A stretch of DNA of 64,000 bases from NCBI RefSeq assembly GCF_019823065.1, contig NZ_CP081966.1:4681501-4745500 (forward strand). Reading direction: 5' to 3'. The notes beneath the pieces are model-generated. The model did no database searches. It saw nothing but the letters and a program-made list of their open reading frames with translations, and was not told where the DNA came from. Within the stretch, counting starts at the first letter, position 1. Each line of letters opens with the position of its first letter. Below, piece after piece: positions 1-64,000 of this stretch. This DNA comes from Pseudomonas mosselii (lineage in GTDB: Bacteria > Pseudomonadota > Gammaproteobacteria > Pseudomonadales > Pseudomonadaceae). Position numbers and translations under genes: made by a program.

Positions 1-577
1 GCGGCAGGTAGCCGCTGACCCAGCGCCCGATCAGCTCGCGGTCCTTGAGGAAGAAGAACACCAGGATCGGCACCAGCACCAGGTAGATCATCGCATTGAC
101 TAGCAACGGCAGGCTCGACAGCGAGAAGGTCAGCGCCCACTGGCCGAACTTGCCGATCTCGCCGCGCACCGATTCGATGGCACGCAGCACCTGCTCATCC
201 GACACCAGGTGCGGATAGCGCTCGGGCAACAGCAGCAACAACGACTGCCACTTGCCGAGCATCCCCGGCAACTCGTTGAACAAGGTGATCAGCTGATGCC
301 AGAGCAGCGGCACCAGCACCAGCATGAACACTGCCAGCGCACCCATGAACAGGGCGAACACCAGCCAGACCGCCAGCCTGGACGGCACCTTCAAGCGCTC
401 CAGGGCATTGACCAGGCCCTGCATGAGAAACGCCAGGACCATGCCCGCCAGCACCGGCGCGAGCATGCCGCCCAGGGTCAGCACCACGGTGAAGGCCAGG
501 AACAGCAGGACCGCCAGCACCACAGCCTCCTCGTCGGAGAAGTAGCGCTGCATCCAGTCGCGAAGCACTTTGAACAT
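1..577 (-). CDS. AI-2E family transporter (PerM-like), 3' part missing at window edge
   Basis: The first 192 residues of a polytopic membrane protein are visible; the rest lies left of the window. The reading frame has alternating hydrophobic stretches typical of AI-2E/PerM permeases (residues ~17-45, ~55-80, and again near 150-185) and a charged FFLKDRE turn near the visible end, which is common in this family. The family includes the AI-2 exporter TqsA and proton or sodium antiporters, so the substrate cannot be named. The ATG at 577 is preceded by a GGAtC-type weak ribosome site. It is transcribed with the TusA-like gene just upstream on the same strand (20 nt gap), suggesting one operon. 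Confidence 0.85.
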   Translation of the reverse strand, partial: MFKVLRDWMQRYFSDEEAVVLAVLLFLAFTVVLTLGGMLAPVLAGMVLAFLMQGLVNALERLKVPSRLAVWLVFALFMGALAVFMLVLVPLLWHQLITLFNELPGMLGKWQSLLLLLPERYPHLVSDEQVLRAIESVRGEIGKFGQWALTFSLSSLPLLVNAMIYLVLVPILVFFFLKDRELIGRWVSGYLP

Positions 578-597
578 TGACGATCCTTGGAAAAGAC

Positions 598-837
598 TCA
601 GGCCTTGCGCAGCCAGTAGGTGTAAACGCCGGCCTCGGCCGTTTCATGCAGCAGCGTATGGCCGGCCAGTTGGGCGAAAGTGCGGAAGTCGCGCTGGGAG
701 CCGCCGTCGGTGGCGATCACCTTGAGCACCGCGCCACTGGCCAGGCGATTGAGTTCCATCTTGGCCTTGAGCAGCGGCAACGGGCAGTTCAGCCCGCTGG
801 CGTCAAGCTCGGCGTCGCTGGTCGGGGTATCACTCAT
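598..837 (-). CDS. TusA/SirA-family sulfur carrier protein
   Basis: A 79-residue cytoplasmic protein of the TusA fold. Near residues 11-20 it has the family signature LNCPLPLLK, with the CPxP cysteine that carries the persulfide. TusA proteins relay sulfur from IscS-type desulfurases, for example to tRNA 2-thiouridine synthesis; several paralogues exist in pseudomonads, so the specific pathway is not certain. The ATG at 837 (MSDTP) was chosen over an upstream in-frame start because it gives the usual ~80-residue length. It lies directly upstream of the PerM-like gene and divergent from the BepA-like protease gene. Confidence 0.85.
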   Translation of the reverse strand: MSDTPTSDAELDASGLNCPLPLLKAKMELNRLASGAVLKVIATDGGSQRDFRTFAQLAGHTLLHETAEAGVYTYWLRKA

Positions 838-944
838 CGGGCGCGTCTCCGGGGTATGGACAGAAAGGTCCGGTAGGATACCGCCACTGGTCGGCATCGC
901 GCGACCCGGCTACAGTAAGGCTTTTGACCGACGCGAGCTTCTGC

Positions 945-2381
945 ATGAATCTACTGCGCCCCACCCTGTTGACGCTGGCCTGCCTGATGGCCCTTCCCGG
1001 CCACGCCGACGACCTGCCGTCACTGGGCGACGCCAGCTCCGCGATCGTCTCGCCGCAACAGGAACACCAGCTCGGCCGCGCCTGGCTGAGCCTGTTGCGC
1101 GGCCAGGTCAACCAGCTGAACGACCCGCAGCTCAAGGACTACGTCGAGACCACCGTGTACAAGCTGGCCGAGACCAGCCAGCTGCAGGACAGGCGCCTGG
1201 AGTTCATCCTCATCGACAGCAAGGAGCTCAACGCCTTCGCTGCCCCGGGCGGTATCGTCGGCGTCAACGGCGGATTGTTCCTCAATGCGCAATCGGAGGG
1301 TGAGTACGCCTCGGTACTGGCTCACGAACTGGCGCACTTGTCGCAACGCCACTTCGCCCGCGGCGTCGAGGCCCAGCAGCGCATGCAGTTGCCGATGATG
1401 GCGGCCCTGCTGGCCGGTATCGTCCTGGCCGCGGGTGGTGGTGGCGATGCCGGCATCGGCGTGATCGCTGGCACCCAGGCCGCCGCGATCCAGGAGCAGC
1501 GGCGCTTCTCACGGCAAAACGAGCAGGAGGCCGACCGCATCGGCATCCTCAACCTGGAGAAGGCCGGCTACGATCCGCGCAACATGCCCAGCATGTTCGA
1601 ACGCCTGGCCCGCCAGTACCGCTACGATGCCAAGCCGCCGGAGTTCCTGCTGACTCACCCGGTCACCGAATCACGTATTGCCGACACCCGCAACCGCGCC
1701 GAGCAGGCGCCCAAAGGTGGCGTCGAGGATAGCCTGCGCTACCAGCTGATCCGTGCGCGGGTACAGCTCACCTACGAAGGCACCCCGGGCCTGGCCGCCA
1801 AGCGCTTCCGCGCCCAGCTCGACGAGAATCCACAGATGGACGCCGCGCGCTATGGCCTGGCGCTGGCGCAGATCAAGGGTGGCCAGCTCAACGAAGCGCG
1901 GGAGAACCTCAAGCCGCTGCTGGCCAAGGCGCCCAACGACATTACCTACAACCTCGCGCAGATCGACCTGGACATCACCAACAACCGCCTGGCCGATGCC
2001 CAGCAACGCGCCCAGCGCATGCAGGCGCTGTACCCAGCCAACTATCCGTTGAAACAGGTGCGCGCCGACCTGCTGATCAAGCAGAACAAGCCGGCCGAAG
2101 CGGAAAAGGTGCTGGACGACCTGGTCAAGAATCGACCCGACGACCCGGACGTGTGGTACGACGTTGCCGAAGTGCGCGGGTTGTCGGGCAACACCATCGG
2201 CCTGCACCGTGCCCGCGCCGAGTACTTCACCCTGGTCGGCGATTTCGACCAGGCGATCCAGCAGCTCGACTACGCCAAGCGCCGCTCGGGCAGCAACTTC
2301 CCGCTGGCCTCGCAGATCGACCAGCGCCAGCGCGAGATCATGGAGCAGCAGCGAATGGTCAAGGAGATGATGGGGCGCTAG
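945..2381 (+). CDS. BepA-like periplasmic M48 metalloprotease with TPR domain
   Basis: A 478-residue exported protease. The N-terminus has a signal peptide (MNLLRPTLLTLACLMALPG, cleavage after AxA near residue 22). The zinc motif HELAH lies at about residue 127, and the third zinc ligand is in the EQEADR segment near residue 195. The C-terminal half is helical TPR repeats. This matches BepA (YfgC), which assists or degrades BAM-complex substrates such as LptD in the periplasm. The ATG at 945 gives an intact signal peptide, while the longer frame adds seven residues before it. In P. putida the same order, with TusA and nadA, is expected for this locus. Confidence 0.88.
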   Translation: MNLLRPTLLTLACLMALPGHADDLPSLGDASSAIVSPQQEHQLGRAWLSLLRGQVNQLNDPQLKDYVETTVYKLAETSQLQDRRLEFILIDSKELNAFAAPGGIVGVNGGLFLNAQSEGEYASVLAHELAHLSQRHFARGVEAQQRMQLPMMAALLAGIVLAAGGGGDAGIGVIAGTQAAAIQEQRRFSRQNEQEADRIGILNLEKAGYDPRNMPSMFERLARQYRYDAKPPEFLLTHPVTESRIADTRNRAEQAPKGGVEDSLRYQLIRARVQLTYEGTPGLAAKRFRAQLDENPQMDAARYGLALAQIKGGQLNEARENLKPLLAKAPNDITYNLAQIDLDITNNRLADAQQRAQRMQALYPANYPLKQVRADLLIKQNKPAEAEKVLDDLVKNRPDDPDVWYDVAEVRGLSGNTIGLHRARAEYFTLVGDFDQAIQQLDYAKRRSGSNFPLASQIDQRQREIMEQQRMVKEMMGR

Positions 2382-2400
2382 GCCTGGCACTGATCACGCT

Positions 2401-2513
2401 GTAGGAGCGGTCTTGTGTCGCGAAAGGGCCGCGAAGCGGCCCGTGTTTCCTGCGTGAACCTGAACATCTTGTGGCCGCTGTGCGGCCCTTTCGCGACACA
2501 AGGCCGCTCCCAC
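2401..2513. repeat. Inverted REP pair between convergent genes
   Basis: Two copies of a ~32-base P. putida-type REP sequence face each other at 2401-2432 (GTAGGAGCGG...) and 2482-2513 (...GCCGCTCCCAC). Each contains GTGTCGCGAAAGGGCCGC or its complement. The pair sits between the convergent protease and nadA genes and may act as a bidirectional transcript end. Confidence 0.85.
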
Positions 2514-2533
2514 AGGATGATGCTCACCTTGCT

Positions 2534-3592
2534 TCAGGCGTTGCCCGACAACTTCAACCGCGCCGCCTGGGTGAAATCGAGCATGCGGTTCAGCGGCTTG
2601 ATCGCCTTGGGAATCAGCGCAGGCTCGACGAAGATCTCGTTGCTGCCCTTGCGCAGGCAGTCCAACGTGCGCTCCAGGGTGTTCATCGCCATCCACGGGC
2701 AATGCGCGCAGCTGCGACAGGCCGCGCCATTGCCGGCGGTCGGCGCCTCGACGAACTCCTTGTCCGGGCACAGCTGTTGCATCTTGTAGAAGATGCCGCG
2801 GTCGGTGGCGACGATGAAGGTCTTGTTCGGCAGGGTCTGCGCCGCCTTGATCAGCTGGCTGGTGGAGCCCACCGCGTCGGCCAGCTCGATCACCGCTTCC
2901 GGGGACTCCGGATGGACCAGGATCGCCGCGTCCGGGTACAGCGCCTTCATGTCGGCCAGCTGGCGCGACTTGAACTCTTCGTGAACGATGCAGGCACCGT
3001 CCCACAGCAGCATGTCGGCACCGGTCTGCTTCTGGATGTAGCGGCCCAGGTGCTGGTCAGGGCCCCAGATGATGGTCTCGCCGTTGTCCATCAGGCTTTC
3101 GACGATCTCCAACGCGCAACTGGAGGTCACCACCCAGTCGGCACGGGCCTTCACCGCAGCGGAGGTGTTGGCATAGACCACCACGGTACGCTCGGGATGC
3201 TGGTCGCAAAACGCCGAAAACGCCTCGACCGGGCAACCGAGGTCGAGGGAGCAGGTCGCCTCGAGGGTAGGCATCAGCACGCGTTTTTCCGGGGTGAGGA
3301 TCTTCGCGGTTTCGCCCATGAAACGCACACCCGCCACCACCACGGTCTCGGCCGGGTGGTTCTTGCCGAAGCGCGCCATCTCCAGCGAGTCGGACACACA
3401 GCCGCCGGTTTCCTCGGCCAGGGCCTGGATCACCGGGTCGCAATAGTAGTGGGCCACCAGCACGGCATTCTGCTTTTTCAGCTCGGAGGCGATGGCCGCA
3501 CGGTATTCGGCCTCCTGCGCGGGCGTCAGCGGGTTGGGCTGCTTGGCATCGAGGTGGGCCTGGACCAACAGGCGTTCGGAAATCTGGGTCAT
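2534..3592 (-). CDS. nadA: Quinolinate synthase NadA
   Basis: A 352-residue enzyme that condenses iminoaspartate with dihydroxyacetone phosphate to quinolinate, in de novo NAD synthesis in the cytoplasm. It is oxygen-sensitive and holds a 4Fe-4S cluster. The three cluster cysteines of the family are visible: in [19 protein letters not shown] and the [13 protein letters not shown] segment. Substrate motifs AHYYCDP near residue 47 and [10 protein letters not shown] near residue 86 are intact. The ATG at 3592 ([10 protein letters not shown]) matches the normal pseudomonad N-terminus. It is a single gene convergent with bepA across a REP pair. Confidence 0.97.
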
Positions 3593-3774
3593 GATCGCTG
3601 GACCTGCGGGGCGCTTGAGCGCGTCAGTCGAGTGTATCACCCGGCCCTGGCAGATCGGCTAATGGTGCCGGACGGCCAGCGTCTCGGCCCCTCTGCGGGC
3701 GCGGATTCTTATCGGACGCGAAGGCTACAGGCAATCGGAGGGATGCAAAAGGGGTTTTTGCGGGGAGGGCCCAT

Positions 3775-3796
3775 CGCGGGGCAAGCCCGCTCCCAC
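3775..3796. repeat. Solo REP-like element
   Basis: CGCGGGGCAAGCCCGCTCCC at 3775 onward is the typical single P. putida REP unit with a short palindrome (GCGGG/CCCGC). It lies in the gap between divergently ending nadA and ydgA, 31 bp past the ydgA stop. Confidence 0.6.
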
Positions 3797-3827
3797 GAAG
3801 ACGACGGGAGCGGGTCTGCCTGAGGGA

Positions 3828-5339
3828 TCAGCCCTGCGGCTGGAGCGCGGCCAGGTGGCCGCTGATCAGCATGGCGAACTCTTCGACAGTCATCTTCTTG
3901 CCGTTGAAGTCGACCATGCCGTCGGCGTATTGCAGGCTCGACACCACGTCGCTGCCCTGCACCGTGGCCATGCCGCTCTGCAGCGCCATCATGCCGACCA
4001 TTTCACCGGCCTGGCTGGACTGCTGGGCGATGGCCTGGGCATCGGTCTCACCCTCAAGCAGCGCCTGCAAGGTGGCCAGGTCGGCGACCATCGGCTTGGA
4101 AACGCTGAGCTTGGCCTTCAGTTGCGTCAGCAACTGCTTGCCCAACTGATCAGGCGGCAGGTCGAACGAGCTCGGGCTGGCAAAGTCCATCGCCAGGTTG
4201 AAGCGGCTCTCGCCATTGGCGGTCTTGAACGCCAGCTTCTCCACCGCCACCTGCGGCTTGGCCACCAGCAGCTTCTGCAGGTCACCCTGAACCTTGGCCT
4301 GCTCCTCGGGGGTCATTTCCAGCGACGGCGCCTCGCCATCGGCGGCGGCCTGCTGCATCTGCGGCAGCTGGGTCTGGTACCACTCCATCAACGCCTGCAT
4401 GGCCGGGATGTCGATGGATTTCATGGTCAGGACCATTTCCGCGCTGCCCACCTTGCGACCGGCGTAGCTGATCTCATCGACCTTGTATTCCAGGCGCCCG
4501 GCCAGCTTGTCCTTGGCCTCGCCCTCGGCGTTGTACAGGTTGTTCTGCTGCAGGCCCTTGAGTACCAGCACTTCCTGCTTCGGCCCGAAGGTCACCTGGG
4601 TGTCGGCCAGGGCCAGATCGAAGTTGCCGACATAGACCATGTCATGGGCGGTCTCGCTGAGCTTGCCACCGGCCTTGAAACCGTTGAGCAGGATCTTCAC
4701 TGGCGCCTGCTGCTCGTCGACGAAGTTCAGCTCGAGGTGCTCGGCGCTGCTGTGGATCTCCACCGCCTTGCCTTCACGGTCGCCGCGCAGCTTGAGCTGC
4801 AGGCCGGAGAAGTCCAGGACATTGCCGCCGTCTTCCTTGAGCGTGACCGGCGCCAGGCGAATGTCGCTGTCGACGCTGCCGCCGTAACCGAGGCTGACCT
4901 GGGCGGTGACCGGCGACTTGTCGCCGGCGGCGGTGAACCAGCCGCTGGTGAAGTCATCCTTGTCCAGCGCGCTGTTGCTGGTGGCCATGACCGGCATCAG
5001 CTTGAAGGCCTTGACCCGCGACCAGGGGAACGGGCCGTGCTCGATCTGGTCGGTCACGCCCACCTGGAAGTTCAATGCCTCGGCTTCGCCGAGCTGGACG
5101 TTCTCGGCCTTCAGGCGGTAGTGCGCGGTACTGGTAAAGAAGTGCTGGTCCAGCGAGACCAGTTCGATGGTCATGCTGCCGCCGTTGCCGGCCAGGGCTT
5201 TCTTCAGCTCTTCGTTGCCGCGGGCGACGGAGCGTTCCAGCTCCGCGGGCAGCTGCTTGCCGGTGTACCAGGCGCCAGCGGTGGTTGCGACGGCGATGGC
5301 CACGGCCAGACCGGAAAGGATGCCTACTGATTTCTTCAT
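3828..5339 (-). CDS. YdgA family protein (DUF945)
   Basis: A 503-residue envelope protein of the YdgA/DUF945 family. It begins with one N-terminal membrane or signal segment (KKSVGILSGLAVAIAVATTAGAWY, shown here in part: residues 2-20) followed by a long beta-rich domain and a GlnAla-rich helical region near residues 330-480. The family is widespread in gammaproteobacteria and its function is unknown. The ATG at 5339 is preferred because it puts the hydrophobic segment at the N-terminus; the longer frame adds 45 uncharacteristic residues. Confidence 0.85.
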   Translation of the reverse strand: MKKSVGILSGLAVAIAVATTAGAWYTGKQLPAELERSVARGNEELKKALAGNGGSMTIELVSLDQHFFTSTAHYRLKAENVQLGEAEALNFQVGVTDQIEHGPFPWSRVKAFKLMPVMATSNSALDKDDFTSGWFTAAGDKSPVTAQVSLGYGGSVDSDIRLAPVTLKEDGGNVLDFSGLQLKLRGDREGKAVEIHSSAEHLELNFVDEQQAPVKILLNGFKAGGKLSETAHDMVYVGNFDLALADTQVTFGPKQEVLVLKGLQQNNLYNAEGEAKDKLAGRLEYKVDEISYAGRKVGSAEMVLTMKSIDIPAMQALMEWYQTQLPQMQQAAADGEAPSLEMTPEEQAKVQGDLQKLLVAKPQVAVEKLAFKTANGESRFNLAMDFASPSSFDLPPDQLGKQLLTQLKAKLSVSKPMVADLATLQALLEGETDAQAIAQQSSQAGEMVGMMALQSGMATVQGSDVVSSLQYADGMVDFNGKKMTVEEFAMLISGHLAALQPQG

Positions 5340-5768
5340 GAATAGAACCGATTGCTGTCCATAGGGAGATCGTTGGAGCGGTCCACGGAAACGAGGCCGC
5401 GCTGGAGATGGCAAGAATACCACTGGCACCCGGCTCACGCGGTAATGCGTGAGGCATTTTGTCTGTCGCCACACAGCCGGGCACGGAGTTCACCGGAACA
5501 AGGCTTGTAAATTTTTACGAACATCAAAATCGACTTACGATCTGCTCAATCGGCCAAAAGCACTGCATAACGGCCAAATAAACCGATTAACTTCCCATCC
5601 GCTTGGCACTCTGTCATGTTTAACTTGACACTCAAACGACCATCGTTGTTTATTTCGCGCACCCCGCAGCTCCAACATAAAAGGTGAACAACATGGAGCC
5701 CATCCGCTCGACCTTGTCGTGCCCGTCATCTGCCGTGCCCGTTGTTTCGATCAAGGAGCAGCGCCCGC

Positions 5769-7121
5769 ATGCAGCCTGACCACAGCGCCCCCGGCAACAC
5801 CCAGTTCCGCAAGTCCCTGCGCCTCTGGCATGTGGTGATCATCGGCCTGGCCTACCTCACCCCGATGACCGTGTTCGACACCTTCGGCATCGTCTCCGGC
5901 ATCACCGCCGGACATGTACCCAGCGCCTACCTCCTGGCCCTGGCCGGTATCCTGTTCACCGCCGTGAGCTACGGCACCCTGGTGCGGCGCTTCCCACAGT
6001 CGGGCTCGGCCTATACCTACACCCAACGCGCCATCAACCCGCACGTGGGCTTCCTGGTGGGCTGGTCGTCGCTGCTGGACTACCTGCTGCTGCCCATGGT
6101 CAACGCGCTGCTGGCCAAGCTCTACCTATCGGCAATGTTCCCCGAGGTACCGGCCTGGGTATGGGTGGCCGGGTTCGTCACCCTGATCAGCCTGATCAAC
6201 ATGCGCAGCGTCAACCTGGTGGCGCACTTCAACCTGCTGTTCGTCGCCGTGCAGGTGGCGATCATCGGCGTGTTCATCTACCTGTGCTGGCGTGGACTGG
6301 GCCACGGCGAGGGGCTGGGCACCGCCTGGAGCCTGGTGCCGTTCGCCGACGACCAGACCCAGTTCGCCGCCCTCGCCGCCGGTGCGACCATCCTGTGCTT
6401 CTCGTTCCTGGGCTTCGACGCGGTGACCTGCCTGTCGGAAGAGACTCGCGACCCGGGCAAGACCATCCCACGGGCGATCTTCCTCACCGCGCTGATCGGC
6501 GGCGTGGTGTTCATCGGCGTGTCCTACTTCATCCAGGCCTACTTCCCGACCATGGCACGCTTCCACGACCAGGAGGCGGCCCTGCCGGAAATCGCCCTGT
6601 ACGTCGGCGGCAAGTTGTTCCAGTCGATCTTCATCGCCTGCACGGTGATCAACACCATCGCCTCGGGCCTGGCCTCGCAGACCAGCGTGTCGCGCCTGCT
6701 GTACGTGATGGGTCGTGACAACGTGATCCCGGCCGGTGTGTTCGCCCGCCTGCACCCGCGCTACAAGACCCCAGTGCTGAACATCGCCGTGGTCGGCCTG
6801 ATCTCGCTGTCGGCAATCTTCTTCGACCTGGTCACCGCCACCTCGGTGATCAACTTCGGCGCGCTGGTGGCGTTCAGCTTCGTCAACCTGTCGGTGATCA
6901 ACCACTGCTACATCCGCGAGGGCCAGAACAAGGGCCTGACGAACAACCTCAAGTATCTGGTGGCGCCGACGATAGGCTTCTGCATCATTGTCTCGCTGTG
7001 GCTGGACCTGAACGAACACTCGCTGTTGTTCGGCGGTGTCTGGGCCCTGCTTGGCGTGCTCTACCTGGCCTGGCTGACCAAGGCCTTCAGGGTAGCGCCA
7101 CCGAACTGCATCGCCGACTGA
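5769..7121 (+). CDS. APC superfamily permease, PuuP/PlaP (putrescine importer)-like
   Basis: A 450-residue inner-membrane transporter with about 12 membrane segments. The first-helix region [15 protein letters not shown] and the loop [22 protein letters not shown] resemble the putrescine importers PuuP and PlaP more than amino acid permeases; that substrate is an inference. AGGAG at 5754-5758 is correctly spaced for the ATG at 5769. Next downstream, after a GC hairpin, comes a chemoreceptor gene. In P. putida KT2440 the corresponding receptor (McpU) senses polyamines, which fits a putrescine uptake role. Confidence 0.82.
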
Positions 7122-7128
7122 CCCCGCC

Positions 7129-7152
7129 GACGCCCGCCTGACCGCGGGCGTC
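7129..7152 (+). terminator. GC hairpin between permease and chemoreceptor genes
   Basis: A perfect 9-bp stem, GACGCCCGC / GCGGGCGTC, follows the permease stop by 7 bp. The run after it (ctgttt) is poor in T, so it is at most a weak or partial terminator that would reduce, not stop, read-through into the receptor gene. Confidence 0.5.
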
Positions 7153-7177
7153 CTGTTTGCCCGAGAAGGAAAAGCCC

Positions 7178-9304
7178 ATGTTGCTGCGCCGTCTCTCCAT
7201 CCAGTGGAAGATCACCCTGCTCGCCGGTCTGTGCCTGCTGGCCATCGTCGCCCTGCTGGTGGCCACTTCGCTCACCCAGGCCCGGCGCAGCGCCGAGCAG
7301 GTGTTCCTGGCCAACACCGAGCTGCTCGACCACAGCGCCCGCCTGCGCCTGCAGGCCCACGGCGAGACCCAGGCCCTGCGTATACAGCGCTACTTCATGG
7401 ACGCCTACCAGTACGGCAACGGCTTCGCCCGCCTGGTGCAGGCGCTCAAGGCCCGTGGCGGCAGTGACCTGCGCGCCGACCTCAGCCGCGAGGCGCGCGC
7501 CGCCCTGGCTGGCAACGCCGACCTGATCGGCCTTTATCTCGTGTTCCAGCCCAACGCCCTGGATCATCAGGATGCTCGCTTCGTCGGCCAGGCCGACAAC
7601 GGCAGCAACGACAGCGGCCGCTTCTCCCTGTACTGGTCGCAGCCCGGCACCGGTACCCTCGAGGTGGAGGCAATGCCCGAGTCGATGCTCGCCGACACCA
7701 GCATCGGCGCCAACGGCTCGCCCTACAACCGCTGGCTGACCTGCCCGCTGGAGACCGCCAAGGCCTGCGTGCTCGACCCGTACTTCGACGAGGTCAACGG
7801 CCACCAGGTGCTGATGACCAGCATCGCCCTGCCGCTGTTGGAAAACGGCAAGGTGGTGGGCGTGGTCGGCCTGGACATCGGCCTGGACAACCTGCAGCAA
7901 CTGAGCCTGGCCGGCCGCCAGGAGCTGTTCGATGGACAGGGCCAGGTCAGTATTGTCAGCCCTTCGGGCCTGCTCGCCGGCCACAGCCAGGACGCCCGCC
8001 AACTGAGCAAGACCTTGCAGCAGGCCTTCGGCGCCAGCGCCACCGCGCTGCTCGGCCCGCTGCGCGCCGGCCAGGCGGTCGAGCGCCTGGACGGCGACAC
8101 CATGCGCATTTCCCGGCCTTTCACCCCGATCCCCGGCGCGGCGCCATGGCAGGTCCTGCTCGAGCTGCCTGAACAAGTGCTGCAGGCCCCCGCCGTCGCC
8201 CTCAATCTGCGCCTGGACAGCCAGAACCAGAGCGCCAACCTGGTCAGCCTGCTGATCGGCCTGGGCGCCGCCGTGCTGGGGCTGCTGCTGGTGTGGCTGA
8301 CCGCCCGCGGCGTGACCCGGCCGATCCTGGCCGTGGCCGCGCGCCTGAAGGACATCGCCAGCGGCGAAGGCGACCTGACCCGTCGCCTGGACTACGCCCG
8401 CGACGACGAACTGGGCCAGCTGACCGGCTGGTTCAACCGTTTCCTCGACAAGCTCCAGCCGGTGATCGCCCAGCTCAAGGGTTCCCTGCAGGAGGCCCGT
8501 GGTACGGCCGACCAGTCGGCGCTGATCGCCAGCCAGACCAGTGACGGCATGCAGCAACAGCACCGCGAGATCGAGCAGGTGGCCACCGCCGCCAATGAGA
8601 TGAGCGCCACTGCCCACGACGTCGCCCACAATGCCGCCCAGGCAGCGCAAGCGGCGCGCGGCGCCGATCAGGCGACCCGCGACGGCCTGGCGCGGGTGTC
8701 CGCCACCCGTGAAGCGATTGGCGCACTGGCCGGCGGCATGGACGCGGCCATGGAAGAGGCGCGTGCCCTGGAAAGCCGCGGCGAGCAGATCGGCTCGGTA
8801 CTGGAGGTGATTCGCGCCATCGCCGAGCAGACCAACCTGCTGGCGCTCAACGCCGCCATCGAGGCCGCCCGCGCCGGAGAGGCAGGGCGTGGTTTCGCGG
8901 TGGTCGCCGACGAAGTGCGCAACCTGGCTCAGCGTACGCAGGTCTCGGTGGAGGAGATCCGCCAGGTGATCGAGGGGCTGCAGCAAGGCACCCAGGACGT
9001 GGTGGGCGCGATGCACGCCGGCCAGCGTCAGGCCCAGGACAGCGCCGCGCAGATGGAACAGACGCTGCCGGCGCTGCAGCGGATCGGCGAGGCGGTGGCG
9101 GTGATCACCGACATGAACCTGCAGATCGCCTCGGCGGCCGAGGAACAGAGCGCCGTGGCCGAGGAGGTCAACCGCAACGTGGCGGTGATACGTGATGTGA
9201 CCGAGTCGCTGGCCGGACAGGCCGACGAGTCGGCGCGGATCAGCCAGGCGCTGAACCGTCTGGCCAACCAGCAGCAGGTGTTGATGGAGCAGTTCCGGGT
9301 ATAG
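7178..9304 (+). CDS. Methyl-accepting chemotaxis protein with dCACHE sensor (McpU-like)
   Basis: A 708-residue transmembrane chemoreceptor. TM1 lies near residues 10-32 and a ~320-residue periplasmic double-CACHE domain follows (with [12 protein letters not shown] at its end). TM2 is near 354-378, followed by a HAMP region and a signalling domain with the hairpin tip [26 protein letters not shown] at 7164-7170 supports the ATG at 7178. Position relative to nadA and ydgA matches the P. putida KT2440 McpU locus; McpU is known to bind polyamines such as putrescine. Specificity here is inferred from context and should be tested. Confidence 0.88.
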
Positions 9305-9391
9305 CCGTTGTTTGATCTTGATCTTGATCGCAAGGTTAACCCCTTCCCCACTAGCGACAGCTGCGTCAGCCCAGGCGCCGCCCGTACCTTC

Positions 9392-9651
9392 GCGACTTCA
9401 GGAGGCCGAACGCAGGTCTTGCGCAGGGAGGTGACGGGCATGGATGCCCGTCAAGCGCTGGGGCCCAGGATGGGCCCTGCAGCGCGGTCCTCCCGGGAGC
9501 AAGGCCGGAGTGAGGGAACCCCGGAGCGAAGCGTAGGGGCCGGATGAACGGAGCGCAGCGTTTTTTGGTTACTTTTTGTCGCGTTTGACAAAAAGTGACT
9601 CGCCGTAAGGGCGAAAAGGTGACTCTGCGTCACCATCGCAAATGAATGCGC
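9392..9651. repeat. Left arm of a ~255-bp inverted repeat
   Basis: This arm reads from GCGACTTCAGGAGGC through GGAGGTGACGGGCATGGATG to AATGAATGCGC. It is matched in inverse orientation, with small indels and substitutions, by 9795-10049. Open frames running through it (rich in R, G, P) are present in both copies only as translated repeat and are not genes. Confidence 0.85.
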
Positions 9652-9681
9652 TTACAACAATAAATACCGACACCGACCGTC

Positions 9682-9765
9682 TTTGACTTTGACTTTGACT
9701 TTGACTTTGACTTTGACTTTGACTTTGACTTTGACTTTGACTTTGACTTTGACTTTGACTTTGAC
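9682..9765. repeat. TTTGAC hexanucleotide tandem array, 14 copies
   Basis: Fourteen perfect TTTGAC units lie in the 143-bp space between the inverted arms. The unit resembles a -35 hexamer (TTGACT) repeated every 6 bp, but no -10 or gene is positioned to use it. Confidence 0.95.
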
Positions 9766-9794
9766 TTTTAAATAGTTTGTTTTAAAAGTTATAC

Positions 9795-10049
9795 GCGCAT
9801 TCATTTACGATGGTGACGCAAAGTCACCTTTCCGCCCTTACGGCGGGTCCCTTTTTGAAGGATCAAAAAGGAACCAAAAAATCCTCGCTCCATTCATCCG
9901 GCCCCTACGCTTCGCTCCGGGGTCCCCTCGCTCCGTTCTTGCTCCCGGGAGGACCGCGCTGAACGCCCCATCCTGGGGCGCAGCGCTTGACGGGCATCCA
10001 TGCCCGTCACCTCCCTACGCAAGAACTCCACTCGGCCTCCTGAAGTCGC
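9795..10049. repeat. Right arm of the ~255-bp inverted repeat
   Basis: Inverse counterpart of 9392-9651, running from GCGCATTCATTTACGATGG to GCCTCCTGAAGTCGC. The two arms differ by scattered substitutions, so they are related copies and not a recent perfect duplication. Confidence 0.85.
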
Positions 10050-10083
10050 AATTGGTGTTGCCTGATCTACCGCGCGCTTAAAA

Positions 10084-10363
10084 GCAAACAGCAAACAGCA
10101 AACAGCAAACAGCAAACAGCAAACAGCAAACAGCAAACAGCAAACAGCAAACAGCAAACAGCAAACAGCAAACAGCAAACAGCAAACAGCAAACAGCAAA
10201 CAGCAAACAGCAAACAGCAAACAGCAAACAGCAAACAGCAAACAGCAAACAGCAAACAGCAAACAGCAAACAGCAAACAGCAAACAGCAAACAGCAAACA
10301 GCAAACAGCAAACAGCAAACAGCAAACAGCAAACAGCAAACAGCAAACAGCAAACAGCAAACA
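10084..10363. repeat. GCAAACA heptanucleotide tandem array, 40 copies
   Basis: Exactly 280 bp of perfect GCAAACA units. On the minus strand it translates as repeats of CCLLFAV in all frames because 3 x 7 = 21 nt, but these frames have no start context and are not counted as genes. Copy number in such arrays usually varies between isolates. Confidence 0.97.
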
Positions 10364-10365
10364 GC

Positions 10366-10416
10366 AACAACAAGAGCGAACAACAAGAGCGAACAACAAG
10401 AGCGAACAACAAGAGC
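10366..10416. repeat. 13-bp tandem repeat AACAACAAGAGCG, ~4 copies
   Basis: Three full units and a fourth of 12 bp follow directly after the heptamer array. They fill the promoter-distal part of the intergenic region upstream of the phosphoethanolamine transferase gene. Confidence 0.9.
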
Positions 10417-10542
10417 AAGTTACTCGTATCTCACTCGTCGGTCTCTCCAGGACTTTCATGAATTGTTGACGATCTTTTCACACGGTCCCCTTTAGCGTCG
10501 CCTGCCAACCGATCCGGCAGGCAACCGCGCTCTGAGGCACAC

Positions 10543-12312
10543 GTGTCCCGTACAACTCCCCCCGCTAGAAAATCCATCGACTGGCCCGGCCTCGGCTGGC
10601 TCCTGCTGTTCTTTTGGTACTTCTCCGGCATCACCCAGGCTCTGCTGTTGTTCAGCGGCACCACCGGCTTCGCCGGCTTCCGTGACGCCCTGTTCCTCAG
10701 CAGCCTGTGGCTGGCACCGGTTCTGCTGCTACCTCGCCTGACCCGCCCCCTTGCCGCCCTGATCGGGCTGGTATTGTGGGCCAGCTCGCTGGTCGGCCTG
10801 AGCTATTTCGCCATCTACCGCCAGGAGTTCTCGCAAAGCGTCATCTTCGTGATGTTCGAGTCCAACACCGCCGAGGCCGGGGAATACTTCAGCCAATACT
10901 TCAGCGTCTGGCTATGCCTGGGGCTGCTGCTCTACAGCGCGATCGCCGTGCTGCTGTGGCGGCGCATCCGCCCGGTCACCCTGCCGCTTTACAGCCGCCT
11001 GCCGGTGGTCGCCGTGTTACTGACAGCAACCCTGGGTTACCCGTTCTACAAGCAGATGGTCTCCCAACAACGCAGCTTCGCCGACGCCCGGGAAAAGGTC
11101 GAACAGCGCATGGCGGCCGCGGTACCTTGGCAACTGGTGGTCGGCTACCGGCAATACCGCCAGCAACTGGACAACATGCAGGCCCTGCTGGAGCAGAACG
11201 CCGCCCTGCCGCCACTGCAGAACCTCAAGGATGCCAGCGGCGACGCGCCACGCACCCTGGTGCTGGTACTGGGTGAGTCCACCACTCGCGAGCACATGCA
11301 CCTGTACGGCTACAACCGCGACACCACACCGAACCTCGACGCCCTGGCCGCCAGCGACAAGGGCCTCACCGTGTTCCGCAACGTCGTTTCGCCACGCCCG
11401 TACACCATCGAAGTGATGCAGCAAATCCTGACGTTCGGCGACGAACAGCATCCTGATCGCTTCCTCACCGACCCGTCGCTGATCAATTTGATGAAACAGG
11501 CCGGCTACAAGACCTTCTGGATCACCAACCAGCAGACGATGACCAAGCGCAACACCATGCTCACCACCTTCTCCCAGCAGACGGACATGCCGGTCTACCT
11601 GAACAACCAGCGCAACCAGAACGCCAGCCAATACGACAGCGTGGTCCTGGCGCCTTTCGAAAAGGCCCTGCAGGACCCGGCCGGCAAGAAGCTGATCATC
11701 GTCCACCTGCTCGGCACGCACATGGATTACCGCTACCGCTATCCGGCCGGCTTCGACCACTTCAAGGACCACACCGGCGCGCCGGCGGCGCTGTCCCCCG
11801 ACCAGCTACAGACCTACAACTTCTATGACAACGCCGTACGCTACAACGACTTCGTCGTGTCCGACCTGATCAAGCGCTATTCGGCCAGCACACCGAACGG
11901 CTTCCTGCTGTACCTCTCCGACCATGGCGAGGATGTCTACAGCTCAGGCAATCATGATCGCCTTGGCCGCAACGAAGCCGACCCAACCCGGCCGATGTAC
12001 ACCATCCCCTTCCTGCTCTGGACCTCGCCCAGCTGGCAGGCGGCGCACCCGCGCGACCTGCAGTCGATGGCCAACCGCCCTTACAGCAGCGCACACTTGA
12101 TCCACACCCTGTCCGACCTGGCTGGCCTGAGCTACGACCGCTACGAGCCGGCCAAGAGCCTGGTCAACGAAGCGTTCACCGCCAGCCCACGCTGGATCGG
12201 CGACCCGTATGCGAAAAACGGGCTGCACGAATTCGACAAACTGCCCGGCGCCCGAACGAAACAGGAGCAGCGGACCGCCAGCAGCGACACGGTTCGCCCT
12301 GACGAAGGCTGA
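10543..12312 (+). CDS. Phosphoethanolamine transferase (CptA/EptA family, sulfatase fold)
   Basis: A 589-residue inner-membrane enzyme expected to move phosphoethanolamine from phosphatidylethanolamine to LPS (lipid A or core). Five hydrophobic segments fill residues ~15-175. The periplasmic sulfatase-fold domain follows, with the motif LGESTTREHMHLYGY near residue 245; the threonine is the usual nucleophile. Downstream metal-site motifs HLLGTHMDYRYRYP and YLSDHGEDVY are present. The start is GTG at 10543 with a weak GAGG upstream. CptA-type (core) versus EptA-type (lipid A) cannot be decided by eye. A terminator follows at 12371. Confidence 0.88.
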   Translation: MSRTTPPARKSIDWPGLGWLLLFFWYFSGITQALLLFSGTTGFAGFRDALFLSSLWLAPVLLLPRLTRPLAALIGLVLWASSLVGLSYFAIYRQEFSQSVIFVMFESNTAEAGEYFSQYFSVWLCLGLLLYSAIAVLLWRRIRPVTLPLYSRLPVVAVLLTATLGYPFYKQMVSQQRSFADAREKVEQRMAAAVPWQLVVGYRQYRQQLDNMQALLEQNAALPPLQNLKDASGDAPRTLVLVLGESTTREHMHLYGYNRDTTPNLDALAASDKGLTVFRNVVSPRPYTIEVMQQILTFGDEQHPDRFLTDPSLINLMKQAGYKTFWITNQQTMTKRNTMLTTFSQQTDMPVYLNNQRNQNASQYDSVVLAPFEKALQDPAGKKLIIVHLLGTHMDYRYRYPAGFDHFKDHTGAPAALSPDQLQTYNFYDNAVRYNDFVVSDLIKRYSASTPNGFLLYLSDHGEDVYSSGNHDRLGRNEADPTRPMYTIPFLLWTSPSWQAAHPRDLQSMANRPYSSAHLIHTLSDLAGLSYDRYEPAKSLVNEAFTASPRWIGDPYAKNGLHEFDKLPGARTKQEQRTASSDTVRPDEG

Positions 12313-12370
12313 CGACTCGGGCACGGCCTCCCATTCATCCCCACCCCTTCACTTGAAGGGATACCTTTCG

Positions 12371-12406
12371 AAAACCGATATCTGGTCCCCCAGGTATCGG
12401 TTTTTT
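12371..12406 (+). terminator. Rho-independent terminator after the phosphoethanolamine transferase gene
   Basis: AAAACCGATA at 12371 pairs with TATCGGTTTT, followed by a T run. The stem is about 10 bp with a 14-nt loop. It can work in both directions because of the A run on the left. Confidence 0.85.
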
Positions 12407-12796
12407 GTTGCATCGATGATGAATAATTTTCCGCCATATTGTTTCGTACATTTCCTGATAATTACAAAATGACAATATCGCGCTCCAGAATGACGGACTC
12501 TCGCCTCAGTAATCATGGGAAACTCAGATGAATACGGACAAACATCACCTTTCGCATAGGATCAAAACGACGAAATTAAACATTCCAAAAGGGAATGATG
12601 TAGCAACTAATTGTCGTTTGTTGAGAACGCCTTTCAACGCCAATACTGATTTCAATCAAAGCAATCGCAACTGCCACGGCATTGGAGAAGCCGTCAGCCG
12701 ACCGGCGCCCAGCCCGCGCCCGTCACCTGCAACTGGAAGTGGTCAGATCACAACAAAAACAACAACTCACCCGAATGCAGATCCAATAGGTTGCCC
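12407..12796. other. AT-rich intergenic region, no convincing gene
   Basis: 390 bp of lower GC than the surroundings. A 90-codon frame starting at 12528 has no ribosome site, no recognisable domain and a low-complexity Pro/Thr tail. I read the stretch as the promoter and leader region of the LysP-like permease gene. Confidence 0.5.
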
Positions 12797-14350
12797 ATGA
12801 CCCATTCGAACAACAATGCAAACTTGACTGCCGCAACCCCGCCTTCCGGACACCTCAAACGCACCCTCACCAGCCGCCACCTGAACATGATCGCCATCGG
12901 CGGCTCCATCGGCACCGGCCTGTTCGTCTCCTCCGGTGCCACCATCGCCCAGTCAGGCCCCGGCGGCGCGCTGCTGGCCTTCGCGGTAATCGGCCTGATG
13001 GTCTACTTCCTGATGACCAGCCTCGGTGAAATGGCCGCGTGCATGCCGGTCAGCGGCTCGTTCTCCACCTATGCCTCGCGCTACGTGGAAGAAAGCTTCG
13101 GTTTCGCCCTGGGCTGGAACTACTGGTACTCCTGGGCCGTGACCATCGCCGTGGACCTGGTGGCCGTGCAGATCATCATGCTCTACTGGTTCCCGGACAC
13201 CCCCGGGGTGATCTGGAGCGCGGCCTTCCTGGTGCTGCTGTTTGCCCTCAACGTCGCCTCGGTGCGCTTTTTCGGCGAGGCGGAGTTCTGGTTCGCCCTG
13301 ATCAAGGTCATCACCATCCTCATCTTCATCGCCGTGGGCGTGCTGATGCTGCTGGGCATCCTCGAAGGCGGCCAGGACGGCGGCGCCCACCTCTGGCAGA
13401 TCGGCGACGCGCCCGTTGCCGGCGGCCTGCCGGCGCTGATCGGCGTGGCGATGATCGTCGGCTTCTCGTTCCAGGGCACCGAATTCGTAGGCATCGCCGC
13501 CGGCGAAACGGAAAATCCGGGGCGCAATATTCCCAAGGCCGTGCGTCAGATCTTCTGGCGCATCCTGCTGTTCTACGTGCTCACCATCGTCGTGATCGGC
13601 CTGCTGATCCCCTACACCGACCCACGGCTGCTCAAGGACGGCCTGTCGGACGTCACCATCAGCCCGTTCACCCTGATCTTCGCCAAGGCCGACATGCTCG
13701 CCGCCGCCGCCGTGATGAACGCAGTGATCCTGACCTCGGTGCTGTCCGCCGGCAACTCGGGCATGTATGCCTCCTCACGCATGCTCTACAGCCTGGCGCT
13801 GGAGCGCAAGGCGCCGGCCATCTTCGCCCGGGTGACCCGCAGCGGCACGCCGGTCTGGGCGCTGCTGGCCACCGCCGCAGTCGCCGGCCTGTGCCTGCTG
13901 AGCTTCCTGTTCAGCCCTGGCAAGCTCTACCTGTGGCTGCTCAACACCTCCGGCATGCTCGGCTTCATCGCCTGGCTGGGCATCGCGATCAGCCACTATC
14001 GTTTCCGCCGCGGCTACCTGTTCCATGGCCACGACCTGGCGAAACTGCCGTATGTCTCGAAGTACTTCCCGTTCGGTCCGCTGTTCGCCTTCGGCCTGTG
14101 CATGGTGGTGATGCTCGGGCAGAACTACCAGGCGTTCATCGGCGGGCAGATCGACTGGATCGGTGCCTTCGCCACCTATGTCGGCTTGGTGCTGTTCGTG
14201 GTGGTCTGGTTCGGCCACAAGCTGGTCACAGGCTCCAGGGTGGTGCGCTACAGGGAAATGGACTTCTCCAGCATCGAGATGCGCAAGGCCGAACGTAGCA
14301 AAGCAGACCCTTCCGGCAACGCGGTCGCGGCCAGTCAGCAGCCCGCCTGA
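12797..14350 (+). CDS. APC-family amino acid permease, LysP-like
   Basis: A 517-residue inner-membrane transporter with about 12 membrane helices. It carries the amino acid transporter signature at residues ~30-60 (MIAIGGSIGTGLFVSSG) and the motif FQGTEFVGIAAGETENP near residue 225. This long form with a hydrophilic tail is typical of LysP, ProY and related amino acid:proton symporters; lysine is the best guess only. The ATG at 12797 was chosen over a TTG six bases upstream. An FAD oxidase gene follows after 53 bp and a GC-rich hairpin, suggesting uptake coupled to oxidation of the same substrate. Confidence 0.85.
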   Translation: MTHSNNNANLTAATPPSGHLKRTLTSRHLNMIAIGGSIGTGLFVSSGATIAQSGPGGALLAFAVIGLMVYFLMTSLGEMAACMPVSGSFSTYASRYVEESFGFALGWNYWYSWAVTIAVDLVAVQIIMLYWFPDTPGVIWSAAFLVLLFALNVASVRFFGEAEFWFALIKVITILIFIAVGVLMLLGILEGGQDGGAHLWQIGDAPVAGGLPALIGVAMIVGFSFQGTEFVGIAAGETENPGRNIPKAVRQIFWRILLFYVLTIVVIGLLIPYTDPRLLKDGLSDVTISPFTLIFAKADMLAAAAVMNAVILTSVLSAGNSGMYASSRMLYSLALERKAPAIFARVTRSGTPVWALLATAAVAGLCLLSFLFSPGKLYLWLLNTSGMLGFIAWLGIAISHYRFRRGYLFHGHDLAKLPYVSKYFPFGPLFAFGLCMVVMLGQNYQAFIGGQIDWIGAFATYVGLVLFVVVWFGHKLVTGSRVVRYREMDFSSIEMRKAERSKADPSGNAVAASQQPA

Positions 14351-14403
14351 AAACTCCATTGGCGGACCCGCCCCGGTCCGCCCATCACTGCTCCGGGACC
14401 CTG

Positions 14404-15690
14404 ATGAACAGCACCTTCGACTCTTACTACGAAGCCACCGCCAGCAGAACCCTCTACCCTGCCCAGAGTGGGCGCACCGATACCCGCGTGTGCATACTCG
14501 GTGGCGGCCTGGCCGGCCTGTCGACCGCGATAGGGCTTGCCGAGCGCGGGGTGAGCGATGTGACGATCCTCGAGTCGCAACGCATCGGCCATGGTGCATC
14601 GGGACGCAACGGCGGCTTCGTCTTCGGCGGCTACAGCCTTGGCAACGCCGACCTGCTATCGGCGCTGGGCGCCAACGAGGCACGCAAGCTGTATCGACTG
14701 ACACTCGACGCCGTCGACCTGATCCGCGAACGCACCCGCCGCTACACCATCGACTGCGACCTGGTCGACCAGGGCGTGATCCTCGCCAACTGGTTCAACG
14801 ACCCGTTGCGCCTTGAGAAACCACGCCAGCTGATGAAGCAGGCCTATGGCGTCGACTGGCAATACATCGCCCCCGGCGAACTGAAGGAACAGCTCAGGAC
14901 CGAGCGCTATTACGGCGGATTGCTGGAGCGCAACGCATTCCACTTCCACCCGCTCAAGTACGTCTGCGGCATCGCCCAGGCTACCGCCCAGGCCGGGGTG
15001 ACGATCTACGAGCAGTCGCCGGTGACCGGCATCGAGAAAAAGGCAGGCGGCTACATCGTGCGCACCGGCCAGGGCGAAGTCCATGCCGAGGAAGTGGTGT
15101 TCAGCGCAGGGGGCTATGCCCGTGGCATCTACGCCCCGATCGAACGCGCCGTGCTGCCGATCGCCACCTACGTGGTAACCACCCCGCCATTGGGCGCGCG
15201 CTTGCCGGACGCCATCGACTGCCAGTCGGCCATCTACGACACACGCTTCGCCTTCGATTACTACCGCCCACTGAAAGACACCCGAATCCTCTGGGGCGGA
15301 CGCATATCCATCCTCGATCGCGCGCCACAGGCCATCGCCAAGCTGCTCAAGGCCGACCTGGTGAGCGTCTATCCGCAACTCGAGGACGTGGCGCTGGAAT
15401 ACGCCTGGGGCGGCCTGATGAGCTACGGACGCCACCAGATGGCGCAGATCGGCCAGGACGCTAACGGCATCTGGCACGCCGTCGGCTTCGGCGGCCACGG
15501 CATGGCACCGACCACGGTCGCCGGCGAAGTCCTGGCGGACGCCATCGCCCGTCGCCTGCCGATCCCGAGTGGTTTCAGCCGGTTCGGCCTCGAACGCACC
15601 TTTGGCCTGGCCGGCCTGGTGGCAGCTCAGGCCACCTACACCGCCTACCAGGCACGCGATGCCTTCGATGCTCGGCGGCTGAACCGTTGA
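14404..15690 (+). CDS. FAD-dependent amine/amino acid oxidase (PuuB/DAO family)
   Basis: A 428-residue flavoprotein of the D-amino acid oxidase superfamily. The Rossmann motif VCILGGGLAGLSTAIGL is at residues ~31-47, followed by the RIGHGASGRNGG segment common to gamma-glutamylputrescine oxidase PuuB and pipecolate oxidases. DYYR and GFGGHGM segments near the end also match. It likely oxidises an amine or cyclic imino acid using O2. Its position after a LysP-like permease makes a lysine, pipecolate or polyamine substrate plausible, but this is inference. The ATG at 14404 is preferred over an upstream in-frame start. Confidence 0.82.
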   Translation: MNSTFDSYYEATASRTLYPAQSGRTDTRVCILGGGLAGLSTAIGLAERGVSDVTILESQRIGHGASGRNGGFVFGGYSLGNADLLSALGANEARKLYRLTLDAVDLIRERTRRYTIDCDLVDQGVILANWFNDPLRLEKPRQLMKQAYGVDWQYIAPGELKEQLRTERYYGGLLERNAFHFHPLKYVCGIAQATAQAGVTIYEQSPVTGIEKKAGGYIVRTGQGEVHAEEVVFSAGGYARGIYAPIERAVLPIATYVVTTPPLGARLPDAIDCQSAIYDTRFAFDYYRPLKDTRILWGGRISILDRAPQAIAKLLKADLVSVYPQLEDVALEYAWGGLMSYGRHQMAQIGQDANGIWHAVGFGGHGMAPTTVAGEVLADAIARRLPIPSGFSRFGLERTFGLAGLVAAQATYTAYQARDAFDARRLNR

Positions 15691-15774
15691 CGCCGGTATT
15701 CCATTGATGGCATGCCGATCATGCGCATCGGGGTAACCCAAGCGCGTACAGCGGCGAGAAGGTCACGGCGCCCC

Positions 15775-17721
15775 TCAGCCCAAGCGCACTACCGCGTGCT
15801 TGACCTTGTCGAGCAACTCCGACATTTTGAATGGCTTCACCAGCATTTCCATCCCTGTCCCCAGGAACGCCTGGCGGTCCAGCGCCGCATCGGCGTACCC
15901 GGTCATGAACAGCACCGGCAACCCTGGTCGATGCAACCGTGCGATGTCAGCCAGCTCTCGCCCACTCATGGTCGGTAGTCCGACATCGGTCAACAGCAGG
16001 TCGATGCTCTCCTCCTGCTGCAGGTATTGCAACGCCTCATCGATGGTCGACGCCAAGGTGCATCGGTACCCGGCCTCGCCCAGCGCCTCGGCCACCGACA
16101 GTCGGACCGAGGCCATGTCCTCGACGATCAACACGTGCTCGCCATTGCCCTGCTGGTCATTCCCGACCTCGCGGTCCAGGCTGACCGCCGCCTCGTCGCT
16201 GGCCGGCAGCAACAGCGTCACCTCGGTGCCCTTGCCAACCACACTGCGCAGCTCCACATGGCCACCCGACTGTCGGGCGAAACCGTAGATGGTCGACAAG
16301 CCCAGGCCAGTGCCCTGGCCGAGAGGCTTGGTGGTGAAGAACGGATCGAAGACCTTGTCGAGCAACTCGGCCTCGATTCCACTGCCGTTGTCGCGCACGG
16401 TCACGGCCACGTAGGCGCCATCGGCGAGGTTGGCGTCGCCGTGGCACCAGGCCGCCGAAGTGTTGACCCAGATTTGCCCGCCCTTGGGCAGCGCATCGCG
16501 GGCGTTGATGACCAGGTTTAGCACCGCGCTTTCCAGTTGCACCGGATCGACCATGGCGATGGCCGGCAGGGTGGACAGCTCCAGGGTGAGGGTGACTCGC
16601 TCACCGATCGTGCGGGTCACCAGTTCCTCCAGCGAGCGTATGTGCTGGTTGACGTCCACCGGACGGGTGTCGAGCGGTTGCTGGCGGGCAAAGGCCAGCA
16701 GCCGCTGGGTGAGCACGGCGGCGCTGTTGGCCGAGCTCAGCGCCACCTCGGCATACTTCGGCACCTTTTCCACACGGTTTTCCGCCACTCGTTTGCGGAT
16801 CAGCTCAAGGCTGGTGATGATGCCGGTCAGCAGGTTGTTGAAATCGTGGGCGATGCCACCGGTGAGGCTGCCCAAGGCATCCATTTTCTGCAACTGCAAC
16901 AGTTGCGCCTCGGTGCGCACGCGCTCGGCCACTTCCCTGGCCAACTGGCTGTTGGCATCTTCCAGGCGTGCCAGGTGCGAGCGCTCGCGGTGACGGTGTT
17001 CGGTGATGTCCTCGACGAACACCAGACACAGGCCAGGCGCCTGGTACGGCGACAGTTGCCACTCGGTGTCGCGCGGTTGCCCCTGCAGGCGCATGCCCAG
17101 CGTGCCTTTCCAGCGCTCCCCCGCCGCGAGGTGCTGGCGCAACTCCTCGAGCGCCTTGACCTGGCCTTCGGCGAAGCACTCGTGCAGACACAGCGGGTCG
17201 CGGTTGTCCTGCACCAGGTGGGCGAAGGCGTGGTTGCATTCGTGCACCTTCAAGTCGCCATCGAGCACGGCGATGGGGGCGGACACACCCCGGAAGATTT
17301 CCTGGAACCGCGCTTCGCTCTGGCGCAAGGCCCGCTCGGTGTCGCGCACTCGCAGCAGGGTGCGCAGGGTGGCGAGCAGCACGTCCGGGTCCACCGGGTG
17401 GATCAGATAAGCATCGGCACCGGCGTTCAGGCCAGTAATGATATCGCCGCTCTGGATCGATGCCGCCGACACGTGGATCACCGGCAACAGCGCCGTGCGA
17501 CTGTCCTCGCGCAGCAACCGGACAATGTCGAAACCGCTCATGTCCGGGAGGTTGACGTCGAGAATCAGCGCATCCACTTGCTCGTCACGAATCAGCGCCA
17601 GCCCCTCCCCGCCGGTGCCCGCTTCGAGCACTTCGTAGCCGTGCGCGCCGAGGCGGCGGCGCAGGGCGTAACGGGTGGCGACGTTGTCATCGACGATGAG
17701 CAGGCGCAGGTCAGGTTTCAT
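15775..17721 (-). CDS. Hybrid sensor histidine kinase / response regulator (REC-PAS-HK-REC)
   Basis: A 648-residue soluble signalling protein. It has an N-terminal receiver (phospho-acceptor Asp in [12 protein letters not shown], ~residue 55), a PAS domain (~140-240), a coiled coil, a histidine kinase core with the H-box [13 protein letters not shown] (~residue 290), an ATPase domain ([15 protein letters not shown]), and a C-terminal receiver ([12 protein letters not shown], ~residue 575). It lacks membrane segments, so it responds to internal partners. It is the last gene of the stressosome-like operon and overlaps the upstream kinase by 11 bp, which suggests that it receives or integrates that module's signal. 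Confidence 0.9.
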
Positions 17722-18574
17722 CCACACTCTCCTGGGCCAACGCCAGCGGAATGATCACGAAGAAAGTGGAACCGATCCCTGGCTCGCTGTGCACGCCTAC
17801 CTCCCCGCCCAGCAGCGTGACGAAACGCTTGCATAACGACAGCCCCAGGCCGGTGCCACGCAGGCGTTTCTGCAAGGGTGAATCGAGCTGTGCGAAATCC
17901 TCGAACAACGTGTCCAGCAGCTCCGAGGCAATGCCAATGCCTGTATCGCTGACGGCGAAGCGGATGTGCTGCGCATCGACGAGTTGCGCCGACACTCGCA
18001 CTTCACCGCGGGTAGTGAACTTCAAGGCATTGGAGATGAAGTTGCGCAGGATCTGCGCAAGCTTCTTGTCGTCGGTATAAAGGCGCGGCAGGCCCACCGG
18101 CTCTTCGAAAATCAGGTCGACCGCCGTGGCGTCGACGATCGGCCGAAACATCCCGCGCAGCGCCGCGAACAGGTCGAACATATCGAACCAGGCCGGCGAG
18201 ATGGTGATGCGCCCGGCTTCGATCTTGGCGAGGTCGAGGAGGTCGTCGACCATGTCCGACAACTCGCGGGTCGCATTGCTGACAAATGCAACCTGGCGGT
18301 GCTGCTCTTCCGACAGCGGCCCGTCCAGCTCGTCGGCCAGCAGGCTGGTGATGCTCAGTATCGAGCCCAGCGGGGTGCGGAACTCATGACTCATGTACGA
18401 CAGAAAGCGACTTTTAAGGTCGGACGCCTGGCGCAAGTGCTCAGCCTGGATGTCCAGCTCGGCATACAAGGCCAGCACGCCTTGATTGGTTTCTTCGAGC
18501 TCGGCGCGCAGGGCCTCGTTTTCGGCCTGCAGCCGCGCGAACTGCTCGGCGTCTCGCATGGTAGGCTCAGCCAT
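17711..18574 (-). CDS. Cytoplasmic sensor histidine kinase
   Basis: A 287-residue kinase with an N-terminal coiled coil (residues ~10-50), the H-box FLSYMSHEFRTPLGS (His near residue 63) and an ATPase domain with ISNALKF (N box), DTGIGI and GTGLGLSL. It has no sensor domain or membrane helix, so its signal must come from a partner; the adjacent stressosome-like proteins are the obvious candidates. Start could be 18574 or the next Met at 18559. It overlaps both neighbours, which points to a single transcript. Confidence 0.9.
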   Translation of the reverse strand: MAEPTMRDAEQFARLQAENEALRAELEETNQGVLALYAELDIQAEHLRQASDLKSRFLSYMSHEFRTPLGSILSITSLLADELDGPLSEEQHRQVAFVSNATRELSDMVDDLLDLAKIEAGRITISPAWFDMFDLFAALRGMFRPIVDATAVDLIFEEPVGLPRLYTDDKKLAQILRNFISNALKFTTRGEVRVSAQLVDAQHIRFAVSDTGIGIASELLDTLFEDFAQLDSPLQKRLRGTGLGLSLCKRFVTLLGGEVGVHSEPGIGSTFFVIIPLALAQESVDET

Positions 18575-19583
18575 GGTCTGGCTCCAGGTCGATCACCAGC
18601 ACCGTCACATCGTCCCGCCCCCGGCAGAAATCCCGATGCAGCACGGCAGCAATCACCGCCGGGTGGCGATGCACCAACCCAGGGTAGTCTTGTAGATTCC
18701 AGCGCGACTGCAGGCCGTCGCTGTAGAGGATCAGCAGGTTGCCCGTCACGTCAGCGTAGTCGAAGACCTGGGCTTTGCGGTATTGCCCGCCGACGATACC
18801 TGGAAGCGAGGGCATGCCGCGCATGCGGGTCGGCGCCACCAGACTGGCGCCGATGTTGCCGATGCCAGAGAAGGCAATATGGCCGCTGTGCTGATCGTGC
18901 TGTGCGATGGCAACCGCGCCGCCCCGGGTGCTGCACATCGCCAGGTGCAGCCGCTCGATCAGCAAAAGTGGGTCGAGAAAGGCATCCTCGGCGAATGCCG
19001 CTGCCGCGCTCTGGGCCGCCTCCTCGGCATCCGGGCCATGCCCCAGGCCGTCGACCAGCAAGGCGCTGAGACGCCCGTGGGTGAGCGCGACGTGCCAGGT
19101 GTCGCCGCAAGCCGGGTCGTCATGCAGCGCGTGATGGCTGACGCCGATGCGCAGGTCACGACTTTCGGCAGCGCGTTGGTACACGCGGGCCATGATTACC
19201 GAGCCGCGGGCGTCGGTGTGCATGTCGAACACCTTGGCCATACGTGCCACCGCGCCCAGGCCGATGCCCTGTGTACCACCGGTGGAGTAGCCATCGACGA
19301 GGCATGTCTGGGCATCGAACCCTTGGGCCCGGTCCACTGCCAGCAACTCGATGCCCAGGCCGTTGGCACCGGGCACGCTGCGCAAGTGCAATGCACCCGC
19401 TCCGGCGTGCTTGAGCACGTTGCTGGCCAGCTCGGTAGCCAGCAACGCCACACGGCCGGCGTCCTCGCTGTCGAAGCCTTGTTGCTCGGCCAGGCGCTGT
19501 GCGGTGCGCCGGGCGTGGCCGATCTGGGTGCCCTCTTCCAAGGGCAAGACCAGCGTCCTGCTGGCAGAAATATTCATATCCAT
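18567..19583 (-). CDS. RsbW/T-like ATPase fused to SpoIIE-type (PP2C) serine phosphatase
   Basis: A 338-residue two-domain protein. The N-terminal ~135 residues form an anti-sigma-type GHKL ATPase (TELASNVLKHA N box; GTQGIGLGA). The C-terminal half is a PP2C/SpoIIE phosphatase with LLVDGLGHGPDAEEAA and the metal-site end SDGLQSRW ... RGRDDVTVLVIDL. The phosphatase resembles RsbX, which resets phosphorylated RsbR and RsbS. The fusion of kinase-like and phosphatase domains next to rsbRST-like genes suggests feedback control of the module. Start 19583 or 19577. Confidence 0.85.
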   Translation of the reverse strand: MDMNISASRTLVLPLEEGTQIGHARRTAQRLAEQQGFDSEDAGRVALLATELASNVLKHAGAGALHLRSVPGANGLGIELLAVDRAQGFDAQTCLVDGYSTGGTQGIGLGAVARMAKVFDMHTDARGSVIMARVYQRAAESRDLRIGVSHHALHDDPACGDTWHVALTHGRLSALLVDGLGHGPDAEEAAQSAAAAFAEDAFLDPLLLIERLHLAMCSTRGGAVAIAQHDQHSGHIAFSGIGNIGASLVAPTRMRGMPSLPGIVGGQYRKAQVFDYADVTGNLLILYSDGLQSRWNLQDYPGLVHRHPAVIAAVLHRDFCRGRDDVTVLVIDLEPDHG

Positions 19584-19978
19584 CGCGTGATCGTCACCCG
19601 CGTGCCCTCGCCTGGCACGCTGTCGAGCTCGAACTCGTCCACCAGACGGCGAGCGCCAGTCAGGCCCAGGCCCAGGCCATTGCCGGAGGTCCAGCCATCG
19701 GTCAGGGCCAGCTTCAGGTCGGCGATACCCGGCCCTTCGTCACGGAACAACAAGCGCACTCCGGTGCGACCCGCTTCCTCGAGCACCTGCCAATCCATGT
19801 CGCCCCCGCCGCCATAGATCACGGTGTTGCGCGCCAGCTCGCTGACAGCGGTGACCAGCTTGGTCAGGTCCACGAGGCGCATGCCGCAATCGCTGGCCAG
19901 TTTGCGCGCCAACTGCCGGGCCAGTACCACGTCCTGCTCGATGCGTACCGGCAGGCTGCCACTGTGCTCGCCGCTCAT
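19574..19978 (-). CDS. RsbT-like serine kinase
   Basis: A 134-residue GHKL protein with SELARNTVIYGGGG (N box, residue ~46), DEGPGI (G1) and NGLGLGLTGARRL (G2). This compact arrangement is that of RsbT, the kinase that phosphorylates stressosome STAS proteins and then binds a downstream target. It overlaps the STAS gene on one side by 4 bp and the ATPase-phosphatase gene on the other by 10 bp. Pseudomonas has no SigB, so the released RsbT must act on something else. Confidence 0.85.
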   Translation of the reverse strand: MSGEHSGSLPVRIEQDVVLARQLARKLASDCGMRLVDLTKLVTAVSELARNTVIYGGGGDMDWQVLEEAGRTGVRLLFRDEGPGIADLKLALTDGWTSGNGLGLGLTGARRLVDEFELDSVPGEGTRVTITRWI

Positions 19979-20337
19979 GGGTGCCTCACGTGCTGGCTGA
20001 GCCGCTGCATGCCTCGCTCCACATCCAGTGCCGTGCTCACCCCAGGCAGGGTCAAGCCCAGTTCCACCAGGGTAATGGCCACGGCCGGCTGCATGCCCAC
20101 CACCATCACCTGGGCATCCATCAGCCGCGACAGGCTGGCGATGTCAGCGATCATCCGGCCAATGAACGAGTCGACCATGTCCAGCGCCGAGATGTCGAGC
20201 AACACGCCCCTGGCGGAGGTGGCGCTGATGCGGTCGGTAAGGTCGTCTTGCAAGCACATGGCCAGCTTGTCATGCATGTCGACCTGGATGGTCACGAGCA
20301 GAAACTCGCCCATCCGCAGAATCGGGATACGGTCCAT
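19975..20337 (-). CDS. RsbS-like STAS-domain protein
   Basis: A 120-residue single STAS domain. The segment VLLDISALDMVDSFIGRMI contains the serine that is phosphorylated in RsbS (in MVDS, about residue 58). It would form the stressosome shell together with the RsbR-like protein 4 bp upstream and hold RsbT. Confidence 0.87.
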   Translation of the reverse strand: MDRIPILRMGEFLLVTIQVDMHDKLAMCLQDDLTDRISATSARGVLLDISALDMVDSFIGRMIADIASLSRLMDAQVMVVGMQPAVAITLVELGLTLPGVSTALDVERGMQRLSQHVRHP

Positions 20338-20341
20338 GGGC

Positions 20342-21193
20342 TCAGGCCTGCTCGCCCAGGTTCACACCCAGGCGCTTGAGCGCGAGCTTCAGCGCATCAG
20401 CGAGGTTAGCCTTGGTAGTCAGGGTGCCCAGGTCCAACCCCAGGTGCACGATGGTCTGCGCGATCTGCGGGCGCACCCCGCTGATGATGCAGTCGGCGCC
20501 CATCAGCCGGATGGCGGTGACGGTCTTGAGCAGATGCTGGGCGACCAGGGTATCGACAGTCGGCACACCGGTGATGTCGATGATGGCGATTTCCGAGCCG
20601 GTGTCGACGATACGTTGCAACAACGACTCCATCACCGTCTGGCTACGCTGCGAATCGAGCGTGCCGATCAGCGGCAGGGCCAGCACGCCATCCCACAGCT
20701 TGACCACCGGAGTGGACAACTCCAGCAGCTCTTCCTGCTGGCGCTTGATAACCGCTTCGCGGGTCTTTTGATAGGTGCGGATGGTGTGCATCCCTAAAGT
20801 GTCGACCAGCTCGGAGATCAACCACAATTGCTCGGCCAAGCGAGCCGGGTCGTCGCCGAAATGCGTTTGCAGCAGGCTGAACAGCGGCCCCTTGAGGGCG
20901 AAGATGAAATACACCGCCTGGTGCGAGTCGTGCCCCAGTTGGGCGCGGCTGGCCGAGAGTTTTTCCAGGAACCGGCGGGTTTCATCCCAGTCGCTGATGG
21001 CGATGTCATTGCCACTGCCTGTCTGCAAGACATCGACCAGCAGTTGCAGGAAATCGCGGGTTTCCTGCAACAGGGTCTGTTCCTTGATATTGCGGGTAGC
21101 GCCATTGGCCTCAAGCGCTGCCGTCCATTGCTCCAACAACTGCGCCTGGTTGTGCTTGATGGCTTCCAATGTGCTGCCGTGCAGTGCTGCCAT
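20342..21193 (-). CDS. RsbR-like (RsbRD N-domain + STAS) stressosome sensor
   Basis: A 283-residue protein. An all-helical N-terminal RsbRD/globin-like domain (residues ~10-155) is followed by a linker helix and a STAS domain with IDITGVPTVDTLVAQHLL, which holds the threonines phosphorylated in RsbR proteins. In Bacillus-type stressosomes the N-domain senses the stress input. The gene heads a six-gene minus-strand operon (RsbR, RsbS, RsbT, ATPase-PP2C, kinase, hybrid kinase) with overlaps of 4-11 bp or short gaps. No haem-binding residue can be asserted from sequence alone. Confidence 0.85.
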   Translation of the reverse strand: MAALHGSTLEAIKHNQAQLLEQWTAALEANGATRNIKEQTLLQETRDFLQLLVDVLQTGSGNDIAISDWDETRRFLEKLSASRAQLGHDSHQAVYFIFALKGPLFSLLQTHFGDDPARLAEQLWLISELVDTLGMHTIRTYQKTREAVIKRQQEELLELSTPVVKLWDGVLALPLIGTLDSQRSQTVMESLLQRIVDTGSEIAIIDITGVPTVDTLVAQHLLKTVTAIRLMGADCIISGVRPQIAQTIVHLGLDLGTLTTKANLADALKLALKRLGVNLGEQA

Positions 21194-21430
21194 GTGTGTT
21201 CGCTCCTATGCGGTTAGGCCGGCATCCCCATGAACAGCCGACCTGCAAAGAATGACATTTAGCGCTGCAAATAGTTGTAGAGTTTGAAAAGATAATTGCA
21301 ATGAGCCACTGCGCCATGGCTCCTGGCTGGGGGCAGAGGGAAAGTGAGTGAGGAACGGGTTCCGCGGCAACGCGCAATAGAGCGTGTAAGCTCAAAAAGC
21401 GCCAAGTCCTTGCTTATTTGGCCTGGAAAC

Positions 21431-21460
21431 GAAAAAACCCGCCTATAGGCGGGTTTTTCG
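21431..21460. terminator. Strong bidirectional terminator next to the tRNA-Lys fragment
   Basis: AAAAACCCGCC-tata-GGCGGGTTTTT, an 11-bp stem flanked by A and T runs. It lies 35 bp from the CCA end of the tRNA-Lys fragment and was presumably the native terminator of the intact minus-strand tRNA-Lys gene. Confidence 0.9.
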
Positions 21461-21494
21461 TATCAACCATTCCAGACTGGAACGGTTGAGAATA

Positions 21495-21539
21495 TGGTGG
21501 GTCGTGTAGGATTCGAACCTACGACCAATTGGTTAAAAG
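21495..21539 (-). other. attL: 3' 45 nt of tRNA-Lys, left ICE end
   Basis: Read on the minus strand this is the anticodon-to-CCA part of tRNA-Lys (CTTTTAACC anticodon region with TTT, T arm GGTTCGAATCC, ending ACCCACCA). The 5' half is absent: the sequence beyond 21539 does not continue as tRNA. PAPI-1/pKLC102-class elements insert in tRNA-Lys genes, with the soj gene near one end, as here. The intact tRNA should be rebuilt at the other ICE end, outside the window. CAATTGG inverted copies flank the core (CCAATTG at 21526, CAATTGG at 21541). Confidence 0.88.
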
Positions 21540-21643
21540 ACAATTGGGATCTAGGCCGATAATTCCACCTAGGGAGGGGTTTTCAGCACCATTCCGCGCC
21601 TAGGCACGCAGCCTCTAATGAAATCCACATTAGAGGCATGGCA

Positions 21644-22522
21644 ATGACACATCCGAAGAAAGCAAAACGAGCAGGTAAGGTTTCCACCAAAGGCGGCACC
21701 GGTAAATCCACCGGCTCCACCAATCTGGGGGCATTCACAGCAGACGCTGGGTTGCGCACCCTCCTCATCGATCTGGACCCCGTCCAGCCTTCCGCATCCT
21801 CCTATTTCCCCCTGGAGTACACTGCCCCGGGCGGCATTTTCGAGCTGCTGTCGTACAACGAGACCGACCCGGCCAAGATCATCTCCCGCACGTCGATCAA
21901 GAATCTCGACGTCATCATTTCGAACGATGCCAACAACCAGCTCAACAACCTCATACTGCAGGCGCCTGATGGCAGACTGCGACTAGCCAACCTGATGTCG
22001 GCTTTCGATGCCGATTACGATCTCATCCTCTTTGACACCCAGGGCGCCCGCTCTGCGATGCTGGAGATGGTCGTTCTTGCATCTGATATCATCCTCTCCC
22101 CCCTCCCCCCGAACATGTTGGCCGCGCGCGAATTCAGCCGTGGAACCATCCATATGATGGATGGCCTGCGCAGTTACGCTCGTCTCGGCCTCACCATTCC
22201 CCACATCAACATCATCATCAACGGCCTGGATGAAACTGCTGACGCGCGCGAGATCCACCGCACCGTCCGTGAAATCTTCGACGGGAACCCAGACTACACC
22301 GTCCTGCAATCGATCATTCCAGATGCCGTCATCTTCAAGAAAGCCGCGAGCCAAGGCGTGCCGGCGCATCGGCTTGAATATCGTCAACCTTCGAACCGTA
22401 AGTCGCCGGCGGCGCTGAACATCATCCGCAGCTTGGCGATCGAGGCCTTCCCTGAGTGGACGGACCGCTTCGAGGCAATGACCGAAGAGCGTGTAGCCCA
22501 AATCGTCAAAGAAGGGCGCTGA
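21644..22522 (+). CDS. soj: ParA/Soj-family partition ATPase of the ICE
   Basis: A 292-residue Walker-type ATPase with the deviant P-loop KGGTGKSTGSTNLGAF near residues 16-30, LLIDLDPVQPSAS (switch) and LILFDTQGARS. Soj is the first gene of PAPI-1-class elements and is needed to keep the excised circle. AGAGG at 21632-21636 is spaced 7 nt from the ATG at 21644; the ATG at 21638 is too close to it. The ParB gene is six kilobases downstream in the same operon. It starts a run of overlapping genes to 32117. Confidence 0.93.
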   Translation: MTHPKKAKRAGKVSTKGGTGKSTGSTNLGAFTADAGLRTLLIDLDPVQPSASSYFPLEYTAPGGIFELLSYNETDPAKIISRTSIKNLDVIISNDANNQLNNLILQAPDGRLRLANLMSAFDADYDLILFDTQGARSAMLEMVVLASDIILSPLPPNMLAAREFSRGTIHMMDGLRSYARLGLTIPHINIIINGLDETADAREIHRTVREIFDGNPDYTVLQSIIPDAVIFKKAASQGVPAHRLEYRQPSNRKSPAALNIIRSLAIEAFPEWTDRFEAMTEERVAQIVKEGR

Positions 22523-22523
22523 G

Positions 22524-23282
22524 ATGGCCAAGAGACCCATCGTCATCACCGATGCCAGCGACATCACTACCGAACTGGTTCTGCAACTCGGGAGAACGCA
22601 CTCCGCCAAGGACCTTCGCAGCGTCCAAACCCGGCTCACCTCCATCGCAGGTGATCTGCGCAAGTTCGGGTATCACTGGAATAAAGAGTCTGGGCTACTC
22701 GGAAAACTCGGAGAGCACCTGACCGATGCTCAACGGCAGCTTCTGCTCGACGCATCGCGCCTGGTTGAATCCATCGGCAACAACGTTACTCATGCCAAGG
22801 AAAAACTTGTTCGGACCGAGAAGGACACGAAACGCCGGCAAGATGCCCGTGATGCACTGGCGAAGCAGCTCGTTGCGCGTACATTCCCCTTGCCCACCGA
22901 AACCCATGAAGAACGGCTCGAGACGATCAAGGCTGCACTCATCCTGAATCGTGCACGACAGTTCCATACCTCCTACAACCCATCTGAATTCAACCTCTAC
23001 GTCAGGAGCGATCTGAAGACGCCTGATCGACTCTACGGGGCCTCACCTGAGCAACACCGGGTCGGGAATATCCAAACACTCCGTTACTTCATGATCAGCG
23101 ACCTGACCAGCCACCTTGCTTATGACGATGGTTCGTCGGTTGAGGAACGTCTGCGACTCCTGCAGGAGAAAGTGGCCGAAGCTGTTGGCCTGGCTGCCTT
23201 GACAGCAGACGAACGCGAGACCCTGCGCCTGTGGAAAGAGGCTCTCTCCCCCGATGGGGCGAAGCAGGAGGGCCAAGCATGA
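22524..23282 (+). CDS. Conserved ICE protein, helical/coiled coil, unknown function
   Basis: 252 residues, charged and predominantly helical (EKLVRTEKDTKRRQDARDALAKQ around residue 95). I do not recognise a domain. It lies 1 bp after soj and overlaps the next gene by 4 bp (ATGA), so it is part of the maintenance operon; a partner role for Soj or the helicase is possible but unproven. Confidence 0.75.
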   Translation: MAKRPIVITDASDITTELVLQLGRTHSAKDLRSVQTRLTSIAGDLRKFGYHWNKESGLLGKLGEHLTDAQRQLLLDASRLVESIGNNVTHAKEKLVRTEKDTKRRQDARDALAKQLVARTFPLPTETHEERLETIKAALILNRARQFHTSYNPSEFNLYVRSDLKTPDRLYGASPEQHRVGNIQTLRYFMISDLTSHLAYDDGSSVEERLRLLQEKVAEAVGLAALTADERETLRLWKEALSPDGAKQEGQA

Positions 23283-23806
23283 ACAACGTCAGCCAACAGC
23301 AGCTCGACCTTCTCTGGCACACCTTGGGTCTGTCCGCCGAAAACAGACACCGGCGCACAGTTAGCCGCAATTACTTTCTCACAAGCCCAGGTTGCAGCGA
23401 TGCACGACAGCTCGACGTGCTCGTCGCAGCAGGGCTCATGTCGTGCGGAAAGCCTCCAGCTTTTTGTCCCCAGGATGAAGTTGTTTATCGCGCTACGAGT
23501 CAGGGCCAGCACTTCGCAGAGACCAGCCTCCCTCCGCTACCAAAACTCACTCGGTATGACGAGTTTCTGGATGCAGACAGCGGGCTTGAGTTTCACGAAT
23601 GGCTCGGGATCGAAAAACCCACGATTGAGCATCGTTGTAAGTCATTCGGCTACAGCGAAGTGGGCAGCCTGATCTCTATAGAGTCCGGCTGTCGCATGAG
23701 CTCAAGCCGTGCTACGGGCGAGTGGTGCAAGACCAAGAAAGACGCCAAGGCCAGTTACAAAGCGGCCTTAGCGGCTTCGAAGGCTCATCGCGCGGAGGCT
23801 GCATGA
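23279..23806 (+). CDS. Conserved ICE hypothetical protein
   Basis: 175 residues beginning MNNVSQQQLDLLWHTLGL, a helical start similar to phage and ICE proteins that read nine or so residues into a winged-helix-like fold. The C-terminus is rich in Lys and Ala (KTKKDAKASYKAALAASKAH) and may contact nucleic acid. The start at 23279 overlaps the previous stop as ATGA. Function unknown. Confidence 0.72.
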   Translation: MNNVSQQQLDLLWHTLGLSAENRHRRTVSRNYFLTSPGCSDARQLDVLVAAGLMSCGKPPAFCPQDEVVYRATSQGQHFAETSLPPLPKLTRYDEFLDADSGLEFHEWLGIEKPTIEHRCKSFGYSEVGSLISIESGCRMSSSRATGEWCKTKKDAKASYKAALAASKAHRAEAA

Positions 23807-24048
23807 TGAATCCTGCCTCTATTTCCCAGTTCGCTGGCACGCTTTGCCTGTACCTCATGAACTGCTCTGTGGCACTGGCGACCGCCTATGGCTTGGGTTC
23901 GATCTTCAAAGCCCCGCTCGCCGAAATCGCTCTGCAGGGTTCGGTCTACTCGGCCTATGCGCTCGGCACGGTCGGGACGCTGAATCTCCTGGTGCTGATC
24001 GCATCAGCTATGCGTGGACAACCTCGCCAACTTGGGGAGGGCTCCTGA
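23803..24048 (+). CDS. Small inner-membrane protein
   Basis: 81 residues with two hydrophobic segments (about residues 8-32 and 47-68, the latter GTVGTLNLLVLIASAM). A GGAGG site at 23794-23798 supports the ATG at 23803. The gene overlaps both neighbours by 1-4 bp. Function unknown. Confidence 0.7.
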   Translation: MMNPASISQFAGTLCLYLMNCSVALATAYGLGSIFKAPLAEIALQGSVYSAYALGTVGTLNLLVLIASAMRGQPRQLGEGS

Positions 24049-24746
24049 TGGACAAGCAGAAGATCCTCGACAAAGTCACCAAGCTGATGGCCTTGGCCAA
24101 CAGCCCAGGGGCAAACACGAACGAGGCAGCAATCGCATTGCGCCAGGCCCGCTCGCTCATGGCCCAGTACAACATCGACGCAGACGAACTGCGGGCCAGC
24201 CAAGTTCTTGAAGCAAGCATCCCCACGGGCACACGTCGATCCCCAGCGGATTGGTTGCATGCCCTCGCCGGAACATGTGCAGCCGCATTCGACTGCAGCC
24301 ACCTCTCTTACTACCACCCATTGAAGGGTTACTGCTTCAAGTTCCTGGGCAAGGGTATCGGTCCGGATCTGGCTGCCTATGCCTACAGCAGCCTCGTCCT
24401 GCAGTTACAGAAAGCACGTCGCGAGCATGTCTCGCAGCAGAAACGGTGCCAGCTGAAGACCAAACGACGCCGCGGCCAACTGTTTGCGGAGGGTTGGATT
24501 GGAGCAGTGGCCTACAAAGTTCGAGAGTTCGCGGGTGACCTGGCTCCGGAGATCAAGGCTGAGATCACGGCCTACTTGACCGTGCATCACCCTGACTTGA
24601 AGCAAAGCGACATCACGCCAAGCGAAGCCAAAGGCCACGATCGTAGCTCTCTGTACGCAGGTATTCGGCAAGGCCGGCATGCTCAGCTCCACCACGGAGT
24701 TGGCCGCACCGAACAGCCTGGCATTTCCCACGGGGGTGCCAGATGA
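24048..24746 (+). CDS. DUF2786 family protein
   Basis: 232 residues. The N-terminal ~40 residues (ILDKVTKLMALANSPGANTNEAAIALRQARSLM) match DUF2786, and the rest resembles the attached DUF7168-type domain with LSYYHPLKGYCFKFLGKG and a basic stretch KRRRGQLFAEGWIGAV. Such proteins are common in phages and ICEs near replication genes; biochemical role unknown. GGGGAGG precedes the ATG, which overlaps the prior TGA. Confidence 0.82.
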   Translation: MDKQKILDKVTKLMALANSPGANTNEAAIALRQARSLMAQYNIDADELRASQVLEASIPTGTRRSPADWLHALAGTCAAAFDCSHLSYYHPLKGYCFKFLGKGIGPDLAAYAYSSLVLQLQKARREHVSQQKRCQLKTKRRRGQLFAEGWIGAVAYKVREFAGDLAPEIKAEITAYLTVHHPDLKQSDITPSEAKGHDRSSLYAGIRQGRHAQLHHGVGRTEQPGISHGGAR

Positions 24747-26089
24747 CCGACCTGAGCTATTCACCTCCTCACTCCATGGAGGCCGAACAGGGCGTCCTGG
24801 GCGGGCTGATGCTGGACAACGAAGCCTGGGATCTCGTCGGTGACCTACTGCAGGCAGATGACTTCTTTCGGGGCGAACACAGGCTGATTTTCACCGCTAT
24901 CCAAGAACTGTCAGAGAAAAACAGCCCTTTCGACGTGGTCACGATTTTCGAGCAGATGGCCGTCCCCGAGGAGGTTGGAGGACTTTCCTACCTGGCAGAG
25001 CTGGCCAAGAACACCCCGTCTGTAGCGAATATCCAATCGTATGCGGAGATCGTGCGTAATCGCGCACACCTTCGTCGCATCATGTCCCTGTGTTTCCAGG
25101 GGACACGGGATGCAGCTGAACTTGCTGCTGACGCGGCGGAGGTTCAGGACACGCTCGAGCAGAAGCTGTTCGCGCTGGGCGAAGGTCGCGTTGTACGTGA
25201 ATTCGCCAACATGAACGAGGCACTGCTCTCTGTCGTCGACAAGATCGACGCGAATTTCAACGGTCATGTGACCGTAACGGGGGTGCCAACAGGCATCACC
25301 GATCTCGATGAAATGACGCGCGGCCTGCAGCCAGCAGACCTGATCATCGTCGGCGCGCGCCCATCCATGGGCAAGACCTCGTTCTGCTTGAGCATCGTAG
25401 ATGCCGCGCTGAACAGTAAGCCTGACGAGATCGTGCTGGTTTTCAGCATGGAGATGCCTACCGAGGCCCTCATCTACCGAATGCTGGCAATTTTGGGCCA
25501 CATCGACCTGAGCAGGCTCCTGTCCGGTCAGTTGCAGGACGAGGACTGGCCCAAACTCTCCGCCGCCGTGCATCGCATGAGCGCATACGGCAACCGTCTG
25601 GTCATCGATGACAGTGCAAACCTCACTCCTGCTGCGATGCGCGCCAAGGTTCGACGCGCTAGCCGGCGCTTTGGGAGGCCCTGCTTGATCATGGCGGATT
25701 ACCTGCAACTCATGCGCTGCCCTGGGCAAGAGAACCGGGCCAATGAGATCAGCGAGATATCTCGTTCCCTCAAGGGAATCGCGAAGGAATTCAACTGCCC
25801 CTTCGTAGCTCTTTCTCAGCTCAACCGGGCTCTGGAGCAACGTCAGAACAAACGACCAGTCAACGCCGATCTGCGCGACAGCGGAGCGATCGAGCAAGAC
25901 GCCGACATCATCCTCTTCGTGTACCGAGACGAGGTGTACAACGAAAACACCGAGTTCAAGGGGATTGCCGAGCTGATTATCGGCAAACAACGCCAAGGGC
26001 CTACGGGCTATGTACGCGCAGCCTTTATCGCCAACCAAACTCGCTTCGCAAACCTCACTGCTGACCATTGGCAAGGAGCTGCCGCATGA
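24743..26089 (+). CDS. dnaB: Replicative DNA helicase DnaB-like
   Basis: A 448-residue DnaB homologue. The N-terminal helical domain (SMEAEQGVLGGLMLDNEAWD) is followed by the RecA-like ATPase with Walker A GARPSMGKTS near residue 212 and VALSQLNRALEQR and DLRDSGAIEQDADII toward the C-terminus. It would unwind the ICE at its own origin. It is shorter than chromosomal DnaB (about 460-465), as usual for the mobile copies. It overlaps both neighbours by 4 bp. Confidence 0.95.
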   Translation: MTDLSYSPPHSMEAEQGVLGGLMLDNEAWDLVGDLLQADDFFRGEHRLIFTAIQELSEKNSPFDVVTIFEQMAVPEEVGGLSYLAELAKNTPSVANIQSYAEIVRNRAHLRRIMSLCFQGTRDAAELAADAAEVQDTLEQKLFALGEGRVVREFANMNEALLSVVDKIDANFNGHVTVTGVPTGITDLDEMTRGLQPADLIIVGARPSMGKTSFCLSIVDAALNSKPDEIVLVFSMEMPTEALIYRMLAILGHIDLSRLLSGQLQDEDWPKLSAAVHRMSAYGNRLVIDDSANLTPAAMRAKVRRASRRFGRPCLIMADYLQLMRCPGQENRANEISEISRSLKGIAKEFNCPFVALSQLNRALEQRQNKRPVNADLRDSGAIEQDADIILFVYRDEVYNENTEFKGIAELIIGKQRQGPTGYVRAAFIANQTRFANLTADHWQGAAA

Positions 26090-26274
26090 CGCTCACAGAA
26101 TCCCATCTGATTACGCATGGCTGCCTTAACTGTGGCCGGCACTTCGCGCTTCATCAGGTACGGCAGGTGCATCCTGCTGAGCATACCCCTGAAGGTGAGG
26201 CAGAGGTTCTGGTATGCCCGGTCTGCGGCAGCTATGACCCCGTTCCTCTCTCGGAGGTGCCCAATGCAGGCTGA
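26086..26274 (+). CDS. Small zinc-ribbon-like protein
   Basis: 62 residues with two CxxC pairs: CLNCG near residue 13 and CPVCG near residue 45, which fits a four-cysteine zinc ribbon. The ATG at 26086 overlaps the dnaB stop; GGAG at 26075 is the ribosome site. A role in replication or transcription is possible but unsupported beyond context. Confidence 0.75.
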   Translation: MTLTESHLITHGCLNCGRHFALHQVRQVHPAEHTPEGEAEVLVCPVCGSYDPVPLSEVPNAG

Positions 26275-26791
26275 GCAGATCTACCCTTCGATCCCTGCAA
26301 TCGCAAACACCGACCAATCGGCCTTGGCATTCGCGCACCAGTCTGGCGTAAACGCGGTTTGGCTGGATGCTCTCAGCCAGGTTGTCTCACGGCTCACCCA
26401 GTTCGGTGAAACCACGGTGCCTGTTGAGCTGAATGAGGCTCTGCAAGAGCTTGCACAGCTGCAGTACGTCGAGCTGGAAAGCCATGATGCTGGAACGCTG
26501 GCAGCGACCCTCCTTGGCCAACCAGCCCTGCTGACCAATTACTTCTGGTCAGTATGGGTACCAAGGCACCTCCTGAGCTGCGGTCTGAAGGTTGCAGTAA
26601 CCCCCCATCTGACCAGCTCCGTGGACGAGGCTCATCACTGCACCGTGGTCTTCCGGATTCCTGGATCGCGCGAGACTGCACGTGAGTTCCTCACCGACCT
26701 GGCCACCCAATATCCGGGCTGCACCCCGGAAATCGTGGCCATCCAAGCGGGTGATGCACTTTGCCCGAAGGAGGCCGGATCCAATGCGTAA
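26264..26791 (+). CDS. Conserved ICE hypothetical protein
   Basis: 175 residues, no recognised domain. CGGAGG at 26251 supports the ATG at 26264, which overlaps the upstream gene by 11 bp; a longer in-frame start inside the zinc-ribbon gene is unlikely. The second half has an alternating beta-alpha pattern. Function unknown. Confidence 0.7.
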   Translation: MQAEQIYPSIPAIANTDQSALAFAHQSGVNAVWLDALSQVVSRLTQFGETTVPVELNEALQELAQLQYVELESHDAGTLAATLLGQPALLTNYFWSVWVPRHLLSCGLKVAVTPHLTSSVDEAHHCTVVFRIPGSRETAREFLTDLATQYPGCTPEIVAIQAGDALCPKEAGSNA

Positions 26792-27017
26792 CCTTCTTCG
26801 CGGCGCCCACGACAGTGTCCGCCGGCTTGCTGAGTTTGCCCTCTCCGAGGGCTGGACTCTCTCCAGGTCCAATAGCGGCCACCTGAAGTTCAGCAAGTCC
26901 GGCTTCGCACCGATTTTCACTTCCTGCACACCTAGCGACCACCGTTCCGAGCGCAACACCCGGGCGTTGCTTCGACGTGCGGAAGTCCAAAACAGCTCCT
27001 CGCGGGGGATTCAATAA
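26784..27017 (+). CDS. HicA-like (dsRBD-fold) small protein, no HicB partner
   Basis: 77 residues. The pattern [23 protein letters not shown] resembles the HicA mRNA-interferase core G-W-x-R-x-x-x-G-S-H, though here the catalytic region is NSGHLKF. No HicB antitoxin is adjacent: the next gene is NdpA. It may thus be a domesticated RNA-binding protein. Overlaps both neighbours (8 bp and 1 bp). Confidence 0.6.
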
Positions 27018-28021
27018 TGCCGATCCGACACGTAATTATTCACCAGCTCGACAAGCAGCCCGACGGCAGCCCCGCCGTCCTTCATGCCCGTGACACTGAG
27101 CTCCCACCGTCCGATGCTATCGTGAGTCTCCAGGGCGACCTGAACGACAGCTACAACGCCAAGCAAGGCAAAGCGTGGGGCTTCTTCCATGGGGAGTCGG
27201 GTGCGTACCCATTCAGCGGTTGGCTGAAACAGTACCTGGAGGAGCAGCAAGACTTCACCAGCTTCAGCCGTGTGTCTGTCGAACACCTGCAGAAACTGCT
27301 TGAAGAGGTCAACCTGTCCACCGGTGGCCACGTGTTCTTCAGCCATTACCAACAAGGCTTGACTGAGTACTTGATGATCGCTGTCCTCCAGCAGGTCGAA
27401 ACCGTCAGCCTGGACGGTGATCTTAATGTTGTAGCCTCTCGCTACCTGGACACCAGCAACTTCTCCTGCGCGGCCCGGATCAACCTGAGCGAGTGGCGCA
27501 ACAACCCTAACTCGAAGCAGTACATTTCCTTCGTTAAAGGCAAAAACGGCAGGAAGAGTTCGGACTACTTCCGCGACTTCATCGGGTGCCAAGAAGGCGT
27601 CGACGGGCCAGGTGAAACCCGCACGCTTCTCAAGGCATTCACCGACTACGTCGAGAAAGAGGATCTCCCAGAAGAAAGCGCCCGGGAGAAAACCCACGCG
27701 CTGCTCGACTATGCCACCACCCAAACGAAGCTGGGGCAGCCCCTCTCTCTTCAAGAGCTGTCCCAGACTCTCGATGAAGACCGCCCTCAGGCGTTTTACG
27801 ACCACATCCGCAATAGCGACTACGGCCTATCCCCTGAGATCCCGGCCGATAAGCGCACACTCAACCAGTTCCGCCGTTTCACCGGCCGCGCCGAAGGTCT
27901 GTCGATCAGCTTTGAGGCGCACCTGCTCGGTTCCAACGTCACCTACGACGCCGACACCGGCTCGCTGACGATCAAGAACCTGCCCACTCAGCTCACCGAC
28001 CAACTCAAACGCCGCCAGTAA
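27017..28021 (+). CDS. Nucleoid-associated protein NdpA/YejK family
   Basis: A 334-residue NdpA-like protein ([17 protein letters not shown] start, [24 protein letters not shown]). Chromosomal YejK binds the nucleoid and topoisomerase IV. The ICE copy could assist compaction or segregation of the excised circle. ATG at 27017 overlaps the upstream TAA/ATG junction. Confidence 0.88.
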
Positions 28022-28032
28022 GGAGAACCACC

Positions 28033-28380
28033 ATGAACGCAACCAATTCCCGTACCGCTGACAAGTTCGTGGTTCGCCTGCCGAATGGCATGCGTGAACA
28101 AGTGGCAGAAGTCGCCCGCAAGAACCATCGTTCCATGAACAGCGAAATCATCGATCGCCTCGAGCAATCGCTACTCAACGGTCAATTTGAGCCGGCGCAG
28201 AAAGCCCAGGGCGACGGCGCCAACGCAGAGGAGTTGAGATCCGAGCTGACCCGCGCATACCGGATCATCGATCGCCTGTTGCAAAATGCTGTTCCAACTC
28301 AAGACGACATTCAGGAAGTGCTGCACCTGGTTCGCCACTCTCCTCTGGCTCACCCGCACGTTGCTGCGGTAGGAGCTTGA
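28033..28380 (+). CDS. Arc-type ribbon-helix-helix DNA-binding protein
   Basis: 115 residues. The N-terminal ~45 residues (DKFVVRLPNGMREQVAEVARKNHRSMNSEIIDRLE) are a clear Arc/MetJ ribbon-helix-helix. A helical tail follows. Its position 2 bp before ParB, with an AGGAG ribosome site, suggests a transcriptional regulator of this operon or a partition accessory protein. Confidence 0.88.
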   Translation: MNATNSRTADKFVVRLPNGMREQVAEVARKNHRSMNSEIIDRLEQSLLNGQFEPAQKAQGDGANAEELRSELTRAYRIIDRLLQNAVPTQDDIQEVLHLVRHSPLAHPHVAAVGA

Positions 28381-28381
28381 G

Positions 28382-30094
28382 ATGGCCGCTACAGACCTCA
28401 AAGCCAAGCTTCTCGCTCCAGGCTTCACCCCTACAGGCACCACCGCGGCCATGAGTGACCCTATCGCGGACACCCCATTGGTGCTGACTGTCGAGCAGGT
28501 CCTCCCTTGGGAGGATAACCCTCGTACCACTCGCAACCCACGATACGATGAACTCAAGGAGTCGATCCGCCACCGTGGCCTCGACACCCCTCCGCCTGTA
28601 ACACGCAGACCTGGAGAGGAAAAATACCGGATCCGCAACGGTGGGAACACGCGAATCACAATTCTGAAGGAGCTGTTCCAGGAAACTGGCGACGAAAGGT
28701 TTCAGAGGATTAATGTTCTGTTCCGCCCATGGGATCAGATCCGAGGCGAGATCGTGATGCTCACCGGTCACCTGGCCGAGGATCTCAAAGGTGAGCTCAA
28801 ATTCATCGAGAGAGCTGTCGCGGTGGGTCGAGCGAAGGCGCTTTATGAGGAGGAAAGCGGCGAGACCATTTCCCAGCGCGAGCTCGCTCGACGCCTATCT
28901 AAAGATGGGTACCCTATTTCTCAGTCCCATATCAGCAGGATGCTGGATACCCTGCAATTTTTGCTGCCTGCAGTGCCTGGTTTGCTCTACTCCGGTCTCG
29001 GTATCGACCGGATCACGAAAATAATCGCGCTGAGAAAATCTGCATTGGCTTGCTGGGACAAGCATTACAGCAATGAAGGCGTTGACTTCGAAATGCTGTT
29101 CCAGGACGTCCTTGCCCAGTTCGAGGGAGAAGCGGAAGAATTCCTGTTCCAGCGCTTCCAGGACGAGCTCATCGGCACGATGAAAAAATCGCTGCAGCTC
29201 GGCTACGAGGACATTCTGCTGGAGATTACCCAGCAGCAGGATAAGCTCCGTCGCTCAACGCCAGTGGTAGAAGTGCCGAGTACCGGCAAGTCCAGTAATC
29301 ATCCCGCCAGTCTTTTGGGTACTGGTACAGCTTCACCGGTACCGGTACCGGCATCGCAACAGCTACCTGAAGCTACTGGGAGTTCGCCGAAGCCTTCTCA
29401 GCCTCCCCACCAGCCAGCTGCTCCAATGCCGGGAGCTTCGCTCACACCAGAGCAAGAGCAGGAACGGATTGCAGGGCATATCGCGTCCCCAACGAACCTC
29501 AGCCAGCGGGTGATCGAGACAAAAGCGAAGGTTGCCGCCCTCAGCGGGGAAACGCTGCCCGATTTCAACTCGAACTGCCTGGTCGCCATCCCCGTGCAAG
29601 CCGGCGGACTGCACCCCATTACCGACCTCTGGTACATCGAGCGTCAGATTGACCAACCTGGCGAGTTGCGCAACCAGGTAGCCCAACTGGCCGTGGAGAT
29701 CCTCGAATCTGTCAACGGCCCTGGCGATATCCAGGTAATCGATGGAGGGATCGGGTTCAAGTACAAACAGCCGGAGACCGAAGTTGAAGTCACTGCAACA
29801 GCTCAACATACGCTGACACTGCTTCAGTCATTGAGCGGTGCGATGGCTATCGCACTCAAGATGCTGAACGAGCAACCAAACCCTGCCAGTGCATTGGGCG
29901 AATTTGAGTTTGCTGCCGGCCTGGGCCAACTGCTGCTGGGCCAACCTCTGGGTGCTGAGCAGGCACCAGGTGACGAAGGTCGTTTGAGTGACGGTGCGCT
30001 GGTCAAGTTATTCCGCATCATTCGGCTGGCTCGACGCCTGATCGACTTGGAAATCGAAGAGTTCAAACGGTCCTCGCCAGTCCAGGACAACTGA
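28382..30094 (+). CDS. ParB family protein of the ICE
   Basis: A 570-residue ParB-like protein, longer than chromosomal ParB (~290). The ParB nuclease-like domain is seen around residues 30-130 (VEQVLPWEDNPRTTRN, KYRIRNGGNTRITIL) and an HTH at ~165-185 (ISQRELARRLSKDGYPISQSHISRML). A Pro/Ala-rich linker (~300-360) leads to a C-terminal domain unique to ICE ParBs. It should bind a parS-like site; candidate palindromes lie at 31492-31656 and 32857-33340. Starts at 28382 after the upstream TGA. Confidence 0.9.
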   Translation: MAATDLKAKLLAPGFTPTGTTAAMSDPIADTPLVLTVEQVLPWEDNPRTTRNPRYDELKESIRHRGLDTPPPVTRRPGEEKYRIRNGGNTRITILKELFQETGDERFQRINVLFRPWDQIRGEIVMLTGHLAEDLKGELKFIERAVAVGRAKALYEEESGETISQRELARRLSKDGYPISQSHISRMLDTLQFLLPAVPGLLYSGLGIDRITKIIALRKSALACWDKHYSNEGVDFEMLFQDVLAQFEGEAEEFLFQRFQDELIGTMKKSLQLGYEDILLEITQQQDKLRRSTPVVEVPSTGKSSNHPASLLGTGTASPVPVPASQQLPEATGSSPKPSQPPHQPAAPMPGASLTPEQEQERIAGHIASPTNLSQRVIETKAKVAALSGETLPDFNSNCLVAIPVQAGGLHPITDLWYIERQIDQPGELRNQVAQLAVEILESVNGPGDIQVIDGGIGFKYKQPETEVEVTATAQHTLTLLQSLSGAMAIALKMLNEQPNPASALGEFEFAAGLGQLLLGQPLGAEQAPGDEGRLSDGALVKLFRIIRLARRLIDLEIEEFKRSSPVQDN

Positions 30095-30126
30095 ACACTC
30101 GATGAGATGAATGGGAGGGAGTCTCA

Positions 30127-30822
30127 ATGTCCAAGTCAACACTTAACGAAGCGGTTCTCTCACAGCTGCTTGACCTCATGCGTAACGGTCAACTTCAGCG
30201 CTGTGTAGAGATGGGAGTTGAACCAGAGGTGCTGGGCCAGATCCAGCACCCAACAGTCCTCAGTTTGCTCCGCAATACCCCTGTTTCATGGGTCAACGTG
30301 TCAATCAACAGCTCAATGATCCTCAAGCTGCTGACCGGCGCCGCGCGTACAGAAGAGGAAACTCGGCTTATCGAGCGCGCGATCCGGCTGGGGGCCACGA
30401 CCAGCTTGCTCGGCAAGTTCTTCGGGCTCACACCTCAAGAGATAGCCTTGCAGCGTACCGTCATTGGGGTGCGTGCCCCACGCGGTCGATGGCCAGAGCT
30501 CTCTGAAGATCAGGATCACCATATTTGGCATCGCTGGACCAAGTTGATGGATGAGCACCGCGTCGAGCTCGAGGACAGCTTGGCCATGCTCGACGTGGCC
30601 ATGCTGGTTGCCGAGGAGCTGAGCACGGACGGTCTCACGCTTGCGCAGATCTGGTCACGGATCACTCAGTGGGTCGAACAAGGCTTGTATCCAGGCAGCA
30701 CTGAACGCTCCCGAGTCACTGAGCGACGACAGCTCACCCTTTTGGATGAGGGCGGCCTACGTCATGTCGATGAAAGCGGCACCGCCTCTATCCATCCTGG
30801 AGAAGGCGATCAGAGAAGATGA
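30127..30822 (+). CDS. DUF2857 (STY4526-like) ICE protein
   Basis: 231 residues of the DUF2857 family seen next to ParB and the STY4528 replication gene in many ICEs. An HTH-like segment is visible (RLGATTSLLGKFFGLTPQEIALQR, residues ~90-113). GGGAGGG at 30111-30117 is the ribosome site. It overlaps the next gene by 4 bp. Likely DNA-binding; role not established. Confidence 0.85.
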   Translation: MSKSTLNEAVLSQLLDLMRNGQLQRCVEMGVEPEVLGQIQHPTVLSLLRNTPVSWVNVSINSSMILKLLTGAARTEEETRLIERAIRLGATTSLLGKFFGLTPQEIALQRTVIGVRAPRGRWPELSEDQDHHIWHRWTKLMDEHRVELEDSLAMLDVAMLVAEELSTDGLTLAQIWSRITQWVEQGLYPGSTERSRVTERRQLTLLDEGGLRHVDESGTASIHPGEGDQRR

Positions 30823-32117
30823 AGCTCACACGGTTCCCGATTTCCACGCTCCTAGATTCGGCCTCGGGGCAACTCGAGGCCCATGTGCAGAAGAAGAGAG
30901 CTGAGGACACCGCCCCTACTGCAGCGCCTGCTACACCCTACTCCGGGATAATTTTCAGCGGAAATCCGCATGAAACGGTCCCGCGTAAACTCCTACTCGA
31001 CAATCGGTTGACCCCCTTGGAACGCAATTGCTGGCAAGTCTTTCGACTGCTGGTCAATGAAGATGGAATCACGGCTTTCCCCACCTATGACCAACTGCGG
31101 CCCTACCTCGGCATGAATCCAGGTAAACACGCCTCTAGAGAAACCGTGGCAAAAGCCTTGACGGTGCTCCGTCTGACCCGCTGGTTAAGCCTGGGCCGGA
31201 CGGTGCGGAATGAGATCAACGGCCAGGTTCAGGGGAACGTCTACCTCCTACACGACGAGCCTGTCACGCCGGCGGAGGCCCTGGAGTTCGACAAGGACTA
31301 CATGACCTTGCTGATGCAATCCATGGAGCATCAGAACAAAGCGATCAAGGACATCGCGGCAATTACCTGGAGAGAATTCACCAGCGATCCAGACGTTGGG
31401 CGACGACTTCCCTCGCGCATTGACACGATTAGCGATCGACTGAACGCCCAGACCTGGGCAGTTGAAACCAAACAAAATGCACTGCCTGCGCCTGAGTTCG
31501 GAATCCGAACTCAGCAAGACTTAGCCGTGGATGGACTGAGTTCGGAATCCGAACTCAGTACGAACTCAGCGAAACAGGGGGCCCTCCCCCTCAGTTCGGA
31601 TTCCGAACTCAGCCTGAAACCACTGAGTTCACCCTCAGTTCGGATTCCGAACTCAGCTAGTACGTATACAAATACAGACAAGTCTGTATCTAAAAGCTCT
31701 GTACAACCGCGCGAGAGTGCAGGTGTGAACTGGTTACTTGCCCTAGATCTCCTCAAGCCAGAGGACCGTGTGAAGGCACGTGAGATCATGGGGCCGGTAC
31801 CGGAGAATCTCCGAGAGGCGGTGATCAACCAGTGGAAGCATCGCTGTACTAGCGGGAGTGTCGCCAAGCCCCTCGCGTACCTGACGAGCCTTGCAGGCAA
31901 GGCCATACGGGGTGACTTCAACGCAGAGTGGAGCCCTACAGCGCCTGCTGCAACTCCGACGTCATCGCCAGCGGCCAGCGTGGTAGCACGGCCCACTCAG
32001 CCCGCCGTTCCCAAGCCGGCACCGACAGCGACTGCGATGCAGACAGCAAATTCCGCGCTGACCTCGCTGCAGGCCCTGCTTGACCCTCGACGCCGCGTGG
32101 AGCCCACCGATGAGTGA
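30819..32117 (+). CDS. STY4528 family ICE replication protein
   Basis: A 432-residue protein of the STY4528 'pathogenicity island replication protein' family. A winged-helix-like N-terminal region (FPTYDQLRPYLGMNPGKHASRETVAKALTVL residues ~88-118) resembles plasmid replication initiators. The middle (residues ~225-285) is Ser/Glu-rich low complexity (LSSESELS, LSSDSELS) because the DNA there holds four 17-bp palindromes. The C-terminus is Ala/Pro/Thr-rich. The coexistence of initiator gene and palindromes is usual for replication origins embedded in rep genes. Confidence 0.85.
   Translation: MKLTRFPISTLLDSASGQLEAHVQKKRAEDTAPTAAPATPYSGIIFSGNPHETVPRKLLLDNRLTPLERNCWQVFRLLVNEDGITAFPTYDQLRPYLGMNPGKHASRETVAKALTVLRLTRWLSLGRTVRNEINGQVQGNVYLLHDEPVTPAEALEFDKDYMTLLMQSMEHQNKAIKDIAAITWREFTSDPDVGRRLPSRIDTISDRLNAQTWAVETKQNALPAPEFGIRTQQDLAVDGLSSESELSTNSAKQGALPLSSDSELSLKPLSSPSVRIPNSASTYTNTDKSVSKSSVQPRESAGVNWLLALDLLKPEDRVKAREIMGPVPENLREAVINQWKHRCTSGSVAKPLAYLTSLAGKAIRGDFNAEWSPTAPAATPTSSPAASVVARPTQPAVPKPAPTATAMQTANSALTSLQALLDPRRRVEPTDE
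31492..31656. repeat. Four 17-bp palindromes inside the replication gene (candidate iterons)
   Basis: The core AGTTCGGAWTCCGAACT is centred in near-perfect 23-bp palindromes at 31492-31514, 31536-31558, 31590-31612 and 31634-31656. Spacings are 44, 54 and 44 bp. Half sites lie at 31562-31569 (GAACTCAG) and 31623-31630 (CTGAGTTC). The sequence is conserved while the encoded peptide is low complexity, so selection seems to be on the DNA. Confidence 0.9.
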
Positions 32118-32829
32118 TTGGATGGGTTCTACGATCACCCTGGGATTTGCCTCTGTTGTGATTGGTATGCTGGCGGGCCGCGTTTGTACCTGGGGCGCTT
32201 GCTGCCTACCTGCACTCCTCAAGCGCCAATGGCAGCGGGATGCACGGGAACTGCTGGGGCTGGATTCAGAGAAACATTCCGACCTTCAACCGGCCAGAAC
32301 CCCTTCGCGAGTAATCTGGACCGCGCAGATTAGCTGCGCTGCGTTGTCACTCGTGGTGACAATGCATTTTGGGCCAACTATGCAGGCCTTCTGTGCCCTG
32401 CTGTTTACCTGGATGCTTCTGGCTTTGAGCTTGATCGACAGTGAGCACCACCTACTGCCGGATTCGCTGGTAATACCAGGACTCTGGGCCGGCTTAGTCC
32501 TCAACTCCTTCGGACTGTTCACGGTACTGCAGGACGCTCTTTGGGGGTGTGTCGTTGGCTTTGGCTTCTTCTGGTCTGTGAGTCAACTAACCGGACTAAT
32601 CACTGGCCGAGAAAGCATCGGTAGAGGCGACATTAAGCTGTTGGCATTGATGGGTGCGTGGGGTGGCCTACAGGTACTTGGCTGGACTGTAGTTTGCTCT
32701 CTGCTAGGTGCAGGTCTAGCCGCAATGCTTCTCATACTCCTGGGAAAGCGATCTACCGACGCAAGAATTCCATTTGGTCCGTTCATCTCCGCCGCAGGCT
32801 GGAGCGCATTTGTGATTCTAACTCATTGA
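32110..32829 (+). CDS. Prepilin peptidase (A24 family), short form
   Basis: A 239-residue polytopic protein with about six membrane segments. The two catalytic aspartates of A24 peptidases are visible: LIDSEHHLLPD (~residue 108) and the GxGD-type GRGDIKLL (~residue 172). The N-terminal methyltransferase domain with its CxxC pairs, present in PilD, is absent. It would process the PilS2 and PilV2 prepilins encoded 18 kb downstream. Start ATG at 32110 overlaps the stop of the replication gene. Confidence 0.88.
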   Translation: MSDWMGSTITLGFASVVIGMLAGRVCTWGACCLPALLKRQWQRDARELLGLDSEKHSDLQPARTPSRVIWTAQISCAALSLVVTMHFGPTMQAFCALLFTWMLLALSLIDSEHHLLPDSLVIPGLWAGLVLNSFGLFTVLQDALWGCVVGFGFFWSVSQLTGLITGRESIGRGDIKLLALMGAWGGLQVLGWTVVCSLLGAGLAAMLLILLGKRSTDARIPFGPFISAAGWSAFVILTH

Positions 32830-32856
32830 TTAATAACCCATGGACCATTAGTCGAG

Positions 32857-33340
32857 TGATGCGGCCCGCATCATTCACCGGCATCGACACCGGCGCGAGC
32901 CAGGTCGAGTGGTTCCACCGGAATCCCCTGATAGTGAGGCCCGCATCATTCACTGGCACCGACACCGGCGCGAGCCAGGTCGAGTGGTTCCACTGGAACC
33001 ACCTGACAGTGATGCGGCCCGCATCATTCACCGGCACCGGCACCGCCGTGAGCCAGGTCGAGTGATTCCACTGGAATCGCCTGATAGTGATGCGGCCCGC
33101 ATCACTCACCTGATTCGACACCGGCGCCGAGGCCGGGTCGAGTGGTTCCACCAGAATCCCCTGATAGTGATGCGGCCCGCATCATTCACTGGCACCGGCA
33201 CCGGCGCGAGCCAGGTCGAGTGGTTCCACTGGAACCACCTGACAGTGATGCGGCCCGCATCATTCACCGGCACCGGCACCGCCGTGAGCCCGATCGAGTG
33301 TTGTCACCGGCACCACCTGGGAGTGTTGCGGCCCGCAACA
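32857..33340. repeat. Seven-copy ~78-bp palindromic tandem repeat
   Basis: Repeat units start with the 17-bp palindrome TGATGCGGCCCGCATCA at 32857, 33010, 33088, 33168 and 33246; the second copy (32935-32948) has lost 3 bp of its left arm, and the seventh (33324) is TGTTGCGGCCCGCAACA, with both arms changed together. Each unit also holds CACCGGC runs, GGTCGAGTG and a GGTTCCAC-type second dyad. No gene fits the interval; frames through it are translated repeat. Candidate oriV or parS cluster. Confidence 0.92.
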
Positions 33341-33459
33341 CCAGGATGGTGTGCGCCGACTATGACAAATCCAGCACCCCGGGTTCTTCATTTATTACTG
33401 CGCGCCCAACAGCCTAAAAGCAGCATGGACATCGTTCACCCACCTTATATAAGGAAACC

Positions 33460-34191
33460 ATGTCCATGGCTGACAACTATCAGCTCAACATCGGCTCCCT
33501 CAGGAGCCAGGTCCAGCTGACTCTCCACACCCACCATGCTGCCCGAATCTGGCTGGGCCGCCAGAAGACCGATGACAAACACAGCATCCTCGGGCTGGCG
33601 GGCTTCTGCCTCAAGATCAACCAGATCGACCGTGGAGCGGCCCAGGACGACCCATACTCGGACTGGTGGATGATCAGGATCGAAGAGAAGATTCAGGAAG
33701 TGGACGATGCCCTGAAGGCCATCGACAGCCGCCTGGATGAAGTGATGGCCCAGTTGCCCAAGGCGCTCGAAATCGGTGAGAACCTCTCCATTCAACCGCT
33801 GAAGCTGCCACTCTTCATTTCCAACCCGCTGGGCTTCAAGGGCGTCCATCTACTGACTCAATACGACGAAGTCGTCCGCCGCATCCTGCTGGCTCAGCAC
33901 GTCGCCATGATCGGCCGCCGCGATGGCGAGATCTGGATCGACGAGGGTGCTCACCTGCTGCGCAGTCTTTTTGGACTGGCCCAGCTCCATCGATTCTCCG
34001 GTGCATCGCGTGACGACTTCGCCGCCAACAATGCACGGGCTGAAAACGCGCGCGAGATGTACAAGCGCTACGGCGACATCCCCCAGGACATCCTGGAAGG
34101 CACCCGCAGGTCGAACTTTGCCCCGCCCATCCGCCGTGGTTCCGCAGACCCGGTCGAGGATCTGGATGACGATCTCGAAGGCGAGGCCTGA
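33460..34191 (+). CDS. TIGR03761 / PFL_4669 family ICE protein
   Basis: 243 residues of the PFL_4669 family found only in integrating conjugative elements (LNIGSLRSQVQLTLHTHHAARIWLGR near the start). A short C-terminal acidic tail is present. AAGGA 8 nt upstream supports the ATG at 33460. Function unknown; it opens the operon with DUF3158, SSB and, further on, topoisomerase, so a DNA-processing role is likely. Confidence 0.88.
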   Translation: MSMADNYQLNIGSLRSQVQLTLHTHHAARIWLGRQKTDDKHSILGLAGFCLKINQIDRGAAQDDPYSDWWMIRIEEKIQEVDDALKAIDSRLDEVMAQLPKALEIGENLSIQPLKLPLFISNPLGFKGVHLLTQYDEVVRRILLAQHVAMIGRRDGEIWIDEGAHLLRSLFGLAQLHRFSGASRDDFAANNARAENAREMYKRYGDIPQDILEGTRRSNFAPPIRRGSADPVEDLDDDLEGEA

Positions 34192-34196
34192 TCCTG

Positions 34197-34733
34197 ATGC
34201 GTTTGGACCCCCAACCCATGGAGGCCCTGCAACAGGGTGCCTTCAAACCGCTGCAACAGGGTGCCTATCAGGCGCTGCAACAGAGTGCCTCACTAAAAGG
34301 CCTTTTAAAGCCCTTTAAAGGTAAGGGGGAGCTGATCCAGTTGGCGGAGCATTGCGCATCGCTGGAGGCAGGGTTGCGCGCCATTACCCAGGAAGTGCTG
34401 GCCCAGGTCCGTCAACATCCATTCGCCCTGCTGCCCGTCAGGCTCATCGAGCAAAACACAGCGGCTGGCACAACCTTTCTTCGCTGGCAAAGCGTGCAAG
34501 GTCGGCGCATGGGTGTCGGCGTATGGGCCCAGATGATCCACGCCCCCAAAACACCAACCCACTTGCTGCAGGACCTGTTTGCCCTGGAGCAACACCGAAT
34601 CACCCTGAACATGCAGATCAGCCTCATCCACTCAATCGGCAAACAGGCCGCCGAGTGCGCAGAAAAAATGGGGCAGGCCGAGGCCGAATATCAGGCTCGA
34701 CTGCAGCAGGTCATGAACCCACCTCAACACTGA
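34197..34733 (+). CDS. DUF3158 family ICE protein
   Basis: 178 residues. The N-terminus has three copies of a nine-residue repeat (ALQQGAFKP, LQQGAYQA, LQQSASL) followed by a basic stretch and a helical domain. DUF3158 proteins lie between PFL_4669 and SSB in many ICEs; the function is not known. The DNA under the repeat is a 27-bp direct repeat (GCAACAGGGTGCC at each). Confidence 0.85.
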   Translation: MRLDPQPMEALQQGAFKPLQQGAYQALQQSASLKGLLKPFKGKGELIQLAEHCASLEAGLRAITQEVLAQVRQHPFALLPVRLIEQNTAAGTTFLRWQSVQGRRMGVGVWAQMIHAPKTPTHLLQDLFALEQHRITLNMQISLIHSIGKQAAECAEKMGQAEAEYQARLQQVMNPPQH

Positions 34734-34746
34734 ACGGAGATACACC

Positions 34747-35259
34747 ATGGGTACACCAGTAGTTTGGGAAGGCAACGTCGGCAACGCTGCCGAGCACCGG
34801 TCGTTCGCCAACGGCAACAAAGATCCGCGGCACATGCTGCGACTCAATGTGATGTTCGACAACTCGATCCCTGATGGCCAGGGTGGCTACAAGGATCGTG
34901 GTGGCTTCTGGGCCAACGTCGAATGGTGGCACCAGGATGCCGAGCGGTTCGCAGCGCTGTTCCAGAAGGGCATGCGCGTTGTGGTGATTGGCCGCGCGAT
35001 CATGGACAGCTGGACGGATAAACAAAGTGGCCAGGAGGTGTCTGCGCTCAAGGTCGAAGCCAGCCGGATCGCGATTCTTCCACATCGCATCGAGCACGTA
35101 TCTCTGTCTGGCGGCGGCGGCGGTCAGCGTCCGACCAACCAACCGCTGGGTCAGGCGCGCAGTCAGACCAGCGGTGGCCAGGCTCAAAACGTGCCTCAGC
35201 CGAGCCCCGAGGACATGCGCCACTACGGCGAAGGCTTTGACGACGACATCCCTCTGTAG
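34747..35259 (+). CDS. ssb: Single-stranded DNA-binding protein
   Basis: A 170-residue SSB: OB-fold N-terminal ~110 residues (GNVGNAAEHRSFANGN, FWANVEWWHQDAERF), a Gln/Gly-rich linker and the acidic tip DDDIPL, which recruits partner proteins. The sequence differs from chromosomal SSB at the start. It will coat single strands during conjugation or replication of the ICE. AACGGAGAT precedes the ATG. Confidence 0.95.
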   Translation: MGTPVVWEGNVGNAAEHRSFANGNKDPRHMLRLNVMFDNSIPDGQGGYKDRGGFWANVEWWHQDAERFAALFQKGMRVVVIGRAIMDSWTDKQSGQEVSALKVEASRIAILPHRIEHVSLSGGGGGQRPTNQPLGQARSQTSGGQAQNVPQPSPEDMRHYGEGFDDDIPL

Positions 35260-35456
35260 CCCCCCCTTAATTTGGCGCGCCACATCGCGAAGCTCCTGGT
35301 GACAAGGATGTCACTACGAGCTACCCCTCCCTTCGATGAAGCTTCGCCGTAGAAACCCAACTACATCTTGGCAGGCATTTTTCAGGCGCCGTTCGTGAAG
35401 TTGCCGATGACAAGGACAGCGCCTCGCCACCTATTTCCGCTTCGAGGTAACGTCCC
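35260..35456. repeat. Intergenic element with two related ~38-bp segments
   Basis: Related sequences lie at about 35270-35308 (TTTGGCGCGCCACATCGCG...) and 35382-35420 (CAGGCGCCGTTCGTGAAGTT...). Both end in a GA-CAAGGA segment. A third, diverged copy lies at about 35876-35914. They share the core GCGCC-n-TTCGTGAAGTT. Possibly a repeated binding site; no gene seen. Confidence 0.55.
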
Positions 35457-35843
35457 GTGCACCACGACTACCCGGAATATCCATCCGTCAAAGCGACGGT
35501 AGACTCCTCGCGCTACATGGAAGCCGTACAAGCTCTCGAAGGCGTTCCCCAGGTCTTTTGCGACGGCGAAACCATCCTCCTGCCCGAGGCTGAGGTGAAG
35601 GCCATCGAAATGCTTCGCTCCCAGTTCAAGGCCACCTTTGAGTATGGGCAGGCCGAGGAGTATCAGTTTGCGACCAAGGCCCGGGATGCAGGAGTGACGG
35701 CTGAGCTCCTGCGACTTGGGCAGGCAGTTTGCGACATCACAGGCCAACACGCTGAGGTGATGGTTCGTGCCGCATTGGAAGACCCCAGCGCGACGCTGCT
35801 GGCTTGGTCGGCACTCTACCGCTCAAGCATGATTCCCCACTAG
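35457..35843 (+). CDS. Conserved hypothetical ICE protein
   Basis: 128 residues, mostly helical, no domain recognised. The start is GTG at 35457 with GAGG ten nucleotides upstream. Trp-rich end (ATLLAWSALYRSS). Function unknown. Confidence 0.65.
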   Translation: MHHDYPEYPSVKATVDSSRYMEAVQALEGVPQVFCDGETILLPEAEVKAIEMLRSQFKATFEYGQAEEYQFATKARDAGVTAELLRLGQAVCDITGQHAEVMVRAALEDPSATLLAWSALYRSSMIPH

Positions 35844-36264
35844 GTCTGGCACACGGGCATTGGTGTGGGGCCTAATTTTTCCGCCGCCATTCGTGAAGTT
35901 TCTGGGAGCCAGAACAGATCGACGCGACCGCCCACTCGACACTTGGCGTCAGATGCCACACAACTCCTGGCGGCCAGAACCTACTGCCCAGGGTCGCGCG
36001 CCTCGGGAAGCTCCCGCAACCAGGACGGCAAGTCGTGGCCGAAGGGGCGCTGCAAGCAGCGCTTGCCCAGGTCAGGAGGCGGTTGAAATCGTCGCATTGG
36101 CAAATTACCATTTCCTGAAGGCATCTCCACCCTACAGCTGCTAACGTGTTTAAAAATTAGCTACTGGAGTCGAAAAAAGCGCCTTGTCGCGAGGCTTCCG
36201 GTATCAAGAATGTTTGAGGCGTGATCTGCCCGGCAGGTGCAGGGGCACTGATGAGGAGCATTCG
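35844..36264. other. Non-coding stretch, no gene recognised
   Basis: 421 bp with no convincing gene. It includes the third copy of the CGTGAAGTT element near 35890 and is followed by the GAGGAG ribosome site of the small CrpP-like gene. Confidence 0.5.
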
Positions 36265-36462
36265 ATGCAGCATGTAGTGGCCCAGGAGCGAAAAGCGGAT
36301 AGGCGCCAGTTCAACAACCCCCATCCTGCGGTGGAGGCTGCCGGAGTGGAAGCCGCCGAGAAAGGGCTGCCCGTGTATGCTTGTCCCTACAAGCACCCCG
36401 CCATGTTGGCCTCTTGGCTTAAAGGGTACAATCGAGCCCAGCAGCTCATCCTCAGCCTCTGA
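36265..36462 (+). CDS. Rmf/CrpP-family small protein
   Basis: 65 residues. The segment GVEAAEKGLPVYACPYKHPAMLASWLKGYNRAQ matches the CPY...W-x-x-G pattern of ribosome modulation factor and of the CrpP family found in PAPI-1-like elements. CrpP was reported to modify ciprofloxacin; other work disputes resistance effects, so I name only the family. GAGGAG at 36252-36257 fits the ATG at 36265. Confidence 0.78.
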   Translation: MQHVVAQERKADRRQFNNPHPAVEAAGVEAAEKGLPVYACPYKHPAMLASWLKGYNRAQQLILSL

Positions 36463-36631
36463 CCTCTTGCTCTTACAGCCTCCAGCTTGCGGTGGCCTTC
36501 ACAGCCAACCTGCTGATTTTGTCTTGACACCCCTCCGCCTTCTCCCTAGAATCACCGCCCAATCGCGCCTGAACCTCTGGTGCTGGCTTTGTCCAGTATT
36601 ATGTTTGGGCCTTCTTTTATCTGGAACATGG

Positions 36632-37627
36632 ATGTTGCAGCAGCTAGCCCCTCCTAAGCCATTCAAAAATTATTCCGAACTGGTTGAGCTACTGATTACC
36701 AGAGGCATGCTCGTACCTGACCCCAACCGAGCAGAACGGAAGATTTCACAGATCGGCTATTATCGGCTCAGTGGTTACTGGCAGCCCGCGCGCGACTTTG
36801 ATAGGGACGAGCAACAGAATGTCCTTATCTGCCAAGTAACACGCAAACCGCGTAGAAAAAGCAATTTTCTACCTGACACAACCTTCAATGACGCCGTCGA
36901 TCTTTATCTTTTTGATAAGAAACTTAGACAACTCATGCTTGACGCGATTGAACGGATTGAGATCCAGGTCAGGACTGTAATTGCTCACGAGGTTGGCTAC
37001 CACTCACCAATGGCGTATACGGACTCGCAGTTCATTCGCCCTAAACAGACCGAAGACTGGAATGACCGCAAAACTAACCAAAAACGAAATACTTGGTTAG
37101 AGTGGCAAAAACGCCAAAAAAATCTGTTGGATCGTAGCCAAGAAGACTCCATTGAATGGCATAGACGCGCGCACAAAGCTATTCCGTTCTGGGTAGCTGT
37201 GGAGGCATGGGATTTTGGTACACTATCGAAATACTTCGAAATCCTCAAAGGCAACCATCAAAATCGCATTGCGGCTCGACTAGGTATTAGTGATACCCAC
37301 GTGCTAACTCAGTGGCTACGAGAGATAAATACCTTGCGCAACAGGTGCGCACATCATACTCGTATTTGGAACCAAGTAGCGGCCAACCCGCTCTCCGTTC
37401 TTGACAACCCTTATTTTCAAAACCTGGCGCTTGACCAAAATGCCCGATCTCGAATATTCGGGCTAATCAGCGTCATCTGGCTGCTTGTTCAACGCTTGGG
37501 GCCAAGTTCAAGCTGGATAAAACAGGTCGCAGATCTACTCGACTCTAAGCCCTCCTTGCCTGGTTGCCAATTCTCCTCACTTGGGCTTCCAGAAGCTGGA
37601 TTCCCCAGGAAGCTCTTTGGAATCTGA
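36632..37627 (+). CDS. Abi_2 (AbiD/AbiF-like) abortive infection protein
   Basis: About 331 residues. KPFKNYSELVELLITRGM, then KISQIGYYRLSGYWQPARDF, and later the HEPN-like region LREINTLRNRCAHHTRIWN (R-N-R-C-A-H, an RxxxxH motif) match the Abi_2 family of phage-defence proteins. The base composition is lower in GC than the flanks, as expected of cargo. The start is uncertain: the ATG at 36632 gives the usual N-terminus. It sits between the Rmf-like gene and topA. Confidence 0.85.
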   Translation: MLQQLAPPKPFKNYSELVELLITRGMLVPDPNRAERKISQIGYYRLSGYWQPARDFDRDEQQNVLICQVTRKPRRKSNFLPDTTFNDAVDLYLFDKKLRQLMLDAIERIEIQVRTVIAHEVGYHSPMAYTDSQFIRPKQTEDWNDRKTNQKRNTWLEWQKRQKNLLDRSQEDSIEWHRRAHKAIPFWVAVEAWDFGTLSKYFEILKGNHQNRIAARLGISDTHVLTQWLREINTLRNRCAHHTRIWNQVAANPLSVLDNPYFQNLALDQNARSRIFGLISVIWLLVQRLGPSSSWIKQVADLLDSKPSLPGCQFSSLGLPEAGFPRKLFGI

Positions 37628-37776
37628 TCAAGGAGACTAAATTGCACCACTCCTCATCACGCAATTCATAAAAGCAATCCCAACGAATTCCCGCCCTTTC
37701 AGTTGACCATTTCGCGTTGTGCCGCCTCCGGCCGGCGGCAAGAGTGCGCTCTGTTCGAACTGTTCAGGGTCACCTT

Positions 37777-39687
37777 ATGAAACTCATGATCATCGAGGCA
37801 CCGGGCAAGCTGAAGAAGCTAGGGCCCATGATGAAGAAGATCCGGCCTGGCGAGCAATGGACGGTTGTAGCCACTGGTGGCCACATCCGAGACCTCCCTG
37901 AAAAGGGGATGGACGAGACGATGATCACCACTGGGGTGCTCAAGAACCTCCGGCCGGTGTACGAGATGCTGCCCAAGAGTGCCCGCAACGTCAGCACGAT
38001 CCGCAAGGCGCTAAAGGACGCCACCGAGGTTTATATTGCCACTGACCCGGATCGCGAAGGTGAAAGCATCGCCTGGCACATTCAGCAGGCGCTGCGCATC
38101 AGCGAGTACAAGCGCGTCACCTTCAATGAAATCACACAGAATCGTGTGCGGGAGGGTTTGGCTAACCCCCGCAAGATCGACGGCCAGCTCGTTGCTTCAC
38201 AACAGTGCCGTAGGGTGCTCGACCGCTTGGTGGGCTACCCCGTCACTCAGGAGCTGCGCCGAGTCATGGGGCAACCCACGTCAGCGGGCCGTGTACAGTC
38301 ACCTGCGCTCTACCTGGTTGTACTGCGCGAACGGGAGATCCGCAACTTCAAGGTCATCCACCACTTCGGCGCAGAACTGACCTTCAGGGACGAAGCTTCC
38401 AGCTTGGCCTGGACTGCCGCATGGCAGCCGGTGCCGGATTTTGCCAGCAAAGAACACCCTTACGTCCAGGACGGCACGCTCGCCGCCCGGGTCGCCGCCA
38501 CCCGTGCAGTTATCGTGGAATCGTGCGAAGACGGCAAGAAGCGGCGTCCGCCGCCCGCACCGTTCATTTCGTCCACTTTGCAGCAAGCCGCCAGCGTGGC
38601 GTTGAAGTGGGACCCCGACAAGACGATGCAGATTGCGCAACGCCTGTACGAGCAGGGTGTCATCACATACCACCGGACGGACAACCCCAACCTGGCCGAT
38701 GAGGCCATGCCTGACATCCAGGCTGTCGCACGACGCCAGGGGCTCGACGTTGTAGACGAACGCCGGACGTTCAAGGCAGCAGACAGCGCACAGGAAGGTC
38801 ACCCTGCGATCGCGCCAACCGCTTGGGATGATGAGGTTGCGGGAGAGTCTTCCGATGAACAGGCGCTGTACAAGCTCATTCGGATCCGCGCACTGGCCAG
38901 CCAGCTCGCCGATGCCATCTACGACGTGCGTACCGCAAAGTTGCTGGCCAAGGGGCCGGATCAAAGGCCGCTGCGCTTCGCTGCGACGGGTAGCTCGGTA
39001 GCCTATCTCGGCTGGATGAAGCTCCTGCAGCAAGACGACACGGATGAGGAGTCGACCGACCTGCCCAAAAATCCAGTGCCGGCGCTGCAACCTAAGCAGA
39101 TCCTCAACGTACTCCAGGGCGAGGTGTTGAACCAGAAGACCAAACCGCCAGGGCGCTTTACTAAGGCCAGCTTGATCAAGGAACTGGAGCGTCGTGGGAT
39201 TGGCAGGCCCAGCACCTTCTCCGCGATCGTTAAAAACATCACCAGCAAGGGCCTGGTCGTCGAGGAAAAGCGCAAGCTGGTACCAGGACCGCTGGGAGAG
39301 GCTACCGTCGCCCAGCTGGAAGGCCGATTCAGCTTCCTCGAGCTGGCTTTCACGAGCACGCTGGAGAAGGACTTGGATCGAATCGCCCGCGGTGAGGATA
39401 GGTACGGCCCTGTGGTCGCCAAGTTCTACGAGCACCTCCAGAGTGAGCTGGAAAGCCTCCGACAGGCGCCCACAGTGGCGATGAAGGCGCGGTCGCCTGA
39501 ATCCTCATCGGGCGCCCAGGACGGCTACTCCTGCGGCAAGTGCGGGATGCCTCTCGCGCGCCGACAGAAGCGCGGCGATGGCGGTTACGACTTCTGGGGA
39601 TGCACCGGGTTCAAAGCGAACAACTGCCGCGTGAGCTACCCCACAGTGGGCGACAAACCTGATATGACCAAGCCCAGGGGCATGTAG
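37777..39687 (+). CDS. topA: Type IA DNA topoisomerase
   Basis: A 636-residue topoisomerase I/III-like enzyme. It has the TOPRIM start (MKLMIIEAPGKLKKLG; DPDREGESIAWH with the metal site) and the active-site tyrosine in GVITYHRTDNPNL near residue 305. A C-terminal four-cysteine zinc ribbon is visible (CGKCGMPLARR ... FWGCTGFKANNCR). It relaxes negative supercoils and resolves single strands; in PAPI-1-class ICEs a topA homologue lies at this position. Start ATG 37777 chosen over an upstream in-frame start because MKLMIIEAP is the family N-terminus. Confidence 0.93.
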   Translation: MKLMIIEAPGKLKKLGPMMKKIRPGEQWTVVATGGHIRDLPEKGMDETMITTGVLKNLRPVYEMLPKSARNVSTIRKALKDATEVYIATDPDREGESIAWHIQQALRISEYKRVTFNEITQNRVREGLANPRKIDGQLVASQQCRRVLDRLVGYPVTQELRRVMGQPTSAGRVQSPALYLVVLREREIRNFKVIHHFGAELTFRDEASSLAWTAAWQPVPDFASKEHPYVQDGTLAARVAATRAVIVESCEDGKKRRPPPAPFISSTLQQAASVALKWDPDKTMQIAQRLYEQGVITYHRTDNPNLADEAMPDIQAVARRQGLDVVDERRTFKAADSAQEGHPAIAPTAWDDEVAGESSDEQALYKLIRIRALASQLADAIYDVRTAKLLAKGPDQRPLRFAATGSSVAYLGWMKLLQQDDTDEESTDLPKNPVPALQPKQILNVLQGEVLNQKTKPPGRFTKASLIKELERRGIGRPSTFSAIVKNITSKGLVVEEKRKLVPGPLGEATVAQLEGRFSFLELAFTSTLEKDLDRIARGEDRYGPVVAKFYEHLQSELESLRQAPTVAMKARSPESSSGAQDGYSCGKCGMPLARRQKRGDGGYDFWGCTGFKANNCRVSYPTVGDKPDMTKPRGM

Positions 39688-39824
39688 GCGAAATGTTTCG
39701 AAGGCGGTAATCCATTTCTCCTGTAGCAGGTTTCCCCCAACTGCCAATCTGCTCGCTCTTACGGGTGCGGGTAGGCGCACCTTGAATGATGACGAGTTGA
39801 CTACTCATCCTCCCGGAGGTGCTT

Positions 39825-40127
39825 GTGGCCCGTTCCAAGAAAGTCATTGACCGGTTGAAGGCCGAGCAGGCGGACAATCCGAAGGTCCCTCATTATGAAT
39901 CCCGGCCAGGCGAGTCGTGCTGGCCGTTACAACCTGACGACATCAAAACCGCTGGGTACTGGAAGCAGGAACGCAGACGTGTGCCGAAGGGCTCAGAGCC
40001 TGCGGCGTACGTAATCAGTGGCCAGGGAGGGTCGCTTCATGGCTCAGTACTCTTAACCCGATGGGTGCCTGCCTACCACCTGGACCAGACTGTGCCGATG
40101 AAGTCCAAGAGCGCGGACGCCAATTGA
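39825..40127 (+). CDS. Conserved hypothetical ICE protein
   Basis: 100 residues starting at a GTG with GGAGG at 39815-39819 placed 5 nt before it. The basic, proline-rich protein (VARSKKVIDRLKAEQ) overlaps the helicase gene at its end. No domain recognised; likely co-translated with the helicase. Confidence 0.68.
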   Translation: MARSKKVIDRLKAEQADNPKVPHYESRPGESCWPLQPDDIKTAGYWKQERRRVPKGSEPAAYVISGQGGSLHGSVLLTRWVPAYHLDQTVPMKSKSADAN

Positions 40128-42088
40128 AACGGCCACGCCTCCTCAATAGCCAACCAGTGTTGCTCGAAGCCGCCGTATTCGACGGCTACGACATGGGCAT
40201 CCTCATGCCTTACATTGAAGGCGCAAACAAGGTCATGTTCGCACGGAGCGGGTTCTTCATTCGCCGCAGTGATCACCCGCTCTGCCGCTACTGGCGCGTG
40301 CCCAAGGCCAAGCTCATCGACGAGCTGGACCTGGTGTACCACCAGCTGATCGAGCTGGCCGGTGGCAAGGTCACTGAGTCATGGCAGGCCTTCCGCCAGA
40401 AGATCGAGAGCGCGCTGGCCAACCCACGCCGGGACGCGTTCATCTCGGGAATGCTACTGCGAATTGCCCCGCTCGCCGACGGCGGTGTGCTGCTGTCCGG
40501 AGATTATCATCCTGGAGTAGTTGCAGTGGCCCGCCGGATGCGGGGAGTGTTCCTGGGCAAATCCAGCTCGTGGCGAGTCAACGCCACCGCCGAAATCCTG
40601 CGCAGCAACCTGGTCCTGGAGCTCGGTCTTGTGGAGGAGCAGTTCGAGATCCTGGACGTGGTACAGGAGCTCCTGGGCGATGGCTCTGTGGTTCCAGCAG
40701 CAGACATTCCACGCATCAGCCTGGGCGGTGCTCCTCAGGAACCCTCGACAGCCGCCAGCGGTGAGGAGAGCTCCAACGACATCTACCTCGCTGCCGTCTC
40801 GCCGATTGAACGCACCGAGTTCTCAGATGCCACGATCGCCCAGGCCCTGGTCGGCTATTCCCTGCTCGATCACCAGCCTGCTGGCATCGCTCACCTGCTC
40901 CAGCGCACCAGCGCACTGCTGGCTGATGATATGGGCCTCGGCAAGACGCGCCAGGCCATTATCGCGGCGCATATCAGTGCAGCCGGTCGCCCGATCCTGG
41001 TGGTGACCCTTTCCTCGTTGCTGATCAACTGGCAGCGCGAAATCCTGGCGGTCTACCCCGACGCGACAGTCGCTGTGCAGAAGCACGACCCGCTGGTCCA
41101 ATGGATGCTGATCAATTACGAGCGTCTCGGCGACTACGTGCTGCTGGCTGAGCATTACCACGTTCTAGTGGTCGACGAGGCGCACCAGTTGAAGGAGCCG
41201 ACTGCCGAGCGTACACGCCATGGCTTCGATATCGCAGCCAAGGTGCCGAATCGCTATCTGCTGACAGGCACGCCTGTCCTCAATCGCGAGACAGAGCTGC
41301 ACACCCTGCTACGTCTATCGGGGCACCCGGTCGGCCAGTTGCCCCTCAGCGATTTCTGCGAACGCTTCGCCGGCAGCCCAGAGTTCCGGCAAAACCTCCG
41401 GGCAGAACTGGGCGACTGGATGCTTCGCCGGCGCAAAGACGTTCTGCCCGGGCTCAAGGGTAAGCACCGGCAGTTGCTGCCCGTGGCGATGGGGGTGGAG
41501 GAGCGGAAGAAGTACGACAGCATTCGCCTCGAGGACAGGCCCATCTTTGCCAGGCTCGGCGCGCTTCGCCATTACCTGGAACAGGTGAAGGTCAGAGTCG
41601 CTATGGACCTGCTGGGCGAGCTGGACCCCGAAGACAAGGTCATCCTGTTCTGCGAGTTCAAACCCACCGTCGCGCGCCTCAAGGAGCTGTGCGATGCAGC
41701 CGGTATCGGGAACGTCACCCTGGTCGGCAGTGACACACTCACCAAACGCCAGAAGGCGATCGACAAGTTCCAGGGCGACCCCGACTGCAGGGCTTTCATC
41801 TGCACCACCCAAGCCGCCGGTACCGGCAACAACCTCACGGCCGCCAACTACGTCTTCTTCCTGGGCCTGCCCTGGACACCCGGACAACAGGATCAGGCCG
41901 AGGACCGGGCGTACCGGAATGGTCAGCTCAGGACGGTGATCGTGAAGATCCCCCTCGTGGAGAACAGCATCGATCAGCAGCTCTGGCAGATGCTCTTAGC
42001 GAAGCGCCAAGTCAGCTTGGAGCTCATTGAGCCGGAAGAGCAGCAGGACGCGCTGGCCAAGGCAATGCTTGCAGCGACTATCCAGTAA
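40061..42088 (+). CDS. SNF2-family helicase-like ATPase
   Basis: About 675 residues. Superfamily 2 motifs are in order: LLADDMGLGKTRQ (Walker A, ~residue 290), VVDEAHQLKEP (DEAH), LLTGTPVLNRE, CEFKPTVARLKEL, and QDQAEDRAYRNGQ (motif VI). The N-terminal ~200 residues may be a DNA-binding region as in SMARCAL1-like proteins. The ATG at 40061 lies within the upstream gene; a TTG at 40124 overlapping the stop (TTGA) is an equally good start. It is probably a DNA translocase for ICE maintenance or defence. Confidence 0.88.
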   Translation: MGACLPPGPDCADEVQERGRQLKRPRLLNSQPVLLEAAVFDGYDMGILMPYIEGANKVMFARSGFFIRRSDHPLCRYWRVPKAKLIDELDLVYHQLIELAGGKVTESWQAFRQKIESALANPRRDAFISGMLLRIAPLADGGVLLSGDYHPGVVAVARRMRGVFLGKSSSWRVNATAEILRSNLVLELGLVEEQFEILDVVQELLGDGSVVPAADIPRISLGGAPQEPSTAASGEESSNDIYLAAVSPIERTEFSDATIAQALVGYSLLDHQPAGIAHLLQRTSALLADDMGLGKTRQAIIAAHISAAGRPILVVTLSSLLINWQREILAVYPDATVAVQKHDPLVQWMLINYERLGDYVLLAEHYHVLVVDEAHQLKEPTAERTRHGFDIAAKVPNRYLLTGTPVLNRETELHTLLRLSGHPVGQLPLSDFCERFAGSPEFRQNLRAELGDWMLRRRKDVLPGLKGKHRQLLPVAMGVEERKKYDSIRLEDRPIFARLGALRHYLEQVKVRVAMDLLGELDPEDKVILFCEFKPTVARLKELCDAAGIGNVTLVGSDTLTKRQKAIDKFQGDPDCRAFICTTQAAGTGNNLTAANYVFFLGLPWTPGQQDQAEDRAYRNGQLRTVIVKIPLVENSIDQQLWQMLLAKRQVSLELIEPEEQQDALAKAMLAATIQ

Positions 42089-42228
42089 GTAGGATCGCTT
42101 GGGAATCACAGTTTGAGCTCATGAATGATATAGCTCCGAAACTTAACCCTTTCAACGTGAACCCAATGACTACTACCAACCTAAATCCTTGGAAAACAGG
42201 CCGATGCATTGCTGCCAAACATGGGCCA

Positions 42229-42879
42229 TCAGATTATACCGGCGTCTCTCTGTAACTTGGCGATATAGGAGTTCAACGCCTTAGCAAATACTGGCAGGGT
42301 CTCATTCACAAAAACCCAATCAAAAGTCAGTAAGGCGCTGGTCCATCCTACGCTGTAGATAACCCCATCCTCACCGATTTCTTTGTCCCCATGAGTCATG
42401 TTGAAGCTTTCGTGATCAAAGTGGGCACCATGCTTGTCTCTGTATCCCTTCGCGGCCTCTAGAAACTCATAAAACTTGACTTTAACGTCACCTGAGAAGG
42501 CCTCAGAAATCACCTCAGCGACAATCGGCTCCCAAAACGATTTCTTATTTCCCGCAATAACCCCGGGTTTACCCCAACCAGAATTAAAAATAGTGCACAA
42601 CTTTATAATGATTTCTTCTGTGATTAATTCATCAATAAGGTGAACATCGTGAACATCAGGAAATAAGGAGCCATGCTCTGATTCAAAACTATCTAATGCC
42701 TCGCCCTCAAGTCGCAGACCAGTTTTTAATCTGCGACGTTCCTGATCATACAGCTCAGTAATATTTTTTGGCCTTCCAGTTCTGCAGAAGCGGTCTACTC
42801 GTTGCATAAGCGCCAGGAGATCCAAAACCCTAGCCAGTGCTATTTGCCACAAATACAACCTACCTAGTGTTTCTTTCAT
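42229..42879 (-). CDS. HEPN-like protein, possible RNase/defence cargo
   Basis: 216 residues on the opposite strand to the ICE genes. The segment AAKGYRDKHGAHFDHESF contains R-x5-H, as in the HEPN RNase motif RX4-6H near the C-terminus, in a helical background (DELITEEIIIKLCTIFNSG). AbiU2-like HEPN proteins look like this. AT-rich composition, and position between the helicase and pilus operons, suggest an inserted cargo gene. No antitoxin gene is adjacent. The start at 42879 is preferred over a longer frame. Confidence 0.62.
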   Translation of the reverse strand: MKETLGRLYLWQIALARVLDLLALMQRVDRFCRTGRPKNITELYDQERRRLKTGLRLEGEALDSFESEHGSLFPDVHDVHLIDELITEEIIIKLCTIFNSGWGKPGVIAGNKKSFWEPIVAEVISEAFSGDVKVKFYEFLEAAKGYRDKHGAHFDHESFNMTHGDKEIGEDGVIYSVGWTSALLTFDWVFVNETLPVFAKALNSYIAKLQRDAGII

Positions 42880-43155
42880 GGTTATCTTTTTTAATTTGGT
42901 ATTGAAGCGGACATGATCGCCGACCTGGGCGGTGATGAAATGCACTTTAGGCCAAGAGATACTCTCAGCGATAGGCCGATCAGCCTTACGCCAAGAAAAT
43001 CATGCCCCCCTGGCCGCTGCCGAGGGCACCCAAGACAACCCGTTGCACGAACTCATCAGCCCACCGGAAAAATCTGGTCCTGCGAGATATTGATTTCCAG
43101 CTGCGCGGAAAGCTATCGGCTGTCACCGTTGCCTTCAATGACTACAGGGGGCCTC

Positions 43156-44295
43156 ATGATCAGGCAGTTGACCACTCTCTCGCTCGCCGCACTCGTTGCG
43201 GGTTGTGCGATTCAGAAGGCTGAGCAGCCGCCGAAGCCGGCGTTCGATAGCAGCCGCAATCCCGAATGGCTGTCTCCGGACATCTACCCGAACGGAGCAA
43301 GTCCGGAGAAGGAACCCGTCGTTCGGTATGGCCGCTACACCTTGGTGAGCACCCAACCCGACGCGAGCCAGCGCGACCTGATGGCACAGATCATCGACGT
43401 GACCATCCCATCGAGCATGAACCCCAGCGTTCGGGACGCCATGCTCTACGTGGTCGACCGGTCAGGTTACGCCCTCTGCCCGCCCAGCTCGCAACACGTC
43501 AACATCCTGTACACCCGACCTCTGCCAGCAGCCCAGTACAAGCTCGGCCCAATGACTCTGCGAAACACCCTGCAGGTCCTCGCGGGCCCGGCCTGGCAGG
43601 TGAAAGTCGATGAGGTGAACCGTCAGGTGTGCTTCGTGCTTCGCCCCGGTTACCAATTGCCAACCCCGTCGACGCCGGCAGGCCAACTCTACGCCGACAA
43701 AGCGCGGGCTCCTGGAACCAGCCCCGCCACACCAGCCTCGACGCCAGGCGTAGTCGTCGCCGCAGTGCCTACTCCCGCCCCCATCTCCACGACTACACCC
43801 GCTGTCGCAGCCCCAGCGGCAGTGGCTCCCGCGCTCCCCCCAATGGCACTCGCCAAGGATGGCTCTATCCCGGCTGCGATGGTAACCACCGCGGCTAAAC
43901 CTTCGACACCTGCGTCCCCAGCACCGAATGCGCCCAACCAACTTGCAGCATCCAAGCCAGCGGCTGCCGTGACCACTACAGCAGTGGTGGCCCCGGCCAT
44001 CGAGGTCAAGCCCGCCACACCACCCCGGCCGCTGCCCCAAGTATGGACGGCCGAAGTTGGATCAACCCTGCGCGATACCGTTGAAGAATGGGCCAAAAAA
44101 GCCCGGTGGCGGGTGATCTGGGCCCAGGAAGACCTCAACTATCCGATCGAGGCACCGCTGCACTTCGAAGGCCCGTTCCAGGAAGCCATTAAGCAGCTGT
44201 TCCCGCTCTACGACAATGCCCCGCGATCCTTCGTCGTCGACGGTAGCGAAGGCTCCCAGAGCGTCTTGTACGTCGCTGAGAGGAAGAAGAAATGA
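43156..44295 (+). CDS. pilL2: PilL2 type IVb pilus lipoprotein
   Basis: 379 residues, lipoprotein signal with lipobox LVAGC (Cys near residue 17). It contains an N-terminal globular domain, a long Pro/Ala/Thr-rich linker (residues ~190-300) and a C-terminal domain with STLRDTVEEWAKKARWRVIWAQEDLNYPI, similar to TcpQ/TolB-like periplasmic folds. It heads the thin-pilus operon of PAPI-1-class ICEs. The downstream gene overlaps by 4 bp. ATG at 43156 fits the lipobox distance. Confidence 0.9.
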   Translation: MIRQLTTLSLAALVAGCAIQKAEQPPKPAFDSSRNPEWLSPDIYPNGASPEKEPVVRYGRYTLVSTQPDASQRDLMAQIIDVTIPSSMNPSVRDAMLYVVDRSGYALCPPSSQHVNILYTRPLPAAQYKLGPMTLRNTLQVLAGPAWQVKVDEVNRQVCFVLRPGYQLPTPSTPAGQLYADKARAPGTSPATPASTPGVVVAAVPTPAPISTTTPAVAAPAAVAPALPPMALAKDGSIPAAMVTTAAKPSTPASPAPNAPNQLAASKPAAAVTTTAVVAPAIEVKPATPPRPLPQVWTAEVGSTLRDTVEEWAKKARWRVIWAQEDLNYPIEAPLHFEGPFQEAIKQLFPLYDNAPRSFVVDGSEGSQSVLYVAERKKK

Positions 44296-46007
44296 ACAAG
44301 TTTTCTTGGGTCCGCTGGGCATTGACCCCGATCGCCTTGGCCCTGCTGAGCAGCTGTGCCGTGCAACGGGTTAATGAGTCGTTCGACCGAGCAGAGTTCC
44401 AGGGCCGCACGGCTGGCCAGTACACCAAGTTCCTGCAGAACCAGCAGCCACAACAAAACCGCGACACGGTCGTTTTCAGCAACAAGCCCTGGGTTTCCAC
44501 TGAGCCGCTGGTGACCAGGCGCGGGCTCCCGTTCAGCCTGGACCGTGACATTGCCTATCGGCCTGCAGGCCCAGTGTCGATCACCGACGTGGCTCAGCTG
44601 ATCACCAAGGAAACCGGGCTGCAGGTCATTGTAGCGCCTGACGCATTGAACCCCGGGATCCTCTCCTCGAAGTCTGCCGGCACTACCGCTCGCGGCGCCG
44701 CTCAGGCTGTACCTGATCCAGACAGCCTAGCGGGTCTTCTGCCAAATGGCATGGCGGGGGCAATGCCTGGCAGCGCAAGCTCATTCGACTTGGGCCTCGG
44801 CAGCGGAGGACTGATCTCCGGCCTGAACTACAACGGCAAAACCTCCGGGCTGCTTAACCAGGCCACCTCACGCCTGGGGCTGTCGTGGCACTTCGACCCT
44901 GAGCTGCAGGGCGTGCGCATTACCTACTTCGACACCCGCACCTTCGACGTCTGGACATTCGGCGACGAGTTGGAGATCGAGAGTACCGTCAAGTCGGGCC
45001 TGCTGACCTCCACCGGCAACGGCGACTCGGGCTCTTCGACATCTTCGGGGGGAGCCACGGGTGAATCCGGCAGCAACCAGAGCACCAAGTCGACGTACAA
45101 AACCTCACTGATGAGCGACATCGAGAGCAACGTCAAGGCCATGCTCAGCATGCAGCCTCCAGGGCGGCTGTATCTCTCTCGCTCTACCGGCACGCTCACC
45201 GTCAGCGACCGGCCGGAGGTGCTGAATCGAATTTCGGCCTACCTGAAAGATACCAACCGCAGCATCACTCGACAGGTGCTGTTCAACGTCAAGGTCTACG
45301 AGGTTAACTTCAGCGACAGCGACCAGACGGCTGTCAACTGGAGCGCTGTCTACAAGTCCATCTCCGGGAAATGGGGTTTCGGCCTGAGCAACACCGTCGC
45401 CGGCATCAGTTCCGAGGCGATCTCTGCCAGCGGCAGCATTCTGGATACGTCCAGCTCTCCGTGGGCAGGCTCCAAGGCCGTCGTGCAAGCCCTGTCAGAA
45501 CAGGGGCGCGTCTCCGAAGTGCGCTCGCCATCGGTGACCACGCTGAACCTGCAGCCGGCACCGATCCAGATCGGCAACGTCCAAAGCTATGTCGCCTCCA
45601 GCTCGACCACCACCACCGCTTCCGTCGGTTCCAGCACCGCACTGACACCGGCGACGATCACCAGTGGCTTCAACATGATGCTGCTGCCCAAGCTCCTGGA
45701 CAAAGAAAACATGCTGCTGATGATCACCCTCAGCATCAGCAGCAAGCCAATCTTCAAGGACTTCGAGAGCAACGACTCCAAGGTCCAGACCACGGACTAC
45801 GACACCAAGAACGTGGCGCCCAAGGTCCGTCTGCGCAGCGGTGAGACACTGATTCTGACTGGGTTCGACGAGAACGGGGATGACGCCCGTAAATCCGGCG
45901 TTGGCAGTCCTAGCTTCTTTGGCTTGGGCGGTGGGCGAACCCGCTCGACGTCCCACAGCGCCCTGGTGGTACTGGTGACACCAATCGTCCTCCCGGACAA
46001 CCTGTAA
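44292..46007 (+). CDS. pilN2: PilN2 outer-membrane secretin lipoprotein
   Basis: 571 residues. A lipobox LLSSC near residue 17 marks lipidation. The C-terminal ~250 residues have the secretin fold (VTTLNLQPAPIQIGNVQSY, ...SGETLILTGFDENG). This forms the outer-membrane pore through which the thin pilus is extruded. Ser/Thr/Gly-rich stretch at ~235-265. Shares ATGA overlap with pilL2. Confidence 0.93.
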   Translation: MNKFSWVRWALTPIALALLSSCAVQRVNESFDRAEFQGRTAGQYTKFLQNQQPQQNRDTVVFSNKPWVSTEPLVTRRGLPFSLDRDIAYRPAGPVSITDVAQLITKETGLQVIVAPDALNPGILSSKSAGTTARGAAQAVPDPDSLAGLLPNGMAGAMPGSASSFDLGLGSGGLISGLNYNGKTSGLLNQATSRLGLSWHFDPELQGVRITYFDTRTFDVWTFGDELEIESTVKSGLLTSTGNGDSGSSTSSGGATGESGSNQSTKSTYKTSLMSDIESNVKAMLSMQPPGRLYLSRSTGTLTVSDRPEVLNRISAYLKDTNRSITRQVLFNVKVYEVNFSDSDQTAVNWSAVYKSISGKWGFGLSNTVAGISSEAISASGSILDTSSSPWAGSKAVVQALSEQGRVSEVRSPSVTTLNLQPAPIQIGNVQSYVASSSTTTTASVGSSTALTPATITSGFNMMLLPKLLDKENMLLMITLSISSKPIFKDFESNDSKVQTTDYDTKNVAPKVRLRSGETLILTGFDENGDDARKSGVGSPSFFGLGGGRTRSTSHSALVVLVTPIVLPDNL

Positions 46008-46019
46008 GTGGCGGCGCTC

Positions 46020-47345
46020 ATGAACACCGATACACACAAACCTTCGAGCCGGGTGCAGACCATCCAGCACCGGGGGCGTGTCTTCGTCACTGGCATGCTC
46101 TGGACGCCCCTGGGCAACATGACCAGCTACATGAAGGAAGCCCGTCAGTATGGCCATGAGCACGGCCTGGACATCGTGGCTATCCGAAGAACGTCGCTCA
46201 TGATCCAGGCGGGCTTTGTTTCCCGCTCCGCTGACGTTCACAAAGGCATGTACTCGCTGGCTGCGACCTTGGCTGGCCAGCTCGGTGATTCATGGATTGC
46301 TGCCTGGGCCGTCGACGCCGATCAAGATCGCTATGCCATCGTCGCTGTCCATGAGGGCAGGATCATCCCGGGTTGCGACCTGATTGCCACGGCATCGGAA
46401 GTCCGTAAACGGGTGTTGCAGCAACGCAGTCGCGGCATCCAGTTTGAGCGAGAGTTCTTACCAACCGAGTTTGGCATGGGCGGCGACCTCATCGACATCG
46501 ATGAGCTGCTCCAGCCGTCCCGGCTCAAGCGTGAATACCGGCTGCGTCCACTCGTGTTCGGTATGTCCAAGCCTGAGCTGGCTCAGTTGCTCCTGGTGGC
46601 CCTCTTGATCGGTGGAGGGCTACTGGCCTGGTCACAATGGAAATCCCATCAGGCAGAGATCGCGCGTCAAGCTGCCATCGAGGCGGAGAAGAAACGCCTC
46701 GAGGAGCTGGCCGAGCTGCAGAGGCAAACAGGCACGGAACAACCCATCCAGGCGCTGGAGCACCCCTGGGCGAAACAGCCCTCGGTCACCGATTTCGTTG
46801 AGGCCTGCAGCAGGTTCATGAACCGATTGCCGCTGAGTATCCGCGGCTGGCCCTTCATGGAGGCAAAGTGCAACAGTTCACAGGTTATTGCGACCTACGA
46901 ACGCGCAGGTAACAGCACCGCTCACGAGTTCACGATGGCTGTCGCAGAACTCTTCTCTATCCGCCCGGAGTTCATCAATCAGGGTAAGACCGGGCTGCTG
47001 AAATTCGACATTTCCCTTGATGCTGCCGGTGACGACGCCCTCATTGAGGCCAGAGATGCTCTGGAGAATTTGACCAGTTGGTTCCACGGTTTCTCTCAGG
47101 AACCGCAGTTGCAACCGATCCCCGTTGTTACGCCTCAGGAACCTGCTCTGCCAGGTCAACCCACGCCACCTCCGCCGCCGCCTCCCCAGTGGCAGCAGTA
47201 CCAGCTGTCGTACACCTCTGGCGTGCTGCCCTACGACTCCTTCAATGGCGCTCCAACCCAAGGGCTGCGCCTGCAGGAGATCAAGACCGAATACAAGGCC
47301 GACCACCTGATCTGGTCAGTCACAGGAGTCCTGTATGCGAAATAA
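46020..47345 (+). CDS. pilO2: PilO2 inner-membrane pilus assembly protein
   Basis: 441 residues. A single TM segment (LAQLLLVALLIGGGLLAW, ~residues 185-203), a coiled-coil start (KKRLEELAELQRQTG) and a Pro-rich linker (PTPPPPPPPQW) near residue 380. Assembly-platform component of type IVb pili. The ATG at 46020 is favoured over a GTG at 46008; both lack a strong ribosome site, consistent with coupling to pilN2. Confidence 0.88.
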   Translation: MNTDTHKPSSRVQTIQHRGRVFVTGMLWTPLGNMTSYMKEARQYGHEHGLDIVAIRRTSLMIQAGFVSRSADVHKGMYSLAATLAGQLGDSWIAAWAVDADQDRYAIVAVHEGRIIPGCDLIATASEVRKRVLQQRSRGIQFEREFLPTEFGMGGDLIDIDELLQPSRLKREYRLRPLVFGMSKPELAQLLLVALLIGGGLLAWSQWKSHQAEIARQAAIEAEKKRLEELAELQRQTGTEQPIQALEHPWAKQPSVTDFVEACSRFMNRLPLSIRGWPFMEAKCNSSQVIATYERAGNSTAHEFTMAVAELFSIRPEFINQGKTGLLKFDISLDAAGDDALIEARDALENLTSWFHGFSQEPQLQPIPVVTPQEPALPGQPTPPPPPPPQWQQYQLSYTSGVLPYDSFNGAPTQGLRLQEIKTEYKADHLIWSVTGVLYAK

Positions 47346-47850
47346 CTTCAGCCTGATCCTGCTCACGCTCTGGATGCCAATTGCCGGAGCACAGACAGCG
47401 ACAGATCTCTCAGCCATCAGCGTCGGCGAGCTCGGCAAGGTGCAGAGCGAAACCATCTTGTTCAAGGCAAAAGCCGAACGCGCGAAGGCAGAGCTCGAGG
47501 CAAACGGCACACTACCTAGCCCCCCCCAGCCAGTGACGCAGTTTCCTACTGTCGGGCTCACTCCCGCCATGACGGCTACATCCTCAGGGCCGCGCCAATC
47601 GGCATTGCCGGTGGTGAAAGAAATCAGCGGCTCCGGACAGAAATTACGGGCAAGCCTGATCTACAGCGACGGCAGCGAGCTTGACGCCAAGCCTGGCAGC
47701 GAGCTGCCGAACGGTTTCCGGGTCCAACAGATCACGCTCGATGGGGTCGTGCTGACCAAGGAGGGAAAGCGATACCCACTTGGATTCGGTAACCGGGTGG
47801 TATCTCAGCCACAACAGAGCCTCCCCGGCCTCCTGCCCGGCCAACCCTGA
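47335..47850 (+). CDS. pilP2: PilP2 pilus assembly protein
   Basis: 171 residues with an N-terminal signal (MRNNFSLILLTLWMPIAGA) and a helical region followed by a compact beta domain, as in PilP proteins of IncI-type pili. CAGGAG upstream of the ATG. Overlaps pilO2 by 11 bp. Confidence 0.85.
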   Translation: MRNNFSLILLTLWMPIAGAQTATDLSAISVGELGKVQSETILFKAKAERAKAELEANGTLPSPPQPVTQFPTVGLTPAMTATSSGPRQSALPVVKEISGSGQKLRASLIYSDGSELDAKPGSELPNGFRVQQITLDGVVLTKEGKRYPLGFGNRVVSQPQQSLPGLLPGQP

Positions 47851-47862
47851 GGAGTATTGACC

Positions 47863-49401
47863 ATGACCGAGCTATCCGCAGAGCCCGTCGATCTTGAGCC
47901 TGCCGAACTGACTTTGGCGCCGTTGCCAGTGGCGGTACTGACCGCCCCAGGCGGCCCTCATGCGATTAAGGAAGACTTGCGCCAGGTCCTGGCCATGACC
48001 GCCGATGGGAAGCTGTACATCTCTCCCCAACACGTCAGTGACCCCTACGTGATGGCATTCATGGACCAGCTTGAGCACAAAGGCATTGACTACGAAGTGG
48101 TCTTAGCCTCGATGACTGAGATCAAGACGCTGTATCAAGCCTCGGCGTCGAGGGGCATGAAGGCACTTGTCGAAACCCAGCGCCAAGCCCAGGTGGTGGA
48201 GTTCATGGGGGACGCCCACCGGCGCGGCGCCAGTGATGTTCACATCGTCGTTTCGCACGATGTCACCCGGATCAAGTATCGGCTGTATGGGGTCCTTCAG
48301 GAGGTACGCCAGGAAAAGAGCGACGTAGGGCGTGAATTCTGCGCTGCTCTGTACAACAGCATGTGCGATGTTTCTGGCGATTACTACCAGCCCCACATCG
48401 CTCAGGATGCCCGCGTCAGCCGTAAGTTTGTCGACCAACTGGGCTTGTACGGCGCTCGGGTTGCAACCCGGCCGCTGGTGGATGGCCCGCTGATGGTGAT
48501 GCGTCTGCTGTACGACGATACCTCCAAGCAGAGCTTCGAAGAGCTCGGCTTCCTGCCTCAGCAGATCGAGCACTTCAGAAGACTGCGGAGCCTGCCTTAC
48601 GGACTTAACCTGATTACTGGCCCAACAGGATCCGGAAAATCCAAGACCCTGCAGGTCAATCTCAACGCGCTGTATGACGAGACTGGTGGCTCCAGGCACA
48701 TCCTCACGCTCGAGCATCCCCCTGAGTATCCGCTCAAGGCTAACCAGTCACCGATTTACGCCGGCGAGACTTGGGGTGACGGTATTACCAATGCCGTACG
48801 GCTTGACCCAGATGTCCTCATGTACGGTGAGTTGCGCGACCTGGCGTCAGCCCAGGCGGCGTACACCGGCGCCATGACTGGTCACCAGAGCTGGTCAACC
48901 CTGCACACGAACAACGTGATCGCCACCATCCAGCGCCTGATTGACATGGGCGTGGCTGATTACCTGGTCACCGATCCACTGCTGACCACTGGGATCGCTA
49001 ACCAGTCATTAGTGCCGGTGCTCTGCCCTGCTTGCCGCATCCCGCTGCGTGAGCATAACCACGGCATCAGCAAGGATCTCTTCGCCCGGCTGAAGCAGCT
49101 GCAGATCGTCGACCAAGTCAATCTGGTCGGTGAAGGTTGTAGCAAGTGCAGGAACCTTGGGGTCGTCGATCGCACCGTTATCGCCGAAACCTTGCTGACC
49201 AACGTCAAGCTCATGGATACGTTCACCAAGCGCGGTGCAAGCGCTGCGCGCAGGTACTGGGTCAACGAGATGGGTGGCATCACCAAGATCGCCCACGGGA
49301 TCATGAAAGTCACCAGCGGGATAGTAGACCCACGCGATGCCGAGCTCTTCGCTGGGCCGCTCGACTTCGACAGGCAGCTGATGGAGCAATCCGATGTTTG
49401 A
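47863..49401 (+). CDS. pilQ2: PilQ2 pilus assembly ATPase
   Basis: 512 residues of the GspE/PilB-VirB11 ATPase family, with Walker A GPTGSGKSKT (~residue 257), ASP/HIS-box region THVLTLEHPPEYPLK and C-terminal CPAC...CSKC zinc motif near residues 385 and 428. It powers pilin polymerisation. TGAGGAGT upstream fits the ATG at 47863 better than the TTG at 47857. Confidence 0.93.
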   Translation: MTELSAEPVDLEPAELTLAPLPVAVLTAPGGPHAIKEDLRQVLAMTADGKLYISPQHVSDPYVMAFMDQLEHKGIDYEVVLASMTEIKTLYQASASRGMKALVETQRQAQVVEFMGDAHRRGASDVHIVVSHDVTRIKYRLYGVLQEVRQEKSDVGREFCAALYNSMCDVSGDYYQPHIAQDARVSRKFVDQLGLYGARVATRPLVDGPLMVMRLLYDDTSKQSFEELGFLPQQIEHFRRLRSLPYGLNLITGPTGSGKSKTLQVNLNALYDETGGSRHILTLEHPPEYPLKANQSPIYAGETWGDGITNAVRLDPDVLMYGELRDLASAQAAYTGAMTGHQSWSTLHTNNVIATIQRLIDMGVADYLVTDPLLTTGIANQSLVPVLCPACRIPLREHNHGISKDLFARLKQLQIVDQVNLVGEGCSKCRNLGVVDRTVIAETLLTNVKLMDTFTKRGASAARRYWVNEMGGITKIAHGIMKVTSGIVDPRDAELFAGPLDFDRQLMEQSDV

Positions 49402-50560
49402 ATTGCTTCAGGACTTCTGGACAGGTGTACGGGAGGCCGCCCAGGGCTGGGCGGTCACCTTCTATGCAAAGCAGTTTGGGAAGAACGAGCGAATCCAGTT
49501 CTACGAGAGCCTGATGGGCGTCCTGGAGGACGGTATCCCGATCGAAGAAGCACTGGAGACCGTTGCCAAGGCGTTCAGCAATGACGGTAAAACGATGCAT
49601 CCCGTGTCAGTCATTTGTGGTCAGGTGGCGATGCTAGTGCGGGGAGGAAAATCTCTCGCCGACGCCTGCAGGAGCCATTTGCCATATGACGAGGCTTCCC
49701 TGGTCGATACCGGGGAGAAAACCGGCAACCTTGTGGAGGCTTTCCGGGACTGCGTTCGGCTCATCGAGGCCCGCCAACGCATTTCTCGCCTGGTTGTCTC
49801 CGTCGTAGCGCTTCCATCGATTACCTGGAGCCTCATGGGGGCGCTGCTGTATGTCATCGCCACCTGGATGGTGCCGTCGATGGCTCAGCGGCAAGATCCA
49901 GAGCTGTGGACCGGCATCCCAAGTCTGCTCTATGTAATTTCCAAGGTAGTCACGAACTACGGACTTCTGATCGTTGCAGTCGTGCTGACCCTGGTCGTCG
50001 TCTCGTTCGTGACCCTCCCATACTTCTGCGGCCTGCAGGTTCGACCGAACAGCCCGGTTTGGAAAACGCAGCTCAGCTTGCTACTGCAGACCACCAGGCT
50101 GCGGCTCGAAGGCATTCCCCCCTGGTCAATCTACAAAGTCCTGCACGGCTCAATCTTCCTGCTGAACATGTCAGTGATGCTCCGCGCCGGGGTGGGCCAA
50201 CTGAGTGCGCTCAGCATTCTCAGCCGGAGCGCCTCTCCCTGGCTGCGAGAAAGGATCGACGCCATCAACTACGGCGTCAGTTCGGGTAAAGACTTCGGTA
50301 CAGCACTCAAATTAGCCGGGCACCAGTTCCCGGATCCGATGGCCATCCATTTCCTGCAGGTCTTGGCCACACGCCAAAGTTTCGCCGCATCGATGGAGAG
50401 GTTCGCCAATCGCTGGCTCGAGCAAATGCTCAAGCGGGTGGAAACGGTCTCGAAGTCCCTTACAGCCCTATCCGCAGTCATCATGGGCCTGCTCATGATC
50501 TTCGTGATGGTCGGCATCTTCCAGCTGGCCATAGGCCTGATGGACTCAATCCAACACTAA
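49394..50560 (+). CDS. pilR2: PilR2 inner-membrane platform protein (GspF/PilC family)
   Basis: 388 residues, GspF-like, with TM segments near ~140-160, ~180-205 and the C-terminal ~360-382. It anchors the pilus assembly complex and contacts the PilQ2 ATPase. Overlaps pilQ2 by 8 bp; pilS2 follows after 22 bp. Confidence 0.92.
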   Translation: MFELLQDFWTGVREAAQGWAVTFYAKQFGKNERIQFYESLMGVLEDGIPIEEALETVAKAFSNDGKTMHPVSVICGQVAMLVRGGKSLADACRSHLPYDEASLVDTGEKTGNLVEAFRDCVRLIEARQRISRLVVSVVALPSITWSLMGALLYVIATWMVPSMAQRQDPELWTGIPSLLYVISKVVTNYGLLIVAVVLTLVVVSFVTLPYFCGLQVRPNSPVWKTQLSLLLQTTRLRLEGIPPWSIYKVLHGSIFLLNMSVMLRAGVGQLSALSILSRSASPWLRERIDAINYGVSSGKDFGTALKLAGHQFPDPMAIHFLQVLATRQSFAASMERFANRWLEQMLKRVETVSKSLTALSAVIMGLLMIFVMVGIFQLAIGLMDSIQH

Positions 50561-50582
50561 GCACACAGCCCAGAGGCAACCA

Positions 50583-51098
50583 ATGACACTCTCTACCCCA
50601 AAAAACCAACGTGGCTTCCTGTCCATCGACGGCGTGATGTGGATCATGCTCATTACCATCGCCTTAGGTTTCATCGCCTGGATCGGCTACAAGATGCTGG
50701 GGAGTTCCGATGCCGCTGTAGAGCAAAGCAACATCACCACCATCATCACCAACGCCAAAAAGCTGAAGGGATCTTCTGGATATGGCACATCGGGGACTAA
50801 TCTCGTGCCTTCGCTGATCGCTATCGACGGAACCGGCTCAATGGGCGTTTCGGGCACCACCCTGACCAACCAGTGGAACGGCGCCGTCACGCTTGTGAGC
50901 AATGGCATGACCTTCACCCTCTCCGAGAGCAACGTCCCCAAAGCGGCTTGCATCACGCTGACCACCAAGATCGCCAAGGACAAGCAGACCACCACCGCCA
51001 TCAATGGTGGCTCGGCAACCAGTGGCGAGGTCCTTCCCGCCGCCGCTACAACAAGCTGCTCCAACGAAATGAACTCGATCTCCTGGACTACTTACTGA
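50583..51098 (+). CDS. pilS2: PilS2 major type IVb prepilin
   Basis: 171 residues. The prepilin site NQRG|FLSIDGVMW (cleavage after Gly) is followed by a hydrophobic helix (MLITIALGFIAWIGYKML). Mature pilin is Thr/Ser-rich with a C-terminal Cys pair (ACITL ... TSCSN). It forms the thin conjugative pilus used by PAPI-1. Processed by the A24 peptidase at 32110. Confidence 0.93.
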   Translation: MTLSTPKNQRGFLSIDGVMWIMLITIALGFIAWIGYKMLGSSDAAVEQSNITTIITNAKKLKGSSGYGTSGTNLVPSLIAIDGTGSMGVSGTTLTNQWNGAVTLVSNGMTFTLSESNVPKAACITLTTKIAKDKQTTTAINGGSATSGEVLPAAATTSCSNEMNSISWTTY

Positions 51099-51109
51099 AG
51101 GCTGCCAGC

Positions 51110-52054
51110 GTGAGCTTGATTGCAGATGCTGAGTTCGTGGACCTCTATCTTGGCCATGATTTTGCCGATGTGAAGGGGCTGGCAGGTCAGCCCCGCAAGG
51201 CCGCCGCTCCTCCGGAGTGGTTGACCGAGATCCAGGAACTGAGGGCGCGGTGTCTGCATCAGTACGAGACAACACGTGAGCCTGAATTCGCCCTCGTGTT
51301 AGAGGATCGCGTGCTCTTGCGAGTGACGTACAACCTGGACGTCTTCACTAAGCCGTTTTTTGTGCTGAATCGGTCAAGAGCAACCATCATCCCTCTCGAG
51401 GATCTTGGGTTACCGGACCATATTTACGAGTGCCTGCTCGCCGAAGAAACCCGGGGCCTGGTGTACTTCGCTGGTGAGATGGGCACCGGCAAGACCAGCA
51501 GTGCTGCCTCGGCGGTGAAGGCCCGCCTGACATCACGCGGCGGCCTGGGCCTGACTGTAGAAGACCCGCCGGAAACGCTCCTCCAAGGCGAACATGGCTC
51601 TGGCCGCTGCATCCAGTTGCCGGTTTCCCGTATGCAAGGCGGCTATTCAGAAACGCTGATACGCGCTCTTCGAACTCGCGCTGACCTCATCCTGGTCGGT
51701 GAAGTTCGAGACACGGCCACTGCCGCTGAAGTCATCAAAGCATCCATCAATGGCCATCTCATTTTCTCCACTGGGCACGGCGGCAGCATCGGGAGCTCCA
51801 TCCAGCGCCTGGCTGTACTTGCCGAGCCCATCATGCCGAATGCCCTGGAGGTGCTCTCACAGGGGCTGACTGTGGTCATTCACCAAACCCTCCTCCGTCC
51901 AGACCACGGACAGCCGCGACTCACACTCCAAACGCTGTCACTGACCCTGGATGACGCGCCGTCCATCCGCGAGAAGATCCGCAGCGGACATCTTCAGATG
52001 ATCGAGCAAGACATCGTCACCCAATCGAACAGGAGTCTCTGGCATGGCCAGTAA
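51110..52054 (+). CDS. pilT2: PilT2 ATPase (retraction-type)
   Basis: 314 residues, GspE/PilT-like, with Walker A GEMGTGKTSS (~residue 123) and LILVGEVRDTATAAEVI (Walker B region). PAPI-1 names the equivalent gene pilT2. The GTG start at 51110 with GAAGG at 51097 is preferred to a longer frame that overlaps pilS2. Overlaps pilV2 by 11 bp. Confidence 0.88.
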   Translation: MSLIADAEFVDLYLGHDFADVKGLAGQPRKAAAPPEWLTEIQELRARCLHQYETTREPEFALVLEDRVLLRVTYNLDVFTKPFFVLNRSRATIIPLEDLGLPDHIYECLLAEETRGLVYFAGEMGTGKTSSAASAVKARLTSRGGLGLTVEDPPETLLQGEHGSGRCIQLPVSRMQGGYSETLIRALRTRADLILVGEVRDTATAAEVIKASINGHLIFSTGHGGSIGSSIQRLAVLAEPIMPNALEVLSQGLTVVIHQTLLRPDHGQPRLTLQTLSLTLDDAPSIREKIRSGHLQMIEQDIVTQSNRSLWHGQ

Positions 52055-53240
52055 ACGCGGGCAGGCTGGATTTTTTACCATTGATGGCCTGTTCGGCCTG
52101 ATAGTGATGAGCATCATGCTGTCTCTCGCGGGTTGGTGGATGCTCAATTACGGCAACCAGCAGGACTACCGGATCGCCGCGGAACACCAGCGGACTGTCG
52201 CTGACGCTTTTGCCAAGTACCTCAAGGACAACTACTCCGTGGTGCTCAGCAATGCTGGCCCGACTACGCCTGTCCAGGTCACCGTAGACATGATGCAAAA
52301 CACCAAATATCTGCCGGCGGGCTTCAGCTCGACCAATAGCTTCGGCCAGACCATCGTCGGCCTGGCCAGGCGCCTCAACGCTAACCAGCTCGAGGCCATT
52401 GTGGTGACCACCGGTGGCCAGGTCATCCCGGAACTCGGCATTCGGACCATCGCTGAGCATCTTGGCGGGCCGGGCGGATTCATATCGTCACTCAAGCCCG
52501 GAGTCATCCAGGGTGTGCGAGGTGGATGGGAAGTGGCGCTCAGCAACTACGGCATCAACCCTGGGCAGGGACATACCGCGAGCGCGCTCTTCTTGATGGA
52601 CGGCGAGCTGGCCAACGACTACCTCTACCGCAACGCTGTCCCAGGCCACCCTGAATACAACCGGATGAACACCGCGATCGATATGGGTGGCAACGACATC
52701 AACAATGCCCGCGCGGTCACCGCGACGAGCGACATCACCAGTAAGGACGGCTGGTTCAGAAGCCAGAACGACACTGGGTGGGTGAACGAGAAGTGGGGGG
52801 GCGGCATCTACCAAGCTGATGCAGACTGGGTCAGGGTTCTTAACGACAAGGGCCTGTTGACAGGCGGAAAAATCCGCGGCGGGACACTGCAGGCGGACGG
52901 ACGTGTGACAGTTGGGGAGTATCTGGATATCGAGAGCACCGCTGTTGAAGGACAGGCGTGCCCGAAGATCGGCATCCAGTCGAAAAACAACCTGGGCGCG
53001 CCCCTTACCTGCCAGTGCCTCACACCTTCTTGCCAATCCGGGGTGTGGAAGGAAGCCGGGGGAGCTGATCGATGGGGAGGCTCGTTTTGGACAGCAACTC
53101 ATACAAGCGGTGGATGTCCAAATGCCAATCCATACACTGGTTCCTGCAGCTGTCCTGTTGGATATTCGCCAGTACAATCATTTGCGATACAAGTTGGTGG
53201 TTGCAATCCTTGCAGAGCCTTTAACTGCTATCGGCCGTGA
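52044..53240 (+). CDS. pilV2: PilV2 minor pilin/adhesin, with currently expressed shufflon cassette 1
   Basis: 398 residues. The prepilin site QAG|FFTIDGLFGL is followed by a membrane helix. The first ~329 residues are constant; after SCQSG the sequence changes at an sfx site (53031). The C-terminal ~65 residues (cassette 1, 53050-53240) are Cys-rich (GSCSCPVG, GGCNPCRAFNC). In R64 PilV the C-terminus binds recipient LPS and sets mating specificity. Recombination at sfx sites swaps this end for six others to the right. Confidence 0.93.
   Translation: MASKRGQAGFFTIDGLFGLIVMSIMLSLAGWWMLNYGNQQDYRIAAEHQRTVADAFAKYLKDNYSVVLSNAGPTTPVQVTVDMMQNTKYLPAGFSSTNSFGQTIVGLARRLNANQLEAIVVTTGGQVIPELGIRTIAEHLGGPGGFISSLKPGVIQGVRGGWEVALSNYGINPGQGHTASALFLMDGELANDYLYRNAVPGHPEYNRMNTAIDMGGNDINNARAVTATSDITSKDGWFRSQNDTGWVNEKWGGGIYQADADWVRVLNDKGLLTGGKIRGGTLQADGRVTVGEYLDIESTAVEGQACPKIGIQSKNNLGAPLTCQCLTPSCQSGVWKEAGGADRWGGSFWTATHTSGGCPNANPYTGSCSCPVGYSPVQSFAIQVGGCNPCRAFNCYRP
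53031..53049 (+). repeat. sfx site 1
   Basis: TTGCCAATCCGGGGTGTGG, at the end of the pilV2 constant region; points right. Confidence 0.95.
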
Positions 53241-53259
53241 TTGCCAATCCGGTGCGTGG
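53241..53259 (+). repeat. sfx site 2
   Basis: TTGCCAATCCGGTGCGTGG, directly after the stop of cassette 1; points right. Confidence 0.95.
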
Positions 53260-53505
53260 CGGCAGGCTGCAGCAAAATTTGAGCTGACCGCCGAATACAT
53301 TGCCGGCTACCAACAAACAGTCCGCATGATTGCGAGCACTGAAGGATTCTGCTTTCCCACCCTGATCGGCATGGCTTCTTTGAATAACTACGATAGTTAT
53401 TGGGGGAAGATTTACATAGGGGCTGATGGTTTCTGGTATCTATCAACTGCTGATAGCTCATACCCAAGAGGGCAAAGTATGTACGCGCGATGCGTGCGAT
53501 CCTAG
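53242..53505 (+). CDS. Silent PilV2 cassette 2
   Basis: Open frame from the sfx CQSGAW through ...QSMYARCVRS to a TAG. No start codon of its own, so it is expressed only when joined to pilV2. The end (FWYLSTADSS ... ARCVRS) resembles the DUF1566/Lcl-type end in cassette 4. It lies in the double-ended segment 2. Confidence 0.9.
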   Translation, partial: CQSGAWRQAAAKFELTAEYIAGYQQTVRMIASTEGFCFPTLIGMASLNNYDSYWGKIYIGADGFWYLSTADSSYPRGQSMYARCVRS

Positions 53506-53521
53506 TAGCAGCTTCAGGCGT

Positions 53522-53797
53522 CTAGTTACATGCGATCACATAGCTACATGCACCGCCTGGGTTGAATGCACCTTTGTCATAGAAGCCACAGGTTACGATC
53601 CGATTGCTATCAGCGTAAGCGTAGTTACCGCCAGCATAATCGGGTCTCGGGGCAGGGTGAGGGTTTGACGCATCGGAAGCCGACCAAGTACAGCTATCTT
53701 GGGTACTGCCGCTTGGAAGAGGGATTTGCTGGCCGTGGGTGATAAATCCAGTAAGAACCTTTCCACCGCCAGCTGAACGCCACACCCCGGATTGGCA
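53522..53797 (-). CDS. Silent PilV2 cassette 2' (other side of segment 2)
   Basis: Read left from sfx 3: CQSGVWRSAGGGK..., Asn/Pro-rich middle (NPHPAPRPDYAGGN) and a Cys-rich end. It shares segment 2 with cassette 2, tail to tail, so each inversion of that segment offers one or the other. Confidence 0.9.
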   Translation of the reverse strand, partial: CQSGVWRSAGGGKVLTGFITHGQQIPLPSGSTQDSCTWSASDASNPHPAPRPDYAGGNYAYADSNRIVTCGFYDKGAFNPGGACSYVIACN

Positions 53798-53798
53798 A
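53780..53798 (-). repeat. sfx site 3
   Basis: Complement reads TTGCCAATCCGGGGTGTGG, identical to site 1, in opposite orientation to sites 1 and 2; both can invert with it. Confidence 0.95.
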
Positions 53799-53810
53799 GA
53801 TGGTTATGCG

Positions 53811-54053
53811 TTACGTCGAACTGCTTGCCTGGCCTTGTAGTTTTAATAAGTTGTTCAAGTGTTGGTCTAGTGACGAAATTTGGTCGGAATCGGCCAAGCC
53901 TCGAGAAATCTGTCGCAAAGTCTCTAATGCTTTAGCAGACTCTGCAACAGCCTCAGAGTGTTCTTTGGTCGCCAACTGCTCAAGAAGAGCATGCTGTGAG
54001 CTCAAGCTGGAAATAGTGGCCTTGATGAAAACGAGAAAATCCAAACTATTCAT
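53811..54053 (-). CDS. Passenger gene inside shufflon segment 3
   Basis: 80 residues, helical (MNSLDFLVFIKATISSLSS, then AVAESAKALETLRQ). It has its own ATG at 54053, one base after the TGA of cassette 3 (TGAGATG), and an AGGGAG site inside the cassette end, so it is translationally coupled to cassette 3. It is expressed from the pilV2 promoter only when segment 3 is the active one. Function unknown; it could modify, export or protect against that tip. Confidence 0.72.
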   Translation of the reverse strand: MNSLDFLVFIKATISSLSSQHALLEQLATKEHSEAVAESAKALETLRQISRGLADSDQISSLDQHLNNLLKLQGQASSST

Positions 54054-54054
54054 C

Positions 54055-54342
54055 TCACCACTCCCTTATCGATGAGGTTATTGGTAGGTCTTTAACCCCA
54101 ACCGTGTACCCATAGAAATTGTAATGGGTAAGGACCCCTGCATTCGCCACAGCACAGCTGACGCTACTGCCACAGAACACGTATCCGAAACCACCGCATA
54201 CATTGGACCGACACTTGATGGTTCCAGAAAACAGACTACCCGTTACGCTACCGGTGCCGCTGTACCCAGTATTGCCGTTAATGCCGATTTGCCATCCGCC
54301 AAGCTCGCCCGAGCCGGCGGCTGTCCACACACCGGATTGGCA
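54055..54342 (-). CDS. Silent PilV2 cassette 3
   Basis: CQSGVWTAAGSGELGGW... to a TGA at 54055-54057. Gly/Ser-rich with three or four Cys (KCRSNVCGGFGYVFCG). Followed at once by the passenger gene. Confidence 0.9.
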   Translation of the reverse strand, partial: CQSGVWTAAGSGELGGWQIGINGNTGYSGTGSVTGSLFSGTIKCRSNVCGGFGYVFCGSSVSCAVANAGVLTHYNFYGYTVGVKDLPITSSIREW

Positions 54343-54343
54343 A
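54325..54343 (-). repeat. sfx site 4
   Basis: Complement reads TTGCCAATCCGGTGTGTGG; entrance to cassette 3. Confidence 0.95.
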
Positions 54344-54345
54344 AC

Positions 54346-54633
54346 CTATTGGACACAAAAGAATGGAACTGCTGCTCCACCTGAAGCTATATCTAAGGCT
54401 GCGTCACTGAGGCGGAAAGTGAAGGCCGCTGCCGAGCCCCATTCACTAGTCCAGTAATAGACTCCATTATTGAGCCCCATTGATCTCAAAATGTGCATTT
54501 CCGACAGGCTTGCCAAATGCCATTTCTCACCCTTGGAACCGCAAACTTGGTTGGCGGCATACCAGGTGTTTGCTGGACTAACTTCGTGTTTAAGTTTTCT
54601 ATCACCACTGCCAGCCCACACCCCGGATTGGCA
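54346..54633 (-). CDS. Silent PilV2 cassette 4 (DUF1566/Lcl-like)
   Basis: CQSGVWAGSGDRKL..., with the pattern NQVCGSKGEKWHLASLSEM and ...GVYYWTSEWGS ending in PFFCVQ. This C-x3-G-x2-W-x-L-x3-E layout, YWTS and terminal Cys-Val recall the DUF1566/Lcl C-terminal domain of bacterial adhesins. Confidence 0.88.
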   Translation of the reverse strand, partial: CQSGVWAGSGDRKLKHEVSPANTWYAANQVCGSKGEKWHLASLSEMHILRSMGLNNGVYYWTSEWGSAAAFTFRLSDAALDIASGGAAVPFFCVQ

Positions 54634-54634
54634 A
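54616..54634 (-). repeat. sfx site 5
   Basis: Complement reads TTGCCAATCCGGGGTGTGG; entrance to cassette 4. Confidence 0.95.
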
Positions 54635-54639
54635 ACCTG

Positions 54640-54837
54640 TTAAGGCTTGCTGCAAGAGTAAGTTAGGCATGGATTACAGCCACCTATCTGGACACCTCGG
54701 ATCAGGTTTGGAGCCAGTCCCGTCGGGCAGCTATATCCACCGGTAAATCTATTCACGTACTGCCCGGTTATCCCAGTCATAAAGCCAGAACCTACACCAT
54801 CTGCAGAACCGCCCGATTTCCACACCCCGGATTGGCA
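54640..54837 (-). CDS. Silent PilV2 cassette 5
   Basis: CQSGVWKSGGSADGV..., ending GYSCPTGLAPNLIRG then VQIGGCNPCLTYSCSKP. The end is closely related to the active cassette 1 (GGCNPCRAFNCYRP), so these two may recognise similar recipients. Confidence 0.9.
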   Translation of the reverse strand, partial: CQSGVWKSGGSADGVGSGFMTGITGQYVNRFTGGYSCPTGLAPNLIRGVQIGGCNPCLTYSCSKP

Positions 54838-54838
54838 A
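54820..54838 (-). repeat. sfx site 6
   Basis: Complement reads TTGCCAATCCGGGGTGTGG; entrance to cassette 5. The bases just beyond (GATGGTTA) are shared with the flank of site 3. Confidence 0.95.
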
Positions 54839-54843
54839 GATGG

Positions 54844-55047
54844 TTACTTTTGGCAAACGTGATACCAATAGTATGGAGTTGCACCTGCGTAACTGAAACC
54901 TGTGAGGTTTGAGGAAAATCCCAACGGACAACTACATGCACCTGTTTGGGGGTTGGCAATACCACATCCTGATTCGGTCATTGACCCAACTCCTGTATAT
55001 GCTCCCCCAAACCTTGCCGACACTGCTTTCCAAGCACCGGATTGGCA
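54844..55047 (-). CDS. Silent PilV2 cassette 6
   Basis: CQSGAWKAVSARFGG..., then CGIANPQTGACSCPLG as in cassette 1 (NPYTGSCSCPVG) but with a different tip, YYWYHVCQK. It is the cassette farthest from pilV2 and next to rci. Confidence 0.9.
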   Translation of the reverse strand, partial: CQSGAWKAVSARFGGAYTGVGSMTESGCGIANPQTGACSCPLGFSSNLTGFSYAGATPYYWYHVCQK

Positions 55048-55048
55048 A
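55030..55048 (-). repeat. sfx site 7
   Basis: Complement reads TTGCCAATCCGGTGCTTGG; the outermost site, 60 bp from the end of rci. Confidence 0.93.
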
Positions 55049-55107
55049 TAGGATTTCCCCAAGATGCCCAATCCACAAGGCCTGGGCAATCTCAAGACAT
55101 CACCTAA

Positions 55108-56268
55108 TCACCGCAAAAAAGTGTGAGCCCCATCTGAGGGGCAATTCTGGCTCAACGGGTCGAGCATGATTATTTCGCCCTCGTTAACCTGCTCCAGATA
55201 CTGATCAGGAGCTGGAATAGGCTCCTTGTCCCTTAACGACACCATCAGATGACGTAGCAGCGCATCTTCCGCCACTCGCTTTGCCAACTCTGCAGTACCC
55301 CCAGCGCCTTGTACACCATCGAAGTCGAGCACCCGCACGGTGACGCCGCTGGGTGTTTCCGAAACGACAGCAGGATACGGCACCAGGTGATTGATGATCA
55401 CCTGCTGGCCACGGTGCTTGTTCCCCTCAAGCTTTTTCACCAATCGGGACGCTTTCAAGTGGGTGTACCTCTTCAACATCGCCAGGCTCTTGTGACCACT
55501 GATCGCAGCAATTTCCATAATGTCGAGTGTGCCGAGCTCGAAGAGGCGCGAGCAGGCTTCATGCCGGAGGTCGTGGAAATGAAGGTCCTTGATGTCCAGC
55601 CGTTGCAGCATGATGCGCCAGGCCGACTTCAACCCATTAGCGGTATAGCCAAACACCTTGCCCTTCGTCCGTGCCCCGAGCTGGATCAACGCATCACGAG
55701 CTTTGAGGCTCAGGGGCACATCCCTCTTCGATCCGTTCTTGGTATCGGGGAGGTGCGCAATTCGCCGCTGTAGGCTGATGTGCTCCCACTCAAGCTTCAA
55801 CAGTTCCCCCTGGCGCATAGCTGTCTCGATCGCCAGCACAACCAGGACATAGAGGTCTGGTGTGGGATGCGCATGGCAATAACGCATGATCTGGCGCTCC
55901 TCGCGGGCAGTTAGTCGCCGATCTCGGCCAGGTGCTGCTTTCGGTTTGCGTACGTTCGAGACCGGGTTCGACTCGCACACCCCCCACTCGATCCGGCCAA
56001 TGTCGAACACGTTCGACAGCAGCGACATTTCCAGGCGCACCGTAGATGGTGATATGGGTAAACCCGTTTTAGGGTTGGTCTGCAAGAGACGCTCGTCGCG
56101 GAGACTAGCGATATCAGGGCTTCGAAAATCACGCATGTTCTTGTCGGCATACTTCGACTTAAGCAGACTTGAGATACGGTAACTCTCTTGTACAAAGCCT
56201 TTCTTTAGTACGGAGACTTTCTGTCGATAAAGGGTCAGGCCTTCAGCGAGCGTCATGTCCTGGGTCAT
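55108..56268 (-). CDS. rci: Rci-type shufflon-specific tyrosine recombinase
   Basis: 386 residues. Catalytic residues of tyrosine recombinases are in order: Arg in ETAMRQGELL, the HDLRHEACSRL box, His in ISGHKSLAM and Tyr in LKRYTHL. The extended C-terminal ~100 residues resemble the tail that lets R64 Rci bind both sfx arms. Located directly beyond sfx 7 and read toward the shufflon. It overlaps the XRE regulator by 26 bp; the second Met (56256) is also possible. No directionality factor is known for Rci systems. Confidence 0.93.
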   Translation of the reverse strand: MTQDMTLAEGLTLYRQKVSVLKKGFVQESYRISSLLKSKYADKNMRDFRSPDIASLRDERLLQTNPKTGLPISPSTVRLEMSLLSNVFDIGRIEWGVCESNPVSNVRKPKAAPGRDRRLTAREERQIMRYCHAHPTPDLYVLVVLAIETAMRQGELLKLEWEHISLQRRIAHLPDTKNGSKRDVPLSLKARDALIQLGARTKGKVFGYTANGLKSAWRIMLQRLDIKDLHFHDLRHEACSRLFELGTLDIMEIAAISGHKSLAMLKRYTHLKASRLVKKLEGNKHRGQQVIINHLVPYPAVVSETPSGVTVRVLDFDGVQGAGGTAELAKRVAEDALLRHLMVSLRDKEPIPAPDQYLEQVNEGEIIMLDPLSQNCPSDGAHTFLR

Positions 56269-56521
56269 TCAACTCTTCCAGTTTGGCCTGCAGCAGCCTG
56301 GCCAGCTGGTCGAATTGGATTTCCAATGCGCAGCAAAGGTTGAAAACGGTATCCAGGGTTGGAGATTTGTGGCCACGCTCAAGCAGACTGATGTACGACC
56401 TATCTACACCAGCTTCGAAGCTCAGCTTTTCTTGCGAGATGCCCCGAGCAGTGCGCAGCTCGGCCAGCACCATGCCGAATGCATGATTGTGCTTTTTCGA
56501 AGAGTCTGGTTGTAATTCCAA
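56243..56521 (-). CDS. XRE-family HTH regulator co-encoded with rci
   Basis: 92 residues with a helix-turn-helix: GMVLAELRTARGISQEKLSFEAGVDRSYISLLERGHKSPTLD, typical Cro/C1 fold. It is upstream of rci on the same strand, and its end overlaps the rci start, so both come from one message. Likely represses its own promoter and thereby the inversion rate; operators lie at 56569-56598. Confidence 0.88.
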   Translation of the reverse strand: MELQPDSSKKHNHAFGMVLAELRTARGISQEKLSFEAGVDRSYISLLERGHKSPTLDTVFNLCCALEIQFDQLARLLQAKLEELNDPGHDAR

Positions 56522-56568
56522 AAGTCCAACCCGAGATCACGAGATCAAAGGTCAGAATTTTCGGGTTG

Positions 56569-56598
56569 TTGACTATAATCGTCAGCGGACTATAGTCC
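56569..56598. promoter_or_regulatory. Divergent promoter/operator of pilM2 and the XRE-rci pair
   Basis: Rightward: TTGACT (56569-56574), 16 bp, TATAGT (56591-56596). The perfect palindrome GGACTATAGTCC is at 56587-56598 and a related dyad TGACTATAATCGTCA starts at 56570. Both overlap the promoter elements and are natural binding sites for the XRE protein. Confidence 0.7.
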
Positions 56599-56625
56599 AC
56601 AACGCTCATCCCCCAGGATTTCCTC

Positions 56626-57066
56626 ATGTACATCTACTGGATCGCTATGACCCTGCTGATCGTGGCAGGAGGCATCTTCACTCAGGTGCAGCACACCGAT
56701 GAGGCCGTGACTGAGCAGGCCACGATCGATGCCCTCAGCCGGAGTATGTTGATCTACCGCTCGGCCGCAGCAGAGTATGCCCGGACCAACCCTGGGTTCA
56801 CTGGAGCACCGACGGACTCATCCCTGAACCTTCCAAGCTGGTACACCAAGCAAAGCGGGATCGCCACATACATCGTGAGTGGTGTGTCCTACACCTACAT
56901 CGCGGGAACGGTTCCTGCCGGCCTGCCGGCTGCACTGACCGAGCGCACTGAGTCCGCCACCGTTGGTGTGAAGAGGTCTGGCCAGTTGTTCTCACCGAAG
57001 GTGGGTAACATGGCCATAGCCGTTCCAGCGCCCGTCCCAGAGGGGGCAGTCGTTGCGGTCTATTGA
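56626..57066 (+). CDS. pilM2: PilM2 pilus-associated protein
   Basis: 146 residues, with an N-terminal hydrophobic segment (YWIAMTLLIVAGGIFTQV) and a soluble domain, like PilM of IncI pili and PAPI-1. It is separated from the other pil genes by the shufflon and rci and has its own promoter (56569). Confidence 0.85.
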   Translation: MYIYWIAMTLLIVAGGIFTQVQHTDEAVTEQATIDALSRSMLIYRSAAAEYARTNPGFTGAPTDSSLNLPSWYTKQSGIATYIVSGVSYTYIAGTVPAGLPAALTERTESATVGVKRSGQLFSPKVGNMAIAVPAPVPEGAVVAVY

Positions 57067-57708
57067 CAGTTGACGCCTCGCGAAAAAGCCTACGAGCCTT
57101 GCATCCCGGCCATGGTACAACCCATAATGACATCAGTTTTGGTTCAACCCCGCTGGCTACTGACGGTCATCAGTAGCGCCCAGGTGTTGTGGTTCGCCTC
57201 AACACCAAACCGTAAGCACGCTATAGCTCCGGGAAGGGCGTGCGGATCTGGTTGAAAGCTCTCCCTGTGTCTCCCTGCTCTCTCTAGTCGCGCAGCCGTC
57301 TAACTCGTGATGATCGAGTTCACAGGCACATAGAGTTTCAAGAGGTTCGGTGCTTCTTTGATCCAAGGGCCACATTGGTAATGTGGCCCCTCCTCTTTCC
57401 TTCCCCTTGGGTAGCCTGATGGACTTGTCGAAGGTCCATGAGGCTACCCAATGGGTACTCTCTCCTTTGCCGGTGGCCCGCCGGCGATAAGCCGGGCTCC
57501 TTTTGTGCGCGGATGCGTGCCTCATGTTTGCTGGCCAAAGCCACGAGAATGGCCAGGTGATGAGAGTCGAAACGATCAATGCCCAGGGATCGACGATTCC
57601 GACACAGGTGGCTCCTTCAACTTTTTTTTTCAACCACGGCTGGGTCACCTTTCAAGGGCTGATCCAGCCGGACTTCTCCCTCCATCTCTCCCCCCTTTCC
57701 CCCTCCGC
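57067..57708. other. Non-coding region with two strong hairpins
   Basis: About 640 bp without a convincing gene. GGGCCACATT-ggt-AATGTGGCCC (57367-57389) has a 10-bp perfect stem. The next, 57407-57451, has the outer stem TTGGGTAGCCT / AGGCTACCCAA and inner ATGGAC / GTCCAT around a GTCG-type loop. A T-rich run follows at 57622. Could be an oriT, ssDNA origin or structured RNA. Confidence 0.6.
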
Positions 57709-57764
57709 TTGACACAACCCTTCCCCGCTCCGATTATTAAGCCGTGATCTGCTGACGTCGTCAG
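57709..57764 (+). promoter_or_regulatory. Promoter and palindrome ahead of leader RNA A
   Basis: TTGACA at 57709, 17 bp, GATTAT at 57732; then CTGACGTCGTCAG at 57752-57764. The same layout (TTGACA 44 bp before the same 13-mer) recurs at 58745. Confidence 0.65.
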
Positions 57765-57963
57765 CAACATGCCCCATGCAGCTCGGATCCGTAATGCTGC
57801 AGCACGAAGTCTGTGTGATCCACCAGCCCAAGGTCGTTTAGCTTCTGGTAGCACGACCGGTCGACCTCCGTCGATAGAAGCTCCTTCCGCAAACCCAGCG
57901 GGGAATACATTTCCCCGTTAGGGACAGTGTTTTCTCCGCATTTTTTAACCGCAGGAGAAACAC
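57751..57963 (+). ncRNA. Structured leader RNA, copy A (upstream of 57965 gene)
   Basis: Hairpin I GCTGACGTCGTCAGC (57751). Hairpin II: GGTCGT (57832-57837) pairs with ACGACC (57853-57858). Hairpin III: TCGAC/GTCGA at 57861-57874. IV: GGGGAAT/ATTTCCCC at 57900-57916. Last: GTGTTTTCTCC (57927) pairs with the ribosome site GGAGAAACAC (57954). The arms co-vary with copies B and C. Confidence 0.75.
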
Positions 57964-57964
57964 C

Positions 57965-58315
57965 ATGACCGCAATGTCCGCACCCTCCATCGGCTTCCGT
58001 TTTGGCTACGCGCTCGGCACCCTCACCCGTGAGTTCCTGCGCGCCATGAAACGTCCAGCCCCAGTAGTCCCAGCACATGTTCGGCCTGTTGTACAACTCG
58101 CGAACATAGCACCCACCCGCAGCGACTGGGATGAGCTTTGCCGCATTCCAACCCTCGCACGCCGCGGTGTTGATCTGAACCAGTGGTTCGAAAACAACAC
58201 CAAAGCGGTACCACCGACCAAGCGCCGTACCCGTCAGCGCAAGCCGAGCAAACCCAAAGCATCAGAGCTGCGTATGGGCCCGCTGAACGACCTCATAGCT
58301 CCAGTTGCGATCTAA
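57965..58315 (+). CDS. Conserved ICE hypothetical protein, basic C-terminus
   Basis: 116 residues, no recognised domain. The C-terminal region is rich in Lys/Arg (KRRTRQRKPSKPK), suggesting nucleic acid binding. Translation start ATG 57965 is in the sequestered ribosome-site hairpin of leader A. Confidence 0.7.
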   Translation: MTAMSAPSIGFRFGYALGTLTREFLRAMKRPAPVVPAHVRPVVQLANIAPTRSDWDELCRIPTLARRGVDLNQWFENNTKAVPPTKRRTRQRKPSKPKASELRMGPLNDLIAPVAI

Positions 58316-58325
58316 CTCCCTCCAA

Positions 58326-58364
58326 CCTCACCCAGTGCCAGGCACCCCACCTGGCAAGGTGAGG
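58326..58364 (+). other. Tall intergenic hairpin
   Basis: CCTCACC / GGTGAGG outer arms and TGCCAGG / CCTGGCA inner arms. No T run, so not a standard terminator. A small second hairpin, TGGCG / CGCCA (58368-58387), holds the ribosome site AAAGGA of the next gene in its loop. Confidence 0.75.
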
Positions 58365-58386
58365 GCCTGGCGATCAAAGGAACGCC

Positions 58387-58563
58387 ATGGTTTCAAAAAA
58401 ACGTGCCGCTGTGGCAGACGACCTTCGCAAGATCGGAACGACGGCCGTTGCCGCCGCCCTCGTAGGTATCTTCCTCAGCACTAGCCGTCTCCTGACCGCT
58501 TTCGCCCTCGTGGTAGGTGTTGTAATCTGGATCACAGGCATTTACCTCACCCCGGAGGAATGA
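58387..58563 (+). CDS. Small membrane protein
   Basis: 58 residues (MVSKKRAAVADDLRK..., then two short hydrophobic stretches AAALVGIFLS and LTAFALVVGVVIWITGIYL). AAAGGA 5 nt upstream. It is too short for most automatic calls; codon use matches the neighbours. Function unknown. Confidence 0.65.
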   Translation: MVSKKRAAVADDLRKIGTTAVAAALVGIFLSTSRLLTAFALVVGVVIWITGIYLTPEE

Positions 58564-58564
58564 C

Positions 58565-58690
58565 ATGAGCCAAACCACATTCGGCATCCTCATGTTCACC
58601 GCCCTGCTCGTCATCTGCGTCGGCATGGCAGTTTGGGCCGATTGGCCTAATATCAAACGCCGGTGCCAGAAGATTCTTCGAGCACATTGA
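58565..58690 (+). CDS. Very small membrane protein
   Basis: 41 residues, one TM segment (TFGILMFTALLVICVGMAVW) and a basic tail (IKRRCQKILRAH). GGAGG at 58555-58559 is well placed, and the gene starts 1 bp after the previous stop. Confidence 0.6.
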   Translation: MSQTTFGILMFTALLVICVGMAVWADWPNIKRRCQKILRAH

Positions 58691-58708
58691 TCATCGATTT
58701 TCCCTACT

Positions 58709-58736
58709 TAACCCTCCACCTGGAGGGTTTTTTTCT
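58709..58736 (+). terminator. Rho-independent terminator
   Basis: ACCCTCC-acct-GGAGGGT followed by seven T. It ends the transcript of the two small membrane genes. Confidence 0.9.
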
Positions 58737-58744
58737 TTCAGGGC

Positions 58745-58801
58745 TTGACAATGTGTTTCTCCGTTTCCATCCTTGTGACCGTGAGCTGCTGACGTCGTCA
58801 G
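58745..58801 (+). promoter_or_regulatory. Promoter and palindrome ahead of leader RNA B
   Basis: TTGACA at 58745-58750 with a weak -10 (CATCCT region) and CTGACGTCGTCAG at 58789-58801. Spacing equals that at 57709. Confidence 0.6.
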
Positions 58802-59013
58802 TAACCCAAGCCCGAGCAGTCATGATCTGAAAGACTGCTACACCCACTGCGGTGTTGATCTCCCCAAAATCGCCAAGCTTCCGGAAGCGCGATTGATCAA
58901 TCGAGAGATTGATGGAAGCCCACCCAACTTGCTACATCCCAACCCACGCGGGGAATACTTTCCCCCATGGGCGAAGTGTTTCTCCGCTTTCGCTATTGAA
59001 ACTGGAGAATCAC
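58789..59013 (+). ncRNA. Structured leader RNA, copy B (upstream of the DUF3577 gene)
   Basis: Hairpin II: AATCGC (58868) pairs with GCGATT (58889-58894). Hairpin III: ATCAATC (58896) with GATTGAT (58907). IV: GCGGGGAATACTTTCCCCC around 58948. Last: GTGTTTCTCC (58976) with GGAGAATCAC (59004-59013). Compared with copy A, both arms of II and III have changed together. Confidence 0.78.
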
Positions 59014-59014
59014 C

Positions 59015-59587
59015 ATGAGCAACCAATCCAACGAAGCCAAATTCTTCGACCTGCACACCACTGGCATCGGCTACCTCAACCGTATCCGTGAAGTAAGCCC
59101 CCGCAAGGGCAAGCCCTTCACCTGTGTCACCGTTGCAGCTTTGCACGGCGCGACTGATAAAGCCGAGTATTCCTACATCGACTGCAACGTTGTCGGTGCT
59201 GAGGCAGAATCGCTGGTTAAACGCTGCCAGCAGGCCGTTGAAGCCAAAAAGAAGGTGCTCGTCTCCTTCCGAATCGGCGACATCTGGGCTGACGCTTTCA
59301 CCTATGATAAAGGCGACAAGAAGGGCCAGGCCGGCGCAAGCCTCAAAGGCCGTCTGCTCTTCATCGGCTGGATCAAAGTTGACGGCAAGCTGGTTTACGA
59401 AGCGAAGCCGAAAAATGCCACCCCGCCCACTGACAATCAGGGACAACCTGGTGTTGATCAAACGTTGAATCAGGAACAACCTGAGCAACCCGTGAATCAG
59501 GGACAGCCAGTCGCCGACCAATTCGGTGAGCAACTCGACCCTGTCCTCGGTAATGATCTTCCCAAGGAAGCCAACCAGGCTGCATAA
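59015..59587 (+). CDS. STY4534 family ICE replication protein (DUF3577)
   Basis: 190 residues. The first ~125 (FFDLHTTGIGYLNRIREVSPRKGKPFTCV...) form the DUF3577 domain, an OB-like fold; the rest is a Gln/Pro-rich tail (GQPGVDQTLNQEQPEQPVNQ, a repeat of NQxQP). Common in PFGI-1-class elements. Ribosome site sequestered by leader B. Confidence 0.88.
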   Translation: MSNQSNEAKFFDLHTTGIGYLNRIREVSPRKGKPFTCVTVAALHGATDKAEYSYIDCNVVGAEAESLVKRCQQAVEAKKKVLVSFRIGDIWADAFTYDKGDKKGQAGASLKGRLLFIGWIKVDGKLVYEAKPKNATPPTDNQGQPGVDQTLNQEQPEQPVNQGQPVADQFGEQLDPVLGNDLPKEANQAA

Positions 59588-59640
59588 CCCCTATCAAGGC
59601 GCTGATTTCAGCGCCTTCATATTCTGCCAAGGAGGCAGTC

Positions 59641-59799
59641 ATGAAAATCCTGTTCGCGTTGAACCTTCTAATCCTGGTCGCCGCTGTAATCCTCGGCGAC
59701 ATTGTTTTCGGTGCCTGCGCTTTCATTGGGCTGAGCGGTTTCGCGATTAACGTGCTCAACCGCAAAGCCAGCACAGTCCCGACTGCGCTCCCCCACTGA
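59641..59799 (+). CDS. Small membrane protein
   Basis: 52 residues with two hydrophobic segments (LFALNLLILVAAVILGDIV; GACAFIGLSGFAINVL). AAGGAGG upstream is part of the hairpin CTGCC-aagga-GGCAG, so the site is looped. Upstream there is also GGCGCTGA-ttt-CAGCGCC, which may end the previous message. Confidence 0.65.
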   Translation: MKILFALNLLILVAAVILGDIVFGACAFIGLSGFAINVLNRKASTVPTALPH

Positions 59800-59875
59800 T
59801 CACTAACCTGATTCCTACCCAATAGGGGACGACGATCCCCTTCGGGAGGCGTTTTTCCTCACAAAGGACTTCGCC

Positions 59876-60301
59876 ATGCCCTACTGCATCACTGTCGCTG
59901 GAGATATTCAGCAGTGCTTCCCTGACTTCGCTACCGCGCGCTCAGATATTCAGGAGCTGCGTAACCAGGGTCAGAAACCTAGGCTGTACTACTCGACCTC
60001 ATTCGCGCATCTGGGCTGTGAGATCGATGATAACGGGGTGCGAATCCCAGACTACACGAACATGCAGTGGTGCGATTACGCCAAGCTGCTTCCTCACTTC
60101 GCCTCATCCTGGTCAATCACGGATGATGAACTGTCAAATGACAGATATCGTCTTGTTGATGTCTATGCGCAACTCAGCGGCCGTGAATACCATCTAGCTG
60201 ACATGGCCTATGCCCGAGGCGAGATAACTCCCAAGGATCTTCGGGTTAATACATGCCTTATCAGGGTCATACAGGGTCTTATGGATCCGAATGATCTGTA
60301 G
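59876..60301 (+). CDS. Conserved ICE hypothetical protein
   Basis: 141 residues, no domain recognised. The leader has GGGGacgacgatCCCC and GGCGtttttCCT...AGGacttCGCC, which encloses the ribosome site AAAGGA. Function unknown. Confidence 0.7.
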   Translation: MPYCITVAGDIQQCFPDFATARSDIQELRNQGQKPRLYYSTSFAHLGCEIDDNGVRIPDYTNMQWCDYAKLLPHFASSWSITDDELSNDRYRLVDVYAQLSGREYHLADMAYARGEITPKDLRVNTCLIRVIQGLMDPNDL

Positions 60302-60366
60302 CATTTCACTTAACCGTATCGGGAACATCACCCGATCTGGCTGATGATCCTCAATGGAGAGACATC

Positions 60367-60444
60367 ATGCCTCTGCTGAACTTCGAGCGAAATTTCGAAC
60401 TCCTCTACGTACCAATCGATGCGACGTATGCCATCGTGCTGTAA
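60367..60444 (+). CDS. Possible 25-residue peptide gene
   Basis: MPLLNFERNFELLYVPIDATYAIVL then TAA. Preceded by the hairpin TCGGGaacatcaCCCGA and GGAGA; same layout as the next gene (60533). It may be a true micro-gene or a decayed copy of the 5' end of a gene. Confidence 0.35.
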   Translation: MPLLNFERNFELLYVPIDATYAIVL

Positions 60445-60532
60445 CAACCAGACATCCTTCGGCTGCGCTCTTATAAACCTTATCGGGTACATCACCCGAG
60501 CGGGTTGGTGACCCCCTCATCGGAGAATCACC

Positions 60533-60883
60533 ATGTCTGAAGCCACCCAAGTCTTCAATGGCGTCATGTTCATCACCAATCCCTTCGAGAAACGAGTTGC
60601 CGGGGCCTTCATCCGCGTAGACGTGCTTGAGCGGCGGTTCGCGGACTCAATCAAAGCTAGCTCGAACCTCGCCCTGGATCGCTGTGGCCAACACTTCGAA
60701 CTGTACGAGATGAGCCTGCTCACTACGCTGCGCGATCAGTATGCAGCTCTCACCTTTCCTCACGACCAGTTGTTCAAACGTGAGGCAGAACGGCAAGGCT
60801 TCCAGCTCGATGATGAGCACTACCGCGCTGTACAGGAAGCTAGTTCCAACCTCTGGGAAGAGATCTACGAAGACATGATCTGA
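60533..60883 (+). CDS. Conserved ICE hypothetical protein
   Basis: 116 residues, helical C-terminal half, no recognised domain. Its leader has TCGGGTacatcACCCGA (~60486) and GGTGA...CTC-atcg-GAG...TCACC, which pairs the ribosome site GGAG. Function unknown. Confidence 0.68.
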   Translation: MSEATQVFNGVMFITNPFEKRVAGAFIRVDVLERRFADSIKASSNLALDRCGQHFELYEMSLLTTLRDQYAALTFPHDQLFKREAERQGFQLDDEHYRAVQEASSNLWEEIYEDMI

Positions 60884-61004
60884 CCCACCCTGTATCACCA
60901 GTCCTCCACCCCGAAGGGTATCCCTTCGGGGGGACTTTCAAAGCAGACACCTGGCAACTGTGAGGCCTCAGCCTACAGTCCGGGAAACGAATTCCGTATT
61001 GGTT

Positions 61005-61188
61005 CACTGTCGTTGACAGTGCCTCCCGGAGCCAGGGTTTAAGGCTCCAGCGCGTTGCGCCAACCCACCCAAGATCGCCGAGCACTCGGCAGCGCGATCG
61101 CATCACCCAGTGATGGAGTGCCTTCTACATTACCTACCTGCGGGGATCTCATCCTCGCGGACGAGGCCTCGCTTTATTTGGAGACCTC
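61005..61188 (+). ncRNA. Structured leader RNA, copy C (upstream of 61191 gene)
   Basis: Hairpin I CACTGTC-gtt-GACAGTG (61005-61021). II: GATCGC (61073) with GCGATC (61094-61099). III: CATCAC-cca-GTGATG (61101-61115). Last: GAGGCCTC (61163) with GGAGACCTC (61180-61188), which covers the ribosome site. Same order as A and B, different bases. Confidence 0.72.
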
Positions 61189-61190
61189 AT

Positions 61191-61511
61191 ATGTCGTTTT
61201 CCCCCGCCTCATCCGAGGCATACCTCACCCTTCCTGTAGTCTTGGACAACCCGGCTTGGATGCGGGCGGTCTATCTCGAAAACCCCATGCGGGTGGCCGA
61301 GATGAGCCAACGCCTCGCCACTGTCGTCCAGGCGGCGTGGCAAGAGCTCAAGCAGCAGCCTCAGGCCAGTGCTCTGTCCTTCGGTGTGTACACGAAGCGC
61401 CACACCGGCCGCGACCGTGACTGGGTCGCCCTCATGTTGCAAATCGTGACCCCCGAGGACGAGCCATCCTACATCCAGATCCAGCTGCAGCACGCTGCAG
61501 ACCCCGCCTGA
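61191..61511 (+). CDS. Conserved ICE hypothetical protein
   Basis: 106 residues beginning MSFSPASSEAYLTLP. The ATG at 61191 with GGAGA just upstream is preferred over an in-frame start 81 bp earlier, which lies in the leader. No domain recognised. Confidence 0.68.
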   Translation: MSFSPASSEAYLTLPVVLDNPAWMRAVYLENPMRVAEMSQRLATVVQAAWQELKQQPQASALSFGVYTKRHTGRDRDWVALMLQIVTPEDEPSYIQIQLQHAADPA

Positions 61512-61580
61512 CACAGCCATTTTTACTCACCCAGAGGGGTCACCCTCTGGGGTGGCTTCTCTCAACCAGGAGCACGCCAC

Positions 61581-61991
61581 ATGGCACAATCACCCAACCC
61601 ATTCCACATCGCTACCGGCGATCACCCTGTACCTCATCCTTGCTACAGCCAAGCGTTCGAGATCGCCTCGGCACACTTGCCCGAGGAGGACTGGGAGGAG
61701 CTGCAGGCACTCGTAGAAACTGCTGATACAGCTCTGCTTCATTTCGAGTGCTTCACCCTGCCCGACAGTGACGCCATCGGCTTCAAACTTCTCAGTACGC
61801 CCTGGACCGACCAACATCTGGGACAGCACTGGGGGTACGACCTGTCGACACTTCAAGCTCTGCAAGCCGCCGAGGGTTTCAGCGAGGAGACCATCCAAGT
61901 GCTCACCCTTGCCGCTCAGGCTGAAGTGAGGTTCCTGGTCATCGACCCCAACAGCAACGTTCTCTACGGTCTGCCTCTGTTCGACTACTGA
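61581..61991 (+). CDS. DUF5983-like ICE protein
   Basis: 136 residues. The end (VRFLVIDPNSNVLYGLPLFDY) resembles DUF5983 proteins of ICEs and plasmids, but the assignment is tentative. Leader hairpins: CACCC-aGAGGGG...CCCTCtgGGGTG, then GTGGC...CTC...GAG...GCCAC around the ribosome site. Confidence 0.6.
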   Translation: MAQSPNPFHIATGDHPVPHPCYSQAFEIASAHLPEEDWEELQALVETADTALLHFECFTLPDSDAIGFKLLSTPWTDQHLGQHWGYDLSTLQALQAAEGFSEETIQVLTLAAQAEVRFLVIDPNSNVLYGLPLFDY

Positions 61992-62051
61992 TCACCTTCC
62001 ACCTCGCGGGGAGCACCCGCTGGTGTTCCCCATGCCTTACGGGGAGCGCAC

Positions 62052-62657
62052 ATGATCTCCATCACCGGCCAGTTGGCCATCCGCACCATCTCCGGTCGAC
62101 TCGGGCTCTTCAACGTCGGCCGCCTCAGTACCTCGATCGGTGAGTTCACCATCAAGGATGCTCTCCTGGATCAGTACCAGGAGGGTAAATACCGAGGTGA
62201 CTTCGCAATCAAGCAGATTCGACCTTCGTACTACTCGCACGGCGGTCGACTCGTTGTTGAGATCAGGGCTGAACTTGAGGGCATGACCCTGGAGGATGTC
62301 ACAGGTCTCAGTCGCGAGGACGAAGAACACCTGCCAACAAACGTCCCTGACCCTCTTGAAGAGGACGGGCCACCATCCACACCGATACCGCCACGTCGGA
62401 CTCCAAATACACCGGCGCGACGGCCCCAAACTGATGCCTTCGCCTCGGATGAGCCCTTCGGGATGAGTCCAACGGCACCGCCAAGCACGAACGACATCGA
62501 TGCCGAGCTGTTTGGCACGGTGTGGCCACTGGGCGAAACCGTGAGGCTCGACACTACCGTTGACCGACAACGGCTTCGCGCCCAATGCACCCGACTGGAC
62601 CAGCTCGGTTTCACCATGGACTTCAAAACTCAAACCTGGACCAGGGCCTCGCTTTAA
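62052..62657 (+). CDS. DUF3275 family ICE protein
   Basis: 201 residues. The first ~80 (MISITGQLAIRTISGRLGLFNVGRLSTSIGEF) match DUF3275 of PFGI-1-class ICEs; a Pro/Thr-rich linker and a short C-terminal domain follow. GTG...CCCC-atgccttac-GGGG...GCAC leader covers the GGGGAG ribosome site. Confidence 0.85.
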   Translation: MISITGQLAIRTISGRLGLFNVGRLSTSIGEFTIKDALLDQYQEGKYRGDFAIKQIRPSYYSHGGRLVVEIRAELEGMTLEDVTGLSREDEEHLPTNVPDPLEEDGPPSTPIPPRRTPNTPARRPQTDAFASDEPFGMSPTAPPSTNDIDAELFGTVWPLGETVRLDTTVDRQRLRAQCTRLDQLGFTMDFKTQTWTRASL

Positions 62658-62749
62658 AGCGCCCTGCCACACCACTGCCGTGGTCAACCTGAACCACGCA
62701 CCCTGAGGGGCCTCCTCGGGGGGCTCCATTCTCTACCTGGAGCACCACC

Positions 62750-63004
62750 ATGAACGCCATCTTCAGCAACTTGAGCAAACAAACCCTCGCGAACATCGAG
62801 GACCAGCTGTCCAACAACGAGGTGTCGACTGACGAGGAGCTCGTCGACCTGTTCATCGAGGAGTTGGAGCTCACACTGGACCAGGCGGAGGCCGCTATCC
62901 GCCTGCGTGACCAGTATCGCATCCAGATTTTCCTTGCTGGTCACGGGCCACTGCACAATGAGAAACCCGTGGTGTTCGATCCAGACACCAGGACCTTCAA
63001 CTAA
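62750..63004 (+). CDS. Conserved small ICE protein, acidic
   Basis: 84 residues, rich in Glu/Asp (VSTDEELVDLFIEELELTLDQAEAAI). The leader has GCTCC...GGAGC around the ribosome site. A DNA-mimic or antirestriction-like role is imaginable for an acidic protein but nothing more supports it. Confidence 0.68.
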   Translation: MNAIFSNLSKQTLANIEDQLSNNEVSTDEELVDLFIEELELTLDQAEAAIRLRDQYRIQIFLAGHGPLHNEKPVVFDPDTRTFN

Positions 63005-63067
63005 CCACCAGACCACCCCGGGGGGCTTCCGCCCTCTGGGACGGACGCCTCCACTACGGAGGCCATC

Positions 63068-63664
63068 ATGCACCCATCCCCCTTGTTCCAGATCGAAGAA
63101 TGCCCGGACCTGTACGTCGACGCCTGTGTGTGCGACGAGCAACGCAACCTGGTGTTCATGTCGGCCTGGGGTCGTGACACCGCACTGCAGGAGTTTCTGG
63201 CCAGGCTCACACTTGGCCGAGAAGAGAATGGCATCGAGCAGTTCCACATTCTCGTCGACGGGCGGAGCATTCCCGTTTTCCCTAACCATGACCTACTGGA
63301 AAAGCGCACCACACGGCAATTCCGCGGCACCCTATTCGGCAGCATGTTGCACCTCTGGCTGTTCGATCGGCGCGCTTCGGTGCCCGACCAAGCCAATCAC
63401 TTCGCTTTTGCCCTCCTGGAGCGCAATGAAGCCCCTCACCAACGGCTTTGGCCACTGGTGATCGAGACCTGCCCGCTTCCCCTTCTCCCCCACTGGCACG
63501 AGCCCGTGATGGAAGTCCTCACCCAGCACCGCATGCTGACTGCCCTACCCGGGGCGATCGGCAACGTCTGCGCCTGGCGGCTCGCTCTTCAGCTCGACGT
63601 GCTCGAGCCCTCCCTCGGAGAGCTGATCCGTCGCGGCGAACTCACTATCGAAGCTCAGGCGTAG
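63068..63664 (+). CDS. Conserved ICE hypothetical protein
   Basis: 198 residues, no domain recognised. Ribosome site sequestered by GCCTCC-actac-GGAGGC 4 nt upstream. Function unknown. Confidence 0.7.
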   Translation: MHPSPLFQIEECPDLYVDACVCDEQRNLVFMSAWGRDTALQEFLARLTLGREENGIEQFHILVDGRSIPVFPNHDLLEKRTTRQFRGTLFGSMLHLWLFDRRASVPDQANHFAFALLERNEAPHQRLWPLVIETCPLPLLPHWHEPVMEVLTQHRMLTALPGAIGNVCAWRLALQLDVLEPSLGELIRRGELTIEAQA

Positions 63665-63696
63665 GCCTGGGCTCACCTATGACTCAAGGAACGCTT

Positions 63697-64000
63697 ATGG
63701 CCCTTATGTTTCCGCGCCTGGCGCGCAACTTTGCCCGCAACGGCTACTACCCCACCGATGAGATCACGCTCGAACGCACGCTGCAGGCGCTCACTCCCGC
63801 CACCTCGGGCAGGATGAGGATCTGCGACCCCTGCGCCGGCGAGGGTGTTGCCCTTGCTGAAGCAGCTCACCTCCTGGGCCGCGACCAGGTCCAAGCATTC
63901 GCCGTCGAGTACGATCGCGAACGCGCGGATCACGCGCGTGGCCTGCTCGATCGGGTGCTGCACAGCGACCTCTTCGACACCTTGATCAGCCGCCAGTCGT
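63697..64000 (+). CDS. DUF6094-like (SAM-dependent methyltransferase fold) protein, 3' part missing
   Basis: The visible ~100 residues include RICDPCAGEGVALAEAAHLLG, the SAM-binding motif I of N6-adenine or rRNA methyltransferases, and AVEYDRERADHA (motif II). DUF6094 proteins are common in ICEs and plasmids; whether this one is catalytically active cannot be seen. AAGGA upstream of the ATG at 63697. The gene runs off the window. Confidence 0.75.
   Translation, partial: MALMFPRLARNFARNGYYPTDEITLERTLQALTPATSGRMRICDPCAGEGVALAEAAHLLGRDQVQAFAVEYDRERADHARGLLDRVLHSDLFDTLISRQS

Follow-up and report, generated by a model that had tools for sequence, protein, structure and literature searches.

Three radC RNAs as probable translational leaders of operons in an integrative and conjugative element of Pseudomonas mosselii

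In the 64,000-nucleotide stretch of Pseudomonas mosselii DNA analysed here (the window), three genes of one mobile element are preceded by the same succession of hairpins, which raises the question of what these leaders are and what they do for the element that carries them. The host element is a pKLC102-type integrative and conjugative element (ICE), in which a DUF2857 gene directly follows the gene positioned where pKLC102 has its ParB-family gene.

Identity and distribution of the leaders

All three copies match the radC RNA family of Rfam, RF01754, above its cut-off of 40 bits (Table 1), and each aligns to the full length of the model (1-149 of 149). Our own model R1 gave 110.5 bits for copy A, which was itself in the alignment behind R1, 113 bits for copy B and 85 bits for copy C. 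The sequence-only reading had found no RNA family it knew for these leaders; given the RF01754 match of all three copies this claim of novelty falls, and a new RNA family is rejected. Like the copies in the window, the radC motif, published in 2010 by Weinberg et al. (PMC2864571), is proteobacterial and lies upstream of genes. Its table entry in that paper reads 'RNA Y, cis-reg y, switch ?': the family is a known one, and its status as a riboswitch stands as that query. The literature searched, which includes few subscription papers, yielded no work on the function of radC RNA. The STAXI motif RF01728 (PMC2864571) resembles radC in having pseudoknots near DNA-handling genes, and neither the window nor 12 further loci contain a match to it above the Rfam cut-off.

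Table 1. Features of the three leaders, their genes and the upstream sRNA candidate (positions in the window)
Feature	Position	Strand	Remarks
CATAAT of sRNA candidate	57123-57128	+	in 11/20 distinct homologs
Conserved stand-alone sRNA candidate	about 57130..57395	+	ends approximate
Terminator-like hairpin of sRNA candidate	57367-57389	+	conserved with paired changes
Copy A promoter-like site	57709..57737	+	TTGACA, 17 nt, GATTAT; weak alone
radC RNA copy A	57733..57881	+	RF01754 73.5 bits; leader of 116-aa gene at 57965
Copy A P1 palindrome GCTGACGTCGTCAGC	57751..57765	+	putative 5'-terminal hairpin
Copy A pseudoknot region	57832..57881	+	Pa; Pb 57841-57846/57876-57881; P4 between
Copy A hairpin II (Pa)	GGTCGT 57832-57837 / ACGACC 57853-57858	+	sequence check
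Copy A P5	CCCAGCGGGGAA/TTCCCCGTTAGGG	+	within 3' hairpin region 57894..57963, with P6
Copy A P6	GTGTTTTCTCC 57927-57937 with GGAGAAACAC 57954-57963	+	pairs Shine-Dalgarno
116-aa gene behind copy A	57965..58315	+	no Pfam match
TTGACA ahead of copy B	58745..58750	+	scan found no -10 partner
radC RNA copy B	58770..58919	+	RF01754 77.3 bits; leader of DUF3577/STY4534
Copy B hairpin II	AATCGC 58868-58873 / GCGATT 58889-58894	+	sequence check
Copy B P6	GTGTTTCTCC 58976-58985 with GGAGAATCAC 59004-59013	+	Shine-Dalgarno hairpin, 58976..59013
DUF3577 / STY4534 family ICE replication protein	59015..59587	+	PF12101 2.6e-56; NF040584
radC RNA copy C	60991..61121	+	RF01754 65.2 bits; leader of 106-aa gene at 61191
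Copy C P1 palindrome ACTGTCGTTGACAGT	61006-61020	+	carries paired change
Copy C hairpin II	GATCGC 61073-61078 / GCGATC 61094-61099	+	sequence check
Copy C P6	GAGGCCTC 61163-61170 with GAGACCTC 61181-61188	+	one mismatch; 61163..61188
106-aa gene behind copy C	61191..61511	+	no Pfam match

The copies lie on the strand of the gene that follows, 83 nt (A, ATG at 57965), 95 nt (B, 59015) and 69 nt (C, 61191) before its start; the pKLC102 gene at the place of the 116-aa gene is annotated as hypothetical. In 80/80 loci chosen for a radC-led gene, all 270 R1 matches likewise share the strand of that gene. The distance to the start codon is outside 30-135 nt in 31 of the 98 copies with a called start, such a start is missing in 13 of 111 unique copies, and one radC class lies more than 500 nt from the next long ORF. 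Most first genes behind radC RNAs are not DUF3577 (35/53), which is nevertheless the commonest (18/53), with RadC in 5/53. Among the matches listed, 49 of 53 DUF3577 genes have a radC copy at most 443 nt upstream, and the other four lie in three genomes whose matches are listed in part.

Overall, radC RNA is present in 103 of 199 Pseudomonas genomes. LB400, a strain carrying ICEclc, has four radC RNAs within 20 kb of one locus (L190). The locus is in this respect like the window element, which also shares with ICEclc (PMC9286271) the DUF2857 domain, found there in BisC. The ICEclc transfer-competence study, as far as its main text goes, concerns promoters, unlike the leader RNA findings presented here, and the words leader, untranslated, hairpin and secondary structure are absent from that main text (PMC9286271).

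Fold of the radC domain and start of the transcript

The radC domain is a covarying fold with two pseudoknots. In an alignment of 57 copies including the three of the window (A1), the 40 pairs of seven helices are paired in 93.1% of cells, compared with 26.5-43.3% in slid controls (85.6-98.8% per helix in the true alignment), and 36 of the 40 change on both sides. P1 is paired in 98.8% of cells, with both-side changes in 6/6 pairs, and covariation extends beyond it over P2, PK1, P3, Pa, Pb and P4. The arms of hairpin II that the sequence-only reading had spelt out are present letter for letter in A, B and C, and its claim that the RNA fold is under selection is strongly supported now that more copies have been added, the covariation signal having been kept. 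G-U cells outnumber A-C cells (153 vs 30), from which it follows that the pairing strand is the sense strand.

PK1 is formed by the P2 loop and the stretch that follows P3, and Pb is a pseudoknot that crosses hairpin II. They are paired in 97.5% and 92.1% of cells, respectively, in an alignment of 121 distinct rows that had been fitted to neither. PK1, Pb and the Rfam match are all absent from the sequence-only reading. Nor does the Rfam structure line, in the cmscan output, show PK1, Pa or Pb, and the RF01754 model ends before hairpins P5 and P6. Rivas 2020 (PMC7657543) counts radC among the families for which covarying pairs are lacking from the Rfam and ZWD structures, and the radC pseudoknots may already be drawn in that paper.

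The promoter-palindrome unit described earlier as common to copies A and B is indeed there, TTGACA being followed by the palindrome in both (57709/57751 and 58745/58788), and no TTGACA occurs within 100 nt ahead of the palindrome in copy C. Taken singly, the promoter-like site of copy A is not distinctive, as the scan found one site where shuffles give 2.1. As a set, however, 71 of 112 unique copies have TTGAC 15-45 nt before the start of the RNA model, compared with 2.8 in shuffles, and 68 of 72 occurrences fall 24-29 nt from that start. A box at so fixed a distance implies that the P1 palindrome should sit at the 5' end of the transcript. TTGAC precedes most pKLC102-type copies and is missing from the 75 nt ahead of each of the four LB400 copies; the upstream DNA thus varies between ICE types while the radC RNA stays.

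A hairpin on the ribosome site

The last hairpin, P6, had been proposed to pair the ribosome site in all three copies. It is present in each, in C with one mismatch, yet singly it exceeds chance only in B: shuffles as good as the real helix make up 10% in copy A, 7% in copy C and 0% in copy B, the last figure being taken via a letter-identical copy in G045. As the P6 region did not line up well enough in the MAFFT alignment A3 to be counted by columns, its helices were scored leader by leader. As a set they are beyond chance, with a mean helix score of 19.25 compared with 14.22 after shuffling (60 leaders), and 9 of the 60 score under their own shuffled mean. The arms covary (GGTGTCTCC/GGAGACACC, CAGGCCTCT/GGAGGTCTG, GGTCTC/GAGACC).

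Pairing probabilities of the Shine-Dalgarno (SD) sequence agree with these scores. The SD is paired at a probability above 0.8 in 43 of 67 leaders and in 7 of 39 annotated control genes of pKLC102; the mean is 0.857 in the leaders, 0.767 when their upstream part is shuffled (p = 4e-9) and 0.646 in the control genes (p = 1e-8), and the difference from the control persists in 43 thinned leaders (0.851, p = 5e-7). The 39 genes are the clean control; a first one, drawn from the window and from seven loci (154 mechanical ORFs, mean 0.629, p = 1e-13), had not been purged of spurious ORFs or radC-led genes. As the shuffled value shows, base composition is over half of the difference from other genes. 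In an ungapped helix search, pairing between regions of the radC domain and the anti-SD arm did not exceed that of shuffles (14.83 vs 15.51), so that no ordinary switch is visible, and an anti-anti-SD switch inside the domain is unsupported.

Possible roles and partners of the leaders

Translational control is the most likely job of radC leaders, and we consider it probable that the three radC RNAs are cis-acting 5' leaders of three ICE operons that gate translation. The mRNA would start just before the P1 palindrome, P6 would close the ribosome site by default, and the upstream double-pseudoknot domain would bind a hypothetical factor that opens or locks P6. ICE genes already on at transcription would in this way be gated again at translation.

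A metabolite riboswitch, with the double pseudoknot as aptamer and P6 as expression platform, would suit the compact multi-pseudoknot fold with its near-invariant positions, the modular occurrence close to the start codons of unrelated genes such as those of DUF3577 and RadC, and the query left in the 2010 table. We nevertheless regard it as unlikely, since the helix search described above, which covers neither bulged nor tertiary coupling, saw no alternative pairing between domain and P6, and since DUF3577 (ICE replication) and RadC downstream hint at no common metabolite. Autogenous control appears quite improbable: by analogy with T4 gp32, which controls its own synthesis on its pseudoknot leader, the DUF3577 protein, if an OB fold, might bind radC RNA and repress its own and sister operons, so that translation would track free ICE ssDNA. 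The likeness lies in a pseudoknot in the 5' leader (here Pb and PK1) and in a following gene that often codes for a protein with a predicted OB fold. A gp32-type leader, however, has an unstructured ribosome site that is coated by protein, whereas radC leaders hold the SD in P6; moreover, most first genes are not DUF3577, and DUF3577 is absent from 59 of 103 radC genomes, which speaks against it as sole partner.

A stability or processing element, in which the structured 5'-terminal domain would shield or cleave the mRNA and P6 would play a secondary role, would agree with P1 at the putative 5' end. It could also draw on ICEclc, where, according to the main text, RNA reads rise without promoter activity upstream of three ORFs and transcript processing is one possibility named by the authors (PMC9286271). 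These regions are not assignable to radC copies with certainty, and the covarying SD hairpin is left unexplained, which makes this reading quite improbable. It is extremely improbable that P1 is a palindromic operator (e.g. of the BisDC system) and the rest incidental. P1 is a near-perfect palindrome adjoining the promoter, and the same text reports a 27-bp motif common to 8 of 9 bimodal ICEclc promoters (PMC9286271), but covariation reaches far beyond P1, and the RNA is kept where the upstream DNA differs by ICE type. The ICEclc promoter reporters, as described there, had their own ribosome site (PMC9286271), and therefore say nothing about translation.

As to partners of the radC leaders, DUF3577 is predicted to be an SSB/PriB-like OB fold; no PDB relative was found by sequence under E 0.2. 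Upstream of copy A lies a candidate stand-alone sRNA, found in 25 of 398 Pseudomonas genomes (in three by matches of less than 40 bases) and in 8 of 72,556 plasmid records. It shows both-side changes in 11 of 57 predicted pairs (18 homologs), including terminator columns 245/257 and 248/253; its tail in the window, CTCCTCTTTC, is poor in T, those of relatives being mostly T-richer. It has no match in Rfam, and the promoter scan found no promoter there. In its 5' part the candidate looks like a radC RNA lacking P3, a weak sign of possible homology: with the half-model R2, E is 0.005 in the window, and the homologous site of pKLC102 gives no match even with E allowed to reach 1.

Among ribosome sites of the window, the DUF2857 (BisC-like) gene ranks 1 of 28 for pairing with the sRNA tail, with energies of -7.6 to -20.9 in 18 relatives, in the four remotest of which the start codon is uncertain. 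In pKLC102 it ranks only 11 of 53, 59% of 300 shuffled tails are as strong, and the radC-led genes rank 24, 28 and 34. The DUF2857 gene is hence rejected as a target, and sRNA pairing with ribosome sites in general was tested and is unsupported. It seems very unlikely that radC RNA is the sensor of an ICE translational regulon, whose leaders would read one SSB/PriB-like factor (DUF3577 or an equivalent), with ICE proteins made only when ICE ssDNA soaks this factor up and the sRNA as decoy or ancestral relative.

An orphan since its publication in 2010, radC RNA is found here as a repeated operon leader in pKLC102- and ICEclc-type elements, with two pseudoknots in its fold and a separate covarying hairpin on the ribosome site. 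Two leads for partners come from the sRNA candidate and from the predicted OB fold of DUF3577, and the 'function unknown' of radC RNA becomes a directly testable question of how ICEs time their own genes.

Family membership and the radC fold

A search of Rfam 15 with the whole window returned three matches over the cut-off, all to RF01754, the radC RNA (gathering score 40 bits), and they lie exactly where the sequence-only reading had placed three structured leaders. The supposition of a novel family contained in that reading is therefore withdrawn, since all three copies belong to RF01754. Weinberg et al. 2010 (PMC2864571) listed the radC motif among 104 candidates; their table describes it as 'RNA Y, cis-reg y, switch ?, Proteobacteria', and the main text names radC only once, in this table.

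Features of the radC RNA region and of the surrounding element
Feature	Window position	Strand	Remark
Abi_2 (abortive-infection type) gene	36377-37627		within the element
Shufflon	52044-56268		PilV-type gene (Shufflon_N), and tyrosine recombinase on the minus strand
sRNA candidate	57123-57395		upstream of copy A; conserved, terminator-like hairpin
Match to half model R2	57213-57259		E 0.005
CTCCCTGTGTCTCCCTG	57261-57277		in sRNA candidate
Terminator-like hairpin	57367-57389		3' end of sRNA candidate
radC RNA copy A	57733-57881	+	RF01754, 73.5 bits
radC RNA copy B	58770-58919	+	RF01754, 77.3 bits
radC RNA copy C	60991-61121	+	RF01754, 65.2 bits

The claim that paired changes reveal selection on the RNA fold is upheld by an alignment of 57 copies (mutual likeness at most about 88%, from 118 fetched, 110 of them unique). 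The fold runs P1 (a palindrome), P2, P3, PK1, Pa, P4 and Pb, where PK1 joins the P2 loop to the strand after P3, Pa is hairpin II of the sequence-only reading, and Pb joins the Pa loop to the strand after P4. Pairing is found in 93.1% of 2238 cells, compared with 26.5-43.3% in slid control structures, both sides change in 36 of the 40 pairs, and none of 500 shuffles attains any of five measures. G-U cells number 153 versus 30 A-C cells, which identifies the structured strand as the sense strand. Both pseudoknots were re-checked in 121 distinct rows aligned by R1, our covariance model without PK1 or Pb: PK1 is paired in 97.5% and Pb in 92.1%, with changes on both sides in nine of their ten pairs. 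Neither appears in the RF01754 structure line (cmscan); we do not claim to have seen them first, because Rivas 2020 (PMC7657543) already reports covarying radC pairs missing from the Rfam and ZWD structures.

Reduced forms occur as well. A mini radC RNA in one compared locus (L019:737-828) keeps P1, Pa, Pb and P4 and lacks P2 and P3; an ORF and, by eye, an SD hairpin accompany it. The P2-P3-PK1 module may therefore be dispensable. In 17 loci a full copy is preceded, at a distance of a few hundred nt and on the same strand, by a half element (Pa/Pb/P4) (L015, L052, L056, L058, L060, L063, L070, L072, L075, L079, L082, L084, L086, L088, L091, L092, L095).

Probable transcript start, Shine-Dalgarno hairpin and proposed mechanism

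TTGAC stands 15-45 nt ahead of the RNA model start in 71 of 112 unique upstream stretches (2.8 copies in shuffles), with a spacing of 24-29 nt in 68 of 72 occurrences. At this fixed spacing a -10 box would fall across the start of the RNA model, which puts the expected transcription start just before P1. In the nine ICEclc-type copies of the window's genome, and likewise in the four copies from LB400, the DNA ahead of the RNA is different and the RNA unchanged; the shared part is thus the RNA, not the promoter.

In most leaders P5 (arms CCC..GGGGAA/TTCCCC..GGG) and then P6 follow the end of the Rfam model (by eye); the 3' arm of P6 is the Shine-Dalgarno (SD), and its arms covary across leaders. 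Among 67 leaders with a start codon 30-135 nt downstream, SD pairing probability is 0.857 (above 0.8 in 43); shuffling the upstream part alone lowers it to 0.767 (Wilcoxon p 4e-9). The control of 39 annotated pKLC102 genes not led by radC RNA gives 0.646 (above 0.8 in 7; p 1e-8); with similar leaders thinned out, the remaining 43 give 0.851 (p 5e-7 against these genes); the three radC-led genes of pKLC102 reach 0.80, 1.0 and 0.75. The best SD helix averages 19.25 over 60 distinct leaders, versus 14.22 shuffled, and the SD is still paired in the whole-leader fold (mean 0.87). The helix is equalled by at most 5% of shuffles in 29 leaders and scores under its own shuffled mean in nine, five of which precede genes reading as RadC-type (L028, L029, L036, L046, L001).

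The 5' arm of P6 in copy B (GTGTTTCTCC, 58976-58985) recurs letter for letter at 58753-58762, behind the TTGACA of this copy. In two loci (L053, L094) the next long ORF begins more than 500 nt beyond the radC RNA and a recombinase-like ORF follows (labels by eye); L053 has a strong GCGCCCGTCTCTTT/AAAGAGACGGGCGC hairpin 3' of the RNA.

A conserved leader fold, a fixed upstream box and an SD hairpin form the computed basis on which radC RNA is probably a cis-acting translational leader; any named signal is far less likely. By default translation would be shut off, with the radC domain taking in a signal. The simplest form of coupling would be a domain region that competes for the anti-SD arm; an ungapped helix search gave no such region (score 14.83 versus 15.51 shuffled). 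Coupling of the domain to P6 could be tertiary, protein-borne or absent; in the last case P6 would be a plain low-output ribosome site.

Distribution and downstream genes

The genome that holds the window carries 12 radC RNA copies over the cut-off in three clusters, and at least one copy occurs in 103 of 199 sampled Pseudomonas genomes. A phylum-wide sample under stricter filters has the RNA in 6 of 398 genomes (this one, four of the same genus and one of the same family). All 80 named loci (from Stenotrophomonas, Bordetella, Achromobacter, Burkholderia, Pseudomonas and others) contain it, with 270 R1 matches, all on the + strand; they were chosen through a protein that is radC-led in this genome and give no frequency.

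From 21.6 kb on, the window encodes ParA, DnaB, DUF2857 (reported as a domain of ICEclc BisC; PMC7423338), a topoisomerase, and a type IVB pilus operon that includes a shufflon and PilM. Minus-strand ORF pieces between the PilV-type gene and the recombinase resemble alternative PilV tails (by eye). pKLC102 (NC_019202) has the same order as the window: pilM, sRNA region, radC RNA, two hypothetical genes, radC RNA, STY4534 and a third radC RNA. The first genes behind 53 distinct leaders (8 doubtful of 61 left out) encode DUF3577 (18), RadC (5) and, once each, DUF3275, DUF3085 and others. All 44 genomes with DUF3577, the STY4534-family ICE replication protein, have radC RNA (Fisher p 9e-16), and 59 of the 103 radC genomes are without DUF3577; among the matches listed, 49 of 53 DUF3577 genes have an upstream copy. 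In ICEclc-type loci such as L148 and L169, DUF3577 forms a two-domain tandem within one protein.

An adjoining sRNA candidate

R2, a half model of Pa/Pb/P4, finds a weak fourth match in the window, inside a conserved noncoding block present in 25 of 398 Pseudomonas genomes (three via fewer than 40 bases) and 8 plasmid records. RNAalifold on 18 homologs predicts 57 pairs, 11 with changes on both sides, and per-sequence folding yields a covarying P2-like hairpin. CTCCCTGTGTCTCCCTG is identical in all 18 and is not kept in L125, the most diverged relative, excluded from that alignment. The candidate matches no Rfam family, and its resemblance to radC RNA is weak. The idea that its tail pairs with ribosome sites did not pass a specificity test. 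PAPI-1 of PA14 reportedly expresses 10 sRNAs (PMC3460626), so the candidate may already have been detected there.

The window adds three members to a family already described but unexplained, and the parts worth following are the added SD hairpin and this unclassified sRNA candidate.
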